Shown here: positions 1 through 64,000 of the stretch, piece after piece | Layout of the letters: each line of letters opens with the position of its first letter | Numbering within the stretch: position 1 is the stretch's first letter | Source of the DNA: Pseudobdellovibrionaceae bacterium | GTDB taxonomy: Bacteria > Bdellovibrionota > Bdellovibrionia > Bdellovibrionales > Bdellovibrionaceae | NCBI GenBank assembly: GCA_019637955.1 | Contig: JAHBUS010000005.1 | Coordinates: forward strand, 186,001-250,000 | Length of the DNA: 64,000 nucleotides | Reading direction: 5' to 3' | Program-made: the position numbers and the translations under genes | The notes under the pieces: generated by a model | Databases searched by the model: none | What the model was told of the DNA's origin: nothing | What the model saw: the letters and a program-made list of their open reading frames with translations, nothing else

Positions 1-2210
1 AAAAAATTGAAGTGCCTTGCCGGATCGCCAAGCCGAACGAGGACATCTCTGAACCTCACGGGGTCGTGATCGTCCCGCGCGTTTTGCCTGAAAGCGTGCG
101 TCTGCCCGAAGAGCGAATCATTTTTCTTCGTGACGAGGATCTTCTCGGTAAAAAGACGCGCGTGCGCGAGAGCCGTGCGAGCGACGAGTTTTCAAAAAAG
201 GCCAAGCGTCTCAACTTTGGCGATCTTCAGCCCGGCGATTGCGTGGTCCACTTTCAACACGGGATCGGCGTTTACGAAGGTCTGAAGGTCATGGACATTG
301 GCGGAGCCCAGTCCGAGTTCATCCAGATCGCCTACAAGGACAAAGACAAACTGTACCTTCCCGTTTACCGCGTCGGCCAACTGCAAAAGTATGCGGGCCA
401 TGCGGCCACGGCTCTTTTGGACAAGCTCGGCGGAACCGGATGGGAAAAAACCAAATCCAAAGTCAAAGGCGCCATCCGCGATCTCGCCAGCGATCTTCTT
501 CAGCTCTATGCCAAGCGCGCCGAACTCCACCGGCCCAGAATTCCGTTTCCCGAAGAGGACTTCGCGGCCTTTGAGGCTTCATTTCCATTTGATGAGACCG
601 AAGATCAACACCGCGCGATTGATGACATCATCAAAGATTTCCGCTCGACCCGTCCGATGGACCGCCTGATTTGCGGCGACGTCGGCTTCGGCAAAACCGA
701 AGTCGCGATGCGGGCCGCCTTCGCGATGGCGCAAACCAAGAAGCAAGTGGCGGTGATCGCGCCGACCACGGTCTTGAGCTTTCAGCACTTTGAGACCTTC
801 AAGAAACGCTTTCAAGGATGGCCGCTCGAAATCCGCGCGCTCAACCGCTTTGTCTCAAGCGCCGACGTGAAAAAGACCCTTCAAGAAGTCAAAGAAGGAA
901 AGGTCGACATTCTCATCGGCACGCACCGGCTCTTGAGCAAAGATGTGGTGTTCAAAGATCTCGGACTCATGATCGTTGACGAGGAGCAAAAGTTTGGCGT
1001 CGCTCACAAAGAGCGTCTTCGCAAGATGAAAACCAGCGTTGATACCGTGGCGATGTCGGCGACACCCATTCCACGCACGCTCAATATGAGTCTGGTCGGC
1101 ATCCGCGATTTTTCGCTGATCAACACCGCGCCGGTCGACCGCCTTCCCACGCGAACGTTCATCACCAAGTGGGACGAAGAGACCATTCGAAAATCCATTC
1201 TGAGCGAGATCTCGAGGGGCGGACAGGTCTACTTCATTCACAACCGCGTCCAGAGCATTTACGGTCTTGCCGATGAGCTGCGCACGCTCGTTCCCGAGGC
1301 GCGCCTGCGCGTCGGGCACGGACAAATGGAAGAAGAAGATCTCGAAAAAACCATGATCGATTTCTTTAATCACGAGATCGACGTTCTGGTTTGCACCACC
1401 ATCGTCGAATCCGGCATGGACGTTCCTCGGGCCAACACCATGTTTATCGACCAGGCTCACATGATGGGGCTGTCGCAGCTCTACCAACTGCGCGGTCGCG
1501 TCGGACGTTCGAAACAACGCGCGTACTGCTATTTGATTCTTCCGCGTGGCAAGCAGATCGACAAACAAGCGCAGGAGCGCCTGAAGGTGATCCAAGAGAA
1601 CACCGCGCTCGGCTCCGGAATCCGCATTGCTCAGTACGACCTCGAGCTTCGCGGCGCGGGCAATATTTTGGGCGAAGATCAATCGGGTCATATCAACTCG
1701 GTCGGTTACGAGCTCTACATGGATCTTTTGAATGAGACCGTGGCCTCCATGCGCGGCGAGCCGGTGGATGAAATGCACCTGGAACCCGAGATCAATCTGC
1801 GAATCCCCGCGATGATTCCCGATAACTACATCCCTGATATCCGCATGCGCCTGTCTTATTATAAGGCCCTGGCGGATATCAGAACCCCCGACGAACTCGA
1901 GGAGATCGAACGCGAACTCAAAGACCAATTCGGCGAGATTCCCGAACCCGCACTGAATCTGATGGGACTCATGCTGATCCGTGCGCAGTGCAAAGCCTTG
2001 GGAGTTCGTGATCTCTCGGCCGGACTTAAAAATGTGTCGTTGGTTTTCACGGAGCGCACCAAGCTCAAACCTGAGATTGTGATCCAGCTCGCGATGCGCG
2101 AAAATAAAAAATACGCCATCACGCCGGACAACCGTTTGAACATCCGGATGAATGCGATCACGTGGCCCGCCGTTTACGACGAACTCACGCAGCTTTTAAA
2201 ACACGTTTAG
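1..2210 (+). CDS. mfd: Transcription-repair coupling factor Mfd, 5'-truncated by window edge
   Basis: Mfd is an ATP-driven translocase that removes stalled RNA polymerase from DNA lesions and recruits the UvrA/B excision machinery. The reading frame is open from the first bases, so the N-terminal UvrB-like part lies outside the window; about 735 residues remain of a family usually near 1150. Counting from the GTG at base 12, a CarD-like RNA-polymerase-interacting segment ([16 protein letters not shown]) is at residues 75-90, Walker A (GDVGFGKTE) at about 222-230, the DEEQ box at 323-326, the SATPIPRT motif near 350 and helicase motif VI (LRGRVGR) near 493. The C-terminal 200 residues match the TRCF domain in position. 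It overlaps the convergent barrel-protein gene by 4 bases. Identification is firm; the true start is not visible. Confidence 0.97.
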
Positions 2211-2974
2211 AATTCGAGCTTAAGACCCGCGCCCCACGTCATCGCCGTCGCCAGATCGGGACGCGAATTGGCTTGCGACTGAGTCATGAAGATATTCACG
2301 TAAGCATTGTCGAGGCCCGATTCGCTGAGCGCTCGCAACGACGCATCGGGGTCGAGCCAGTTCAATTGCACAAGGGCACCCGCCGTCCATCCCATGAGAA
2401 TGCCCGAGGTTCCACTCTCCGAAACGTTGGTGGCTTTTTCTTCGTAGTCGATTTGGTAGACGTCCATTTGCGCGTAGGGAACGACGTAGGGCTCGGTAAA
2501 GAGCATGTCGAGCCAAAGACCGAAATGCGTGCCGACTTTTGAAAGCTTCAGCGTGGTCGGATCACCGCTACGCGAGTCCGAAACCGATCCCATTTCGTAA
2601 GAGAGCTCGGCCGTCAGCGAAGCGAAGTCCAAATTGTACTTGGCGCCGCCCTGGAGACCAAACATCGGAACCGTGTTGGTCCCGAATAAGGTTTCGTACG
2701 TCGTTGAGTCGATATCGGATTGATACCCGGTCGGATCGTAGTTCTCGTAAGCCATTCCGAAGAGGTAGCCCCAATCACTGCGCCGTTCTTTGTACGGCAG
2801 AAGTGCCGCCGGTCCGTACTCGATTTCGACGAGCGGAATGTTGTCGGCTTCTGGATCCGGAAGATCCGACTGCACCGCCATCGCCGCCATGGGAGCGAGA
2901 ACCGCGCACGCGATAAGAACGGAGGAAATGAAGCGGGCCGCAAGGCCGAGGTCTAATTTGAGTCGGGTCCCCAT
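2207..2974 (-). CDS. Predicted outer-membrane beta-barrel protein (hypothetical)
   Basis: A 255-residue protein that I cannot assign to a named family. It begins with a signal peptide (positive start, hydrophobic core around residues 14-30, Ala-rich cleavage region near MAAMA). The mature part is rich in alternating polar and aromatic residues with many Gly/Tyr/Thr, and it ends in Phe (GLKLEF), the usual C-terminal signature of barrels inserted by BamA. The ATG at 2974 is preceded by a GGAAAG ribosome site; the longer frame reaching 3166 would run through the divergent neighbour and is rejected. It is divergent from the exported GH3 hydrolase, with only 34 bases between start codons, so the two may be co-regulated. 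Porin-like or structural function is inference. Confidence 0.75.
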   Translation of the reverse strand: MGTRLKLDLGLAARFISSVLIACAVLAPMAAMAVQSDLPDPEADNIPLVEIEYGPAALLPYKERRSDWGYLFGMAYENYDPTGYQSDIDSTTYETLFGTNTVPMFGLQGGAKYNLDFASLTAELSYEMGSVSDSRSGDPTTLKLSKVGTHFGLWLDMLFTEPYVVPYAQMDVYQIDYEEKATNVSESGTSGILMGWTAGALVQLNWLDPDASLRALSESGLDNAYVNIFMTQSQANSRPDLATAMTWGAGLKLEF

Positions 2975-3008
2975 AGTTCTTTCCAGTTGCATCAACGAAG
3001 ATGAATCT

Positions 3009-4604
3009 ATGAACAACTTTATCAGATCAGCTCGCTCCTTCTGGAGCGCCGCGTGCATCACGCTCTCGATTCTGGCCGTTCTGCCGGCCTCGGCCGGACC
3101 TTCGGGGCGCTCGGGGACGGCGGCGGCGCCGGCTGATGAGATTGGCGAGCTCCTCATCGTGGGCATTCACTCCGCCGTCCTGGACCAAAAGACCGAAGAC
3201 CACTTGGTGAAGCTTTGTCCCGGTTCAATTTTGCTCTTTAAAAGAAATTTGGTTTCGAATCAGCAAACTCTCTCCTTGGTGAAGCGTCTGCGCGAGCTGC
3301 ACGCGAAGTGCTCACGCCACCCGCTTTTCTTGGGCGTCGATCAAGAAGGCGGGACGGTCAGCCGTCTGCCGTTTGATCCGCCCCTTCCGAGCGCGTGGGC
3401 CCTCGGGCAGACCCGGGACCCCTCGGTCGTCGAGGCCTTGGGCCGCGAGGTCGGACGTTCGCTGCGCCGCCTAGGTTTCAATATGAACCTGGCGCCGGTT
3501 CTCGATCTTGGAAACGAAAACAAGAAAAGCTTCATCGGATCCCGCTCGTTTGGCGAGAGTCCCGAGGTCGTCGCGCAGATGGGAACCGCTTATTCTCTGG
3601 GGCTCATCAAAGCTCAAGTGCTGCCCGTTGCGAAGCACTACCCGGGCTTGGGCTCGGGCGAAAACGATCCTCACCTTGTGATGGTTCGCCGCTCGATCGC
3701 GCAAGAGTCTCTCGAGAAACAGGATCTCGCTCCCTTTCGGGCGTACACCGAGCTATTTCCGACGGGCCTCATGCCTTCGCATTTGGTTTATCCGATGGCC
3801 ACCGAAGACAATACGCCCGGTACTTTTTCGCGCACGCTGCTGCAGAGCTGGCTTCGGGACGGCATGAACTATCAAGGCCTCGTCGTTTCGGATGACTTGC
3901 AGATGAAAGGCGCCGGCGAAACAAAAACGATCGGTGAAAACGTCATCTCGTCGCTGAACGCGGGCGTCGACATCGCCATGATTTCGTGGTCTTCGCGCGA
4001 TCAGTGGTTGGCCGCGCAAGCCATTCAAAACGCGCTCAGATCTGGAGCCCTGTCTCGTGCGAGTTTCGAAGAGAAGGTTGCACGCGTGCGCAAAACCAAA
4101 CGCATCATCTCCCAATCCGAAATCGGCACCTCGCTTCGCAAAGACGACTTGTTGATCCAAGGAAGCCACGCTTACACGACCCTGGCGGCTCAGGTTCTCG
4201 AAAAAAATCTGGCCCGGCTCTCGCCGCTGCCGAGTCGGTCCGCTCCCGATCGAGTTTTTATTTGGCCCTTGGATCTTCGAACAAAATGGCAGATCGAACG
4301 TATTTTATTGAAACCCGTCTACTCCGCCGACTCGAAAGAATTTAAACAGATCAGAAAAAACGATCTGATCATCGCTTTCGCTCGCAACAAAAGATCCGTG
4401 CGCAGTCTGCTGGGCTGGCGCAACTCGCTGCGCGCGCAAACTCTTGTGATCAACCAGGTTGAGCCTGGTGCGCTCCTGAAACACGGCCGCGACGCGGGCT
4501 TTTACCATGAGTGGGCCGTCTTCATGGACCATCCCATGCTGGCCCCTGAAATAGCAAAAAGGCTCCATCACCGATGGAGCCCTGCACTTGTTTTGAATAA
4601 ATAG
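3009..4604 (+). CDS. Exported glycoside hydrolase family 3, NagZ-like beta-N-acetylhexosaminidase
   Basis: A 531-residue member of GH3. NagZ enzymes cut beta-N-acetylglucosamine from muropeptides. The substrate-binding/catalytic loop KHYPGLG is at about 209-215, followed by NDPH near 219-222, matching the Asp-His acid/base dyad of NagZ. The nucleophile motif SDDLQM is near 293-298. Unlike the cytoplasmic E. coli enzyme (about 341 residues), this one starts with a signal peptide (hydrophobic residues about 10-28 ending ASA) and has about 130 extra C-terminal residues after the catalytic barrel. The ATG at 3009 is chosen because it gives a clean signal peptide; upstream in-frame codons run antisense through the divergent gene. 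Periplasmic or extracellular peptidoglycan cleavage is inferred from the signal peptide. Confidence 0.88.
   Translation: MNNFIRSARSFWSAACITLSILAVLPASAGPSGRSGTAAAPADEIGELLIVGIHSAVLDQKTEDHLVKLCPGSILLFKRNLVSNQQTLSLVKRLRELHAKCSRHPLFLGVDQEGGTVSRLPFDPPLPSAWALGQTRDPSVVEALGREVGRSLRRLGFNMNLAPVLDLGNENKKSFIGSRSFGESPEVVAQMGTAYSLGLIKAQVLPVAKHYPGLGSGENDPHLVMVRRSIAQESLEKQDLAPFRAYTELFPTGLMPSHLVYPMATEDNTPGTFSRTLLQSWLRDGMNYQGLVVSDDLQMKGAGETKTIGENVISSLNAGVDIAMISWSSRDQWLAAQAIQNALRSGALSRASFEEKVARVRKTKRIISQSEIGTSLRKDDLLIQGSHAYTTLAAQVLEKNLARLSPLPSRSAPDRVFIWPLDLRTKWQIERILLKPVYSADSKEFKQIRKNDLIIAFARNKRSVRSLLGWRNSLRAQTLVINQVEPGALLKHGRDAGFYHEWAVFMDHPMLAPEIAKRLHHRWSPALVLNK
4556..4581 (-). terminator. Intrinsic terminator of the atp operon inside the GH3 gene
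   Basis: Perfect 9-bp stem (GGCTCCATC / GATGGAGCC) with a 3-base loop. Read on the minus strand it is followed at once by five T residues. It lies about 30 bases past the atpC stop codon, so it fits a terminator for the F1 operon, although it is wholly within the 3' coding end of the convergent GH3 gene. On the plus strand no U-tract follows. Confidence 0.8.
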
Positions 4605-4610
4605 GACTGA

Positions 4611-5018
4611 TTAGCGCAGGCCTTGCGCCAGATCGAGCTCGGCGTTCAAGCGGGCAATATCTTTTTGGATCTTTTCCCACTGATCGTCATCGAGGGTCTC
4701 GGTCATCATGCGAGCTTCGTTGTTTTTGAGCTGCTCTTGATCGGCTTTGGTGTCCACTTCGCTCGCGTGAACCGCGCGCTCGGCCAAAACCGAAACGCCT
4801 TCACCCGAAACTTGGCAGTAACCCCAGCTGATCGCCAGCTTGTCGGTTTGACCGTTTTTCAAACGGTACGACAAAATCCCCGGCTCAAGAGTTGTCATGA
4901 GCGGAGCGTGTCCCGGCAAGATGTTGAGCTCACCCGCGTAAGCCGGAAGAGTGATCTCTTCCAGCTCCTGATCGACAACCAGTCGCTTTTCGGGGGTGAC
5001 CAGATTCAATTTAAACAT
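4611..5018 (-). CDS. atpC: ATP synthase F1 epsilon subunit
   Basis: A 135-residue central-stalk subunit that couples rotor rotation to catalysis and can inhibit ATP hydrolysis. The N-terminal beta-sandwich is recognisable (FKLNLVTPEKRLVVDQELEE, then LPAYAGELNILPGHAPLMT at about 25-43), followed by a C-terminal helical hairpin region rich in Glu/Gln/Asp. The length is normal for bacteria. It is the last gene of the seven-gene minus-strand operon, separated from atpD by three bases, and is followed by the hairpin terminator inside the convergent GH3 gene. Confidence 0.97.
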   Translation of the reverse strand: MFKLNLVTPEKRLVVDQELEEITLPAYAGELNILPGHAPLMTTLEPGILSYRLKNGQTDKLAISWGYCQVSGEGVSVLAERAVHASEVDTKADQEQLKNNEARMMTETLDDDQWEKIQKDIARLNAELDLAQGLR

Positions 5019-5021
5019 GGA

Positions 5022-6443
<1,422 letters not shown>

Positions 6444-6451
6444 TCAAAAAA

Positions 6452-7333
6452 TTAAAGTGCTTCCGCGCCGCTGACGATCTCGATCAACTCTGTGGTGATC
6501 TTCTCTTGGCGGAGCTTGTTGTACGTCAGGGTCAATTTCGCCAAAACGTCTTTGGCATTATTGGTCGCGTTTTCCATCGCCGTCATGCGCGCGCCGTGTT
6601 CGGACGCCACGCTCTCGGCCATGTACCGGAACATCTGAATGCTAAAGTGTTTGACCAACAATTGTTCGATCATGAGTTCGGGCGCCGGCTCGAAGATCAT
6701 ATCTTGCGAGAAACCCAAGGCCGAGCTCTCGCCGCCGCTCAGAGTTTGCTTCGACAAGTCGATCGGAAGCAGGGTCTCGCAGACCACGGTTTGAGAGATC
6801 GCCGATTTGAACTCATTGTAAACAATCCGGATCTCTTGATACTCGCCCGCCAAATAGCGCTTCACGAGCTTTTCGGCCATGGTGCTGGCGAGATCGAGCG
6901 AAATCTCTTTGTCGAGTTTCGTCAACGATTCGATCGGCGTGATTCCACGGCGCATGAAGAAGTCGAGCGAACGGCGACCGATAAAGATCGTGTCGACGGC
7001 TTCATATTTGGGTTTATTTTGGCGCAGGTACTGATCGACGAAGCGGTTGATCTGGGCGTTGAAACCGCCGCAGAGACCGCGATCCGAAGACAAGACCACA
7101 AGCAGTACTTTTCGAACCTCGGTCGGAGGCGTGAACAACGGGTGCGACACACGGCCGGTGGCCGCGATATTGGCGATCACCCGGAGCAAAGACTGAGCGT
7201 AAGGACGCATATTGACGATTGCGTTCTGCGCCTTTCTCAGTTTTGCCGCAGACACGAGCTTCATCGCTTTCGTGATCTGCTGTGTGTTCCTGGTCGTATC
7301 GATTCTCGACCGGATATCCTTTAAGCTGGGCAT
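6452..7333 (-). CDS. atpG: ATP synthase F1 gamma subunit
   Basis: A 293-residue rotor shaft subunit. The N-terminus PSLKDIRSRIDTTRNTQQIT and the downstream KAMKLVSAAKLRKAQ are the conserved coiled-coil start of gamma. The C-terminus (MTAMENATNNAKD...LTLTYNKLRQ) is the conserved end helix that inserts in the alpha/beta head. The ATG at 7333 has a GGAGAG ribosome site directly upstream and matches the family start; the TTG at 7345 adds four residues and is less likely. An 8-bp hairpin with a UUCG loop precedes the gene in the atpA-atpG spacer. Confidence 0.98.
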   Translation of the reverse strand: MPSLKDIRSRIDTTRNTQQITKAMKLVSAAKLRKAQNAIVNMRPYAQSLLRVIANIAATGRVSHPLFTPPTEVRKVLLVVLSSDRGLCGGFNAQINRFVDQYLRQNKPKYEAVDTIFIGRRSLDFFMRRGITPIESLTKLDKEISLDLASTMAEKLVKRYLAGEYQEIRIVYNEFKSAISQTVVCETLLPIDLSKQTLSGGESSALGFSQDMIFEPAPELMIEQLLVKHFSIQMFRYMAESVASEHGARMTAMENATNNAKDVLAKLTLTYNKLRQEKITTELIEIVSGAEAL

Positions 7334-7349
7334 CTCTCTCTCCAAATTG

Positions 7350-7369
7350 GGCGCTCTCGAAAGAGCGCC
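7350..7369 (-). other. Perfect hairpin with UUCG tetraloop in the atpA-atpG spacer
   Basis: The transcript strand reads GGCGCTCT-TTCG-AGAGCGCC, a perfect 8-bp stem capped by the stable UUCG loop. No U-tract follows, so it is not an intrinsic terminator. It sits in the 53-base spacer between the atpA stop and the atpG start. Such a hairpin could stabilise a processed atpA 3' end or tune subunit ratios; that role is inference. Confidence 0.6.
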
Positions 7370-7386
7370 TTAAGTGCCAGAATCCG

Positions 7387-8898
7387 TTATTGGAAAATCG
7401 CTTTGAATTCGTCGGTCGCCGATTTGACATTGGCTTTGATGTCGTCGGTGATCGCTTTTTTCTCGGCGATGTTCTTGAGGATGTGCGAGTGCTTGGTTTT
7501 CAAGAACTCGAGGTATTCCTTCTCGAAGCGTTTGATCTCGGTTTCTTTCACATGGTCCATGTAACCGTTTGTCGCGGCCCAGATCACAACGATTTGCTCT
7601 TCGACTTTCGCGGGCGAGTACTGTCCCTGTTTGAGGACCTCAACCAGGCGGCGTCCACGAGCGAGCTGTTTCTGAGAAGCGGCATCCAGGTCCGACGCGA
7701 ACGCGGCGAAAGCCTCGAGAGCACGGAACTGAGCGAGTTCAAGCTTCAGAGTTCCCGCGACTTGTTTCATCGCTTTGATCTGAGCGGCACCACCGACGCG
7801 CGAAACGGATTTACCCACATCGATCGCGGGACGGATCCCTTTGTAGAACAGATCCGACTGCAAGAAGATTTGACCGTCCGTGATCGAGATCACGTTCGTG
7901 GGGATGTACGCCGAGATATCGCCGGCCTGAGTCTCGATGATCGGAAGGGCTGTGAGCGAACCGCCGCCTTTATCAGCCGACATTTTCGCCGCACGCTCCA
8001 GAAGACGCGAGTGGAGATAGAAAACGTCGCCAGGGTAAGCTTCGCGTCCGGGAGGACGGCGGAGCAAGAGCGACATTTGACGGTACGCCTGAGCTTGTTT
8101 GGTCAAATCATCGTAGATGATCAGAGCGTGGCGGCCGGTATCACGGAAGTATTCGGCCATGGCGGTTCCGGTGTAGGCGGCCAAGAACTGCATGGGAGCC
8201 GGATCCGACGCATTCGCCGTGATGATCGTGGTGTACTCAAGGGCGCCTGCTGCACGGAGTTTTTCAACAACGAGAGCGACGGTCGATTGTTTCTGGCCGA
8301 TGGCGACGTAGAAACACTGAACGTTTTGGCCTTTTTGATTGATGATGGTGTCGATCGCGATCGCGGTCTTACCCGTTTGACGGTCACCGATGATGAGCTC
8401 ACGCTGACCACGGCCGATCGGGATCATGGCGTCGATCGCTTTGATCCCTGTTTGCATGGGCTCGCTGACCGACTGGCGGTAAACGATACCAGGGGCTTTC
8501 AGCTCAACGACGCGCGAGTGGGGCGTGCTAGCCGCGCCCTTGCCGTCAATCGGAATACCGAGAGCGTTCACGACGCGGCCAAGGAGAGCCTCGCCCACGG
8601 GAACTTCGACGATTTTTTTGGTGCGCTTAACGAGGTCGCCTTCTTTGATCGTACGGTCTTCACCGAAGATCACGACGCCCACGAAAGATTCTTCAAGGTT
8701 GAGAGCCATACCGAAGACGTCTCCGGGGAACTCAACGAGCTCACCCGCCATCACGTTTTCGAGTCCGTAGATACGGGCCACACCGTCACCGATCGAAAGA
8801 ACGGTTCCAGTTTCGCTCACTTCAATCTTTTTATTGTACTGGGCGATCTGGTCTTTAAGAACTCGGCTAATTTCTTCTGCGCGAATTTGCGTTTCCAT
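7387..8898 (-). CDS. atpA: ATP synthase F1 alpha subunit
   Basis: A 503-residue non-catalytic nucleotide-binding subunit of F1. It contains the N-terminal beta-barrel signature ([19 protein letters not shown] near 27-45), the P-loop [13 protein letters not shown] near 170 and the alpha signature region around [17 protein letters not shown]. The length is standard. It starts two bases after the atpH stop, so translation is probably coupled. Partner genes are atpH upstream and atpG downstream. Confidence 0.99.
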
Positions 8899-8900
8899 GA

Positions 8901-9443
8901 TTAATTGGCTCTCCTGTTTAATTCATCACTCAATTTAGTCAGGTGCGATTTCAAGCTGTCGTCGAAAGTCCAGCCACCCACCTGCGTGACCATACCGCCC
9001 AACAACGTCGGGTCTACTTCGTAGGTCAGAATCACTTTTTTCTTGGTCACTTTTGTCACGGTCTCTTCGATGCGTTTTTGCTCGTCGGCCGACACGGGGG
9101 TCGCCGAACGAACCACGCCGCGGGTCACGCCGTGCGCCTCGTCCGAGATCGCTTCGAAAGCCTTCGAAACTTCGGCGAACTGGGACAGGCGGTTTTTCTC
9201 GGCCATCACCTTGAGCGTGCTCAAGAGCTCGTCCGAAACTTTCGCGCGCAAGGCGCCCTCGAGAGCCTTGATCTTTTGCTCGGGATTGATCAAGGGCGAG
9301 AGGAGAAAGTCTTGAATGTCTTTGTTTTGATCGTAAACGTCGGCCAAAACGCGAAGTTCGCCGAACACGCGGTCCGCCGATCCTTTTGCTTGAGCGACTT
9401 CATGCAGGGCACGTGCATAGCGCTGAGAGATTTCGCTGATCAT
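8901..9443 (-). CDS. atpH: ATP synthase delta subunit
   Basis: A 180-residue peripheral-stalk subunit that joins the b/b' stalk to the top of F1. The N-terminal domain ([17 protein letters not shown]) and the C-terminal segment ([20 protein letters not shown], with the conserved Gly-Gly) are diagnostic of the delta/OSCP family. Its ATG overlaps the atpF stop by four bases (ATGA type), indicating translational coupling. Confidence 0.97.
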
Positions 9444-10048
9444 TGTTGTACCGTTCCGATGTTCTGAATGAAATCGCCTTGCAGACGTTTATGGTCTTCG
9501 GACGACACCTTCTGTTCGATGGTTTCTTGAGCTAAGCGCGTGGCTTCACGGATGGTTTGATCACGCAGTTGAGTGCGGGCCCGCTCCACTTCAACCTGAG
9601 CGGTGCGGCCGGCCTCTTCTTGGATTTTTTTGGCCTGGGCCTGGGCTTCTTGGATGATCTGATTGCGCATGTCCGCCGCTTCGGCTTTGGCCCGCGAAAT
9701 CGACTCCTCCGCCGTGGTCTCAAGCTTGGTGAGTTGATTTTTGATTTCGTCGTGTTCGCGCTCGGCCTGACGTTTTGCCGCCTGAGCTTTTTCGGCCGTC
9801 GCCAAAAAGGCGGCCTGTTTTTCTTTGAAGAAGGCACGAACCGAATTTTTCAGGAAGTAGACCATCGCGACGAGCAGGATGCCGACGTTGATCGCTTGGT
9901 AAATCACGGTCTTTACGGTTTTCTCGTCCATACCATGGCCGCCACCGTGGCCGTGCTCGCCGCCCGCGGCGAACACCATGGTGGGAACCAGAATCAGGAA
10001 CAAGGTTGTCAGGAGTTTTGTTCGCCCTTGGCGAATCGAGAGTGTCAT
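9440..10048 (-). CDS. atpF: ATP synthase F0 b subunit with signal-like N-terminus and His/Gly-rich segment
   Basis: A 202-residue b-type subunit of the peripheral stator stalk. A signal-peptide-like segment (residues about 10-28, ending FAA) is followed by a His/Gly-rich stretch (GGEHGHGGGHG, about 29-39). Then come the usual membrane helix (about 46-66, INVGILLVAMVYFL) and a long charged coiled coil to the C-terminus. Leader-bearing b subunits occur in some deltaproteobacterial-type lineages; the His-rich insert is not a feature I know from standard b subunits. It lies between the b' gene and atpH, overlapping atpH by four bases. Confidence 0.95.
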   Translation of the reverse strand: MTLSIRQGRTKLLTTLFLILVPTMVFAAGGEHGHGGGHGMDEKTVKTVIYQAINVGILLVAMVYFLKNSVRAFFKEKQAAFLATAEKAQAAKRQAEREHDEIKNQLTKLETTAEESISRAKAEAADMRNQIIQEAQAQAKKIQEEAGRTAQVEVERARTQLRDQTIREATRLAQETIEQKVSSEDHKRLQGDFIQNIGTVQQ

Positions 10049-10067
10049 CGTCCGTCCTCTTTAATGC

Positions 10068-10508
10068 TTACGCTTTTTTTGAGAGAAGTTTGGCCACCAT
10101 GGCTTGCGCGATCGAGGGCGTTTCTTCTTTCATTTTTTTCGAAGCTTCAACCAACTCCGTCGAAACTCGGCGCGAAGTCTCCTCGACGAGCTTCGCGGTT
10201 TCGGCACGGGATTTCGAAATCAGGACCTCTTGTTCACGAGCGGCCTCACCGCGATGAGCATCGAAAATGGATTTGATTTGAGTCGAGATTTCGCGAGCCT
10301 TTTTTTCGTAAGCCAAACGCATTTCGCCGGCTTGTTTCGAGAGTTCAACGGCCGCTTCTTCGCCGCCTTTGGTGCGCTTTTCGCGCTCGAGGAGCGCTTC
10401 GGTGTAAGGGCCGAACGCAATCGACGAGAGTGCAAAAAAGGCGAAGGTCGCAATGACGAAGAGATACAGCACGGTGCTATCGATTCCGAGGGCGTGAAGA
10501 ACTTCCAT
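10068..10508 (-). CDS. ATP synthase F0 b' subunit (second b-type stalk protein)
   Basis: A 146-residue protein with one N-terminal membrane helix (LYLFVIATFAFFALSSIAF, about 13-31), a conserved FGPYTEALLERE turn and a long charged coiled coil, as expected for b'. Together with atpF it would form a heterodimeric stator, as in cyanobacteria and several proteobacterial groups. The ATG at 10508 is preceded by AAGGAT at good spacing; a GTG nine codons upstream is the alternative. It is first in the F1/stalk operon, and the 110-base upstream gap should hold the operon promoter. Confidence 0.93.
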   Translation of the reverse strand: MEVLHALGIDSTVLYLFVIATFAFFALSSIAFGPYTEALLEREKRTKGGEEAAVELSKQAGEMRLAYEKKAREISTQIKSIFDAHRGEAAREQEVLISKSRAETAKLVEETSRRVSTELVEASKKMKEETPSIAQAMVAKLLSKKA

Positions 10509-10619
10509 TGAATGAAATCCTTTGTATTCGCGCACATGGCGCGACTTTTAAGTTCTTATAAAGATCGCTCGGAGTTAGCACTCGAGAGAAATTACGGTCA
10601 AGGAGTTTGGCGGGCGCGC

Positions 10620-10982
10620 CTAGGTTTTAGGCATATAGGAGGCACCCTCAAAAACCACCCCTTCATCGATGCGAAGGCTGGGTGAGGTGACGGTTCCGCG
10701 AAAAACCGCTGGGGGGTGCATTATGACGCGGCGACGAGCAAACACGTTGCCCTCCACCCGTCCGCAAATCACGATGGTATCCGCTTCAATGTCGGCCTGA
10801 ACGATGGCGCCCTCATTAATGACGAGAGCATCCTTCGTAAAGATTTCTCCCTTAAATTCTCCACCGATACGGACGGTCCCCTCGAAGGTCAGTCGACCCT
10901 CAAAGCGGGCCCCCTGGTCCAAAAGGGCCGTGACGTGTTCGCTGCTGACCTGGTGGCTGAGGAGCTCTAGGACTTCCGACAT
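10620..10982 (-). CDS. Bactofilin family cytoskeletal protein
   Basis: A 120-residue bactofilin (DUF583). These polymerise without nucleotide into right-handed beta-helical filaments and scaffold cell-shape or chromosome-segregation proteins. The body shows the repeated short beta-strand pattern with Gly turns (GARFEGRLTFEGTVRIGGEF, GAIVQADIEADTIVICGRVE, then RGTVTSPSLRIDEGVVFEG). The N-terminal tail of about 20 residues and the C-terminus lack the long Pro/Lys extensions of some family members. The start overlaps the end of parB by 16 bases, so it is co-transcribed and probably translationally coupled with parAB. A link to ParABS positioning, as in Myxococcus, is inference. Confidence 0.93.
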   Translation of the reverse strand: MSEVLELLSHQVSSEHVTALLDQGARFEGRLTFEGTVRIGGEFKGEIFTKDALVINEGAIVQADIEADTIVICGRVEGNVFARRRVIMHPPAVFRGTVTSPSLRIDEGVVFEGASYMPKT

Positions 10983-11944
10983 CCTTCTCTTACCTTATCA
11001 ATGAGCTGAGACAATTCGTCGTCAGAGTAGAAGTGAATAGAGATCTTACCCTTTGAGTTTTGGTAATCAATGTTCACTTTCGTTCCGAGGAGCTTTTGCA
11101 GCTCGTCCGAAAGACCCGAAATCAGACGCTCAGTGACATTTGTCGTGTCCAGTGAGCTGGCCGCGGCTTTTTTAGGAGCCAGGGTCTCTTGAACCGCCTT
11201 TTCAAGTTTGCGAACGGTCAAAGCTTCGCCGGCCGCCTTTTTCGCCCATTTGGTCATTTCCGAGGGGCTTTGCAGAGACAGCAGAACTTTGGCGTGTCCC
11301 ACGGAGATTTCTTGGCGAGTGACCATGTCGCGGACTTGCTCCGGCAGCTGAAGAAGGCGGATCGCATTGGCGACGGTGGCGCGGTCTTTTCCGACCTTTT
11401 CCGCCACCTGCTGCTGGGTCAAATTGAACTCTTGGGCCAGGCGTTGGTACGCATCGGCCTCTTCGATGGGATTCAGATCTTCGCGCTGGATGTTTTCGAC
11501 CAAAGCCATTTCCAGGGTTTCGCGGTCACCCAGAGTTTTCAGAATCACCGGAACTTCATGCAGGCCGGCCATTTGGGCGGCACGCCAACGGCGCTCACCC
11601 GCGATGATTTCAAAAGAGCCGTTCGGCAGCTTGCGGGCCACGATGGGCTGAAGAATGCCGCTCGCTTTAATTGAAGTCGAAAGCTCTTGAAGTTTGTCTT
11701 TTTCAAAAACGCCGCGGGGCTGATAGGCCGAGGGGCGAAGCTTGTCGACAGACACTTGCCAGATGCGCGCCTCGGGAGAAATCGTGGGTGCCGGCGCAGG
11801 CGTCGACATTTGAGGCTTGGCAGCCGCAGGCGCCGGTGTTCGCTCAAGGACGGGCGATGACGGCGCCGGGCCCCCGAGCAGAGAACCCAGTCCACGACCG
11901 AGTGGTTTCTTTTTGTTTGAAGAATCATTAGAAAGTTCAGACAT
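10967..11944 (-). CDS. parB: Chromosome partition protein ParB (parS-binding CTPase)
   Basis: A 325-residue ParB/Spo0J protein. It loads at parS as a CTP-dependent sliding clamp and is moved by ParA. A Pro/Ala-rich N-terminal arm carries the short basic GRGLGSLLGG motif (about 17-26) known to contact ParA. The ParB core has the CTP/phosphate motif GERRW at 116-120. The helix-turn-helix that reads parS lies about 175-198 (TQQQVAEKVGKDRATVANAI), and a C-terminal dimer domain ends the protein. It overlaps parA by 8 bases and the bactofilin gene by 16. Three matching parS sites lie 0.9-1.6 kb away, beyond its start. Confidence 0.98.
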   Translation of the reverse strand: MSELSNDSSNKKKPLGRGLGSLLGGPAPSSPVLERTPAPAAAKPQMSTPAPAPTISPEARIWQVSVDKLRPSAYQPRGVFEKDKLQELSTSIKASGILQPIVARKLPNGSFEIIAGERRWRAAQMAGLHEVPVILKTLGDRETLEMALVENIQREDLNPIEEADAYQRLAQEFNLTQQQVAEKVGKDRATVANAIRLLQLPEQVRDMVTRQEISVGHAKVLLSLQSPSEMTKWAKKAAGEALTVRKLEKAVQETLAPKKAAASSLDTTNVTERLISGLSDELQKLLGTKVNIDYQNSKGKISIHFYSDDELSQLIDKVREGCRKS

Positions 11945-12752
11945 TTAACTCTCCTTCGAATGAAGGTTTGTTTTGCATTTTCGCAGCATTTGTTCGGGCC
12001 TCAAGCTCCTGAGCAAGCTCCAAATACTTGATCGCGCCGATGGATTTTGAGTCGTATTCAAAGATCGATTGACCATGGCTGGGCGCCTCGGACAAGCGCA
12101 CATTTCGCGGGACAATGGCTTGGAAGACCTTGTCACCGAAGTGATTTTTGATCTCGCTGACCACCTGATGACTCAGGTTGTTTCGAGTGTCGAACATGGT
12201 CAAAACGATGCCCTCAATGTGGAGTTGAGGATTCAAGTTCTTTTTGATCAGTCCGGCGGTGTTCAAGAGCTGGCTCAGACCTTCCAGGGCGTAGTATTCG
12301 CACTGAAGAGGGACCAAAAAGCTGTCTGCGGCGGTCAAAGCATTTAAAGTGAGTAGTCCCAAAGATGGAGGGCAGTCGATAAGAACATAGTCAAACTGGT
12401 CACCAATGGTCGCGATCGCCGCTTTTAAACGGTATTCACGATTTGGCATTTCAACCAGCTCGATTTCGGCGCCCACAAGGTCAGGGTTGGCGGTGGCAAT
12501 TTTGAGGTTTTCAAAGCGCGTGGGCTGAATAACCTCTGAAAGAGGACGCTCCCCGATCAGAACGTGATAGATATTCGCATCCTGGTGCTCATAGCGTTTT
12601 ACACCGAGCCCGCTGGAGGCATTCCCCTGGGGATCCATATCCAAGATGAGAACCCGCTTACCCAGAGTAGCCAGTGCAGATGAGAGGTTAACGGAGGTGG
12701 TTGTCTTTCCCACACCGCCTTTTTGATTCGCGATACAAATTGTCTTTGCCAT
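11937..12752 (-). CDS. parA: Chromosome partition ATPase ParA
   Basis: A 271-residue Walker-type partition ATPase. The deviant Walker A motif KGGVGKTTTS (10-19), the switch DMDPQGNASSG (about 39-49) and VLIDCPPSLG (near 125) are all present. ATP-bound ParA coats the nucleoid and pulls ParB-parS complexes. A strong AGGAGG ribosome site precedes the ATG. The upstream 200 bases contain two parS sites, so ParB spreading may repress the operon. Confidence 0.98.
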   Translation of the reverse strand: MAKTICIANQKGGVGKTTTSVNLSSALATLGKRVLILDMDPQGNASSGLGVKRYEHQDANIYHVLIGERPLSEVIQPTRFENLKIATANPDLVGAEIELVEMPNREYRLKAAIATIGDQFDYVLIDCPPSLGLLTLNALTAADSFLVPLQCEYYALEGLSQLLNTAGLIKKNLNPQLHIEGIVLTMFDTRNNLSHQVVSEIKNHFGDKVFQAIVPRNVRLSEAPSHGQSIFEYDSKSIGAIKYLELAQELEARTNAAKMQNKPSFEGELNV

Positions 12753-12817
12753 TTGTCCTCCTGAGCAGGCTTTTCAATCCATTTTGAGCCTGTGAGTAAG
12801 CAAACCGTTCGTTTGAG

Positions 12818-12833
12818 TGTTCCACGTGGAACA
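12818..12833. other. parS centromere site 1
   Basis: Perfect 16-bp palindrome TGTTCCACGTGGAACA, a close match to the bacterial parS consensus and a natural target for the adjacent ParB. It lies 66 bases upstream of parA. Confidence 0.92.
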
Positions 12834-12933
12834 TTTCGACCAACTGATCAGCCAAAATGGCTGTTCAAATTAATCTTGAGACAAAGTTGGCGAACTTTCT
12901 CTTTCAATTCAAGACTTTTCAGTTTTTATCCGA

Positions 12934-12949
12934 TGTTCCACGTGGAACA
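12934..12949. other. parS centromere site 2
   Basis: Second identical copy of TGTTCCACGTGGAACA, ending four bases before the ATG of the lipoprotein gene at 12954. ParB bound here would cover that gene's ribosome-binding region on DNA and could repress its transcription. Confidence 0.92.
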
Positions 12950-12953
12950 TTTG

Positions 12954-13451
12954 ATGAAAAAGCTCTTTTTGACGCTCCTTTTGCTCGTTCTCTGCTCTTG
13001 CAACAAGCCGGATCCCAATCCCGAGCTTCGCGATCCTATTTATCGAGACCTTGAGACCAAGCAAAAGGAAGCTTCGGCAGCTCTTGAGGCTGAGAAAAAA
13101 ACTCTGGAAGAGGCCGAGAAAACACTGGCTGGCGTTGTTCCCCAAACAGGACAAATCAAATTTGCTCGTAAACGCCTGTTTGAGTCCAAAGCACGCATCG
13201 AGAAGCTCGAACAGCTCAAACGTTACTACACCCTTCGACTTGAAAGCCGAAAGTTTGAGGCTCAAGATGACTACCTGACCGCCTTCGATAAAGGGCAGGG
13301 AAAAGAGTGGCCTCCAGCCGAGGATTTCGCCGACTATCAGGTTCAAGAAGCCGCGAGAACCAAATCTCGCAATTGGAACGTGAAAAAACGCATTGAAGAA
13401 GAAAAAGGACCGCCCCCAGCCGCCGCAGGCCCCCCGAAGGGCGGGCATTAA
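12954..13451 (+). CDS. Small coiled-coil lipoprotein lying between parS sites
   Basis: A 165-residue protein of no family I recognise. The start MKKLFLTLLLLVLCSC ends in a lipobox (LCSC), so the mature protein is predicted to be lipid-anchored at Cys16. Residues about 30-110 are strongly charged and heptad-like (Leu with Glu/Lys/Arg), suggesting a coiled coil. The C-terminus is Pro/Gly-rich. I chose the ATG at 12954 because it gives the signal sequence; the longer frame from 12792 reads through two parS sites. parS sites lie directly before the start and 28 bases after the stop. The gene opposes the par operon. Function is unknown. Confidence 0.75.
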   Translation: MKKLFLTLLLLVLCSCNKPDPNPELRDPIYRDLETKQKEASAALEAEKKTLEEAEKTLAGVVPQTGQIKFARKRLFESKARIEKLEQLKRYYTLRLESRKFEAQDDYLTAFDKGQGKEWPPAEDFADYQVQEAARTKSRNWNVKKRIEEEKGPPPAAAGPPKGGH

Positions 13452-13479
13452 AAAAGGCGGCTCTTAGGCCGCCTTTTTT
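13450..13479. terminator. Bidirectional intrinsic terminator
   Basis: Stem GGCGGC/GCCGCC with a six-base loop, flanked by six A on the left and six T on the right, so it can terminate in both directions. It serves the lipoprotein gene (plus) and rsmG (minus). Its last T residue is also the first base of parS site 3. Confidence 0.85.
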
Positions 13480-13494
13480 GTTCCACGTGGAACA
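13479..13494. other. parS centromere site 3
   Basis: Third identical TGTTCCACGTGGAACA copy, immediately after the terminator and 14 bases beyond the rsmG stop. Sites 1-3 span about 680 bases. Confidence 0.92.
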
Positions 13495-13507
13495 TTCAAT
13501 CGTGGGA

Positions 13508-14203
13508 TCAATCCCCGATCTTGTCTGTTTTGACGACGGCAAAGCGAATTTCGCCCACGGGAAGCTTGTACTCCCCAACAAGGCCGGGCGTCCAAAATGA
13601 ACAGAGCTGTGTGGGGATCTGTCCCACTTCCGTCGCCCACTCTTCGCTCTTGAGATGGTAGTAAACTCCGCCTTGCTGAAAAATCTTACGAGAAAGAAGA
13701 ATGGCCTTCGCAATCGGAGCGAACCCGCGCGACATCGCCACTTTCACGGATTTCTCTGGAAGACTTTCAACCGCCCGGATGTGAACGGTGACGTTTTTCA
13801 AACCCAAATGCGCGGCGGAATGCTTGAGAAATTCTGCCTTCCGACCATCGATTTCAACCATATGAACCTTGGTTTTGGGATGGAGCACCGCATAAACTAT
13901 CCCCGGAAAGCCATTGCCGCTGCCAAAGTCATAAATCTCGGGGATCGCGCCCGACTGAGAAATCAAACGGCTCGCCAAAATGGAGTCAGCAAAGTGAATG
14001 GCATCCGCCACCGGGATGGTTTTCACACCAATCAGATTGACCGTCTTATTAAACCGCATCAGTTCATCATGGAATTTTTTAAGTTGGTCGCGAACGCCGA
14101 CATCGAGGTCGGGAAACCACTGGTCGATGCGCCACTGAATATTGAGGGCATCCGGACTCGGAACGGCGCCGGTTTTTTTAGGCGCGGGATTCTGGCTGTT
14201 CAA
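13508..14203 (-). CDS. rsmG: 16S rRNA (guanine527-N7)-methyltransferase RsmG
   Basis: A 231-residue SAM-dependent methyltransferase that modifies G527 of 16S rRNA; loss gives low-level streptomycin resistance in other bacteria. The SAM-binding loop DFGSGNGFPGI is at about 92-102, followed by the acidic end of beta2 (VHMVEIDGRKAEF) and the VAMSRGFAP segment typical of RsmG. The N-terminus has about 15 extra polar residues. It overlaps the mnmG 3' end by 26 bases, in the common mnmE-mnmG-rsmG-parAB order. Confidence 0.96.
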   Translation of the reverse strand: MNSQNPAPKKTGAVPSPDALNIQWRIDQWFPDLDVGVRDQLKKFHDELMRFNKTVNLIGVKTIPVADAIHFADSILASRLISQSGAIPEIYDFGSGNGFPGIVYAVLHPKTKVHMVEIDGRKAEFLKHSAAHLGLKNVTVHIRAVESLPEKSVKVAMSRGFAPIAKAILLSRKIFQQGGVYYHLKSEEWATEVGQIPTQLCSFWTPGLVGEYKLPVGEIRFAVVKTDKIGD

Positions 14204-16088
14204 GGGAATACTCCTTCGACTTCTGGAGACCCTTTACATATATCATGATCGCCTGAATCGCAGAAGGATTGACGCCACTGATTCGCGAAGCTTGTCCTAA
14301 GGTCCGTGGGCGCACACGTTGAAGTTTTTCGATTTCTTCCGTCGAAAGACCACGAACATTCTTAAAGTCCACGACGCCTTCGAGCACCAAGCCTTCGACT
14401 TTTTTGGCCTGGTCGATCAGCTGCATCTGGCGTTTCACATAGCCCGAGTATTTAACCTCAATTTCAACGGGTTCGTGCACGTTGGGATCCGCATTGATCT
14501 CAAAACCGAAGTCTTTGAGGGTTAAACAATCCACTTCTGGACGGCGAAGGAACTCTTCGAAAGTAATGGACTTATTTAGAACTGACGTCGGAATTTTCTG
14601 AATTTTTTCTTGCGTCTCGGCATTCGGGTACAGCCGCTCCGACTGAAGCTTACCCAGCAGCTCGAGGCGCTGTGTTTTGAGCTGTGTCAGGCGCTCGCCC
14701 GCCTCGAGACCCATGAGACCCAGACTTCGGCCCCGTTCGCCGAGGCGGTCAATCGTGTTGTCTTCGCGCAAAACCAAGCGGTGCTCCGCGCGCGACGTGA
14801 ACATCCGGTACGGCTCACGCGTGCCTTTGGTCACGAGGTCATCAATCAAGACGCCCATGTAGGCCTCGTCGCGGCCCAAGATAAACTCATCCCGCTCCAA
14901 AACCGAGTGCGCGGCATTCACGCCCGCGATAAATCCTTGAGCCGCGGCCTCTTCGTACCCACTGGTTCCGTTGATTTGACCGGCCAGAAACAAGTTCTTG
15001 ATCTGCCGTGTTTCCAAGCGGTGGTAGATCTGAGTGGGCTCGATAAAATCATACTCCACCGCGTACCCGTACCGGACGACCTTCACATTCTCGAGGCCCG
15101 GAATGGTTCTTAAGAAATCCAGCTGCACGTCCTGCGGAAGAGAGGTGGAAATCCCCTGCAAGTAGATCAAATCCGAGTTCAAACCTTCGGGTTCCAAGAA
15201 GGTTTGGTGTGAATCCTTGTCGCTAAAGCGAACGATCTTGTCCTCGATGCTCGGACAGTAGCGGGGGCCCGTGCCTTCAATCACCCCGCAGTACATCGGC
15301 GACTTGTCGAGATTGGCCCGGATGATGTCGTGGGTTTTCTCGGTCGTGCGGCTCAAGAAACAGGCGATCTGCGGCAGTTGAAACTCATTTGGTGAGCGAA
15401 AGCTGAAGGGATAAAAGCGCTCATCGCCCCACTGCTCCTCGGTCTTGGACCAATCGATCGAGTCTTTGTGCAGGCGCGCCGGCGTCCCCGTTTTCAAGCG
15501 CCTCACTTCGAAGCCAAATCGGGCGAGCTGATCCGAGAGACCGATCGAGGCTTGATCACCAACGCGTCCACCAGGAGTTTGCGTCAATCCCACGTGCATC
15601 ACGCCGTTCATGAACGTGCCCGTGGTGATGATCACGCGTTTGGATTTAATCTGAGCTCCATCGTGAAGAACCACGCCGTTACAGAGAGCGCCGTCCAAAA
15701 GAAGGCTCTTCACTTCGGCTTCGATCACTTTGAGATTGGGCTGATTCAACAAAAGATCCTGCATATACTGCGCGTACTTTTGTTTGTCGCTCTGAACGCG
15801 AGAGCCGCGAACGGCCGGTCCCCGGCGCGAATTTAAACGCTTGAACTGAATGCAAGTGGCGTCGGCCGCCAACCCCATCTGGCCGCCGAGAACGTCGATT
15901 TCGCGGACCATGTGGCCTTTGGCGAGACCGCCGATCGAAGGGTTGCAAGACATGTAGCCAATGCGCGAGATGTTCGTCGTAACCATCAACGTTTTGAGAC
16001 CCAGTCTTGCGGGCGCGAGACAAGCCTCGATGCCGGCGTGACCGGCTCCCACCACAATGACGTCAAAATCGGTCGATTGAACGGACAT
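14178..16088 (-). CDS. mnmG: tRNA uridine 5-carboxymethylaminomethyl modification enzyme MnmG (GidA)
   Basis: A 636-residue FAD/NADH protein that works with MnmE to install cmnm5 on the wobble uridine of certain tRNAs. The N-terminal dinucleotide fold VVGAGHAGIEACLAPARLG starts at about residue 11. The family signature CNPSIGGLAKGHMVREIDVL follows at about 48-67. The second signature GTSGYEEAAAQGFIAGVNAA sits in the second half. The C-terminal helical tail that binds MnmE and tRNA is intact. The start is three bases from the mnmE stop. Confidence 0.98.
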   Translation of the reverse strand: MSVQSTDFDVIVVGAGHAGIEACLAPARLGLKTLMVTTNISRIGYMSCNPSIGGLAKGHMVREIDVLGGQMGLAADATCIQFKRLNSRRGPAVRGSRVQSDKQKYAQYMQDLLLNQPNLKVIEAEVKSLLLDGALCNGVVLHDGAQIKSKRVIITTGTFMNGVMHVGLTQTPGGRVGDQASIGLSDQLARFGFEVRRLKTGTPARLHKDSIDWSKTEEQWGDERFYPFSFRSPNEFQLPQIACFLSRTTEKTHDIIRANLDKSPMYCGVIEGTGPRYCPSIEDKIVRFSDKDSHQTFLEPEGLNSDLIYLQGISTSLPQDVQLDFLRTIPGLENVKVVRYGYAVEYDFIEPTQIYHRLETRQIKNLFLAGQINGTSGYEEAAAQGFIAGVNAAHSVLERDEFILGRDEAYMGVLIDDLVTKGTREPYRMFTSRAEHRLVLREDNTIDRLGERGRSLGLMGLEAGERLTQLKTQRLELLGKLQSERLYPNAETQEKIQKIPTSVLNKSITFEEFLRRPEVDCLTLKDFGFEINADPNVHEPVEIEVKYSGYVKRQMQLIDQAKKVEGLVLEGVVDFKNVRGLSTEEIEKLQRVRPRTLGQASRISGVNPSAIQAIMIYVKGLQKSKEYSLEQPESRA

Positions 16089-16091
16089 TTC

Positions 16092-17492
16092 CTATTTCCC
16101 CAGACAAAATTCTTTAAACACGCGGTCCAAAATCTGATCGTCGTAGTGCACGCCCAGCGTTTCTTGCACGCAGAGAAGTGCTTCTTTCAGTTCGAAAGCG
16201 GCTAGTTCCGGGCTCACGCCCTCGCTCACCAGCTGCATGCCCCGCCCGAGATTGTCTTCGGCGAGTTGCAGGCGCTCAAAGTGGCGGGCTTGAAAAAGGG
16301 CCGTCTGATCCTCAAGGCCGGCCTGGCGGATCCAATCCTGCAGGGCACCCATCACCGTTTCGAACGCCTTTTTCTTATCGAAAGCCGAGACAAACAGCAT
16401 CTTTTCCGGCGCTTGAAGGCCAAATTGATGTAATTTTTCAATGATTTGCGTGCGCTCGAGGCCCAGGTCGGAGACCCGGTCCACCTTGTTGACGACCAGA
16501 ATGACTTTGCTCAGATCTTTCTTATGGAGCTCCTCGGCCTCGTCGGCCTGCAAATGACCGGCTTCGATCACAAACAGAATCAGCTCGGCATCTTGAGAGG
16601 CCCGGTGGGTGCGCTCGATTCCCAGCTTTTCGACGACGTCCGTGGACTCGCGAAGCCCCGCCGTGTCGGTCAAATTCACCCGGATGCCACCGATCAAAAG
16701 GGGGGCTTCGATCAAATCCCGGGTTGTTCCCGGAATCTCGGTCACGATCGCGCGGTCCTCTTCGAGAAGAACATTGAGGAGCGAGGATTTTCCCACGTTC
16801 GGGCGGCCCATCAAAACCACGCGAAGGCCTTCTTTGATCACACGCCCTTGGCGGTAACTCGCCAGGCGCTTTTGCAGGCGTTCGCGAACGGCCCCGAGGC
16901 GTTTGAGCAGTTCGGCGGGAGAAACAGTTTCGAGTCCTTCTTGAGAGAAGTCGATCCCCGCCTCGATGTGCGCGAGCGACCAGGTGATCTCGGACTCCAT
17001 CGATTGAAGCTCTTCCGAAAGATCGCCCTTGAGTTGACGAAGCGCCTGCTTCGCACTCAACGAACTTTGGCTTTCGATCAGGGCCAGCACACTTTCGGCC
17101 TGCACAAGATCCAGCTTTCCGTTCATAAAAGCGCGAAAGGTGAACTCCCCTTTTTCGGCCGACTTGGCCCCGGCCTCGATGAGAACACGCAGGAGCATTT
17201 GCACGATCACGGGCGAACCGTGAGTCGAAAACTCGAGGGTCTCTTCGCCCGTAAATGACTTTCCGTGAGCGAAATAGGTCACAAGGGCTTCATCAAAGGC
17301 AGAGCCGTCTTTGGCGACAAGTTTACCGAGATAAGCTTTATGGGTTTCAACTTTGATCGGAAGAAAGGGGGCGATTTTGCGCCCGATCTCAAGGGCCCTG
17401 GGCCCGCTCAAACGAACGATCGCCAGGGCGCCGAGGCCCTGGGCCGTCGCGAGAGCACAAATGGATTCCTGATCACGGCCTGGAAAGAACAC
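16092..17492 (-). CDS. mnmE: tRNA modification GTPase MnmE (TrmE)
   Basis: A 466-residue partner of MnmG. The N-terminal formyl-THF-binding domain (residues 1-120) begins with the typical ICALATAQGLGALAIVRLSG. The inserted G domain has G1 GRPNVGKSS, a G2/G3 region IPGTTRDL and DTAGLRE, and G4 NKVD. The protein ends in FCLGK, matching the conserved C(I/L)GK terminus whose Cys is essential in other species. Length and order are normal. Confidence 0.98.
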   Translation of the reverse strand: MFFPGRDQESICALATAQGLGALAIVRLSGPRALEIGRKIAPFLPIKVETHKAYLGKLVAKDGSAFDEALVTYFAHGKSFTGEETLEFSTHGSPVIVQMLLRVLIEAGAKSAEKGEFTFRAFMNGKLDLVQAESVLALIESQSSLSAKQALRQLKGDLSEELQSMESEITWSLAHIEAGIDFSQEGLETVSPAELLKRLGAVRERLQKRLASYRQGRVIKEGLRVVLMGRPNVGKSSLLNVLLEEDRAIVTEIPGTTRDLIEAPLLIGGIRVNLTDTAGLRESTDVVEKLGIERTHRASQDAELILFVIEAGHLQADEAEELHKKDLSKVILVVNKVDRVSDLGLERTQIIEKLHQFGLQAPEKMLFVSAFDKKKAFETVMGALQDWIRQAGLEDQTALFQARHFERLQLAEDNLGRGMQLVSEGVSPELAAFELKEALLCVQETLGVHYDDQILDRVFKEFCLGK

Positions 17493-17511
17493 TTGTGCTC
17501 CTTAAAACGAA

Positions 17512-18063
17512 TTACTCAGCGTCGGCGCCGGCATCATCGGCCGCGCCTTGGCCTTTCACGGGATAGATTTTTACTTTTTTGAACAGACCTTCACCGATCG
17601 AGCGGCTTTTCACGCGCTGATCGCCCGCCAGGTACTGGTGAATGACCTTGCGGTCTTTGGGAGACAAAGCACGGAAGTAAACCGGCTTGCCTTTTTCAAG
17701 AGCGATGCCTTTGAGTTTTTCGGCGAGTTCGATGAGCGCCTGGCTCGACTCTTCACGGTAGCCATTCGAATCGATGACAACGTTGGTGCGGTCTTCGGGG
17801 AAGTGGTGCTGCAAAACGCGCTTCAAGAAGAGCTGCAGAGATTCGATCATCTCGCCCTCTTTTTCTTTGAGGATCTCCTCATCCGCCCCGCGCAGTTCGA
17901 CGGTGATCTGAGGCTCGCCTTTTTCATCGGTGCTCGACGAAATATCGAACTCGAGATCAAAGCCGCCTTTTTCGATCAGGCCTTCCAGGGTTTCACGCAC
18001 GCGATTTTCAGTCTCAGAACCGCCGCTCTTACCGCCACCGAAAAGCTTTTTCAGAAAATTCAT
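17512..18063 (-). CDS. khpB: RNA-binding protein KhpB/Jag (KH and R3H domains)
   Basis: A 183-residue Jag-type protein, a KH/R3H RNA binder found beside yidC in many bacteria. The N-terminus has a short Jag-like start (NFLKKLFGGGK) instead of a full Jag-N domain. The KH region is about 60-110, and the R3H region contains SPKDRKVIHQYLAGDQRVKS near 137-156. The start at 18063 has a strong GGGAGGA site; the frame extends 11 codons further upstream but without support. It is downstream of yidC in the same strand order, so a role in envelope biogenesis RNA control is likely by analogy. Confidence 0.92.
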   Translation of the reverse strand: MNFLKKLFGGGKSGGSETENRVRETLEGLIEKGGFDLEFDISSSTDEKGEPQITVELRGADEEILKEKEGEMIESLQLFLKRVLQHHFPEDRTNVVIDSNGYREESSQALIELAEKLKGIALEKGKPVYFRALSPKDRKVIHQYLAGDQRVKSRSIGEGLFKKVKIYPVKGQGAADDAGADAE

Positions 18064-18159
18064 TGAAATCCTCCCTCTACGCGCCCCTCGGCGCATCTCT
18101 CATTTTTTTCGCCCTTTGGGCTTTCATAACCGTGCGCCTTTTTGGCGCGATGTTAAATC

Positions 18160-19827
18160 CTACTTGGCCATCGCAACGGCGCTTTGCGCGGGTTTTGAAT
18201 CCCGCATAAAGATCTGCTGCTGAATCACGCCGAACAAAGTACTGACGAAAATGTAAAGCGTCAGACCGGCCGGCAAAGACAACGTGAACACCGAGAAGAT
18301 CAGGGGCATCCACTGCAGAATTTTCGCCTGCGCGGGGTCCATGGTCGTCGGGGTGATTTTTTGCTGAATGAACATCGTCGCGCCCATCAAAACGGGCAAG
18401 ACAAAGAAGGGATCTTTCACCGAGAGGTCATGGATCCACAAAATGAAAGGCGCTTGGTAGAGCTCGATACTTTGACCCAAAACTTGGTAGAGGGCGAAGA
18501 ACACCGGCATTTGCAGCAGCATGGGCAAACAGCCGCCAAGCGGGTTCACCTTTTGATCTCGCATCAACGCCATGGTCTCGCGGTTCATGGCCGTGGGATC
18601 GCTTTTGTAGCGCTCGCGGATCGACTGAAGCATGGGTTGGATTTTCTGCATCTTCTTCATCGACTTGTAAGACGTGATGTTGAAGGGAAGAACCAGCACT
18701 CGAACCAAGAGGGTCAAAAGAATGATCGAAAAGCCCCAGTTGCCGACAAAGCCGTAGAACCACTTCAGCACGATCAAAAGAATCTTTCCGATCGACGCGA
18801 AGAAACCGAAGTTCACGACATCACCCAGAACCGGATCCACTTTCTGCAAATCGGTCAAAGACTTCGGACCCGAGTAGGTTTTCCACTGAAAAGTCATCTG
18901 ATCTTTGATTTGCGCAGGCTTGTAGGTCACGAGCGCGGTCAGTTCTCCCTTGGCCGGCGCGATCAATTGCGCTTCGGGAGTGGTGTCCGATTGATCCACG
19001 AAGGCCGAGGTAAAGTAGTGCGAACTCATCGCCACCAAACCCACTTGTTGGAAATCTTTTTTCACGTCTTCGGATTCGCTCGAAGCATTGACGTGATCGA
19101 TGGTTCCTTGGTGTTTGACGACGAATTCTTGGTGTTCGGTCGAAGGCATCAAGAATGATGATTTACCGCCAGGGTGTTTTTTCTCAGGGAGCAGAACGGT
19201 CAGACCTTTGAAGTCCGCGGGCGCGTTCAGGACGCGCACCAACGAGCTCCATGAGCTGGTTTCGGGATGAAAATTCAGCTCGTTCTCGATGGTCATGGCA
19301 CCCACCGAAGCCGTGCCCTTCAGCGAGGTTTCGCTGATTTTCTGAATGTTGAAATCCAGTTTTTGCTCACGCCCGGCCAGGCCCACTTCAAAAAGACCGC
19401 TGGTGTCCGAGACGCCCATGACGACCGGTTTTTTCTCACGGTCGGTGTAACTACGAACGGTCAAATTGCGAAGGCCCATCCCCTTGGACGAGACGTCGAA
19501 GGCCAATCGGTCATTTTCAAAAGAGACCTTGGATTCAGTTTGTGTCGGAACCACGGCCGAGCTGTCGGTGGGCGAGGTGGCCTTGAGCGGAGCTTGAGGA
19601 TTCGGAGCCGTTGTCCCGGCAGCGGGAGCAGCCGCGGCGTTCGCCGAACCTGCAGCTGAACCTTCACCCGAACCTTCAACGGGAGCCGTCACGGTCTCCT
19701 TCTTCTTGTAGAAATCAGGGTATTTGTGTTCGAGGTACTTCTGCCATCCGAAGAACAGAACGCCGACCAAAACGACCGCAATGATCGTTTTCGAATCAAA
19801 GAAGGACTTCTCATTTTGTGAACTCAT
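18160..19827 (-). CDS. yidC: Membrane protein insertase YidC
   Basis: A 555-residue Gram-negative-type YidC, inserting inner-membrane proteins alone or with SecYEG. The N-terminal membrane anchor is about 12-30 (TIIAVVLVGVLFFGW). An Ala/Pro/Thr-rich linker and a large periplasmic beta domain (about 90-330) follow. The conserved C-terminal five-helix core contains the hydrophilic-groove Arg in LLVRVLVLPF and the signature GGCLPMLLQMPVFFALYQ. It overlaps the yidD stop by 17 bases. Confidence 0.98.
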   Translation of the reverse strand: MSSQNEKSFFDSKTIIAVVLVGVLFFGWQKYLEHKYPDFYKKKETVTAPVEGSGEGSAAGSANAAAAPAAGTTAPNPQAPLKATSPTDSSAVVPTQTESKVSFENDRLAFDVSSKGMGLRNLTVRSYTDREKKPVVMGVSDTSGLFEVGLAGREQKLDFNIQKISETSLKGTASVGAMTIENELNFHPETSSWSSLVRVLNAPADFKGLTVLLPEKKHPGGKSSFLMPSTEHQEFVVKHQGTIDHVNASSESEDVKKDFQQVGLVAMSSHYFTSAFVDQSDTTPEAQLIAPAKGELTALVTYKPAQIKDQMTFQWKTYSGPKSLTDLQKVDPVLGDVVNFGFFASIGKILLIVLKWFYGFVGNWGFSIILLTLLVRVLVLPFNITSYKSMKKMQKIQPMLQSIRERYKSDPTAMNRETMALMRDQKVNPLGGCLPMLLQMPVFFALYQVLGQSIELYQAPFILWIHDLSVKDPFFVLPVLMGATMFIQQKITPTTMDPAQAKILQWMPLIFSVFTLSLPAGLTLYIFVSTLFGVIQQQIFMRDSKPAQSAVAMAK

Positions 19828-20086
19828 GGTGACCTCTTACGCAGCAAAACGGCGTGTGATGTTCAGGAACGGGATCGAATCCCGAAGGACCGCCCGGACG
19901 GCACTTCAAAAGGCGCGCGCCCGTGAGCGAAAATGCGCTCAAGAAGCTGTGTTTTTTGAAGGCTTCCGAGGCGTATTCAGAGCAAGACGGATGAAAACGG
20001 CAAGCGCCGCCAAGATGGGGCGCTAAAACCAAACGGTAAATTTCAATGAGCAGAAGAGCCGTTTTTTGAGAGGCGCGTGCGAACAA
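19811..20086 (-). CDS. yidD: Membrane protein insertion efficiency factor YidD
   Basis: A small protein of the YidD family that assists YidC-dependent insertion. The hallmark [26 protein letters not shown] segment is present with both conserved Cys, followed by RLLKCRPGGPSGFDPVPE. I place the start at the TTG at 20086, preceded by TAAAGG, giving 91 residues, close to the family norm (about 85). The open frame continues to an ATG at 20173 and another ATG at 20185, but those residues are a frame-shifted reading of rnpA. The gene overlaps rnpA by 44 bases with the chosen start. Confidence 0.88.
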   Translation of the reverse strand: MFARASQKTALLLIEIYRLVLAPHLGGACRFHPSCSEYASEAFKKHSFLSAFSLTGARLLKCRPGGPSGFDPVPEHHTPFCCVRGHHEFTK

Positions 20087-20426
20087 GTCCGAGACCTTTA
20101 GCGAAAGCCCGGTCGAACTCTGAATGTTCCAGGTCTTTGTAAAACCCTGGTTCCATCGGCCTAAAAACGACATTGATATCGGCACCCATTTGCAGGCCTT
20201 CTTTTAAAGCCTGTCTGAAAAATTCCCGCCCCCACCGACGCAGACGATTTCTGGTGACCGCTGTGCCTACTTTGCGACTGATCGTGAAGCCGAGACGGAG
20301 TTGTTCAGTCGATGATGCAACAGAAAAGAAGGTGACCCAGCGGCTGGGCGAGCATTTTTGACCCTCATTCTTGAGGTGAACAAAGTCTGCTCTGGTTCTT
20401 AGAATCCGAAGTCGATTATTTTCCAC
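20043..20426 (-). CDS. rnpA: Ribonuclease P protein component
   Basis: A 127-residue basic protein that binds the RNase P RNA for tRNA 5' maturation. The diagnostic RNR motif is present ([15 protein letters not shown], about 57-71), after [16 protein letters not shown]. It overlaps the rpmH stop region by 11 bases and yidD on the other side. The catalytic RNA is not in this window. Confidence 0.95.
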
Positions 20427-20565
20427 CGACAGCGATTGTCAGGCGTTTGCGGCCCTTGGCGCGACGAGCGGACAGAACTTTTTGTCCGCCTTTGGTCGCC
20501 ATGCGAGCGCGGAATCCGTGAGAAGTCTTACGACGTTTATTAGAGGGCTGGTAAGTACGTTTCAT
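20416..20565 (-). CDS. rpmH: 50S ribosomal protein L34
   Basis: A 49-residue very basic protein translated from the ATG at 20565. The start [20 protein letters not shown] is nearly identical to L34 from all bacteria, and the end is [15 protein letters not shown]. It is first in the rpmH-rnpA-yidD-yidC-khpB cluster. A sigma70-like promoter and a GC hairpin lie in its leader. Confidence 0.97.
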
Positions 20566-20646
20566 TCTGACTCCTACGACACGTAACGTCTTTTAGTCGG
20601 TTCTTAATAATAGTCACGCACCCAAAGGGGTGCTGGGAAAGGGGGC

Positions 20647-20675
20647 AATAAATCACAATGCGGCATCGTGGTCAA
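20647..20675 (-). promoter_or_regulatory. Candidate sigma70 promoter of the rpmH cluster
   Basis: On the minus strand TTGACC (20675-20670, five of six to consensus) and TTTATT (20652-20647, four of six) are separated by exactly 17 bases. Transcription would give an rpmH leader of about 75-80 nt carrying a 6-bp GC hairpin at 20618-20633 (GCACCC/GGGTGC). Confidence 0.45.
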
Positions 20676-20717
20676 CTGTTGAAAAGACCTGGCACATCGG
20701 TTAACCCCAGGCCGGAC

Positions 20718-20726
20718 TTATCCACA
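20718..20726 (+). promoter_or_regulatory. Consensus DnaA box upstream of dnaA
   Basis: Perfect TTATCCACA, 26 bases before the dnaA GTG. It could mediate DnaA autoregulation or be part of a split origin. Confidence 0.7.
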
Positions 20727-20752
20727 ATCACGAACGATGGAGGGGATCGCGC

Positions 20753-22174
20753 GTGGAACCGATGGAACACAATCAAAGCGAGCTCAATGCCGAATTTTGG
20801 GACCTGATCAAATCAAGAATTAAAGCCCGCAATCAGGAAAACAAACTGGTTGAGAGCTGGATCAATCCCATTCATTACGTTGAAACCCAGGGGTCTCTCG
20901 AGGTCCCGCGCATGGTTTTAAGCGTTCCCAGCGAATTTCACCGCTATTACGTGGTGGAATCGTTGCTGGAGACCATCTATTCCGAAATTTCCGAGGTTCA
21001 TCGGGGCCCGTTTGAATTGGACGTCATTATTAAGACGGCTCACGACAAACCGGCTCAGATCGAATTAACGGCCTATTCAGAACAGCAGTTTCAGACCCGC
21101 CCCGCCCCGGTTTTACCCCCGGCGCCTCCGTCAGGTCCGAACTCCCTGGATTTTTTGAACGCCAACTACACCTTTTCCACGTTTGTGGTGGGCCGAAACT
21201 CCGAGTTTGCCCACGCGGCTTGCTACAACGTGGCCCGCAATCCTGGTGAAGGTTACAATCCCCTGCTGATTTCGGGTCCGACCGGAATGGGGAAAACCCA
21301 CTTGCTTCACGCGGTGGGACACGAAATTAAGAACAACTTTCCGCACCTGAAGATCCTTTATATCGCGGCTGAACGGTTTCTGAATGAGTGCATCTACGCT
21401 ATGCGGCATGATCAGATGAACGCCTTCCGGCACAAGTACCGCGACAACTGCGACATCTTGCTTGTGGATGACCTTCAATTTATTGGACGCGGCGAGGCCA
21501 CCCAAGAAGAGTTCTTTCATACGGTCAACTCGTTTATTGAACGCCGAAAACAAGTCGTCTTGGCAAGTGACCGAATGCCCAAGGATATTTTGAAACTCGA
21601 TGACCGGAATCGCTCGCGTTTAGAGTGGGGCCTCGTTGTCGACATCCAAATGCCTGACTTTGAGACCCGCGTGGCCATCCTTCGCTACAAAGCCGAAAAG
21701 ATGAGTATGCGTTTGACCGAGGACGTCGTTGAATACATCGCCCGGATATCCAAACGCTCCATCCGTGAACTTGAAGGCAATTTGAAGAAGGTAAAGATGT
21801 TTAGCGAGCTTCAGGGCCTTCCCATTGACTACTCACTGGCCAAACGAGTCCTGACTACTCACGAAACTCAGACCACGTTGTCGATGGAGGATGTTCAAAA
21901 GATGGTGGCGGACCACTTCAAAGTGAAGATGACCGACCTTAAGTCCTCGTCACGTGCGAAGGTGATCGTCGTTCCCCGCCAAATTTCGATGTACCTGATC
22001 AAGAAGCATCTCGACAAACCGCTCACCGAGATCGGCCGGATCTTCGGAGACCGTGATCACACCACGGTGATGAATGCGATCGAGCGGGTCCAAGATCTAC
22101 AGGCGAAGGACATGGAAATTAAAAGTGATCTCGAAGAGTTAACAACCCGAATCCACAACATCACAGGGCTGTGA
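20753..22174 (+). CDS. dnaA: Chromosomal replication initiator DnaA
   Basis: A 473-residue AAA+ initiator that binds DnaA boxes and melts the origin. Domain I occupies about 1-90 and a Pro-rich linker lies near 120-130. The ATPase domain III has Walker A GPTGMGKTHLL (about 177-187) and Walker B LLVDDLQFIG (about 236-245). DNA-binding domain IV carries the signature DRDHTTVMNAIERV near 433-446. The GTG at 20753 is chosen because GGAGGGG sits seven bases before it; the next ATG is three codons in. dnaN follows after a 217-base gap that looks like an origin. Confidence 0.99.
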   Translation: MEPMEHNQSELNAEFWDLIKSRIKARNQENKLVESWINPIHYVETQGSLEVPRMVLSVPSEFHRYYVVESLLETIYSEISEVHRGPFELDVIIKTAHDKPAQIELTAYSEQQFQTRPAPVLPPAPPSGPNSLDFLNANYTFSTFVVGRNSEFAHAACYNVARNPGEGYNPLLISGPTGMGKTHLLHAVGHEIKNNFPHLKILYIAAERFLNECIYAMRHDQMNAFRHKYRDNCDILLVDDLQFIGRGEATQEEFFHTVNSFIERRKQVVLASDRMPKDILKLDDRNRSRLEWGLVVDIQMPDFETRVAILRYKAEKMSMRLTEDVVEYIARISKRSIRELEGNLKKVKMFSELQGLPIDYSLAKRVLTTHETQTTLSMEDVQKMVADHFKVKMTDLKSSSRAKVIVVPRQISMYLIKKHLDKPLTEIGRIFGDRDHTTVMNAIERVQDLQAKDMEIKSDLEELTTRIHNITGL

Positions 22175-22391
22175 ATGGGGATTGTGGATTCAGCTGTGGA
22201 CAGACATGGGGTTCAAAATGTGGATCATTTTAATCCCCAAAAACGCAGCGGTTCGGGGCGATTTGTAAGACGCCTCTGTCCACGGGGTTTTCTAAGTGTT
22301 TACTTGTGGTTGCCTAGTTTGCTAGGTTTTCCTCGCCCCTACGACAACGACGAATTATTTAAATAAATAATAAGAAGAGTAAGGATGGGAC
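22149..22391. other. Candidate oriC (dnaA-dnaN intergenic region)
   Basis: Three sites share the ATCCACA core: GAATCCACA at 22149-22157 (plus, in the dnaA tail), and its inverted forms TGTGGATTC at 22183-22191 and TGTGGATCA at 22219-22227. Weaker sites with GTCCAC cores lie at 22195-22203 and 22276-22284. An AT-rich stretch (about 22350-22381, ATTATTTAAATAAATAATAA) at the right end could be the unwinding element. The position beside dnaA and the divergence of gene direction nearby support an origin. None of these boxes is a full TTATCCACA match. Confidence 0.6.
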
Positions 22392-23501
22392 ATGAAAATT
22401 GAAATTGAGAAAAAAGATCTCATGGGTCTGATCAGCAAGACCCAGAACATCGTGGAGAAGCGAAACACGATGCCCATCCTGGTGAACGTGCTTTTGGAAG
22501 CCGAAGGAAATTTTTTAAAAGTCTTTGCCACGGATCTCGAAGTCAGTTTGACTGATTCCGCGAAGTGCAAAGTTCTTCAAGCGGGCAAGGTGGCGGTCAG
22601 CGCGAAGAGTCTTTTCGACATTTCGAAAGAACTCTCCGAGGGTTTGATCCAGTTCGTGAAGAAAGAAAACAACTGGCTCGAAATTAAGCAGGGCAAGTAC
22701 ACCTCGAAGATCGTGGGAATTAGCGCAGAAGAGTATCCGGTGTTTCCGACTTACACCGGGCAAGGCTTCTTGAAAATTCCGGCCGAAACGCTCAAGGACA
22801 TGATCGACAAAACGATCTACTCCGTTTCGAACGATGAAACCCGTTATCACCTCAACGGCGTTTACTTCGAGCAAAAGGGCGATGCTGGTTACTCGATGGT
22901 GGCGACGGATGGTCACCGTCTCTGCATGGTGAGTAAAAAACTGCCGGCTGAGCAGTTGCTGTCGTCGGGTCAAGGCGTGATCATCCCGCGCAAAGGGCTG
23001 TCCGAAATCAAAAAACTTCTCGAGTCTCTCGGGGGAGATTTTGAAATCGCGATCGAAGGTTCTCAGCTCATTGTGAGACATCAAACCACGACGCTCATGA
23101 TCCGCTTGATCGAGGGAAAATACCCGAACTACTCGCAGTTCATCCCTTCGAAATTGAAGCAGAAAATTCGCATCAACCGCGATGCTTTTTTGACTTCGCT
23201 TAAACGGGTTTCTTTGCTCGCCAATCAAAAATCCAAAGCCGTGACTTTGTCCCTCACCAACGGCCGCATGGAAATCTCTTCGACCAATCCCGAACTCGGC
23301 GATGCGAAAGAAGAGATCGAAGTGGGGTACGAGGGTTCGGATATGAAAATCGGTTTTAACGCAAAATACATCCAGGACGTGCTGACCGCGATTCAAGACG
23401 ATGAAGTCGATTTTGAAATCAACGATCAGCTCTCGCCCGGACTCATGCGCCCGCACAACGACCCGAACTACACGTGCGTGGTCATGCCGATGCGTATTTG
23501 A
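22392..23501 (+). CDS. dnaN: DNA polymerase III beta sliding clamp
   Basis: A 369-residue clamp that encircles DNA and tethers polymerase III. The three-domain repeat is evident from length and from conserved segments such as NTMPILVNVLLEA (about 24-36) and VATDGHRLCMVSK (about 175-187). The C-terminus is VVMPMRI, the normal end that closes the protein-binding pocket. It starts an apparent operon dnaN-recF-gyrB-gyrA with spacers of 9-13 bases. Confidence 0.99.
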   Translation: MKIEIEKKDLMGLISKTQNIVEKRNTMPILVNVLLEAEGNFLKVFATDLEVSLTDSAKCKVLQAGKVAVSAKSLFDISKELSEGLIQFVKKENNWLEIKQGKYTSKIVGISAEEYPVFPTYTGQGFLKIPAETLKDMIDKTIYSVSNDETRYHLNGVYFEQKGDAGYSMVATDGHRLCMVSKKLPAEQLLSSGQGVIIPRKGLSEIKKLLESLGGDFEIAIEGSQLIVRHQTTTLMIRLIEGKYPNYSQFIPSKLKQKIRINRDAFLTSLKRVSLLANQKSKAVTLSLTNGRMEISSTNPELGDAKEEIEVGYEGSDMKIGFNAKYIQDVLTAIQDDEVDFEINDQLSPGLMRPHNDPNYTCVVMPMRI

Positions 23502-23510
23502 TTTATCCGC

Positions 23511-27057
<3,547 letters not shown>

Positions 27058-27066
27058 GGTTAGGTT

Positions 27067-29550
<2,484 letters not shown>

Positions 29551-30348
29551 GGCCCGCGGTGTCGCTCTTGCCATGCTCCTGCTGGCGGCCCTTGCGGGCT
29601 GCGGCTCGAGCCTTGAGCGTGAGTATGACAACGGAGTTGAATCCGCTAAAAAGGGCCAGCACACGCTGGCCCTTTCCTCTTTTGATAAGGTTATTGCCCG
29701 TTCACCCGATTCACGTCTTGGACTGGATGCCGCCCGCGAAGCAGCCCGGGTCGCCTTTTTTGAGCTCAAAGATTTCAACCGCTCGGCCAAGTACTACGAA
29801 ATGATCGTTCTCGGTTCACCCGACGAGGCCGAACGTTTGAGCGCACAAAAGCAAATCACCGCCGTCTTTTTTGATCATCTCAGCAACTACGGTCGCGCCA
29901 TCGTCGAGATCAATAAGGTCCTTCCACTCGTGCGCGACCCGAGCGAGAAGCTGAAATATAAAATGGATCTGGCCCGGGCCTACTACTATCAAAACAACTT
30001 CTTTCAGGCCGAAATGGAAGTGGATGAATTCTTGCGCCTTTCAAAAAACGAAGACTTGAACTTTCAAATGCTTCTGCTGAAAGCCAATATCGTCTTGGCC
30101 CGTAAAGATCTGCAACGCGCGGCCGAGATCCTGAAAGAGATGATCAAGGCGAACCCCAAGAAAGCTCAGAAAGAAAACGTCGGGCTGACGTTGGCGGTCG
30201 CATACGAAGAAATGAAAGACTACAAAAAGGCGATCGAGACCTTGCAAGAGATCCGCGGCGATCACGCCATGCCCGATTACATCGATGTGCGGATCAAGCG
30301 ACTGCAAGAACGTGTCAAAAATCAGCCGGGAGCCCGAGGGTTTAGAAA

Positions 30349-30579
30349 ATGAAGCCGAATCGTTATCTTATTTTTGCCTCGATGGGCGTCGAACTTGTGG
30401 GTTTGATCATCGGTTGTTTGTTCATCGGCCAGGTGCTGGACGAAAAGTTCGGAACCAAAGGTTTGATGGTGATCTTTTTTTCGATCGCCAGCCTTGTCGG
30501 CTGGTTCGTTCATTTGATCTTCTTGCTCAAGCGGATCGACCGGATGGAAGAGCAGGATGCTAAGCGACCAAAGCTTTGA
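30349..30579 (+). CDS. AtpZ/AtpI-type small membrane protein of the F-ATPase
   Basis: A 76-residue protein with two membrane helices (about 7-28 and 40-61) separated by the short loop DEKFGTKG, a layout typical of the AtpZ/ATPase_gene1 family that accompanies F0 genes and helps c-ring assembly or ion uptake. It overlaps the upstream lipoprotein gene by four bases. It is separated from atpI-atpB-atpE by a LysR gene on the other strand and an unknown exported-protein gene. Its last 20 bases overlap the end of the LysR gene. Confidence 0.78.
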   Translation: MKPNRYLIFASMGVELVGLIIGCLFIGQVLDEKFGTKGLMVIFFSIASLVGWFVHLIFLLKRIDRMEEQDAKRPKL

Positions 30580-31429
30580 TCTTGGCCGTTTTTTCGGAGC
30601 CATTTCGGCAAATTGAGTAAATCGAAAATTTCAGGTCGCGGAACTCATGCTTGAGGCGCAGGTCTCCGGCGGCGACGTCCTGTTTGACGTAAGCCAGAGG
30701 CAGAAGCGCCATGGAGCCTGGCGTGAGCCGCAGCAGCTCTTTGAGGGCCTCGGCCGAGGCGACCTCTTGCACGCGAATTTCGCGGTTCTGCTTCTCGAGC
30801 CATTTCTTGACCGAAGACTGTTCCAAAAGCGAGGAGCTCAGCACGAAAAAGGGGGCTCCTTCAAGAAACCCCAAATCCCCCTTGGCCGAGCGCCGCTGTT
30901 TGAAACTCTCGACCACGGCGTAAGCGGAACTCTGGAGCTCTCGAATCATCAGCTTTCGTTCGGTGTTTTGGGAGGGGCGAGTGTTGCTGTAAACAACATC
31001 AAGCTTCCGTTCGAGCAGCCGTGGGACCAACTCTTGGAGGGGTCCCGATTCGATCTTGAAAGAGTCCCGATGCGCGCGCCATCGAGGTTGCAGAATCTTT
31101 TGTAGAGCATCCACCGGAAAATCCCACGCCAATCCCAACCGTGTGCGCTCCTCAAATTCTTGAGGAGCCTTCACGAGCGCCCGGAGCAAGTTTTCTCCGC
31201 CCGTGAAGATGTCATCGCAGTAGGACTTGGCCGTTTCCCCATCCGCCGTGAGCTCAAAAGTCTTGGGCCCGCGGACGATGAGTTTCTTTCCGATTTGTTT
31301 TTCGAGCGACTGAATTTGCAGGCTGACGGCGGACTGTGAAAGTCCCAGTTTCTTTGACGCCTTCGAAAAGCCGCGTTCATTCGCCGCCGTCCAGAAGTAG
31401 TAAAGATGCAAGTAGTTCAAACCCGTCAT
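30560..31429 (-). CDS. LysR-family transcriptional regulator (NhaR-like N-terminus)
   Basis: A 289-residue LysR regulator. The winged helix-turn-helix occupies about 5-64, with the reading helix SKASKKLGLSQSAVSLQIQS followed by LEKQIGKKLIVR. The opening LNYLHLYYFWTAANERG resembles NhaR, which controls a Na+/H+ antiporter in E. coli. The rest is a periplasmic-binding-like effector domain. No antiporter gene is adjacent. It is convergent with the AtpZ-like gene and divergent from the exported-protein gene across an AT-rich region. The effector and targets cannot be read from sequence. Confidence 0.9.
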   Translation of the reverse strand: MTGLNYLHLYYFWTAANERGFSKASKKLGLSQSAVSLQIQSLEKQIGKKLIVRGPKTFELTADGETAKSYCDDIFTGGENLLRALVKAPQEFEERTRLGLAWDFPVDALQKILQPRWRAHRDSFKIESGPLQELVPRLLERKLDVVYSNTRPSQNTERKLMIRELQSSAYAVVESFKQRRSAKGDLGFLEGAPFFVLSSSLLEQSSVKKWLEKQNREIRVQEVASAEALKELLRLTPGSMALLPLAYVKQDVAAGDLRLKHEFRDLKFSIYSICRNGSEKTAKIKALVA

Positions 31430-31540
31430 AAGTAAATGATTTATATTTTAAATACTAATTGCAACAACTATTTATAAAATAAATTCTTCCACAATGACCA
31501 CAAAGTTATCCACAGCGCTTGATGTGGAAAAGTTCTTGGA
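31430..31540. promoter_or_regulatory. AT-rich segment with three DnaA boxes between divergent genes
   Basis: About 31430-31485 is strikingly AT-rich compared with the surrounding GC-rich genes. Next to it are TCTTCCACA (31485-31493, one mismatch), a perfect TTATCCACA (31506-31514) and an inverted TGTGGAAAA (31523-31531, perfect to TTWTNCACA). It also must hold the promoters of the LysR gene and the exported-protein gene. It may be a DnaA titration/regulatory site, or part of an origin. Confidence 0.5.
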
Positions 31541-31570
31541 TTGCGTGGAGAAGTGCGCGAGATTGCGCTC

Positions 31571-32107
31571 ATGATTCAGATTCTTCTTTCAATTCTGGTG
31601 GCACCGGCTCTCGCACAGTTCGACTGCGCGGATTCAAAGCCGTTCAAAATCGTAGACACACAAAACGCGCACGTGGATGTCGCCCGCTTTTTCTGGACCG
31701 ATCAGGCCGGTCAAAAAATCGAAGACGCCGAAGAGATTTGTTCGATGACGGTGTCGATCCCGACCTACGATATTCGTGGCCGTGAAGAAGAGGCCTACTG
31801 GTGTCTCAAGGGTTCAAGCGACCAAGTGGTCTCATGTCCGATGATGATGGACGGTGAAAAATCGCAAGTTTTCGTCTTGCCGGCGGTTTGGATTCGGCAT
31901 TTGGCCACGGGAACCGATCTGCGCGATTCGCACTTTCATGCCTATGTCGTTTCTGAGGCGGTCCCCACAGCATTTCGCCAAGATGTTTTTGCGCGGGTTC
32001 AATTGGAAGATCTCAAGCCCGTCCCCCTTCGCCTGGACGGGGCTCATAAAGACGGCGAGCCGGCGTATCGCGACGGCTACTATGTCATGGTCCGTTTTCA
32101 GCCTTAA
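31571..32107 (+). CDS. Exported hypothetical protein
   Basis: A 178-residue protein with a short signal peptide (IQILLSILVAPALAQ) from the ATG at 31571; an in-frame start ten codons earlier is less likely. The mature part has four Cys (near 18, 58, 77 and 85) that could form disulfides, and no motif I recognise. It lies between the LysR regulator and atpI, downstream of the DnaA-box cluster. It may be under LysR control because of its divergent placement, but this is only positional. Confidence 0.65.
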   Translation: MIQILLSILVAPALAQFDCADSKPFKIVDTQNAHVDVARFFWTDQAGQKIEDAEEICSMTVSIPTYDIRGREEEAYWCLKGSSDQVVSCPMMMDGEKSQVFVLPAVWIRHLATGTDLRDSHFHAYVVSEAVPTAFRQDVFARVQLEDLKPVPLRLDGAHKDGEPAYRDGYYVMVRFQP

Positions 32108-32179
32108 GGTCGCAGGTTGGTGCTTATTTTTTAAACACACGATTGCCAGAACCTCCCGGCTTATGAGATAGACCCGGCC

Positions 32180-32545
32180 ATGAAAAACTTTTTCCTGTTT
32201 CAGTTGGGTCTCTTGGCTGTCGGCAGCCTTCTCGTGGCTTGGATGACGGACTGGTATGGAGCGTTATCCTATGGAATTGGCTGCCTTTTCATCTTTGGCA
32301 GCTCGGCCTTGTCGGCCTGGCTTTGGAGCCGCCTGATCGCCAAAAAACTCGTTGCGGTCGCCCTTCTCATCATTGTATTCAAATATGCGATTTTCGGACT
32401 GATTTTGTACAAGATCCTGCTCACGAGCTGGATTCATCCTTTGGCCTTTTCGGCCGGGATTTCCAACATCGTGCTGGCCGCGCTCTTGGCGGCACTCACG
32501 TCTGAAGACAAAGACAATGCAGGTGAAGAACCTGCGGCCTCGTAA
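32180..32545 (+). CDS. atpI: ATP synthase subunit I (AtpI)-like membrane protein
   Basis: A 121-residue protein with four hydrophobic segments (about 7-22, 30-48, 55-77 and 86-104), the length and topology of AtpI, which assists c-ring assembly. The sequence family is poorly conserved; the assignment rests on topology and on its place 14 bases upstream of atpB and atpE. The 72 bases upstream hold no obvious gene. Confidence 0.78.
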   Translation: MKNFFLFQLGLLAVGSLLVAWMTDWYGALSYGIGCLFIFGSSALSAWLWSRLIAKKLVAVALLIIVFKYAIFGLILYKILLTSWIHPLAFSAGISNIVLAALLAALTSEDKDNAGEEPAAS

Positions 32546-32559
32546 AGGGAGTTGTTCAT

Positions 32560-33246
32560 ATGTCGTTTAGCTTTACCTCTTTGATTCCCGGTGTTGGTCA
32601 CGAGTACGCGCATGTTGCGACGGCTGGAATCGTAACGGCGGGCTTGGTTGGAACTGCTCTTGTTGCCCGCGCTCAGCTCGGCACCGGTGAAACGGCGGTG
32701 GTCCCCGCCTCTAAATTTTCGGTTCGTGGCTTCTTTGAATTTGTAACCGAATTCATCCAAGGCTTGGTCGACATGGTGATGGGACATGAGGGTCGCGCCT
32801 TCATTCCGCTCTTTGCCTCGGTTTTCACTTTCGTCCTGATCAATAACTTGGTGGGCGTGGTTCCGGGTATGACTCCCGCCACAGAAAATCTCAATACGAC
32901 TCTGGCCATGGGCCTGTTCATTTTCTTGTACTACAACTACTACGGCCTGAAAGAAAACGGCGTCAGTTACCTGAAGCACTTCTTGGGCCCGGTCTTGTGG
33001 CTTGGACCTTTGATGCTCGTCATCGAGCTGATTTCGCATTTTGTTCGCCCTGTTTCTCTCGGTCTTCGTTTGGCCAACGTCATGCGTGGTGACCACACGG
33101 TTGTTGGCATCTTCTTGGACCTCGTACCTTTGGCGCTGCCGATTCCGTTCTACATCCTCGGAATCTTCGTTTGCTTTGTTCAGGCCTTCGTTTTCACTTT
33201 GCTGTCGATGGTCTACGTCGCGATGGCAACAGCTCACGACCACTAA
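32560..33246 (+). CDS. atpB: ATP synthase F0 a subunit
   Basis: A 228-residue stator channel subunit. The essential Arg is in the helix LISHFVRPVSLGLRLANVM (about 154-172), aligned with the RPLSLSLRL helix of other a subunits. The C-terminal helices (GIFVCFVQAFVFTLLSMVY) carry the conserved Gln of the proton half-channel. It is preceded by an AGGGAG ribosome site and is co-directional with atpI and atpE. Confidence 0.97.
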   Translation: MSFSFTSLIPGVGHEYAHVATAGIVTAGLVGTALVARAQLGTGETAVVPASKFSVRGFFEFVTEFIQGLVDMVMGHEGRAFIPLFASVFTFVLINNLVGVVPGMTPATENLNTTLAMGLFIFLYYNYYGLKENGVSYLKHFLGPVLWLGPLMLVIELISHFVRPVSLGLRLANVMRGDHTVVGIFLDLVPLALPIPFYILGIFVCFVQAFVFTLLSMVYVAMATAHDH

Positions 33247-33300
33247 TTTTTAGATAACAACGCACCCGAGAGAACGGGCGCATCACACAAGGGAGTTCAC

Positions 33301-33609
33301 ATGAAAAAATATTTGGTTCTGGCAGCGACTCTGCTGGCATCGACTGCGGCTTTCGCACAAGACGCAGCGGCTTCAACTTCGATCAACGGCGGCTTGGCTG
33401 CTTTGGGCGCGGGTCTGGCCATCGGTATCGCGGCTTTGGGCGGCGCTTTCGGCCAAGCTAAAACTGCAACTGCAGCTTTGGACGGCATCGCGCGCAACCC
33501 CGCTGCTCAAGGTAAAATCTTCACGCCCATGATCATCGGTCTGGCTCTGATCGAGTCGCTCGTGATCTACGCGTTCGTTATCGCGTTCTTCCTCCAAGGA
33601 AAAATGTAA
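33301..33609 (+). CDS. atpE: ATP synthase F0 c subunit with N-terminal leader
   Basis: A 102-residue c subunit that forms the rotor ring. It begins with a leader ([19 protein letters not shown]) absent from E. coli AtpE. Helix 1 contains [18 protein letters not shown] and the polar loop ARNPAAQGK. Helix 2 carries the ion-binding Glu in [17 protein letters not shown]. Aligned with the Na+-binding ring of Ilyobacter, the Gln, Glu, Ser and Tyr ligand positions are kept, but the following Thr is Leu. H+ versus Na+ specificity is therefore unclear. A strong terminator follows. Confidence 0.97.
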
Positions 33610-33654
33610 TTCCGAACTTCGATCGGTGCGCCTTTCGGCGCGCGTGAAAGAATA

Positions 33655-33682
33655 AAAAAGGGAGCCACAAGGCTCCCTTTTT
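33655..33682 (+). terminator. Intrinsic terminator after atpE
   Basis: Stem GGGAGCC/GGCTCCC (33660-33677) with an ACAA loop, flanked by A residues on the left and five T on the right, ending the atpI-B-E transcript. Confidence 0.88.
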
Positions 33683-33738
33683 CTTTTTCCAGCTCTCAAC
33701 CGCCTCGGCACTCCAAACCAGTGACCAACCGCGTTTCG

Positions 33739-33759
33739 AAAAGGTGCCAGGCACCCTTT
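33739..33759 (-). terminator. Probable terminator after the phosphomannomutase gene
   Basis: On the minus strand GGTGC-CTG-GCACC is followed by four T residues, directly after the stop codon of the phosphomannomutase gene. The stem is short but GC-rich. Confidence 0.55.
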
Positions 33760-35127
33760 CTAGAGCAGCGGATTGACGATGGATTCGACTTGCGAGCGGA
33801 TGCGTTTGAGACCGGCTTCAGTTTCAGACTCGAAACGCAAAACCAGTACGGGCTGCGTGTTCGACGATCGCGCGAGTGCCCAACCATCGGGGAAGCTGAT
33901 GCGAACACCGTCGATCAGATTCAACTTGTAGTCTTTGCCACCCTCAGGGAACGCGGCCTTGAGTTTTTCGACGATCAAGACCTTTTTCTCTTCGGTCGTA
34001 TCGATTCGAAGCTCGGGCGTGTTGTGCGCCTCGGGAAGGCCCTCAAGCAGCTCAGGAATGGTCTTGCCGGTTTTCGACAAGATCTCACACACGCGAAGAG
34101 CCGCATAAAGCGCGTCGTCGTAGCCGTAGTTGCGATCCGCGAAGAAGATGTGCCCGCTCATCTCGCCGCCAAAGGGAGCCTTGTCCACCTTGATCTTTTC
34201 TTTAATCAGCGAGTGGCCGGTCTTCCACATCACGGGAACGCCGCCGTTTTTCTTAATGTCATCAAAGAGTCGGTCTGAGCACTTCACATCGCCGATGATT
34301 TTCGCACCCTTGTTGTTTTTCAAGACGTCGCGGCTCACCAATACCATGAGCTCATCGCCATAAATCATTCGGCCCGTATGATCGACGAGACCGATACGGT
34401 CGGCATCGCCATCAAAGCCAATGCCGACAACCGCACCTTCTTTGAGAACTTGTTTTTTAAGATCCACCAAATTTTTCTCGACCGTGGGATCGGGGTGGTG
34501 ATTGGGAAAGCGGCCATCCGGTTCTTCAAACAAGATGGTGGGCTTGAGGCCGACAGTTTCAAAAAGACGACGCACGATGCATCCGCCGGCGCCGTTTCCG
34601 CAATCCAGAACGACTTTGATCGGTTTCAGCTCGCCGAACTCTTTCTTATAGCGCGCCAGGTACTGCGGGAAGATGTCGATCTTTTCCTCGGAACCTTTTC
34701 CTTCGGGAAAAATGCCCTTTTCCATGATCCGGCGGAGCTCTTGAATCTCTTCACCGAAGATGGTTCCTTTGCCGACCGAAACTTTGAAGCCGTTGTACTC
34801 GGGAGGATTGTGCGAACCGGTGACCATGAAGGCGCCGTCGACGCCCGGGAGGTCAAAAGTGGCGTAGTAAGAAATAGGCGAAGTGACCAGACCTAAGTAT
34901 TTTACGTGCACGCCGCATTCTTGCAGGCCGCGCGAAAGGGCTTCTTTGATTTCAAGCCCCGACGAGCGCGCGTCGTGTCCCAGGGCGATCGTGGGATTCT
35001 TTTTGCCGAGTTTGAGCAGCATGTACTGCGCGTAGGATTTCGCGAGGAGGTAGGCGAAGTCTTTGTCGAACTGTTCGTTGTAAACGCCGCGAATGTCGTA
35101 CTCGCGGAAAATGACGGGTTGATACAC
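33760..35127 (-). CDS. Phosphomannomutase/phosphoglucomutase
   Basis: A 455-residue alpha-D-phosphohexomutase, interconverting hexose 1- and 6-phosphates for surface polysaccharide precursors. The start VYQPVIFREYDIRG is typical of the AlgC/ManB group. The phosphoserine loop TGSHNPPEYNG is near 98-108, the metal loop DGDADR near 240, the sugar-binding loop GEMSGH near 320 and the phosphate loop RSSNTQPVLVLR near 420. The GTG at 35127 is chosen because AAGGGA sits six bases upstream and it lies just past the pdxA stop; an in-frame ATG 17 codons earlier lies inside pdxA. Confidence 0.93.
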   Translation of the reverse strand: MYQPVIFREYDIRGVYNEQFDKDFAYLLAKSYAQYMLLKLGKKNPTIALGHDARSSGLEIKEALSRGLQECGVHVKYLGLVTSPISYYATFDLPGVDGAFMVTGSHNPPEYNGFKVSVGKGTIFGEEIQELRRIMEKGIFPEGKGSEEKIDIFPQYLARYKKEFGELKPIKVVLDCGNGAGGCIVRRLFETVGLKPTILFEEPDGRFPNHHPDPTVEKNLVDLKKQVLKEGAVVGIGFDGDADRIGLVDHTGRMIYGDELMVLVSRDVLKNNKGAKIIGDVKCSDRLFDDIKKNGGVPVMWKTGHSLIKEKIKVDKAPFGGEMSGHIFFADRNYGYDDALYAALRVCEILSKTGKTIPELLEGLPEAHNTPELRIDTTEEKKVLIVEKLKAAFPEGGKDYKLNLIDGVRISFPDGWALARSSNTQPVLVLRFESETEAGLKRIRSQVESIVNPLL

Positions 35128-35128
35128 G

Positions 35129-36091
35129 TTAAGTCCCTTTCTCACGCCCAACCATCTGTTGGGCCGTTTTAATCGCATGAATCATGGAGCGGGGGTCCGC
35201 TTTGTTTTTTCCAAAAATATCTTTTGCCGTTCCGTGATCAACCGAGGTCCGCACAAACGGCAGTCCCGCGGTCACATGAACGCCGGTTTCAAAACCGTGA
35301 ATCATTTTAAACGGAATCAAGCCTTGGTCGTGGTAACAGCAAACATAGGCGGCGAATTTCTTCCAGTGGTCTTCGTGAAAGGCGGCATCCGGAACAAGCG
35401 GCCCTTCAAGAAAGGCCCCCTCCGCGCGCAGTTTTACCAGGACGGGTTTCAAGACCGAATCATCAAAGCTTCCGATCAAACCCTCGTCGCCGGCATGTGG
35501 GTTGAGTCCGAGAACCCCCAGGGGTTTGCGGGCAGTGGGCTTAAACATCCGAAGCGCTTCGCGCAGGCCCAGCTCCAACTTTTCGCTCGTGAGAGAAGAT
35601 TCAATTTTTTGCACGGGCATATGACCCGAGAGTAGAAAAACATTGAAGCGCTTACCGAGAAAGGTCATCCATGCATGGGGCGCTTTGGAGATGCGTTTTA
35701 AAATATCGGTGTGGCCGAGATCTTTCATTCCCGCGCGCATGATCTCGGGTTTTGAAAGCGGACCCGTGACGAGCGCATCGATCTTATGGTGAAAAGCCGA
35801 GACGGCCGCGCTTTCGACCCACTTGGGCGGCGGCTGCGCCGACGTGACCTCGATGATTTCTCGGTAAGAACGAGGTTCGTAGTCAAGCGCCTCAGGCCAC
35901 GACAGGAATGTCTTGATCTTGAACTTGCGCCCGATGCGTTTGATCAGGCTTGCCGGAGCCTTGGCCCCGCGAAAATAAAAAAACTGAACGCCTTTTTGAG
36001 GGCCCACTTTTTCGAGCGCTTTGGCGGCGACCTCGAGGCCGATGCCGTCGAGATCACCCGTGGTGATCACGATCTTTTTAAGCGTGCTCAT
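35129..36091 (-). CDS. pdxA: 4-hydroxythreonine-4-phosphate dehydrogenase PdxA
   Basis: A 320-residue enzyme of pyridoxal phosphate synthesis. It has the family blocks GLNPHAGDEG (about 199-208), CYHDQGLIPFK (about 255-265) and GLPFVRTSVDHGTAKDI (about 278-294), which hold the metal-binding His residues. The N-terminal block reads TTGDLDGIGLE where TPGDPAGIGPE is usual, a modest divergence. It overlaps the SurA-like gene by four bases, the same neighbour pair as in E. coli (surA-pdxA). Confidence 0.93.
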   Translation of the reverse strand: MSTLKKIVITTGDLDGIGLEVAAKALEKVGPQKGVQFFYFRGAKAPASLIKRIGRKFKIKTFLSWPEALDYEPRSYREIIEVTSAQPPPKWVESAAVSAFHHKIDALVTGPLSKPEIMRAGMKDLGHTDILKRISKAPHAWMTFLGKRFNVFLLSGHMPVQKIESSLTSEKLELGLREALRMFKPTARKPLGVLGLNPHAGDEGLIGSFDDSVLKPVLVKLRAEGAFLEGPLVPDAAFHEDHWKKFAAYVCCYHDQGLIPFKMIHGFETGVHVTAGLPFVRTSVDHGTAKDIFGKNKADPRSMIHAIKTAQQMVGREKGT

Positions 36092-37047
36092 GATTCGTTG
36101 ATGCGGATGAAGGAATCTTCTTTTTTGAGTTCGATCCAGTTGCGCAGCTGCTTCGTGAAGGCTTTCTCGAACAGTTGATTTCGGATTTTTTCTTTTTCGC
36201 GGTCAAAGCGAGGGTCCGAGACCACGCGCTTTGAAAGGAGCTTCAAGATGTGCAGGCCGCCCTTTGAGCGAACGATCTCGGTGGTCTCGCCCGGATTCAG
36301 GCGCGCGACCGCATTCTCCATTTCAGGCGAAAACTCCCCGGCCTTGAACGTTCCCAGCAATCCGCCGTTGGCGAATCCGGGATCTTCCGAGTTCTGCTCA
36401 GCCAGAGTTTCGAAGGTCTGCCCGTCCTTCAGCTTTTTTAAAACGGCTTTGGCGCGCTCTTCCGCCGCTTGGGGGCCGCCCTTGCGGGGATTAAAAAGAA
36501 TGTGAGCGACCGTGTATTCATAAATACCCGAACCCGAATCGGCGTGAATGCGCGTGTACTCCGCGAGGACCTCTTCGTCGGACACGCGAATTTTCGAAGT
36601 GATTTCTTGTTCGATCAAAGACTGGCGTTCGATGCGGCCTTTGACGAAGTCTTGGTAATCCGAAAAATTCATCCCCTGTGCCTTGATGGCGTTATTCAGA
36701 TCGGCGCGCGAGATGCCGTTCTTTTTCGCGATGTCGCGAAGCTCTTGTTCGACCCGCTCGACGGTGACCGAGAGGTTGAGGCGCTTGATTTCGGATTCGA
36801 GAAGCTTTTCGTTGATGAGATAATCGAGTTGGGCTTTGCGGTTGCCTTTCAGCGATTGGTGAGGGGCACCAAGCAAAAGCAGGTCGTCGATAATGGTTTC
36901 GGACTCGACCTTTCGGGCGAAGGAGCGCACGTCAGATTCGGTGACGATTTCGGTGTTGACGATGGCGACAATGCCTTCAACTTTTTCGCGAGCGCCAAAG
37001 GCCGAGAGACTGAGCAGCGAGGTCAGCAGCAGGATCGAAAATTTCAT
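36088..37047 (-). CDS. SurA-like periplasmic chaperone/peptidyl-prolyl isomerase
   Basis: A 319-residue protein with a signal peptide (FSILLLTSLLSLSAFG). It has a SurA N-terminal helical domain (VEGIVAIVNTEIVTESDVRS) and one parvulin domain (YTVAHILFNPRKGG through GGLHILKLLSKR, about 180-280). The Gly-Gly-Leu-Gly core (FANGGLLGTFKAGEF) is intact. It probably guards unfolded outer-membrane proteins. It is third in a row of three parvulin genes followed by pdxA. Confidence 0.9.
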   Translation of the reverse strand: MKFSILLLTSLLSLSAFGAREKVEGIVAIVNTEIVTESDVRSFARKVESETIIDDLLLLGAPHQSLKGNRKAQLDYLINEKLLESEIKRLNLSVTVERVEQELRDIAKKNGISRADLNNAIKAQGMNFSDYQDFVKGRIERQSLIEQEITSKIRVSDEEVLAEYTRIHADSGSGIYEYTVAHILFNPRKGGPQAAEERAKAVLKKLKDGQTFETLAEQNSEDPGFANGGLLGTFKAGEFSPEMENAVARLNPGETTEIVRSKGGLHILKLLSKRVVSDPRFDREKEKIRNQLFEKAFTKQLRNWIELKKEDSFIRINES

Positions 37048-38003
37048 TCACCCCCCTTTCGGGTTTCAACTGTGACCGCGCGGATCAGATCTTGGTTTCT
37101 CAGAACGCGGCTGGCGCGAATCTGGCGGTCAAGCCAGGCCGTGAACTCACCCTGTTCTTTCTGGGCGAGCAAGGCCTGCTCCAGTAAGGGTTTTACCTCT
37201 TCGGCGGTCGCAAAACCAGCTGGCGCTTTGCGTTCAACTTTTAAGATGTGAAATCCGTAGGGGCTTTCCAGGACCTGGCTGATGCCGCCGATCGGCATTT
37301 GAAACGCTTTATCGAAAATGTCGACGGATCCGCGCTCCACCCAGCCGACAAGGCCGCCGTTTTTACCCTCGGGCGCCACCGAGAACTTGGTGGCGGTTTT
37401 GGCGAAATCCTTCTTTTTGACCTCCTCACGAAGCTCCGTGGCTTTGGTGAGGTCGTCCGTCACGATTTGGCGCAGGTAGATGCGTTCTTTGCGGCGGTAC
37501 TTGTCTTTGTTTTCTTCGTAGTACTTTTTGATCTCTTCGGGGCCTGGTTTCGCGATTTTCTCCGAGATTTTTTGAAAAACTTTGCGCTCCAGAAGCGTCA
37601 AACGCAGCTGATCGCGCCAAGACGACAGCGATAAATTTTCTTCGGCCAGCACGTTGCGAAAGGCCACATCATCCGGATAGGCCGATCGAAACGCGTTCAC
37701 TTCGTTTTCGAGTTCTTGATCACTCACGGTGATCGAGTTCGCGCGGGCATAATCTGCCATCAAAGCTTCGAGGGTGTAATTGCGTAAAACTTCTTCCTTG
37801 GTGCGGTTCAAATTGCCCGGGTCTTTGGCTGAAAGCGCATCAAAGTGCTTCAGCTTTCGGGCGAGGCGGTCGCTAAACTCTTGAGTGGTGAGGACATGGT
37901 CGTTGACCTGAAGAACGGGCTGGCCAGCCACCTGGCCTTTTTGCGATGTGCAGGACACGGAAAGGAGGCTCATCAAAGTCAGAAGCGCGAGTACCAAACG
38001 CAA
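37044..38003 (-). CDS. Parvulin-type peptidyl-prolyl isomerase lipoprotein
   Basis: A 319-residue protein with a lipobox (LLSVSC), so it is predicted to be lipid-anchored like PrsA. A SurA-like N-terminal region contains VLQVNDHVLTTQEFSDR (about 30-46). A parvulin domain runs about 175-265, with IYLRQIVTDD, GLVGWVERGSVDIFDKA and YGFHILKVERK. It overlaps the downstream SurA-like gene by four bases and starts 20 bases after the upstream parvulin gene. Confidence 0.88.
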   Translation of the reverse strand: MRLVLALLTLMSLLSVSCTSQKGQVAGQPVLQVNDHVLTTQEFSDRLARKLKHFDALSAKDPGNLNRTKEEVLRNYTLEALMADYARANSITVSDQELENEVNAFRSAYPDDVAFRNVLAEENLSLSSWRDQLRLTLLERKVFQKISEKIAKPGPEEIKKYYEENKDKYRRKERIYLRQIVTDDLTKATELREEVKKKDFAKTATKFSVAPEGKNGGLVGWVERGSVDIFDKAFQMPIGGISQVLESPYGFHILKVERKAPAGFATAEEVKPLLEQALLAQKEQGEFTAWLDRQIRASRVLRNQDLIRAVTVETRKGGE

Positions 38004-38022
38004 AAGGAGCCTCCGGGCCGCC

Positions 38023-38853
38023 TTACTGAATCAAGCTGGGATTCGTTTGAATCTTGTAGCTCTTTTTCAGCTTGTCGAAATAGTCGTTGAAGATGTCTTT
38101 TCGTTTTTCGTCAAAAACGGCCGCGCGCAGCTGACGCTTGTTCGCATTGTCGAACGAACGGCGACCGGTGACTTTCACGATGTGAAACCCGAAGGGAGTG
38201 TCGATCAGGCCGCGGATTTCGCCCACCTTCATCGCCAGAATCGCGTCGTAGTATGACGGCACCAGCGTGATGCGGCTTTGGTAACCGACATCACCGCCCG
38301 TTTGTTTCGTGAGCGGATCGTCCGAGTAAAGGCGAACGAGCTCTTCGAAGGGACGCTTCGACTTTTTAACCTCTTCGTAAATTTCGGTGGCGCGTTTGCG
38401 CGCTTCCGCACGCTGCTCGGGCGTGGCGCCCGGCTTGAGTTCGATCAAAATGTGCGAGGTGCGAATCTCGGGGTTTTTCTTGTAGTAAGCTTCCATCTCT
38501 TTCTCGTTGACCGCGATTTTGTTCACGCGTTCGGCGAGCTCTTTTTCGAGAAGGGCTTTGTACAGCTCTTGTTTCATGCGGTCTTGAACGACCGGGTCTT
38601 TTTCCAGGTTGCGGCGCTCGGCCTCTTGCACGCCCAGTTCGTAGCGAACGAGATCTTCGAGAAACTGCGCCTTGGTGGGCGGGTTCACGGCCATGTTGCG
38701 AACATCGTTGAATTTGCGGTTGAACTCTTCAACGGTGATTTTTTTTGTTCCGACGACGGCAACGGCCTCGTCTTTGTTGGCTTGTGCAAGCGCGGCGGAT
38801 CCGACGAAGGCCATCAAAGCCGAAATTAGGATCGAAAATGATTTCACTGCCAT
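38023..38853 (-). CDS. Exported parvulin-type peptidyl-prolyl isomerase
   Basis: A 276-residue protein with a signal peptide (FSILISALMAFVGSAALAQ). It has a SurA-N-like helical region (VAVVGTKKITVEEFNRKFND) and a parvulin core from about 130 to 230 (IRTSHILIELKPG, GGDVGYQSRITLVP, FGFHIVKVTGRR). First of three adjacent isomerase genes on the minus strand; the three probably form one envelope-folding operon with pdxA and the mutase gene. Confidence 0.88.
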   Translation of the reverse strand: MAVKSFSILISALMAFVGSAALAQANKDEAVAVVGTKKITVEEFNRKFNDVRNMAVNPPTKAQFLEDLVRYELGVQEAERRNLEKDPVVQDRMKQELYKALLEKELAERVNKIAVNEKEMEAYYKKNPEIRTSHILIELKPGATPEQRAEARKRATEIYEEVKKSKRPFEELVRLYSDDPLTKQTGGDVGYQSRITLVPSYYDAILAMKVGEIRGLIDTPFGFHIVKVTGRRSFDNANKRQLRAAVFDEKRKDIFNDYFDKLKKSYKIQTNPSLIQ

Positions 38854-38936
38854 AACCTCATCCCTAAGTTAGTGCACCGATCGGGCCTGTCCGTGGTCCC
38901 CTTGGGTGCAAGTCTTGAGTGCTGTTTTCAACGGTA

Positions 38937-39593
38937 TCACTCACCATTTTGCACCGCCAATTGCTTTTGGGCCAACCCGCGAGCATGATGCAGCGCATTT
39001 TCTAGTCTTTCAGACAACTTGGATGATCTTGGATCTTCGTCGGAACTGACAGGCGGCAGGGCTTCGTCCCAGTAAATCACGATCTTCGCGAAAGGCTTTG
39101 GAAGATAGGTTTGATTCCACGACTTGGGAAAATGCCAGGCCCGATCGCAGCCCACGCCGCCCGGGTAAATCGGCGCCTTCAGCAGGCGGCTCACTTCGAA
39201 CACGCCGGGTTTTGCTTTGTAGATAGGACCTTTGGGGCCATCAACCGCGAAGCTGCTGTTGCGACCCTCCTCTTTCATGAGGCGGATCAGCGTGCGCAGG
39301 GCGCCCGCCCCTCCCCGCGTGGATGAACCGCGCGAAGTTTTCGCGCCAAAAAGTTTGATCGCCGTGTTCATGATCTCGCCGTCTTTCGACTGCGACGCAA
39401 TGGTGGCGATTCGGTAAATGCCGATGATTTGCAAAAGCGCGAGCTCATCGCCATGCCAATGAGCAAAGAGAACGCTGGACCTTTCTTGAAAACTTTTTTT
39501 GAGAGACGGCGGCTCCACCAGCGTGAGCCGCCAGGTCAGCGAGAGAAGGCGGTAGATCATCCAAATGATGAATCCAATAAACGTCTGCTTCAT
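38937..39593 (-). CDS. DUF374 lysophospholipid acyltransferase-family protein
   Basis: A 218-residue membrane-associated protein. An N-terminal hydrophobic segment (about 5-25) is followed by FAHWHGDEL (about 43-51, resembling the acyltransferase His-Asp region), SRGSSTRGGAGALR and FAVDGPKGPIYKAKPGV, the hallmark blocks of the DUF374/LpxL-like family. A role in lipid A or phospholipid acylation is inferred from the family. It overlaps the etfA stop by four bases, which is unusual company and may reflect simple transcriptional read-through. Confidence 0.85.
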   Translation of the reverse strand: MKQTFIGFIIWMIYRLLSLTWRLTLVEPPSLKKSFQERSSVLFAHWHGDELALLQIIGIYRIATIASQSKDGEIMNTAIKLFGAKTSRGSSTRGGAGALRTLIRLMKEEGRNSSFAVDGPKGPIYKAKPGVFEVSRLLKAPIYPGGVGCDRAWHFPKSWNQTYLPKPFAKIVIYWDEALPPVSSDEDPRSSKLSERLENALHHARGLAQKQLAVQNGE

Positions 39594-40555
39594 TTGTGCA
39601 GGGCTTTTTTGAATTCCTCAGTCAGTTTGGGAACGATTTCGAAGGCATCGCCGACGATCCCGTAAGTCGCTTTTTGAAAGATCGGTGCGTTCGGATCGCT
39701 GTTGATCGCGACGATCACTTTCGACCCGCTCATGCCGGCCAAGTGCTGAATCGCGCCCGAAACGCCGACGGCGATGTAAAGTGAAGGCGCCACGGTTTTA
39801 CCTGTTTGTCCCACTTGCATGCCGTGAGACACCCAGCCCGCATCGACCACCGCGCGCGAAGCGCCCACGGTCGCGCCAAGAACGTCGGCCAGGTCATTGA
39901 GCATTTTAAAGTTCGCCGCCTCTTTCAGGCCGCGCCCACCCGAAACAATGATGTTTGCTTCGGTCAAATCCAATTTTTCGGAGGTGCCTTTAACAACATC
40001 TTTGATCAGCGTTTTCAAATCGCCCGCGGGAGCGGCGTGCTTCGTCACTGCCGCCGATCCACCCGAAAGCTCTTCGGTCGGAAGCTGATTGGCGCGCATG
40101 AGCACGAATTGAATCGGGCTCTGATCGAAAGTCACTTTCGCGAACGCCTTGCCCGAGTAGACCGGACGCTTCACGACAGCTTTGTCACCGTTGAAGCTGA
40201 GTTCCGTGCAATCCGACAGAACCGCGGATTTTAAGCGGGCCGCGATGCGCGGAAAGAGGTCTTTGCCGAGAGCGGAGGCCGAGGCCAAAACAACGGTGGC
40301 GCCCGATTTGGTGATCAAATCTGAAAGAGCGGCGGTGTAGAGCTCCGGGTTGTACTGGTCGAATTTGCCATCTTCAAAGGTGTGAACTTCGGCGGCGCCG
40401 CTGGAGCTCAGAGCCGGAGCCGCGCCCGCCGCCTGCGATCCCGCGATCGCGGCGATAAACGGCTGGCCGGATTTTTTTGCGGCGGTCAAAAGCTCGATGG
40501 AGCTGCGTTTCAGTTTGCCGTTGGCGGCTTCAGTAAAAACAAGAATTTTTCCCAT
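39590..40555 (-). CDS. etfA: Electron transfer flavoprotein alpha subunit
   Basis: A 321-residue FAD-binding ETF subunit that passes electrons from acyl-CoA and other dehydrogenases to the quinone pool. The C-terminal FAD domain has SGGRGLKE, GWVSHGMQVGQTGKTVAPSL and GVSGAIQHLAGM, then INSDPNAPIF near 280, the standard ETF-alpha signature. It is 12 bases after etfB. ETF:quinone oxidoreductase is not in the window. Confidence 0.96.
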   Translation of the reverse strand: MGKILVFTEAANGKLKRSSIELLTAAKKSGQPFIAAIAGSQAAGAAPALSSSGAAEVHTFEDGKFDQYNPELYTAALSDLITKSGATVVLASASALGKDLFPRIAARLKSAVLSDCTELSFNGDKAVVKRPVYSGKAFAKVTFDQSPIQFVLMRANQLPTEELSGGSAAVTKHAAPAGDLKTLIKDVVKGTSEKLDLTEANIIVSGGRGLKEAANFKMLNDLADVLGATVGASRAVVDAGWVSHGMQVGQTGKTVAPSLYIAVGVSGAIQHLAGMSGSKVIVAINSDPNAPIFQKATYGIVGDAFEIVPKLTEEFKKALHK

Positions 40556-40567
40556 GTCCGGAGCTCC

Positions 40568-41341
40568 TTACAAAACCTTGGCTTCGTCACGCAAGAGTTG
40601 AACCAGTTGCGCCGCTTGGGCGCCCGAATCGCCGGTCAGCATTTTGACGGGCGGTTTATCGGCCGGAAGCTCGAGCGAGAGCGTTTTTGTCAAAGCGACC
40701 GTGTTTACGCCAAGACCGGCGAGATCGAGTTCTTTGAGAACTTTCTTTTTGGCTTTCATGATGCCGGGAAGACTCGCATAGCGAGGCATATTCAGACCCT
40801 TATTCGCCGCGATCACGGCGGGCAGAGCCAACTGGGCCACCTCTTTAGCGCCACCCTCAACATCGCGCTCGGCAGTGACACTCTCGGGGGTCACGGCCAA
40901 CTTCGAAACGACCGTTGTGTGAGGAATGCTCAAAAGTTCGGCAACCATTTGAGGCACCGACGAGGCGTTGTCATCGATGGCCAGCTTGCCAGCAAAAATC
41001 AACTGGGCCCCACCTTCGGCTTGGATGGCCTTCGCCAAGGCTTGCGCGGTGGTGGCAGGGTCCAAATTTTCAGGAGCGTCGATCAAGATCCCTTCATCGG
41101 CACCCATGGCCAGGGCGGTGCGAACCGCATCGGCCGTGCGTTTTTTGGGTCCCACGCACAGAACGTGGACCTGGGAACCGGGATGGGCATCGCGAGTTTT
41201 GACGGCCTCTTCAACCGCGTACTCATCGTAAGGATTGACGACCCATTTGATCCCGTTGGTGTCGATGGACTGGCCATCGGCGCCAAGCTTGATCTTGGTT
41301 TCCGTGTCGGGAACCTGTTTCAAACAAACAACAATCTTCAT
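40568..41341 (-). CDS. etfB: Electron transfer flavoprotein beta subunit
   Basis: A 257-residue partner of EtfA. The N-terminus VVCLKQVPDTE, then NPYDEYAVEEAVK (about 37-49), VLCVGPKKR and the AMP-binding region near GKLAIDDNASSVPQM (about 140-154) are typical. Length is normal for ETF-beta. It is divergent from sdhC, with a 176-base gap that must hold both promoters. Confidence 0.96.
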   Translation of the reverse strand: MKIVVCLKQVPDTETKIKLGADGQSIDTNGIKWVVNPYDEYAVEEAVKTRDAHPGSQVHVLCVGPKKRTADAVRTALAMGADEGILIDAPENLDPATTAQALAKAIQAEGGAQLIFAGKLAIDDNASSVPQMVAELLSIPHTTVVSKLAVTPESVTAERDVEGGAKEVAQLALPAVIAANKGLNMPRYASLPGIMKAKKKVLKELDLAGLGVNTVALTKTLSLELPADKPPVKMLTGDSGAQAAQLVQLLRDEAKVL

Positions 41342-41517
41342 TGTGTAACTCCCTTAAAACCTGTGCAATATCAGTCAATTCGGCAAGTGAATCAAAGAGT
41401 TCTTTTGCAAATTAACACCTCGCACCGTTCGTCGAGTGTGGGCCTCGCAAGCTGGACAGAGCGAAGCCGGAGGAGTAATTTTTCAAATGAAAATTCAATG
41501 AAAAACCGGGGTCTCTC

Positions 41518-42201
41518 ATGGCGACAGCGAACACAATGGAAAAACCCTTCTTCCTCACGTCCATCGGCAAGAAGTATTTGATGGGATTGACCGGCCTCGT
41601 CTGGTCGGGATTCGTTTTGGGACACATGGCGGGGAATCTGCTCATGTTCTACAGCGCGGATGCGTACAACAAGTACGGGCATGCAATCACCAGCGGCGCG
41701 ATGATCTACGCGATCGAGACCGTCTTGGTTCTTTGCTTGATCACGCACGTTGTTTGCGCGATCTCGCTCACTCTTGAAAACCGCGCGGCGCGCGGCCATC
41801 AGCGCTACGCGATGACGCCAAACGGATCGAAAGGCGCCACTCTGGCCTCGCGGACGATGGCCATTCAAGGCTCGGTGATCTTGGCGTTCGTTATTTTGCA
41901 CATCGCCACCTTCAAGTACGGCACTTACTACGAAACGACGGTCGACGGCGTGGTGATGCGCGATTTGCACCGCCTGCTGATCGAAGTGTTCCAGCAGCCC
42001 GGCTATGTGGTGTGGTACCTGATCGCCCTTGTTTTCTTGGGCTTTCACTTGAGCCACGGTGTGGGCTCACTCTTTCAAAGCTTCGGTCTTAAAAATAACG
42101 CCAACGAAAAACTGATCCAGCGATTGGGATGGGCTTATGGCCTCATTGTCGCCGCCGGATTTCTGGCTCAACCTATTTACTGCTTTGTACGAGGGGCTTG
42201 A
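41518..42201 (+). CDS. sdhC: Succinate dehydrogenase/fumarate reductase cytochrome b subunit
   Basis: A 227-residue membrane anchor with five predicted helices. His residues in four of them ([36 protein letters not shown]) fit a di-haem type B complex that uses menaquinone. The start [20 protein letters not shown] resembles the b558 family. It is followed three bases later by sdhA, so this is a three-subunit SdhCAB complex with no sdhD. Confidence 0.93.
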
Positions 42202-42203
42202 TT

Positions 42204-44123
42204 ATGGCGATTCTCGACGGAAAAGTTCCCGGCGGAACCATTGAACAAATCTGGGACGACCATAAGTTCCACATGAAGTTGGTCAATCCCGCCAACAAAC
42301 GAAAACACAAAGTCATTGTCGTCGGAACCGGTCTTGCCGGCGCCAGCGCCGCGGCCTCGCTCGGAGAGCTCGGCTACAATGTTTCGGCTTTCTGCGTCCA
42401 CGAAAGCCCCCGTCGCGCCCACTCGGTGGCGGCCCAAGGTGGGATCAACTCGGCCAAAAACTACAAGAACGACGGCGATAGCGTCTACCGACTTTTCTAC
42501 GACACCGTGAAGGGCGGCGATTTCCGCGCCCGTGAAGCCAACGTTTATCGTTTGGCGCAAGTGTCGACCCAAATCATCGACCACTGCGTGGCTCAAGGCG
42601 TTCCGCTCGCTCGCGAATACGGTGGACTCTTGTCGAACCGCTCGTTCGGTGGCGCGCAAGTGTCGCGCACCTTTTACGCCCGCGGGCAAACCGGACAGCA
42701 GCTTCTGATCGGCGCTTACCAGGCCATGATGAGACAGGTGGATAAGGGCCAAGTGAAGCTCTTCAACCGCCGCGAAATGCTGGATCTCGTGGTCGTCAAT
42801 GGACAAGCCCGCGGCATCGTTGTTCGCAATTTGGCGACCGGTGCGATCGAATCGCACGAAGCCGATGCCGTGATTTTGGCGACCGGCGGTTACTCGAACG
42901 TGTTCTTCCTCTCGACGAATGCCATGGCCTGCGCGGTGACGGGAGCGTGGCGTGCGTACAAACGGGGCGCTTATTTCGCGAACCCCTGCTTCACGCAAAT
43001 CCACCCGACCTGCATCCCCGTTTCGGGCGAGTTGCAGTCGAAACTCACGCTTATGTCCGAATCGCTGCGTAACGACGGCCGCGTGTGGGTTCCGAAAACC
43101 AAAGGCGATAAACGTCCCGCGAATCAAATCCCCGATTCTGAACGCGACTACTACCTTGAGCGCGTTTATCCGAGCTTCGGGAATCTCGCGCCCCGTGACG
43201 TGGCTTCGCGCCAAGCGAAGTACCGCGTTGACGAGGGCTTAGGCGTTGGCCCCACCGGTAAAGCCGTCTATCTCGATTTCCGCGATGCGATTCAGCGCTT
43301 GGGAAAAAAAGCGGTCCAAGAGAAGTACGGCAACTTGTTTGAGATGTACGAAAAAATCACCGGCGAAAACCCCTACGAAACGCCGATGCGCATGTACCCG
43401 GCTCCCCACTACACGATGGGCGGTTTGTGGGTGGACTACAACTTGATGAGTAACATCCCCGGCCTCTTTGTCGCGGGTGAAGCGAACTTCTCGGATCACG
43501 GCGCCAACCGTTTGGGCGCTTCGGCGCTGATGCAAGGCTTGGCCGACGGTTACTTTGTGGTTCCGTACACGATCAGCAATTACATCGCTTCCACGAAGAT
43601 CGAAAAGGTCGCCACCACGCACGATGCCTTTAAAGAGGCGGAAAACAACGTGCGCGCGCAGATCACCCAGCTGATGGGCATCAAAGGGAATCGCAGTGTC
43701 GACTCCTTCCACAAGCAGCTGGGCCATATCATGTGGGAGTACTGCGGTATGGCTCGCAATGAAAAAGGCCTGACCGCGGCGTTAACCGAAATTCCGAAAC
43801 TGCGTGACGAATTTTGGCAGAATGTGCGTATTCCGGGCGATGCGAATTACGTCAACACCGAGCTCGAAAAAGCCAACCGCGTGGCGGACTTCTTGGAGCA
43901 AGGTGAGCTGATGTGCTTGGACGCTTTGGAGCGCAAAGAGTCCTGCGGTGGCCACTTCCGTGACGAGTACCAAACGCCGGATGGCGAAGCGATGCGCGAC
44001 GATGCGAACTTCTGTCATGTGGCGGCTTGGGAGTGGGGCGGAACCGCGAATAAAAAACCCACCCGTCACACCGAAGAGCTCAAATTCGAAAACGTCAAAC
44101 TGGCCACGCGGTCTTATAAATAA
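42204..44123 (+). CDS. sdhA: Succinate dehydrogenase/fumarate reductase flavoprotein subunit
   Basis: A 639-residue catalytic subunit. The FAD fold [19 protein letters not shown] is near 37-55. The covalent FAD attachment block [14 protein letters not shown] is near 73-86. The active-site region with YTMGGLWVD and [17 protein letters not shown] is in the second half. The ATG at 42204 gives the family-like start; an upstream in-frame codon lies inside sdhC. It catalyses succinate/fumarate interconversion at the inner face of the membrane. Confidence 0.97.
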
Positions 44124-44137
44124 TTAAGAGGCATCAA

Positions 44138-44932
44138 ATGGGCGGCACTCATTCTCAAAATATCAATCTGAAGCTTAAAGTTTGGCGGCAAAAGTCGGCC
44201 AAGGACCAAGGTGCGTTCGTTGAGTACGACGCGCCCAACGTTTCGACCGACGCTTCTTTCTTGGAAATGCTCGATCAAGTGAACGAAAAACTCGTGCAAG
44301 CCGGACAAGAGCCGATTGTTTTTGACCACGACTGCCGCGAAGGGATCTGCGGATCTTGCGGCTTCATGATTAACGGCAATGCCCATGGTCCGCAGAAGCA
44401 CACCACCGTGTGCCAGCTGCATATGCGCCAATTCAAAGACGGCGAAACACTCGTGCTTGAACCCTGGCGCGCAAAGGCGTTCCCGGTCATCAAGGATTTG
44501 ATGGTCGATCGTGAAGCTTTTGACCGTGTGATCAAATCGGGCGGCTACATTTCCGTGGACACCGGTAACGCTCAGGACGCCAACAACATTCCGGTTCCCA
44601 AACCCGATGCCGACGAGGCGTTTGCTTCGGCGACGTGCATCGGCTGCGGCGCCTGCGTGGCATCTTGCAAGAACGCGTCGGCGATGCTGTTCGTGGGGGC
44701 GAAGGTGTCGCATTTGGCTTTGCTCCCGCAAGGTCAAGTCGAGCGTGCTGAGCGCGTTCACCGCATGGTGACACAGATGGATGCCGAAGGCTTTGGCGCC
44801 TGCACGACCACCGGCGCGTGCTCGGCGGCTTGCCCGAAGGGCATCTCTTTGAGCAACATCGCGCGCATGAACCGCGAGCTTCTCGTTGGAACTCTGACGA
44901 AGAAAGAGGCCGCGGAAGGCGACGGAATCTAA
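44138..44932 (+). CDS. sdhB: Succinate dehydrogenase/fumarate reductase iron-sulfur subunit
   Basis: A 264-residue subunit carrying three clusters: [2Fe-2S] in CREGICGSC (about 67-75) with a later Cys, [4Fe-4S] in [13 protein letters not shown] (about 168-180) and [3Fe-4S] in [15 protein letters not shown] near 229-243. It conducts electrons from SdhA to haem b and quinone. It is 14 bases after sdhA. Confidence 0.97.
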
Positions 44933-45169
44933 CGAGAATCTCCGGACTCTTTTTTTAATTTGAGAGGTGGCGCAGTTCTGCGCCACATCAATTTCACCGG
45001 TTCGACAAGTCTGCGTGTCACTGTCCTCGAGAGAGAGACAGCGTGATCAGCATTTCGATCTTCAACATGATGTCAGCACCCAGCACACGACCCAGAAGGG
45101 TCGATCAAGATTCGATGCGCCTTTGGTGCATCAACGGCGGACAGGAGTCTGCAGAAGTGGGGAGCGCAC

Positions 45170-45388
45170 ATGAAAAAAGTTGGAGACCTGATGAAGGACA
45201 TGGGTTTTCGCGAGGACGCGCCTCAAAGTTTAAAAGAGGCGTTCATCAAGAATCTCATCAAAGCCGCCACCGGCGCCGAGGTGCAGACCCCGTCGGAGAA
45301 GAATGCCGAAAGAACGAAGAAGTGGATGGATGCTCAGTTGAGCTTCGACTTTGGTCCGGACGGAAAGCCGCCCAAGAAGGTGGGATGA
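45170..45388 (+). CDS. Small hypothetical protein (72 aa)
   Basis: A 72-residue soluble protein (KKVGDLMKDMGFREDAPQS at the start, SFDFGPDGKPPKKVG at the end), charged and mostly helical by composition. No family is recognised. It has a reasonable GGGGAG site before the ATG and an ATGA overlap with a 39-residue ORF downstream. The coding signal is moderate. It lies between sdhB and the subtilase gene, with a 237-base gap upstream that shows only a hairpin at 44967-44986. Confidence 0.55.
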   Translation: MKKVGDLMKDMGFREDAPQSLKEAFIKNLIKAATGAEVQTPSEKNAERTKKWMDAQLSFDFGPDGKPPKKVG

Positions 45389-45504
45389 ATGACGCGCATG
45401 CGCCTGGTTCCAAAATAAAACCACCGTTGCGATTTGGTTCTAGACGAGGAGCGTCTCTTGATTGGTACGATTTGAAGCCTGAGCAATTACTCAATCCTCA
45501 TTAA
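45385..45504 (+). CDS. Tiny ORF (39 aa) translationally coupled to the 72-aa gene
   Basis: The ATG at 45385 overlaps the stop of the preceding gene (ATGA), with AAGAAGGTGGG just before it. The product ends RRGASLDWYDLKPEQLLNPH and has no known family. The coupling is the main support. An in-frame longer reading from 45043 exists but would overlap the 72-residue gene fully. It could be chance. Confidence 0.35.
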   Translation: MNDAHAPGSKIKPPLRFGSRRGASLDWYDLKPEQLLNPH

Positions 45505-45547
45505 TTTAGCCGCCCACAAATGGGCGCAATCAGTAGGAGAATGATCG

Positions 45548-47185
45548 ATGCAGATTCATGGACGAAGTCTCTTCATGCTCGTCAGCCTGTTTTGCCTCAC
45601 GGCAATGGCCGCCAAACCAGAAGCCGTTCCCGGCGAATTCGTGGTGAAACTCCGCGAGTCCGCATCGACACACCAGTTTTCGGCGCAGTCGCTCTCTCAG
45701 AAACTGGGTGCCTACGTCAAAAGCTCAATTCCTGAGCACAACATCGTGGTCGTCAAACGGCCTGTCATCGAAAACAGCGCGTTCGCGCTGAACACGCTCA
45801 GCCTCAACCCGATGGTTGAGGTCGTGGAGCCCAACTATATCTATCGAATCAACCGCACTCCGAACGACCCCCTCTTTGGAAACTTGTGGGGTCTTCGGAA
45901 TGTCGGTCAAAACGACTCCGAAAATCAAATCGGCATGACCGGCGTTGACGTGGCGGCCGAGAAGGCTTGGGACATCACCACGGGATCGTCGAATGTGGTG
46001 ATTGCCGTGATCGATACGGGCGTGGACTACAACCACCCGGACTTGAAAGACAATGTTTGGACCAACGAAGCCGAACTGAATGGACAAGCGGGCGTTGATG
46101 ACGACGGCAATGGTTACGTCGACGATGTCTACGGCATGAACTTCACGGAAGCCTCGAAACCCGTTGCCAACGGCTTGGATGACCATGGCCACGGTTCGCA
46201 CTGCTCGGGCGTCATTGGTGCTCGGGGTGACGACGGCCGCGGAATCGTCGGCTTGAATTGGAATGTTCGCATCATGCCCGTGAAGTTCTTGGGCGCGGAT
46301 GGCGGCGGCTCGCTTGAGGGCGCGATCCTGGCGATCGACTACGCGACCAAAATGGGCGCGAAAATTTTGAGCAACTCGTGGGGCGGCGGCGGCTACTCGC
46401 AGCTTTTGAAAGAAGCCATCGAGCGTTCGAATGCGGCCGGCACTTTGTTCGTCGCGGCGGCGGGCAACGAATCGAACAACAACGACACGGCGGCGACTTA
46501 CCCGGCCAGCTACGATGTTGAAAATATCCTGACGGTCGCGGCCATCGACAACCGCGGAACTCTGGCGTCGTTCTCGAACTACGGAAAAAAATCGGTTCAT
46601 GTCGGCGCGCCCGGGGTGAACGTTTACAGCTCGATCAACGGCGGCGGTTACGACTCTTGGTCGGGAACTTCGATGGCGACGCCTCACGTTTCAGGAATCG
46701 CGGGTCTGCTCGCGGCCAACGAACCTGGTTTGACCGGCGTTGAGATGAAAACCCGCATCATGGCGACGGCTCAACGCCTTCCGGGCCTCATCGGTAAGAC
46801 CAAAACGGGCGGTTTGGCGAATGCCTACACGGCCTTGACCAACGCCGTAACGCCTCCCGATATGAACGACCCCGCGCAGTGGGCTTCAAAGCCGGCGGCG
46901 ATCTCGTCGGCGCATCCGTACGCGAAGAAAACAAAAGAGACCTTTGAGCTCGACGTTCCTGGAGCCAAAGAGATTTCTTTGTACTTCTCGCGCTTCGACA
47001 CCGAGAGAAACTACGATAAAGTCACCCTTTACGACCGTGCGGGCAATAAAGTTGCCGAAATGAGCGGCAATTTTGACGACTCGTATTCGCCCGCCATCAG
47101 TGGCGATTACGTTCGACTGGTGTTCACGTCGGATGATTCGGTTGAAAACTATGGTTTTGATATCACGAAAGTGGCGTACCGCTAA
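45548..47185 (+). CDS. Secreted subtilisin-family serine protease
   Basis: A 545-residue S8 protease. A signal peptide (LFMLVSLFCLTAMAA) is followed by an I9-like propeptide (PGEFVVKLRESASTHQ to about 98). The catalytic triad is Asp in VIDTGVDYNHPDL (about 155-167), His in HGHGSHCSGVIG (about 219-230) and Ser in SGTSMATPHVSG (about 375-386). The oxyanion Asn lies in AAAGNESNN. The last 100 residues are a separate beta-rich domain resembling a C-terminal P or CUB-like module. It is probably secreted, where it could digest proteins from prey or the environment; the substrate is not known. Confidence 0.95.
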   Translation: MQIHGRSLFMLVSLFCLTAMAAKPEAVPGEFVVKLRESASTHQFSAQSLSQKLGAYVKSSIPEHNIVVVKRPVIENSAFALNTLSLNPMVEVVEPNYIYRINRTPNDPLFGNLWGLRNVGQNDSENQIGMTGVDVAAEKAWDITTGSSNVVIAVIDTGVDYNHPDLKDNVWTNEAELNGQAGVDDDGNGYVDDVYGMNFTEASKPVANGLDDHGHGSHCSGVIGARGDDGRGIVGLNWNVRIMPVKFLGADGGGSLEGAILAIDYATKMGAKILSNSWGGGGYSQLLKEAIERSNAAGTLFVAAAGNESNNNDTAATYPASYDVENILTVAAIDNRGTLASFSNYGKKSVHVGAPGVNVYSSINGGGYDSWSGTSMATPHVSGIAGLLAANEPGLTGVEMKTRIMATAQRLPGLIGKTKTGGLANAYTALTNAVTPPDMNDPAQWASKPAAISSAHPYAKKTKETFELDVPGAKEISLYFSRFDTERNYDKVTLYDRAGNKVAEMSGNFDDSYSPAISGDYVRLVFTSDDSVENYGFDITKVAYR

Positions 47186-47213
47186 AGCGGAGCACTTTCG
47201 TCATCTGGAACCG

Positions 47214-47244
47214 AAAAAAACCCCGGTCAGCGCCGGGGTTTTTT
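47214..47244. terminator. Bidirectional intrinsic terminator between subtilase and XRE gene
   Basis: CCCCGG/CCGGGG stem (47221-47238) with a six-base loop, preceded by seven A and followed by six T. It sits after the subtilase stop and overlaps the final codons of the convergent XRE gene. Confidence 0.85.
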
Positions 47245-47517
47245 CGTTTGCCGTCCATAGAACAGGCTTCGCAATTTTTCTTCGAGCTTGGCGACCTTGA
47301 ATTCCAAGAACTTCTCGAAAACGACATCCTCATCCATTTTATAGAGAGAAATCAGCTTCTTAAGCGCTTTGATCGGGATCGCCGAGCCGTAGCCGCGCTC
47401 CCAGTCCGAGATGCTCTGGGCCGACTTCAAACGAAGGTGGTAGGCCACATCTCCTTGGGAGAGGTCATTTTTTTGCCGGCACGCTTTCAGGTAGGGGCCC
47501 AATTCGAGTTTTTTCAC
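47227..47517 (-). CDS. XRE-family regulator A of a tandem paralogous pair
   Basis: A 96-residue Cro/CI-type helix-turn-helix protein (HTH about 7-60: KACRQKNDLSQGDVAYHLRL, then QSISDWERGYGS). After the HTH comes an Ile-Pro-Ile region and a basic helical tail ending KKPRR. It shares a large part of its sequence with the neighbouring regulator B. No effector domain is present, so it may act as a small repressor or antitoxin-like protein; no toxin gene is adjacent. Confidence 0.82.
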   Translation of the reverse strand: MKKLELGPYLKACRQKNDLSQGDVAYHLRLKSAQSISDWERGYGSAIPIKALKKLISLYKMDEDVVFEKFLEFKVAKLEEKLRSLFYGRQTKKPRR

Positions 47518-47589
47518 AGTGGCAAGGATACTCGAATTCGCTCAACCTGAGAACTAGAATTTTTAAGACAAAAAAATCTTAGTATCGCG

Positions 47590-47874
47590 TTAAGCCTTGT
47601 AAAACTCAGCCTCGATTTTTCGGGCGAGCTTTTCCTTCTCCTGAGCAAGGTACATCTCGAAAACCACCGATTTATCCAAGTTCAGCACTTCAATCAGGAC
47701 CTTCAGGGTGCGGATGGGAATTCTGGACCCGTAGCCACGTTCCCAATCTGAGACGCTTTGCCCCGAAGTGAGGCCGAGCTTACCGGCCAGCTCCGCCTGC
47801 GAGAGCCCGAGAAGCCGACGGGCGCGGCGGATTTGCTCACCTAAACTGACTTGAGAAACGACTCTGTTTTCCAT
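47590..47874 (-). CDS. XRE-family regulator B of a tandem paralogous pair
   Basis: A 94-residue Cro/CI-type regulator. The HTH runs about 10-60 (QIRRARRLLGLSQAELAGKL, then QSVSDWERGYGSRIPI). Comparing by eye with regulator A, about 39 of some 82 aligned residues match, and the segment SDWERGYGS is identical. Similar reading helices imply related operators. The genes are 72 bases apart on the same strand and follow unrelated exported-protein genes. Confidence 0.82.
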   Translation of the reverse strand: MENRVVSQVSLGEQIRRARRLLGLSQAELAGKLGLTSGQSVSDWERGYGSRIPIRTLKVLIEVLNLDKSVVFEMYLAQEKEKLARKIEAEFYKA

Positions 47875-47948
47875 AAGGCCAAGTTAGCTTATCTGTGTGG
47901 AAGCATGGGGGACCCAGAATGGAGATTTCTCCATAATGGGATTCGATC

Positions 47949-48419
47949 TTAGTCTTTGGAGTTGCCGGCCGACAGAGAAAGTCCCGGATCCCGGCCATAA
48001 AGGCAGGAGAGGGATTGGGATTTCGTGGTTTTTTGCAGGTCCAAGCGGCCCGCGCGGAAGAAAAGCGTCAAATCGGTACGGGATTCGCGCACGACCTTAC
48101 CGGCTTTTTTGGCGCTCACCGCCTGCGTCGAGAGAAGCAAGTTGCTCTGTTGAACGGTTTTGGATTCGGCGCGGAAGTCGATGCCTTCTTCCGACCAGCG
48201 CTTGATGAATTTTCCATTGTTGATATTGCAGAGCTCGGTTTCGGTTTTTTCGTTCAGACTCTTCATCACAAACCCTTGGCACTTCTCGTCGGGGAGCAGC
48301 TCGAGCCGCGAAGGACAACCCATCGAGCCTTTCTCGAGAAGAAAAGCACCGCCGGGAAGCGGGCTTGCGTGCGCAAAGCCCGAGAGAATCAAGAGCGAAA
48401 ACAGCAGGGAGAATTTCAT
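47949..48419 (-). CDS. Exported hypothetical protein (156 aa)
   Basis: A 156-residue protein with a signal peptide (FSLLFSLLILSGFAHA). It has four mature Cys, near 35, 47, 64 and 139 (MGCPSRLELLPDEKC, TELCN, LSCLYG), suggesting disulfides. No known fold is evident. It is 12 bases downstream of the lipoprotein gene and probably shares its transcript. Confidence 0.68.
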   Translation of the reverse strand: MKFSLLFSLLILSGFAHASPLPGGAFLLEKGSMGCPSRLELLPDEKCQGFVMKSLNEKTETELCNINNGKFIKRWSEEGIDFRAESKTVQQSNLLLSTQAVSAKKAGKVVRESRTDLTLFFRAGRLDLQKTTKSQSLSCLYGRDPGLSLSAGNSKD

Positions 48420-48431
48420 GTGGCGTCCTTC

Positions 48432-49301
48432 TTACTGTCCAATGGCTTTGTAAGTGGCTTTGCGAACGGTCGTCCATTTGTGATTGCGGCCGACGAGTTC
48501 AACCGTGCGAATCTGAATGGCCGCGGTCTTTTTGTCGGCGCCGATCGAAACGGTTTGCGCGATATCGCCGGTAAACTGAGCAATTTGGCCGGCTTCGCGA
48601 ACATTCACCGCGCGGGCATTGACGGTCATGGCGGCGCGAACTTTTTCTTTATTCGCGATGAAGGTGTCAACGCGAACGGCTTCGGACTTGCCGGTTTTGC
48701 GTTCGATCGATTTGGGGAAGTCGATCGTCACGCGCAAGAAAGGCATGCCGGTGATCCCCGTTGAAACGGCGTCTTTAGCGGTGTGGCAAAGCACGCGAAC
48801 GCGCTCTTGAATCGCTTGATTCACGGGGGCGTTTTCGGGGGTCTGTTCGCCCGCCGCGAGCATTTGGCCTTTGGCTTTGGTGTCGGTGTTTTCGATTTCG
48901 ACCCAAACCTCAGTTTTTTCGAGCTCCCAAGAGCCCGTCTCATTATCGGCCAACTTGCCGATCTCACCCGTCTCGTTTTGAGACAGTTCGAGTTCGCGGG
49001 GAAGCGCGCAGGAGGCATTGGCGCTCATGGGCTGCTCATTCAACTTGGAATCATCAATCGAAACGGGCTCTTCGACGGTCGGAGATGTCGTGGTTCCGGG
49101 TGCCGCAGGCTGCCCCGTTTGCGGATCGACCGGCGCCGGATTCGTTCGGCCGCTCGGCGTGGGGGTGGTTTTACCGTTGGGGGCCGGAGCGCCTCGAACG
49201 GGAACCGCGGGCTTGTTTTTAGTGTCATCTTTTTTGCCACATGCGACGACGACAAACAAAGCGACAAAAACCGACACTGCTAAACCAATAGCGTTCTTCA
49301 T
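48432..49301 (-). CDS. Lipoprotein with Pro/Thr-rich linker, unknown function
   Basis: A 289-residue protein. The signal sequence ends in a lipobox (VVVACGKKD), so it should be lipid-anchored. Residues about 25-80 form a low-complexity Pro/Thr/Ala/Gly linker. The remaining 200 residues are a globular domain with mixed beta segments and two Cys. The ATG at 49301 has GAGAGG upstream; an in-frame GTG two codons earlier is less likely. I recognise no family; surface exposure is plausible. Confidence 0.75.
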   Translation of the reverse strand: MKNAIGLAVSVFVALFVVVACGKKDDTKNKPAVPVRGAPAPNGKTTPTPSGRTNPAPVDPQTGQPAAPGTTTSPTVEEPVSIDDSKLNEQPMSANASCALPRELELSQNETGEIGKLADNETGSWELEKTEVWVEIENTDTKAKGQMLAAGEQTPENAPVNQAIQERVRVLCHTAKDAVSTGITGMPFLRVTIDFPKSIERKTGKSEAVRVDTFIANKEKVRAAMTVNARAVNVREAGQIAQFTGDIAQTVSIGADKKTAAIQIRTVELVGRNHKWTTVRKATYKAIGQ

Positions 49302-49359
49302 AAGCACCTCTCACGGACTAGAGGGGCAAAGAGGGTGCCAAGATTTTCGGGCCTTCGGC

Positions 49360-50235
49360 CTATTTGAGAAGGCGGCCTTGAAAGTGCTTTTCCAGGCGTA
49401 AATTCACGTAATCAGGAAAATCCAGCTGACAGCAGTGCGAGCCGTAGGGCAGACGCACCAACTCGCTGGTGCGGATGAGACGGTGCATGTCCTCTTGAAA
49501 CTTAAAGGGCGTGACGAAATCGCGGTCTCCCGCCAAAACGAGCGTCGGGACCGAGACTTTTTCGGCGATCTTACGGCCGTCGAACGCCATCATGTTTTCG
49601 AAGAGCGGAATGAAGACCGAGAGATCGAGCTGTCCCACCCCGCGCGCGTAGACTTCGATGTCTTTAAACTGAGTGAGCTGAAGGTTGAATCCGCCCGCCA
49701 GGCCCGACATAAAAATCGAAAGCGGATTGTCGACGGCGGCCCGCCAGGCGGTGCGGAAGAACTCGGGGTTTTTTTCGTACATGGTTTTTGCAAAATGAAA
49801 GAAGGGCTCGACGACATCGAGACCGAACATCCCTTTAATCGGGTTTTGCGCGAAGCCGTTGATAAAAGCCATCGACTTGATTCGATCAGGAACCAGATTG
49901 TACGTTTCAAAAAGAACCGGAACCCCGAAGCTATGGCCGACCAGGTGAACTTGATCGAGATTCCAGTGCTCGAGAAGCTCGGCGAGGTCCTCCCCCATTC
50001 CCTGGACCGTGAACTTTGACGGATCTCCCGGAGTGCTTTGATGGTGACCGCGCAAATCATAGGCGTAAACGCGCATGTCGTTGGCGAAGTAATGCAGCTG
50101 ATGGTGCCAGTGATTGAGGAGGCACGCGATTCCGTAAACGAAAACGACGGGTTCGCCCTGCCCGCGAATCTCGTAGTAAAGCTCGGCGCCGTCGCGAGTT
50201 TTAAAGGTGCCGATCTCTTTGGGTACTGTCTTCAT
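49360..50235 (-). CDS. Alpha/beta-hydrolase
   Basis: A 291-residue alpha/beta-hydrolase. The nucleophile elbow is GHSFGVP near 99-105. The acid Asp lies in VLAGDRDFVTP (about 238-248) and the final His in YGSHCCQLDFP (about 267-277). The oxyanion-side block VYGIACLLNHWHHQL replaces the common HGxP motif. No signal peptide, so it is likely cytoplasmic. The substrate (ester, lactone or haloalkane) cannot be told. It overlaps the FHA gene by four bases. Confidence 0.88.
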   Translation of the reverse strand: MKTVPKEIGTFKTRDGAELYYEIRGQGEPVVFVYGIACLLNHWHHQLHYFANDMRVYAYDLRGHHQSTPGDPSKFTVQGMGEDLAELLEHWNLDQVHLVGHSFGVPVLFETYNLVPDRIKSMAFINGFAQNPIKGMFGLDVVEPFFHFAKTMYEKNPEFFRTAWRAAVDNPLSIFMSGLAGGFNLQLTQFKDIEVYARGVGQLDLSVFIPLFENMMAFDGRKIAEKVSVPTLVLAGDRDFVTPFKFQEDMHRLIRTSELVRLPYGSHCCQLDFPDYVNLRLEKHFQGRLLK

Positions 50236-50933
50236 GATGCGAAACTCACTTGAATCAAGGTTTGGCCGATGCGGATCTTATCGCCCTCTTTTAAGGGGGC
50301 TTCGCTGGTGGCTTGGCCGTTGAGCATCACCAGCTTCGGGTACTGCGTGCGAAAATAAGCGACGCCGCCCTCGGAGCGAATTTCGAAGGCGAGCGGCGGG
50401 CACAAAGGTTCAATCAGCTCGACATCCAGAACATCGGAACCAAAGCGGCGCGGACCGTAGCCCAAGGTGACCCTGTGGTCCATCTGCATGCCTTCGATGA
50501 AATCCAGCTGCAGGGCCGGACGAAAAGCCTCGACGTGCATGGTGCGGTCTCGGTTTTTATTGGCGCGAACGGGAACCTTCTCGAGAAGCACTTCCCGCCA
50601 TGAACGGTTTTCAACCGGGATGACCCGTTCGGGGGGTTTTTCGTCCGAGACCTCGGCCACCCTCATCCCCGTCTTGCCAACCTGGAATCTGACGCCAAGC
50701 AGCAGGGCGACTCGTTTCACCTTTTGCCCATTGATCTTAAGGCCGTTGGCGGAGTCCCGGTCAGCCAAAACCAAGGCGCCCCGCTCATCCATCTCGACCT
50801 GAGCGTGCAAGGACGACACTTTGGGGTCGTCGAGCAGCACTTCGCCCGTGGTACGACCGATCCGCACCCCCTCCCAAACGGGGTGGCGCTGTCCGGCCGA
50901 GGGTCCATCTAGGATTTCGAGGTAAACCAGCAT
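50232..50933 (-). CDS. FHA-domain protein
   Basis: A 233-residue protein. The N-terminal FHA domain (about 20-90) has the typical phosphothreonine-binding pattern: GRTTGEV, SSLHAQVE and DRDSANGLKINGQ. After a linker, the C-terminal part (about 140-233) ends in LNGQATSEAPLKEGDKIRIG, which looks like a second FHA-type fold. FHA domains bind phosphothreonine peptides. No kinase gene is adjacent. The ATG at 50933 is supported by GAAGGATC; the frame extends further upstream only into the rpsF leader. Confidence 0.85.
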   Translation of the reverse strand: MLVYLEILDGPSAGQRHPVWEGVRIGRTTGEVLLDDPKVSSLHAQVEMDERGALVLADRDSANGLKINGQKVKRVALLLGVRFQVGKTGMRVAEVSDEKPPERVIPVENRSWREVLLEKVPVRANKNRDRTMHVEAFRPALQLDFIEGMQMDHRVTLGYGPRRFGSDVLDVELIEPLCPPLAFEIRSEGGVAYFRTQYPKLVMLNGQATSEAPLKEGDKIRIGQTLIQVSFAS

Positions 50934-51088
50934 GATCCTTCGAGAATAGCTTAAGGGCGGAGTGCCCTCAAGAAAAGCAGGGTCGAGGCTTGTCCACATC
51001 CGGTAATGGTGCTAAACCAGCCGGCTGGACAATCATAGAAATCCTTGCTCGTGGGAATGCCCCATGCGCTTTAACCGGAAGGACCTTA

Positions 51089-51646
51089 ATGGCTACTGTA
51101 GAACGGTCACAAGACCAAAAACGCCCCTTTGAAGTTGTCGTAATCATGCACCCCGACGCCACCGTCGAGGAACAAAAAGCACTGTTCGGCAAAAACAAAT
51201 CGATCATCCAAGATTTCAAAGGATCGGTTTTCTCGCTCGAGACCTGGGGCAAACGCACCCTCGCGAATCCCATCGGCAAATTGAAAAAAGGAATCTACTT
51301 CCACGCTTTGTTCGAAACGCAGCCCGCAGCGATCGCCGAGATCGAGCGGACCATGCGCATCAACGACAAAGTTTTGCGTTTCATGCACGGCAAATTGGAC
51401 ACTCGCACGTCGCTGGCAAAATACCTCGAGTCTTTCAAAAAAGGCCTGACGGAGTCGGCGAACCGCGAAAAAGAGCGTGAAGCCAAAGCTCAAGCTCGTC
51501 GCGCGGCTTTCGCAGCCGCTCGTGAAGAGCGCGGTGGTTTCGATCGTGGCGACCGCGGAGATCGTGGTGAGCGCGGCGAAGGCCGTGGAGATCGCGGTGA
51601 CCGTGGCGAACGCGGCGGCGATCGCGGTGGTAAAGGCGAAATGTAA
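51089..51646 (+). CDS. rpsF: 30S ribosomal protein S6 with Arg-Gly-Asp/Glu tail
   Basis: A 185-residue S6; the family core is about 100 residues. The core has FEVVVIMHPDATVEEQKA (about 14-31) and IYFHALFETQPAAIAEIER. After about residue 105 comes a charged helix (about 110-145), then a low-complexity tail of RGD/RGE/RGG repeats (148-185). The ATG at 51089 has GGAAGGA upstream. Usually rpsR follows; here the next genes are DUF2232 and rplI, and S18 must be encoded elsewhere. Confidence 0.95.
   Translation: MATVERSQDQKRPFEVVVIMHPDATVEEQKALFGKNKSIIQDFKGSVFSLETWGKRTLANPIGKLKKGIYFHALFETQPAAIAEIERTMRINDKVLRFMHGKLDTRTSLAKYLESFKKGLTESANREKEREAKAQARRAAFAAAREERGGFDRGDRGDRGERGEGRGDRGDRGERGGDRGGKGEM
51530..51643 (+). 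repeat. Short in-frame repeats encoding the RGD/RGE tail of S6
   Basis: Tandem, imperfect 9-base units (such as GATCGTGGC and GACCGCGGA) encode repeated Asp/Glu-Arg-Gly triplets. The codons vary, so the protein pattern is kept although the DNA units are not identical. Confidence 0.7.
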
Positions 51647-51654
51647 TTGGCTTT

Positions 51655-51680
51655 AAGCGCACCACCCGGTGCGCTTTTTT
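51655..51680 (+). terminator. Intrinsic terminator (or attenuator) after rpsF
   Basis: Stem AAGCGCACC/GGTGCGCTT with an ACCC loop and a T run to 51680, between rpsF and the DUF2232 gene. It probably reduces expression of the downstream genes relative to rpsF. Confidence 0.85.
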
Positions 51681-51707
51681 GATCGTTGGTTTTAAGAGAA
51701 CATTTCC

Positions 51708-52640
51708 ATGACGATGATCCAACCCGCTTCTAGGAACAAACTGATCAGTCTCATGGCCCTCGGGGCCGTTGTGACGATTTTGTTTTCGTTTCTGGGAGCA
51801 CCACTGCTTCGAGTTCTTCGAAACGTTGGGGGCGGGACTCTCTACTGGACATCAGGAGCCGTGGCGACACTTGTGGTGACGCTGCTTGGGCTCGGACCCA
51901 TTGCCTTTTTGCTCATTGGTATTTGGGTGACGATTGGTGTTTACGGGGAGTTTGAAGATCGCGGAAGAGCCGGCTTTGCGGCCGCCTTCTGGTCAGTCTT
52001 CCTGGGGACCGTTTTTTCTGTGGTGGGGCCTTGGCTCCTCTTCCGAATGACGGGGATCGATCCGAATGAAATCCTGCACCAAAGCCTGGACAACATTCTC
52101 AAGCAGATGCCGTCCTCACAAGAACCGTCGTCGTGGCTCTCCGGAGTCAAGATCGACACGCAGTTCTTGATCAATCAGTTGCCGTCGATGATGGCGATCC
52201 TGATCTTGAGTTCGCTCGCATTCGCTTTGATTTTGGACCGCCGGGTGGCGTTTTTAGCAGGACTCCGTTTCGAGCGTGCGGCTTCAGGAATCCGCCTGCT
52301 CGAATTCAGAATGCCCGATTTTATGATCTGGGTTGCGATGTTCTCGTTCTTGCTGAGTTTCTTGAAAATCGAGACCCCTTGGGTTTCGGTCGTGGCGTTG
52401 AACATCTTCAACATCATGATCGCGGCCTACTTTTTTCAAGGACTCGCGGTTTTGGAAAGTGCCTTCGCGCATTATCGCGTCGGCTTTCTGATTCGGCTTC
52501 TGATCTATGTGTTTGTGGTCGGCCAGCTCTTTTTCCTGTTGAGCGTGGTGGGCCTTGTCGATTACTGGGTCGATTTCCGCCGGCGAATGAGAGGGAATTC
52601 GCTGCCGGAGGGCGATCATAACAAAAAGGAACGTGTATGA
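51708..52640 (+). CDS. DUF2232-type multi-pass membrane protein
   Basis: A 310-residue protein with about eight hydrophobic segments (from [19 protein letters not shown] to [20 protein letters not shown]). The [17 protein letters not shown] and [19 protein letters not shown] blocks fit DUF2232 (YybS), a family often between rpsR and rplI. Function is unknown; it may be a transporter-like or assembly protein. An ATG three codons in is an alternative start. Its end overlaps rplI by four bases. Confidence 0.82.
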
Positions 52641-53080
52641 AAGTCATTCTGAACAAAGACGTTAAAGATGTGGGTAAAACGGGCGAAGTCGTGAACGTAT
52701 CGGCCGGTTTCGCACGCAACTTCTTGTTTCCCCGCAAACTCGCGGAAGAGGCGACGGAGAAAAAAGCCAAGCAATGGGAACACTTGAAATCCGTTGCTGA
52801 AGCCAAAAAGAAAAAGGCCGTTGAAGAGCGCAAATCCGTTCTGTCGAAAATGAACGGCACTTCGGTGAAATTCAAAATGGCCGCTGCTGACACCGATAAA
52901 ATCTTCGGCTCGATCACCACGTCGGACATTTCTCGCGAACTCGAAAAAGCGGGCTTCTCGGTTGACCGCCGTGACATTCACTTGGACGAGCAGATCAAAG
53001 TTTTGGGTACGCACAAAGCCGCGATCCGCATGGGTGAAGGCCTCGAAGCCACCATCCAGGTTGTCGTCGAGCGAACGTAA
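52637..53080 (+). CDS. rplI: 50S ribosomal protein L9
   Basis: A 147-residue L9. The N-terminal domain begins [20 protein letters not shown], followed by [13 protein letters not shown], the classic signature. A long central helix (about 45-75) joins the C-terminal domain ([18 protein letters not shown]). It follows the DUF2232 gene with an ATGA-type overlap. Confidence 0.98.
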
Positions 53081-53151
53081 TCCGCGGTAGCGGATGACTC
53101 TGTCCGCCCGTGGCGCCTTCGGCGCCTCTCTACCTCAAGTGGAGAAAAAGA

Positions 53152-53185
53152 AAAGAGAGAGCGGAGTCCGCTCTCTCTTTTTATT
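53152..53185 (+). terminator. Intrinsic terminator after rplI
   Basis: A 13-bp stem AAAGAGAGAGCGG/CCGCTCTCTCTTT with an AGT loop and T-rich tail. A second GC hairpin (GGCGCC-TTC-GGCGCC, 53112-53126) lies just upstream. Confidence 0.88.
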
Positions 53186-53206
53186 TTGAACACGTCTTTT
53201 TGCCCT

Positions 53207-53392
53207 TTAGTGCTCTTCCGTTGCCAGAATCAGATCTTGCAGCAGGTCCGCCAGGACCGAGCGCAGATCGTCCAGATTGCCATCTTGAAAATCCAGACCG
53301 CATTTTTGAAATGCCTGGTCTAAGAAGTCCGACGCTTCCCCCTCGGGTAAGCCACTCAACTCAATAATGTGCTTAAACGGAGCCTTTTCCAT
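53207..53392 (-). CDS. Small acidic hypothetical protein (61 aa)
   Basis: A 61-residue acidic helical protein (EKAPFKHIIELSGLPEGEAS at the start, LADLLQDLILATEEH at the end), with Leu/Asp-rich C-terminal half. No family recognised. The ATG at 53392 is chosen; the frame extends 40 codons further with no ribosome site. Its 3' end lies in the tail region of the rplI terminator. Coding is plausible because of good helical character and codon use. Confidence 0.5.
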   Translation of the reverse strand: MEKAPFKHIIELSGLPEGEASDFLDQAFQKCGLDFQDGNLDDLRSVLADLLQDLILATEEH

Positions 53393-53541
53393 CCTTGGAA
53401 CCCCCCTCTGTCCTAGTGACACCAATCTTCCACGATTCGGTGAACGCCGCGAGGGCCGGTCTTGAAAACTGGACCCACATGGAGGAAATGCCATCTGCTC
53501 TGTGCATTGCAAGCGGGGTGTGGATTTGGTAGGCCTTGAGC

Positions 53542-54531
53542 ATGGGCTTTGACAACGTCTTGATCACCGGTGCTGGCGGCTTTTTAGGGTCGCATTTGAC
53601 TGAACGCCTTTTGAAGAAGGGCCACCGCGTGATCGCGGTCGACAACTTCTGCACGGGACTTAAATCCAACCGTCCCTACCTTGAATCACTTCCCGAGGCG
53701 CAAGACCGGCTCTTCTTTGTCGAGGCCGACGTGACGGCGCCTTGGGAGCCTTGGCTCAAAAATCTCCCGGATTTTGTTCTCAAAAAAGTCAGTCACGTTC
53801 TGCACTTTGCCTCCCCCGCCTCGCCTCCTTTGTACCAAGAAATGGCGCTGGAGACGATGTGGGTGAACTCGATCGGCACCAACCGGGCGATGGAGTTCGC
53901 CGACGGCGTGGGCGCGCGGGTGGTGTTTGCTTCGACAAGCGAAATCTACGGCGACCCGGACATCACGCCCCAGCCTGAATCTTATTGGGGCAATGTGAAC
54001 ACCGTCGGCATTCGTTCTTGTTACGATGAGGCGAAGCGTTTCGGTGAATCACTGATCTTCACGCACAATCTGAAGAAGAACACGCGCCACGGCTTTGTCC
54101 GCATCTTCAACACCTACGGACCCCGCATGAACCCGTCGGACGGCCGCGTGGTGATCAATCTTTTGGTGCAAGCCTTGGATGGCAAGCCGCTCACGATTTT
54201 TGGCGAAGGCAAACAGACCCGCAGCTTCTGCTACGTCGACGATCTTTGCGCGGGGATCGAGCTTTACGCGCAATCCGAATTGACCGAGCCGGTCAATATC
54301 GGCAACGACCGTGAGTTCACGATTCTGGAACTCGCGCAAATCGTGCAGCGGATGTTCCCCGAGAAAAAACTCGATATTCGCTTTATGGAAATGCCCAAGG
54401 ACGATCCGCGCCAACGACGCCCGGATTTAACAAAAGCAAAAAAACATCTGCAAGGTTGGGCTCCCCGCATTGCTCTCGAGGATGGGCTTGTCCACATGCG
54501 CCGTTGGCTCGAGAGCCAGGCCCGCGCGTGA
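53542..54531 (+). CDS. UDP-glucuronate decarboxylase-like NAD-dependent epimerase/dehydratase
   Basis: A 329-residue extended short-chain dehydrogenase. The NAD fold is GAGGFLGSHL (about 10-19). The catalytic set is the STSEIYGDP segment and YDEAKRFGE (the YxxxK motif, near 150). The IFNTYGPRMNPSDGRVV block matches the UDP-xylose synthase family. Epimerase or dehydratase activity toward nucleotide sugars is possible. The ATG at 53542 follows GGTAGG; a TTG two codons earlier is the alternative. It shares a GTGA overlap with the following glycosyltransferase-like gene. Confidence 0.88.
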   Translation: MGFDNVLITGAGGFLGSHLTERLLKKGHRVIAVDNFCTGLKSNRPYLESLPEAQDRLFFVEADVTAPWEPWLKNLPDFVLKKVSHVLHFASPASPPLYQEMALETMWVNSIGTNRAMEFADGVGARVVFASTSEIYGDPDITPQPESYWGNVNTVGIRSCYDEAKRFGESLIFTHNLKKNTRHGFVRIFNTYGPRMNPSDGRVVINLLVQALDGKPLTIFGEGKQTRSFCYVDDLCAGIELYAQSELTEPVNIGNDREFTILELAQIVQRMFPEKKLDIRFMEMPKDDPRQRRPDLTKAKKHLQGWAPRIALEDGLVHMRRWLESQARA

Positions 54532-55346
54532 GAGCCGTCGTTCAGGCCTACGGTCGGCGTGATATCATCGACCAGGCGCTCTTCTCGGTCCTGTCTCTGC
54601 TGCGCTGGAATTACCCCGATGAGATCTGGATTTACACCGATCAAGGTTCGCGGCTGCGCGAATTTTTCGCCGGGATCGTCAACGTCAAGATCCGTGAGGT
54701 TGCGCCCGAGCAGATCCGCGCCTGGCGTGGAGCGATCGACTTTGTTCACCGGGTGAAACTTGAAGTCTTAAAAGATGCGTCGCGCGATTGTCCGGTGCCG
54801 CTTCTTTACCTGGATGGCGACACGATCTTCTTAAAAGATCCGCGAGTGCTTGCGTCGCGGGTGGCGCCGGGCCGCCATCTCATGCACGTGCAAGAGAGCC
54901 GAATGGACCAAGCGCGCGACATCCTGACAAAAAAAATCGCGCGCTTTTGCAAACGACAAACGTTCGAGATGAAAAGCGGTCCTTTGCGCATTCCCCTCTC
55001 AACCTCGATGTGGAACGCGGGCGTGATCGGTCTGCATCCGCAGCACTTCGGCCTGTGGGACCAGATGATTGAGTTCACCGACGTGGCGTACGCGCTTTAC
55101 CAAAAGCACGTGATCGAGCAATTGGCGGTGTCTTACTTTTTACAAGCCCATGGAACCGTTTCGGCGAGCGACGATGTCATTCACCACTATTGGCAGACCA
55201 AAGAGATTTGGCAAAAGCGCATCGATGAGTTTTTAGCGCGTCATGCGACAGCAAAAGCGGGCCTGGCCGCTCTTGATCAATTTGATTGGACGCTCCCCGC
55301 GCCTGCGCGCAAGAAAACGCTCTGGGAAAAGATCTTTAAAAAATAA
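54528..55346 (+). CDS. Putative glycosyltransferase (DxD motif)
   Basis: A 272-residue protein. The LYLDGDTIFLKDP segment near residue 100 carries the DxD-type metal/nucleotide-sugar motif of GT-A glycosyltransferases, preceded by a Rossmann-like N-terminus (AVVQAYGRRDIIDQALFSVL). Later TSMWNAGVIGLHP is a common acceptor-site pattern. The GTG at 54528 overlaps the decarboxylase stop; the frame open upstream is inside that gene. Together they may make and transfer a pentose to surface glycan. Confidence 0.7.
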   Translation: MRAVVQAYGRRDIIDQALFSVLSLLRWNYPDEIWIYTDQGSRLREFFAGIVNVKIREVAPEQIRAWRGAIDFVHRVKLEVLKDASRDCPVPLLYLDGDTIFLKDPRVLASRVAPGRHLMHVQESRMDQARDILTKKIARFCKRQTFEMKSGPLRIPLSTSMWNAGVIGLHPQHFGLWDQMIEFTDVAYALYQKHVIEQLAVSYFLQAHGTVSASDDVIHHYWQTKEIWQKRIDEFLARHATAKAGLAALDQFDWTLPAPARKKTLWEKIFKK

Positions 55347-55347
55347 A

Positions 55348-56190
55348 TCAGCGAACCGGCAAGAGAATCGTGTAGTTGAAATCGGACCAGCTGCCCGTCG
55401 GCCGGTCGGCGATCGGCTGAAACACCAAGCCTCGCGGCAAATCTTTATGCGCGAAGAAGCGCAAATCCTGAGGTGTTGGAAGCCCCGTGCGCTTGGGGCA
55501 AACGCCGTTCCAAGAGGCCAGTTCAGCGTAAGACGAGAATCCGACGCGTTCCTTGGAGTTTTGCAAATTCACCGCGGTGGACGTCACCGCATGAGATTCG
55601 AGATATTTTTGAATGGTGGTCCAAGTCTCGCCCTCACGCGCGAGGTGAGCTTTGCCCACGATCATCAGGCCCTTTTCGCAGCGGCCGGATTTGAGCGCCT
55701 GAGCCATATTGCGGGCCATGATTTCATTGCGGGCGTTGAGGTCCGAGAGATCCATCAGGTAATCGTCTTCGTTCGGCGAGTCGACCGTGATTTCCACGAA
55801 GCCGGCCGCTTTGGCCGCGCGGTGAATCTCGCCAAATTGTTCGAGATTCATTTCGTAGTTCGGGCGCCGCATGTCAGCCAGGTGCTCCCCGATGCTTTTA
55901 TTGGACCGCAACTCGTAAAAGAAGCAGGTTTTTTTTCCGCCGAACATCGGCGCGAGCGTCTCGATGACTTTTTTTCTCGAGCCGACGAGGTCGAAATGCA
56001 GCTCACCCAAAAGAACGATTTGCGTTTCGCTCACGACCTTTGCGAAAGCCGGCATCGCCTGAACAAAGCCTGTTTGCGCGATCACCTTGCGGGCGTCGAC
56101 ATTTCGGCAGATGTTTTGATCGTGCGGAGCCGCCGCCCAAGCGAGGCCCGCGCAAGTCCAGACGATGAGGGTGACCAATAGACGAAGCAT
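55348..56190 (-). CDS. Exported ChaN/EreA-like protein
   Basis: A 280-residue protein with a signal peptide (LLVTLIVWTCAGLAWA). It contains a GExH-type motif (VLLGELHFD, about 59-67), a distant FFYELR block and LMIVGKAHL (about 171-179), characteristic of the ChaN/EreA-like superfamily, which includes haem-binding iron-uptake proteins and esterases. Which role applies is not clear. The signal has no obvious lipobox. It is next to an unknown exported gene and convergent with the glycosyltransferase gene. Confidence 0.78.
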   Translation of the reverse strand: MLRLLVTLIVWTCAGLAWAAAPHDQNICRNVDARKVIAQTGFVQAMPAFAKVVSETQIVLLGELHFDLVGSRKKVIETLAPMFGGKKTCFFYELRSNKSIGEHLADMRRPNYEMNLEQFGEIHRAAKAAGFVEITVDSPNEDDYLMDLSDLNARNEIMARNMAQALKSGRCEKGLMIVGKAHLAREGETWTTIQKYLESHAVTSTAVNLQNSKERVGFSSYAELASWNGVCPKRTGLPTPQDLRFFAHKDLPRGLVFQPIADRPTGSWSDFNYTILLPVR

Positions 56191-56199
56191 CTCGAGTCC

Positions 56200-57027
56200 T
56201 TACTTGATAGAGAACATTCCATCCAGAGCTTGCTCGAGCTCTTGCACGGTCGACGTCGTGGGAATCTTACAAACCACGCTCAAGCTTGCGCCCTCAAACC
56301 CGTCGCCGGCATACAGTCCAAAAATGATCGCATCACCACGTTGATTGAGCGTCTTTATTCGCATGGCCAAAGTGTCTCCGGCCTTGATATTGAGGGGCTG
56401 ACCCAGACGCAGATTGTTCCAAACGCTGCACTTTTCGTTTTTCATCATGAGATCCGAGCTTCTTGTTGAAATCCCAGTTTCTGCCGGAACGTGGTTCACG
56501 GTGAAGTGGGCTTCGGGGCGTGCGCCGACCAGGAATTCGAAAAAACTGCGCTGAGAATCGCGAATATCCGCGACGGTGGGTTGCACCTCACGCGCGTTTC
56601 CGCAGCGGGGAACCTCGATCTGCACGAGTGCGTTCTCATCCAAACGGACCTCGGGTCGGCGGTTCATGATCGAAAATTGAATGGTGTCACGGCTCTGGTC
56701 GTAACGCAGATTTTGAATCGTGGGCGTTTCCTGGTCGCCGACAAACCCTTTTGTTTTGTCGATCGCCTCCATGGCCTTTACTTCTTCGCCAGCGAAGCAG
56801 GCGGTCTTATTGAGATCGCTGACGTTGTTCACGAACTTATAATAGAAGTTCCAATAGTTGTTGTTCAGGTCTTCAGCTTGTTGGCCGCGGCCATTCACGA
56901 AATCATGGGACCTTACAAAACCACCCAGATGGCGGATTTGCACCCAGCCGGACTGCGATTGAGCAAGGGCGGCAGTCGTCGTCAATGTCGTGAGGCATCC
57001 TAAAACCAAAGCTTTCGCGAACTTCAT
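56200..57027 (-). CDS. Exported hypothetical protein (275 aa)
   Basis: A 275-residue protein with a signal peptide (FAKALVLGCLTTLTTTAALAQ). It has no lipobox at the expected position. The mature part is beta-rich, with a few Cys and Asn/Gly turns (VNGRGQQAEDLNNNYWNFYY). No family is recognised. The ATG at 57027 has GGGAGAG upstream; the open frame before it lies in the intergenic region. It is nine bases upstream of the ChaN-like gene, likely one transcript. Confidence 0.65.
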   Translation of the reverse strand: MKFAKALVLGCLTTLTTTAALAQSQSGWVQIRHLGGFVRSHDFVNGRGQQAEDLNNNYWNFYYKFVNNVSDLNKTACFAGEEVKAMEAIDKTKGFVGDQETPTIQNLRYDQSRDTIQFSIMNRRPEVRLDENALVQIEVPRCGNAREVQPTVADIRDSQRSFFEFLVGARPEAHFTVNHVPAETGISTRSSDLMMKNEKCSVWNNLRLGQPLNIKAGDTLAMRIKTLNQRGDAIIFGLYAGDGFEGASLSVVCKIPTTSTVQELEQALDGMFSIK

Positions 57028-57183
57028 AAACTCTCCCGTTAAATGTGATCGGGAGAGTTCAATGGAAGAAGCGTGCCGCTTAAAATCGAGCGCGCGGACG
57101 GTTTTGTTGTTTTTACCTGTCAACAAAGTGGACAGCACGCGCAGAAGCGTCAGCCTGCGCGGGACCGGCCTACGCAGCTCGGC

Positions 57184-58617
57184 CTACGGCGCGCCAGCAC
57201 CCGGGGCAAAGTTTCTCGGTTTTCCCGCCATCGGTGGGCCCTTCGGTCCACCCGGGGGTCCCGCGATGGGCGGTGGGGGAAGAGGGTGCGAAGGTTCGGG
57301 ATCAGCATCGCGGAAGCGACCATGATCAGCATCGAAGGTCAGGCGGACCGTTCCGGTGGGACCGTTACGCTGCTTGCCGATGATGACCTCGGCGTGGCCC
57401 TTCTTCTCTTGGTCTTCTTTGTCGTAGTAGTCATCACGATAGAGCATCATGATAATATCCGCATCCTGCTCGATCGATCCAGACTCACGAAGGTCCGAAA
57501 GCATAGGACGTTTTTCGGTACGGCCCTCAACGCCACGGTTGAGCTGAGCAAGGGCGATCACGGGAACGTCGAGTTCTTTGGCGATCGACTTGAGCGTGCG
57601 TGAGATCTCGGCGACCTCGCGCTCGCGGCTCTCGGTTTTTTCTTTGAGTTTCATGAGCTGCAAGTAATCGATCATGATGCAATCAAGGCCGTGCTGCGCC
57701 TTGAGGCGGCGGCAGCGGCTGCGCAGCTCGAGAGGGCTCAGGCCCGAGGTTTCATCGATGAACAGCTTACTTTCCGAGATCAAGCCCGCGGCATGAATCA
57801 GCTTGGGCCAAGCCGTGTCGGCGAGCTTTCCGGAGCGAAGCTCTTTCATGTTGATGCGGGCTTCGGCGGCAAGAACCCGCATCATGACCGCCTGCTGACT
57901 CATCTCGAGCGAGAAGTAAGCGACGGTTTTTTTGCACTTCACGGCCATGTGTTGAGCCAAGTTCAAGCTGAACGCGGTCTTACCCATGGAAGGACGGGCC
58001 GCGATCACGATCAACTCGCCCCCGTGCAGTCCCGAAGTCATTTTATCCAGAAGCGTGAGGCCCGTGGGAATGCCGGTGATTTCGGCTTTCTGCTTAAAGA
58101 GCTCCTCGATTTTCATCATGCTGTCGCGCACGAGTTCGAGAGGGCCATTCAGACCTTGCGCGCTTTTTTGCTCACCGAGCTTGTAGAACTTCTCTTCGGC
58201 TTCATCGAGGAAATGATCGACGGTGATGAAATCCTCGGCGTACGACTTCTCGAGGATCTCGGTCGACGTGTGGATCATCTTGCGCAGAAGCGACTTCTCT
58301 TTGACGATTTTGGCATAAACGCTGACATTGGCCGACGAAACGGTGCGGCCGACAAGGTCTGCCAAATACTCGGCGCCGCCGGCGGCTTGCAGCTCGCCAT
58401 TTGAAATCAAAAGATTGTTCACGGTGATCAAGTCGACCGGAAGAGAGCGCGTGATGAGTTCTTTGATGGCTTTAAAGAGAACCTGGTGGCCGTTCTTATA
58501 GAAGTCCTGAGGTTCAATCAAATCGGAGACTTGATCCCAAGCTTCAGGATCAAGCATCAAACTGCCGAGAATGGATTGTTCGGCCTCTAGATTCTGAGGC
58601 GGTACGCGACCAGCCAT
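57184..58617 (-). CDS. dnaB: Replicative DNA helicase DnaB with Pro/Gly-rich C-terminal tail
   Basis: A 477-residue hexameric helicase. The N-terminal domain (about 1-130) begins PPQNLEAEQSILGSLMLD. The RecA-like C-domain has Walker A ARPSMGKTAFSLN (about 207-219), ARRxx-like VLAAEARINM, and Walker B IMIDYLQLMK. The conserved RDDYYDK and DHGRFRD blocks follow. The last 35 residues form a Pro/Gly-rich tail (PLPPPPIAGPPGGPKGPP, then GKPRNFAPGAG) absent from E. coli DnaB. It is well separated from the dnaA-gyrA region. Confidence 0.97.
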   Translation of the reverse strand: MAGRVPPQNLEAEQSILGSLMLDPEAWDQVSDLIEPQDFYKNGHQVLFKAIKELITRSLPVDLITVNNLLISNGELQAAGGAEYLADLVGRTVSSANVSVYAKIVKEKSLLRKMIHTSTEILEKSYAEDFITVDHFLDEAEEKFYKLGEQKSAQGLNGPLELVRDSMMKIEELFKQKAEITGIPTGLTLLDKMTSGLHGGELIVIAARPSMGKTAFSLNLAQHMAVKCKKTVAYFSLEMSQQAVMMRVLAAEARINMKELRSGKLADTAWPKLIHAAGLISESKLFIDETSGLSPLELRSRCRRLKAQHGLDCIMIDYLQLMKLKEKTESREREVAEISRTLKSIAKELDVPVIALAQLNRGVEGRTEKRPMLSDLRESGSIEQDADIIMMLYRDDYYDKEDQEKKGHAEVIIGKQRNGPTGTVRLTFDADHGRFRDADPEPSHPLPPPPIAGPPGGPKGPPMAGKPRNFAPGAGAP

Positions 58618-58729
58618 TGTCCCCCCCGAGAAAAGGCTTACGTTTCCTCATTCAAAGCATGAGGACGGCTTAAGGTTTGCGGGCCTTTATCAAAGGTGGT
58701 GGTTCTAAGGGGTGAGCCCGCTGATGCTT

Positions 58730-58753
58730 GGCGACCGGCCGAAACCGGGCGCC
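58730..58753. other. GC hairpin in the dnaB-fis spacer
   Basis: GGCG-A-CCGG, six-base loop, CCGG-G-CGCC: two 4-bp GC arms split by one mismatch. No U tract follows on either strand. It lies between the Fis-like gene and dnaB; possibly a fis mRNA 3' end element or part of the dnaB leader. Confidence 0.4.
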
Positions 58754-58761
58754 CAACTTCA

Positions 58762-59064
58762 TTACGAATTCAATTTTTTTACGCGGATCTTGTAGTTGTC
58801 AATTTTCTTCTTCAGGGTGTTGCGGTTGATCCCCAACAGCTGAGCAGTTTTGACTTGGTTGCCATTGTAGGCACGCAGGGCGATCTCGATGAGGGGGCGT
58901 TCAACTTGTTCCATCACAACATTGTACAGACCGTTCAGCTCAACCTGGGCTTCGTTTTGCTGTTGGAACAAAACTTCCAACTTGCTCTTTACCAGCTTCT
59001 CAAGGCTGACAGAGGTCAAGTTCGCGACGAAGAGGTTATCAGAACTGTTCAGGTTCGGCGTCAT
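58762..59064 (-). CDS. Fis-like DNA-binding protein (HTH_8)
   Basis: A 100-residue protein. The C-terminal 45 residues carry the Fis/NtrC-type helix-turn-helix ([20 protein letters not shown], then [15 protein letters not shown]), which binds DNA. The N-terminal half is helical and could form a Fis-like dimer core. Fis shapes nucleoid structure and regulates stable-RNA and replication genes in E. coli; the role here is inferred from fold only. The ATG at 59064 is preceded by GGGAG. Confidence 0.82.
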
Positions 59065-59135
59065 GTTGCTCCCACTCACAATTTAGACAAAGAAGGTTGA
59101 TCGAGTCCGATCAAGCACGGGTCGAAATTGAAATC

Positions 59136-59774
59136 TCAAACTCCGCGTTGTTCGGCATTCCAGATATATTTATGAAGCTGCAATTGCAAGCGCGCAGATG
59201 AATTTTGATGCAGAATTTTTTCTGCAAGCCACCGAGGCTCAATTTCCTTATATGATGGGCTGTATAAAACGCAAAATTTTTCGAATAAATCATGTTGACG
59301 ACAAAATTGTTCTGCCCAGTTGAAGTCGGTCTCACTGCAAATCACAAATTTGAACTCGGTTGTTTCAGAGGTAAAATTCAAGTTTTCGAGCAGGAACGAA
59401 TCCGCCGCTCCCGAGTCGGGAGTCTTGACGTCCAAAATAATTTTCACGCGTGGATCGACATCTTTGCAGCTGCGCGAACCGCTCGTTTCGAGCGACACCT
59501 TGAAGCCGCGGTCGCATAAAATCGACATCAATTCGTGAACTTCTTTTTGCAAAAGAGGTTCGCCGCCGGTGATGCAAACGTAAGGCGTTCGGTGCCGCTC
59601 GATTTCTTTCAGGATCGTTTCGAGGTCTTGTTTTTCGCCTTCGTAGTAGGAGTACGTCGTGTCGCAGTAGGTGCAGCGCAGGTTGCAACCCGTGGTTCGC
59701 ACAAACACCGTGGGAAGACCGGCGTAGGTCGTCTCCCCTTGAATGCTAAAAAAAATCTCGTTGATCTTCAGCAC
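59136..59774 (-). CDS. queE: 7-carboxy-7-deazaguanine synthase QueE
   Basis: A 212-residue radical-SAM enzyme of queuosine biosynthesis (CPH4 to CDG). The N-terminus INEIFFSIQGE is typical. The radical-SAM cluster motif CNLRCTYCDT (about 30-39) binds [4Fe-4S]. ITGGEPLLQKEV follows near 69-80. The C-terminal third is more AT-rich at the DNA level than neighbouring genes, and its residues (HQNSSARLQLQLHKYIWN) fit the family end. No other que genes are in this window. Confidence 0.93.
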   Translation of the reverse strand: MLKINEIFFSIQGETTYAGLPTVFVRTTGCNLRCTYCDTTYSYYEGEKQDLETILKEIERHRTPYVCITGGEPLLQKEVHELMSILCDRGFKVSLETSGSRSCKDVDPRVKIILDVKTPDSGAADSFLLENLNFTSETTEFKFVICSETDFNWAEQFCRQHDLFEKFCVLYSPSYKEIEPRWLAEKILHQNSSARLQLQLHKYIWNAEQRGV

Positions 59775-59904
59775 GCCAAAACCCTTGAAAAAGCCATTTC
59801 TTCTGCCGCGTTAGGAGCGGGACCATAGCCCTTGGACTAGGCTCTGTCGAGGACCTTTGAACTGGGCTGGTCAAAGTTTGCCAAGGCCCCGTAAATTGAG
59901 AGGG

Positions 59905-62238
59905 ATGAACCGCCTCTTGAAGAAATTTCGCCAGGATCTCTTAGGTCTTGTTTTCCTCGCCATCGGTCTTTTCGTTGGGCTTGCTTTCGTGAGTTTTAGC
60001 CCCTTGGACCCTTCGCTCAACTCCATCGGTCATGGCTTAAAAGTCACGAACTGGTGCGGGATCGTCGGTAGCTTCTTGGCCGACGCTGTTTTTCAGCTCT
60101 GCGGCGTTTCGGCGTGGCTTTTGCTCCCCGGCCTGCTCCGCTTGTCGTGGGTGGCCTTTCGCGGTGATGAGTTTAGCCTGAAGAATTTGAAGTTGGTGTG
60201 GGGCCTGCTGCTTTTGGTGGTCTTTTCGACCCTGACGGCCGTTTATTTTCCGCAGACACGCCTATATCAAGACCAAATCGCGGTGGGCGGTATCCTGGGT
60301 CTGAGCCTCAGCAAGGGCCTGATTCAGGCGTTTAACCCCGTTGGCGTTCAAGTGGTGTTGTGGTTCGCGGCGTCGGTTCTTTTTATCTTCTTCTCCGAGA
60401 AAAACTTGTCCGAGCTGACCAAGGTTCCCGCCCGCCTGCTCAAGCGTGTTTGGGGCTTGGACTGGGCCTCGATGTGGACAAACATGTGGAAATCGGCCGC
60501 TCCCGTGATCGAGAAGAAAAAGAAAGAAAAGGCGGAGCCCGCAACCGCCAAGGCCTTGCCCTTGGCGGCGGAGCCCGAGCGCGTCCAGCGCGCCGCCCCT
60601 GTCCCCGTTCAAATCGAAATGCCGGTGGATGAAGACTTGGACGAGGACGACGAGGCGCCCGCCGCCCCGGCGAAGAAGCGCAAGGTCGTGGTCACGGCCC
60701 GCGTTCCCAACCGCGTTGAGAACTGGAAAATGCCCAAGGTCGATGAGCTCATCGACGATCCGCCCGCAAGCCGCGTGAAGATCGACCAGAATGAAATCAA
60801 AGAAAAGGCCCGCGTTTTGACCGAAAAGCTCGCGCTCTTTGGCGTGACGGGCGAAGTGGTCGCCGCCAAGCCAGGCCCCGCGGTCACCATGTTCGAATTT
60901 AAACCGGACTCGAGCGTGAAACTCAGTAAGATCACCGAACTTGAAGACGATCTCTCACTGGCCTTGGCCAGCGAGTCGCTACGGATCTTGGCGCCGATTC
61001 CGGGCCGCGACGTTGTGGGGATCGAAACCTCGAACCGTCAGCGCGAAACCGTCTACATGAAAGACATGTTCGCCGAGAACAAGTTTTGGAACGATGACAT
61101 CACGCTTCCGCTCGCCCTTGGCCGCAAAGTGGATGGAACTCCGGAGATCGTGGACTTACGAAAAATGCCGCACTTGATGGTGGCCGGTACGACCGGCTCC
61201 GGCAAATCGGTGTTTACGGTGTCGGCGATTATGGGCCTTATCTTCCGCCATTCGCCGAAGACGCTAAAGCTCATCTTGATCGATCCCAAACAAGTCGATC
61301 TCGCGGTTTTCGAAAAGGTTCCGCATCTCTCGGTGCCGGTGGTGACCGATTCGCGGCAAGCCGTACTGGCTTTGAAGTGGGCCGTTCGCGAGATGGAGAA
61401 GCGTTACAAGTCCATGAGCAAATTCGGCGCGCGTAAAATCGAAGAGTACAACGCGGCGGTGAGCGAACTCTCGAAAGAGCAAATCAAAGAGCACGCCGAA
61501 ATGAACGACGAGCTCGAACAAACGCCCGGTAAAAAAGGCGAGATGTACTATTACAATCAACTCCCCTTCATGGTGATCGTGGTGGAGGAGTTCGCCGATT
61601 TGATGACCGTCGACAAAGCCAACGTCGAACAATCGGTGGTGCGTCTGGCGCAAAAAGCGCGCGCCTGCGGCATCCATCTCGTGCTGTGCTTGCAGAGCCC
61701 ACGCAAAGAGTTCGTCACCGGCGCGATCAAATCCAACATCCCGGGCCGTATCGCCTTTAAAGCGGCCAGCAGCATGGAATCGCGAATCATTCTCGACGAC
61801 GTTGGCGCCGAGCGGCTGCTCGCGACCGGCGACATGCTCTACCGTGGTCCCGGCTCATCGGCCATCGTGCGGCACCACGGTCCGTTCTTGAAAGACACCG
61901 ACATCAAAGATTCGACCAAGTTCTGGGCGGAGCAGGGTGAGCCTGATTTTGACCCCGCAGCGCTCAAGGCCCTTGAGCCGACGAGTGAGGGTGGCGGAGG
62001 CGGCGAAGCGGGCGAGTTTGGCGATGAGCCCCAGGATGAACGCTACGCAGAAATTTTGGACTGGGTGCAGACGCAAAAGGAAATCAGCGCGTCGCTCATT
62101 CAGCGTCGATTCCAATTGGGTTATCCCCGCGCCGCACGCATGATCGAGACGTTTGAACGCGGCGGGATTGTCGGACCCGCCAACGGCAGCAAGCCGCGTC
62201 AAGTTCTGATTCATAATCTCAAAGATCTCGGAGCTTAA
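59905..62238 (+). CDS. ftsK: DNA translocase FtsK/SpoIIIE
   Basis: A 777-residue translocase that moves chromosome termini through the division septum and activates XerCD. The N-terminal membrane domain has four predicted helices (about 10-165). A charged Pro/Ala linker follows. The motor has Walker A AGTTGSGKS (about 427-435) and a Walker B reading VIVVEEFADLM, with Glu where FtsK usually has Asp. The CLQSPRKEFVTGAIKSNIPGRI block is intact. The C-terminal gamma winged helix (SASLIQRRFQLGYPRAARMI) would read KOPS sites. The ATG at 59905 is used; a TTG at 59857 with GAGGA is an alternative. Confidence 0.95.
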   Translation: MNRLLKKFRQDLLGLVFLAIGLFVGLAFVSFSPLDPSLNSIGHGLKVTNWCGIVGSFLADAVFQLCGVSAWLLLPGLLRLSWVAFRGDEFSLKNLKLVWGLLLLVVFSTLTAVYFPQTRLYQDQIAVGGILGLSLSKGLIQAFNPVGVQVVLWFAASVLFIFFSEKNLSELTKVPARLLKRVWGLDWASMWTNMWKSAAPVIEKKKKEKAEPATAKALPLAAEPERVQRAAPVPVQIEMPVDEDLDEDDEAPAAPAKKRKVVVTARVPNRVENWKMPKVDELIDDPPASRVKIDQNEIKEKARVLTEKLALFGVTGEVVAAKPGPAVTMFEFKPDSSVKLSKITELEDDLSLALASESLRILAPIPGRDVVGIETSNRQRETVYMKDMFAENKFWNDDITLPLALGRKVDGTPEIVDLRKMPHLMVAGTTGSGKSVFTVSAIMGLIFRHSPKTLKLILIDPKQVDLAVFEKVPHLSVPVVTDSRQAVLALKWAVREMEKRYKSMSKFGARKIEEYNAAVSELSKEQIKEHAEMNDELEQTPGKKGEMYYYNQLPFMVIVVEEFADLMTVDKANVEQSVVRLAQKARACGIHLVLCLQSPRKEFVTGAIKSNIPGRIAFKAASSMESRIILDDVGAERLLATGDMLYRGPGSSAIVRHHGPFLKDTDIKDSTKFWAEQGEPDFDPAALKALEPTSEGGGGGEAGEFGDEPQDERYAEILDWVQTQKEISASLIQRRFQLGYPRAARMIETFERGGIVGPANGSKPRQVLIHNLKDLGA

Positions 62239-62276
62239 GAGAAATTCACGCAAGGTTAAAGTCTCCTTAGTTGACT

Positions 62277-62293
62277 CTCCCAATTTTTGGGAG
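62277..62293. promoter_or_regulatory. Perfect short palindrome upstream of the exported-protein gene
   Basis: CTCCCAA-TTT-TTGGGAG, a perfect 7-bp inverted repeat immediately after a TTGACT hexamer (62271-62276). The arrangement could be an operator between promoter elements, or a hairpin. A second imperfect hairpin (62307-62332) lies before the AAGGAGG ribosome site. Confidence 0.35.
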
Positions 62294-62356
62294 GGCAATG
62301 GTCGTCAGACGAAAACACAGACGTTTGTCTGATCAACTGACCCAAGGAGGGAAACC

Positions 62357-62935
62357 ATGATCCGTGCACTCGCACTTGTTACCAGCCTGCTCGTAGGCTC
62401 TTTCGCGACCGCCGCTACACTCACTGACGTGATTGCTCGCACCGGCCAAACCATCGTGATGAGCGATGTGACGCCTGCTGGCTTTAACTTCAAAAAAGGT
62501 GATGAAGCCAATTACAACCTCAACATGAGCATCATCAAAGGTTCGATGAAAATGCTCGTGATGGACATCGTCGCTGACGGCGTTTGGATCCAACAATTGG
62601 TGGACCTCGGTTTCGCCGGCAAGCAAGACATGCAGCAATTGATCGACCCCAATACGGGCGAAATCAAAAAGCTCATCGTGAACGGTAAAGAACAAGCGCC
62701 GCCCAAAACTGGCGACGTTGAAGTGATCGACTCGAAAGAGGACACCGTGACCGTTCCCGCCGGCACCTTCACTTGCTTGTACATCAAAGCAAAAGTGACT
62801 CAGGACGGTAAGGCTTCGGAAGCTCAGCAATGGGTCAACCCCAAAGAAGTTCCCGTTTTCGGCATGGTGAAAATGATCACCCAGTCTCAATTAGGACCCG
62901 TGACAGTCGAGCTGCTTTCGTTTAAACGTATGTAA
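62357..62935 (+). CDS. Exported hypothetical protein (192 aa)
   Basis: A 192-residue protein with a signal peptide (ALALVTSLLVGSFATA). The start has a near-perfect AAGGAGG site. The mature part is beta-rich (VTVPAGTFTCLYIKAKVTQ near 130-148, and EAQQWVNPKEVPVFGMVKM near 155-173), a pattern I associate with DUF3108- or LolA-like lipid-binding folds, but not firmly. It is one base from the next gene, so they are co-translated. Confidence 0.72.
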   Translation: MIRALALVTSLLVGSFATAATLTDVIARTGQTIVMSDVTPAGFNFKKGDEANYNLNMSIIKGSMKMLVMDIVADGVWIQQLVDLGFAGKQDMQQLIDPNTGEIKKLIVNGKEQAPPKTGDVEVIDSKEDTVTVPAGTFTCLYIKAKVTQDGKASEAQQWVNPKEVPVFGMVKMITQSQLGPVTVELLSFKRM

Positions 62936-63816
62936 TGACGTTTACTTCGATCCGAGACTTCAAAAGAGCCACGCTTATTGCGTTGGCTCTTTTTTTTGGT
63001 TCTCAGGCGGGATCGCCGGCCCTGGCGGCCGGAAAAGTCGAAACCTACCAAGACCTGATCGAAAAAGCGTACAACCTCTCGTTGCAAAAAGACCGGCTTC
63101 AGGCCGTCAACCTCTTGGTCAGCGCCGCTCAGCGCGAATCTAAAAAGGGCCAAACACCCAAAGAACTCCTCACGGCCCTCGACGAGGTGTCGACCGTTTT
63201 CTACAGCGACAAAGCCCAACAGGCCTTTGAACTTGCGCTCTCGCTGCGGGTGACCGATCCGGGCTTGGCCAACACCAAGCTGACCGAAGCGGCGCGAATC
63301 GAACCCGACAACTTGCAAATTCTTTTGGAGCAGTTTCGTTTACAGATCGCGGGCGGCGACTGCGACGGCGCCCACCGGGGAGCGCAGAAAGCGCTTGATC
63401 GAAATCCTTTTCCTGAAGATCTGCGTCTCGCTGCCGCCCAAGCGGCGCTTTGCGCGGGACGCCTTCAAGATTTTCAGACCTTGCGCTCGGCGATCGACGC
63501 GAAGAAAAGTCCGCGCGAAATTTTTTGGCTGGCTCTCGACCTTGAACAGTCGCACCGGACCAGCAATTTCGGCCGCGGACGTGAACTTTCGGTTCAGCTT
63601 TCAAAAGCCGACACCGCTTTTCCCGAGGCCTTCTACTGGCTCTGGAAATTCAATCAGGGCCTCAAAATTCCGGACGAGCGCGCCGGAACGAAATACCTCG
63701 CGCTTTGCAAAAGCCTCAGTTCCCGCCTGACACGGCAGTATCTTGCGGAGCCTCGTCTCTGCCGGCGCCAGGCCGAAGTCGAAGCTGAGATCAAAAAAAG
63801 CAGGGTGACCGAATGA
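62935..63816 (+). CDS. Exported TPR-like protein
   Basis: A 293-residue protein with an N-terminal signal (ATLIALALFFGSQAGSPALAA). The mature part is all helical with TPR-like patterns (YNLSLQKDRLQAVNLLVSAA, and GDCDGAHRGAQKALDRNPFP). It probably mediates protein contacts in the periplasm. Its start overlaps the previous stop by one base, and its end overlaps the next lipoprotein by four bases (ATGA), so all three are likely one operon. Confidence 0.72.
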   Translation: MTFTSIRDFKRATLIALALFFGSQAGSPALAAGKVETYQDLIEKAYNLSLQKDRLQAVNLLVSAAQRESKKGQTPKELLTALDEVSTVFYSDKAQQAFELALSLRVTDPGLANTKLTEAARIEPDNLQILLEQFRLQIAGGDCDGAHRGAQKALDRNPFPEDLRLAAAQAALCAGRLQDFQTLRSAIDAKKSPREIFWLALDLEQSHRTSNFGRGRELSVQLSKADTAFPEAFYWLWKFNQGLKIPDERAGTKYLALCKSLSSRLTRQYLAEPRLCRRQAEVEAEIKKSRVTE

Positions 63817-64000
63817 ACGCCAAATCCGCTTGTCTCTTGGGCCTTTTGACCGCGCTCGTCGCGGGCTGCGGAGTTCGCGGCCGTCCGCTTCCCCCTGAGA
63901 CGCCGCCGCCGCTCGGGCGTGGAGAGCCGAGCTTCAAGAAGGCCACCGAAAAAGTCGTGCTACCGGCCAAGAAGAAGCGCGAGGCGCCGCCGGACGATTG
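63813..64000 (+). CDS. Small Pro-rich lipoprotein, cut by window end
   Basis: A partial frame (about 62 residues visible). A signal ends in LVAGC, then GVRGRPLPPETPPP. The GCGxRGxPLPPE pattern resembles LptM/YifL-type small lipoproteins, which carry GCGxKGPLxxP. The following Lys/Pro-rich tail continues beyond the window. It overlaps the TPR gene by an ATGA junction. The LptM relation is suggestive only. Confidence 0.6.
   Translation, partial: MNAKSACLLGLLTALVAGCGVRGRPLPPETPPPLGRGEPSFKKATEKVVLPAKKKREAPPDD

Follow-up and report, generated by a model that had tools for sequence, protein, structure and literature searches.

An extra-oriC cluster of candidate DnaA boxes beside a predicted LysR operator in a Pseudobdellovibrionaceae bacterium

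The intergenic DNA between a LysR-type regulator gene and a small exported-protein gene in a Pseudobdellovibrionaceae genome contains three DnaA boxes, located about 9 kb from the true oriC within the stretch analysed here (64,000 nucleotides, hereafter the window). The cluster is best explained as an extra-oriC group of boxes beside a LysR operator, from which DnaA is predicted to modulate the rightward transcript and where its titration would be incidental, and not as an origin; for this explanation as a whole we see about an even chance. Statements on the entire genome (3.77 Mb in 14 contigs) derive from pattern searches and from 205 kb of the contig, and the coordinates of the features are collected in Table 1.

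Table 1 Features of the DnaA-box cluster, the neighboring genes and the canonical origin in the window.
Feature	Position	Strand	Remarks
Canonical oriC	22149-22390	+	Boxes at 22149, 22183, 22195, 22219 and 22276, and the trio side
oriC trio side			Box TTTTCCTCG at 22327-22335, GC run, trios TACGACAACGACGA at 22340-22353, AT-rich unwinding element
atpZ-like gene (ATPase_gene1)	30349-30579	+	Separated from atpI by the LysR/exported-protein insertion
LysR-type regulator gene	30560-31429	-	Pfam HTH_1 and LysR_substrate; transcribed away from the control region
Operator dyad ATTTAAAATATAAAT (T-N11-A)	31439-31453	-	Starts 24 bp upstream of the LysR start codon
Second T-N11-A dyad ATTTATTTTATAAAT	31470-31484	-	31 bp from the first dyad
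DnaA box TCTTCCACA	31485-31493	+	Fits Bdellovibrio NNWTCCACA; one mismatch to TTWTNCACA
GACCACA	31496-31502	+	Weak half-like site among the boxes, from the sequence
DnaA box TTATCCACA	31506-31514	+	Perfect E. coli-type box
DnaA box TTTTCCACA	31523-31531	-	Inverted pair with the 31506 box, TCCACA-N8-TGTGGA
Small exported-protein gene	31541-32107	+	TTG 31541 or, more probably, ATG 31572 as start codon; without family match
atpI, atpB and atpE-like genes	32180-33609	+	Downstream of the exported-protein gene

The original prediction had placed three boxes between the LysR and the exported-protein genes, next to an AT-rich flank, and these were recovered exactly where it had put them, as were the perfect matches of two of the three (TTATCCACA and TTTTCCACA) to the E. 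coli consensus TTWTNCACA. The DnaA-box consensus of Bdellovibrio bacteriovorus, established by footprinting, is NN(A/T)TCCACA (PMC5124646), and all three boxes, which span 47 bp of intergenic DNA, conform to it. The flank to the left of the boxes, 31430-31485, has an A+T content of 87.5%, and within the 205 kb of contig the 50-mer richest in A+T is found at 31439-31488 (44 of 50 bases), with the least stable 50-mer in terms of duplex stability starting at 31433.

Triples of this kind are rare. NNWTCCACA occurs at 44 sites in the 205 kb and only once as a triple within 60 bp, namely at 31485-31531, where the Poisson expectation is 0.0036 triples per 205 kb and about 0.07 for the whole genome; the boxes are packed more densely than chance predicts, a feature expected of a bacterial oriC. 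The pattern TTCCACA-N(0-30)-TTATCCACA has a single occurrence genome-wide, and in the dnaA-to-atp regions of relatives (321 kb) NNWTCCACA triples are confined to oriC. The cluster is nevertheless not regarded as beyond chance, because E. coli-type boxes show no genome-wide enrichment (137 matches to TTWTNCACA vs 133 for the reversed control) and pairs of them are also present at a few other places, where pairing exceeds the Poisson expectation. It is unusual, yet within reach of a whole-genome chance event, and may possibly have arisen by chance or drift. Among the genomes of the family, 35 of 66 (e.g. G018, G022, G004 and G032) contain TTATCCACA-N(3-30)-TGTGGA pairs, far above the reversed control, and these fall in oriC, in one repeated element, in coding DNA and at a few intergenic places; as the sites have no common context, the pairs were left out of the evidence.

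The AT-rich flank, as judged from comparison with related regulators, is the promoter/operator of a LysR subfamily. It contains two perfect ATTTA-N5-TAAAT dyads at a spacing of 31 bp, and such twin dyads with the same arms appear in 0.025% of dinucleotide shuffles of the AT-rich stretch, while ATAAAT-N25-ATAAAT is found once in the genome, at the LysR promoter. A phylum-wide search with the LysR protein returned 11 close-relative loci (L124-L134, 27-35% identity), each with an ATC-N9-GAT motif 25-30 bp ahead of its LysR start codon (mean of 0.22 of 11 in shuffles, maximum 2), and the window dyad ATTTAAAATATAAAT aligns with this motif. Farther upstream the aligned relatives have another ATAAAT-like block, and in four of the 11 the 31-bp repeat is exact; ATC-N9-GAT is absent in seven less similar LysR genes. 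A scan of genome contigs for the LysR protein gave only a distant match.

A divergent layout and T-N11-A sites are typical of LysR-type regulators (PMC6018408), and T-N11-A dyads common to the relatives are likewise found in the window. The window has in common with known divergent LysR promoters (PMC6018408) a divergent regulator gene and two 15-bp T-N11-A dyads in a shared control region, and differs from them in the DnaA-box cluster added beside the operators and in the putative target, which is an orphan exported protein and possibly the atp genes. Segment 31437-31485 is thus most likely the LysR promoter, with predicted autoregulation and control of the divergent gene, as supported by the comparison. 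The regulated promoter that had been among the original suggestions therefore gains support, with the boxes directly adjoining a conserved LysR-subfamily promoter/operator, and since the AT-rich flank is conserved in that capacity, no replication role is needed to account for it. No DnaA-box cluster was found upstream of the 11 LysR relatives, where L129 and L130 have single ATCCACA matches, located in or at the neighboring gene. Binding of LysR itself at the DnaA-box dyad was also considered and rejected, as TCCACA-N8-TGTGGA is not a T-N11-A site and the promoters of the relatives are devoid of such a dyad.

The true oriC, by its layout and alignment, is the dnaA-dnaN gap, which is alignable over its full length with 17 relatives and lies in the gene order yidC-rnpA-dnaA-dnaN-recF-gyrB-gyrA, an order that, together with the relatives, suggests membership in the Bdellovibrio group. 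In B. bacteriovorus the experimentally characterized oriC likewise occupies the dnaA-dnaN gap and comprises eight binding sites as well as DnaA-trios (PMC5124646), and its counterpart in the window is 22149-22390; the 31.5-kb cluster resembles it in the box consensus and in the AT-rich DNA adjoining the boxes, but has no trios and is placed in a LysR promoter. In the family layout, one box falls within the 3′ end of dnaA; further on come three leftward boxes, at +34, +46 and +70, and a rightward one at +127. The trio side then opens with a box of the TTTTCCACG type, and beyond a GC run there are CTACTACTACTA trios and the AT-rich element. This arrangement is retained in the window with some decay, the unwinding side being more diverged than in most relatives, with CTGTCCACG (at +127) in place of TTATCCACA, TTTTCCTCG in place of TTTTCCACG and TACGACAACGACGA in place of TAC repeats. 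The search for a box followed by a GC spacer and trios had its sole match in 205 kb at 22327. The GC skew has a broad and shallow minimum at about 5-36 kb of the window, lowest at 34483, and is too flat to discriminate between 22.3 and 31.5 kb.

That the dnaA-dnaN gap has only relaxed matches, as initially reported, is correct under the E. coli consensus and incorrect under that of Bdellovibrio, which is matched in full at 22149, 22183 and 22219 (dnaA 3′ end and dnaA-dnaN gap); further boxes are CTGTCCACA (22195, minus strand), CTGTCCACG (22276, plus strand) and the trio-adjacent TTTTCCTCG (22327). The apparent lack of full matches is a consequence of the E. coli consensus having been used, and this consensus undercounts boxes in the true oriC of the Bdellovibrio lineage. 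A separate perfect box TTATCCACA (20718-20726) precedes the dnaA start by about 30 bp, at a position where relatives have boxes only sometimes, and is a possible autoregulation site of dnaA.

In the compared relatives a TPR gene, a small atpZ-like gene, atpI and atpB are adjacent, whereas the window has the order atpZ-like (+), LysR (-), exported-protein (+) and atpI-atpB-atpE. Neither the LysR/exported-protein pair nor a box cluster is found between TPR/atpZ and atpI in the dnaA-to-atp regions of these relatives, and searches for relatives returned no other member of the genus of the window. Since the gene pair is absent from the relatives, it was most likely inserted in the window lineage, splitting atpZ from atpI, and the boxes, found only together with the pair, would thus be lineage-specific. 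In the comparison across relatives that had been proposed for the intergenic region, both the cluster and the gene pair are missing, no relative having the control region in which conservation of the boxes could be assessed. Among 144 genomes of the class, the exported protein has a single further homologue (G007, 36%), located elsewhere and with no LysR gene beside it. An arrangement resembling that of the window is seen in another genus (G067, L122:2246-2280), where a palindrome TTATCCACA-N17-TGTGGATAA stands between divergent LysR-type and small exported-protein genes, although close kinship of these genes to those of the window is not established.

In the proposed mechanism, 31430-31571 would function as a divergent control region, with the LysR gene read leftward and the exported-protein gene rightward. 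The boxes at 31485-31531 separate the LysR operator from the exported-protein gene, in a place where the promoter or 5′ leader of the latter would have to be, and for this reason bound DnaA is predicted to repress or modulate the rightward transcript. Binding itself can be expected because the helix-turn-helix DNA-binding domain of DnaA is intact (Bac_DnaA_C) and the boxes conform to the consensus measured in Bdellovibrio. The rightward transcript probably continues into atpI-B-E, and as the 72-bp gap from the exported-protein gene to atpI has no terminator or promoter match, these genes may be read from the 31430-31571 control region. In addition, the cluster would, as a side effect, retain a few DnaA molecules in the vicinity of oriC, as any such cluster should by the B. 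subtilis precedent (PMC5295017). A sigma-70 promoter scan of the LysR/exported-protein gap gave no match, the terminator scan of the gap gave one terminator-like site, located inside the LysR gene, and Rfam had no match at 30.3-32.3 kb.

A different role for the site would be that of a second part of the origin, forming a bipartite oriC, or of a second origin, with 31430-31485 as the unwinding element. The lowest duplex stability and the highest A+T in 205 kb do adjoin the sole extra-oriC triple, the broad GC-skew minimum includes the 31.5-kb site, and in the window the canonical oriC has somewhat degenerate boxes. However, the cluster has no DnaA-trio element, trios being present in the 205 kb only at 22327, and the box nearest to the AT-rich stretch (TCTTCCACA at 31485) has its CACA end facing away from 31430-31484. 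The AT-rich stretch is otherwise explained as a LysR promoter that is conserved in genomes with no boxes there, and the relatives have a conserved dnaA-dnaN origin and are without the gene pair and the cluster, the window itself possessing a complete oriC in the same gap. Moreover, known bipartite origins flank dnaA. An origin function at 31.5 kb, which had been raised at the outset, is on these grounds very improbable.

It is also unlikely that the cluster mainly titrates DnaA, its promoter location being incidental, in the manner of the B. subtilis clusters or E. coli datA. The datA locus comprises five DnaA boxes and an IHF site, more than the three boxes in 47 bp seen here. The window does have several strong boxes outside oriC, two of them matching TTWTNCACA, which at 9 kb from oriC would be doubled early after initiation; the rarity of the cluster as the sole triple in 205 kb also speaks for titration, and so does the precedent of B. 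subtilis, where removal of six extra-oriC clusters leads to early initiation (PMC5295017). Several strong intergenic boxes near but outside oriC are thus common to these systems and the window (PMC5295017), but the window cluster is limited to three boxes and is conserved in no relative, and the sequence alone does not separate titration from plain promoter control. Somewhat unlikely, finally, is that the boxes are fortuitous or have another role, as arms of an RNA leader hairpin or as the operator of another repressor, or that DnaA binds them with no effect. The lack of conservation and of genome-wide TTWTNCACA enrichment is consistent with such an account, as are the inverted TTATCCACA/TGTGGA pairs scattered in relatives, often in coding DNA; the DnaA-box dyad also folds as RNA (leader folding z = -1.98) and could therefore be a leader hairpin instead. 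Against it are the occurrence of three Bdellovibrio-type boxes in 47 bp of intergenic DNA, which in 321 kb of relatives is otherwise seen in oriC only, and the match of two boxes to the strong E. coli type.

If DnaA acts at 31485-31531, the site would represent a DnaA-controlled promoter in the Bdellovibrio lineage, upstream of ATP-synthase genes; to our knowledge, almost nothing is known of DnaA outside oriC in this lineage. Otherwise the value of the case is corrective, showing that DNA rich in A+T next to DnaA boxes does not have to serve for unwinding. An extension of the preferred explanation, namely that after the operon split atpI-B-E came jointly under LysR and DnaA, which would couple the ATP-synthase membrane subunits to the replication initiator, is quite unlikely; the subfamily of the LysR in question occurs next to transporters of inorganic carbon or protons. 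Some of the closest LysR relatives (L124-L134) are transcribed divergently from the gene of an SbtA-like bicarbonate transporter (Sbt_1), which is accompanied by a P-II-like gene, and others from that of a proton-antiporter-type membrane protein (Proton_antipo_M, DabB-like). The window genome also has an SbtA gene, at C9:296908-297837, which adjoins another LysR gene.
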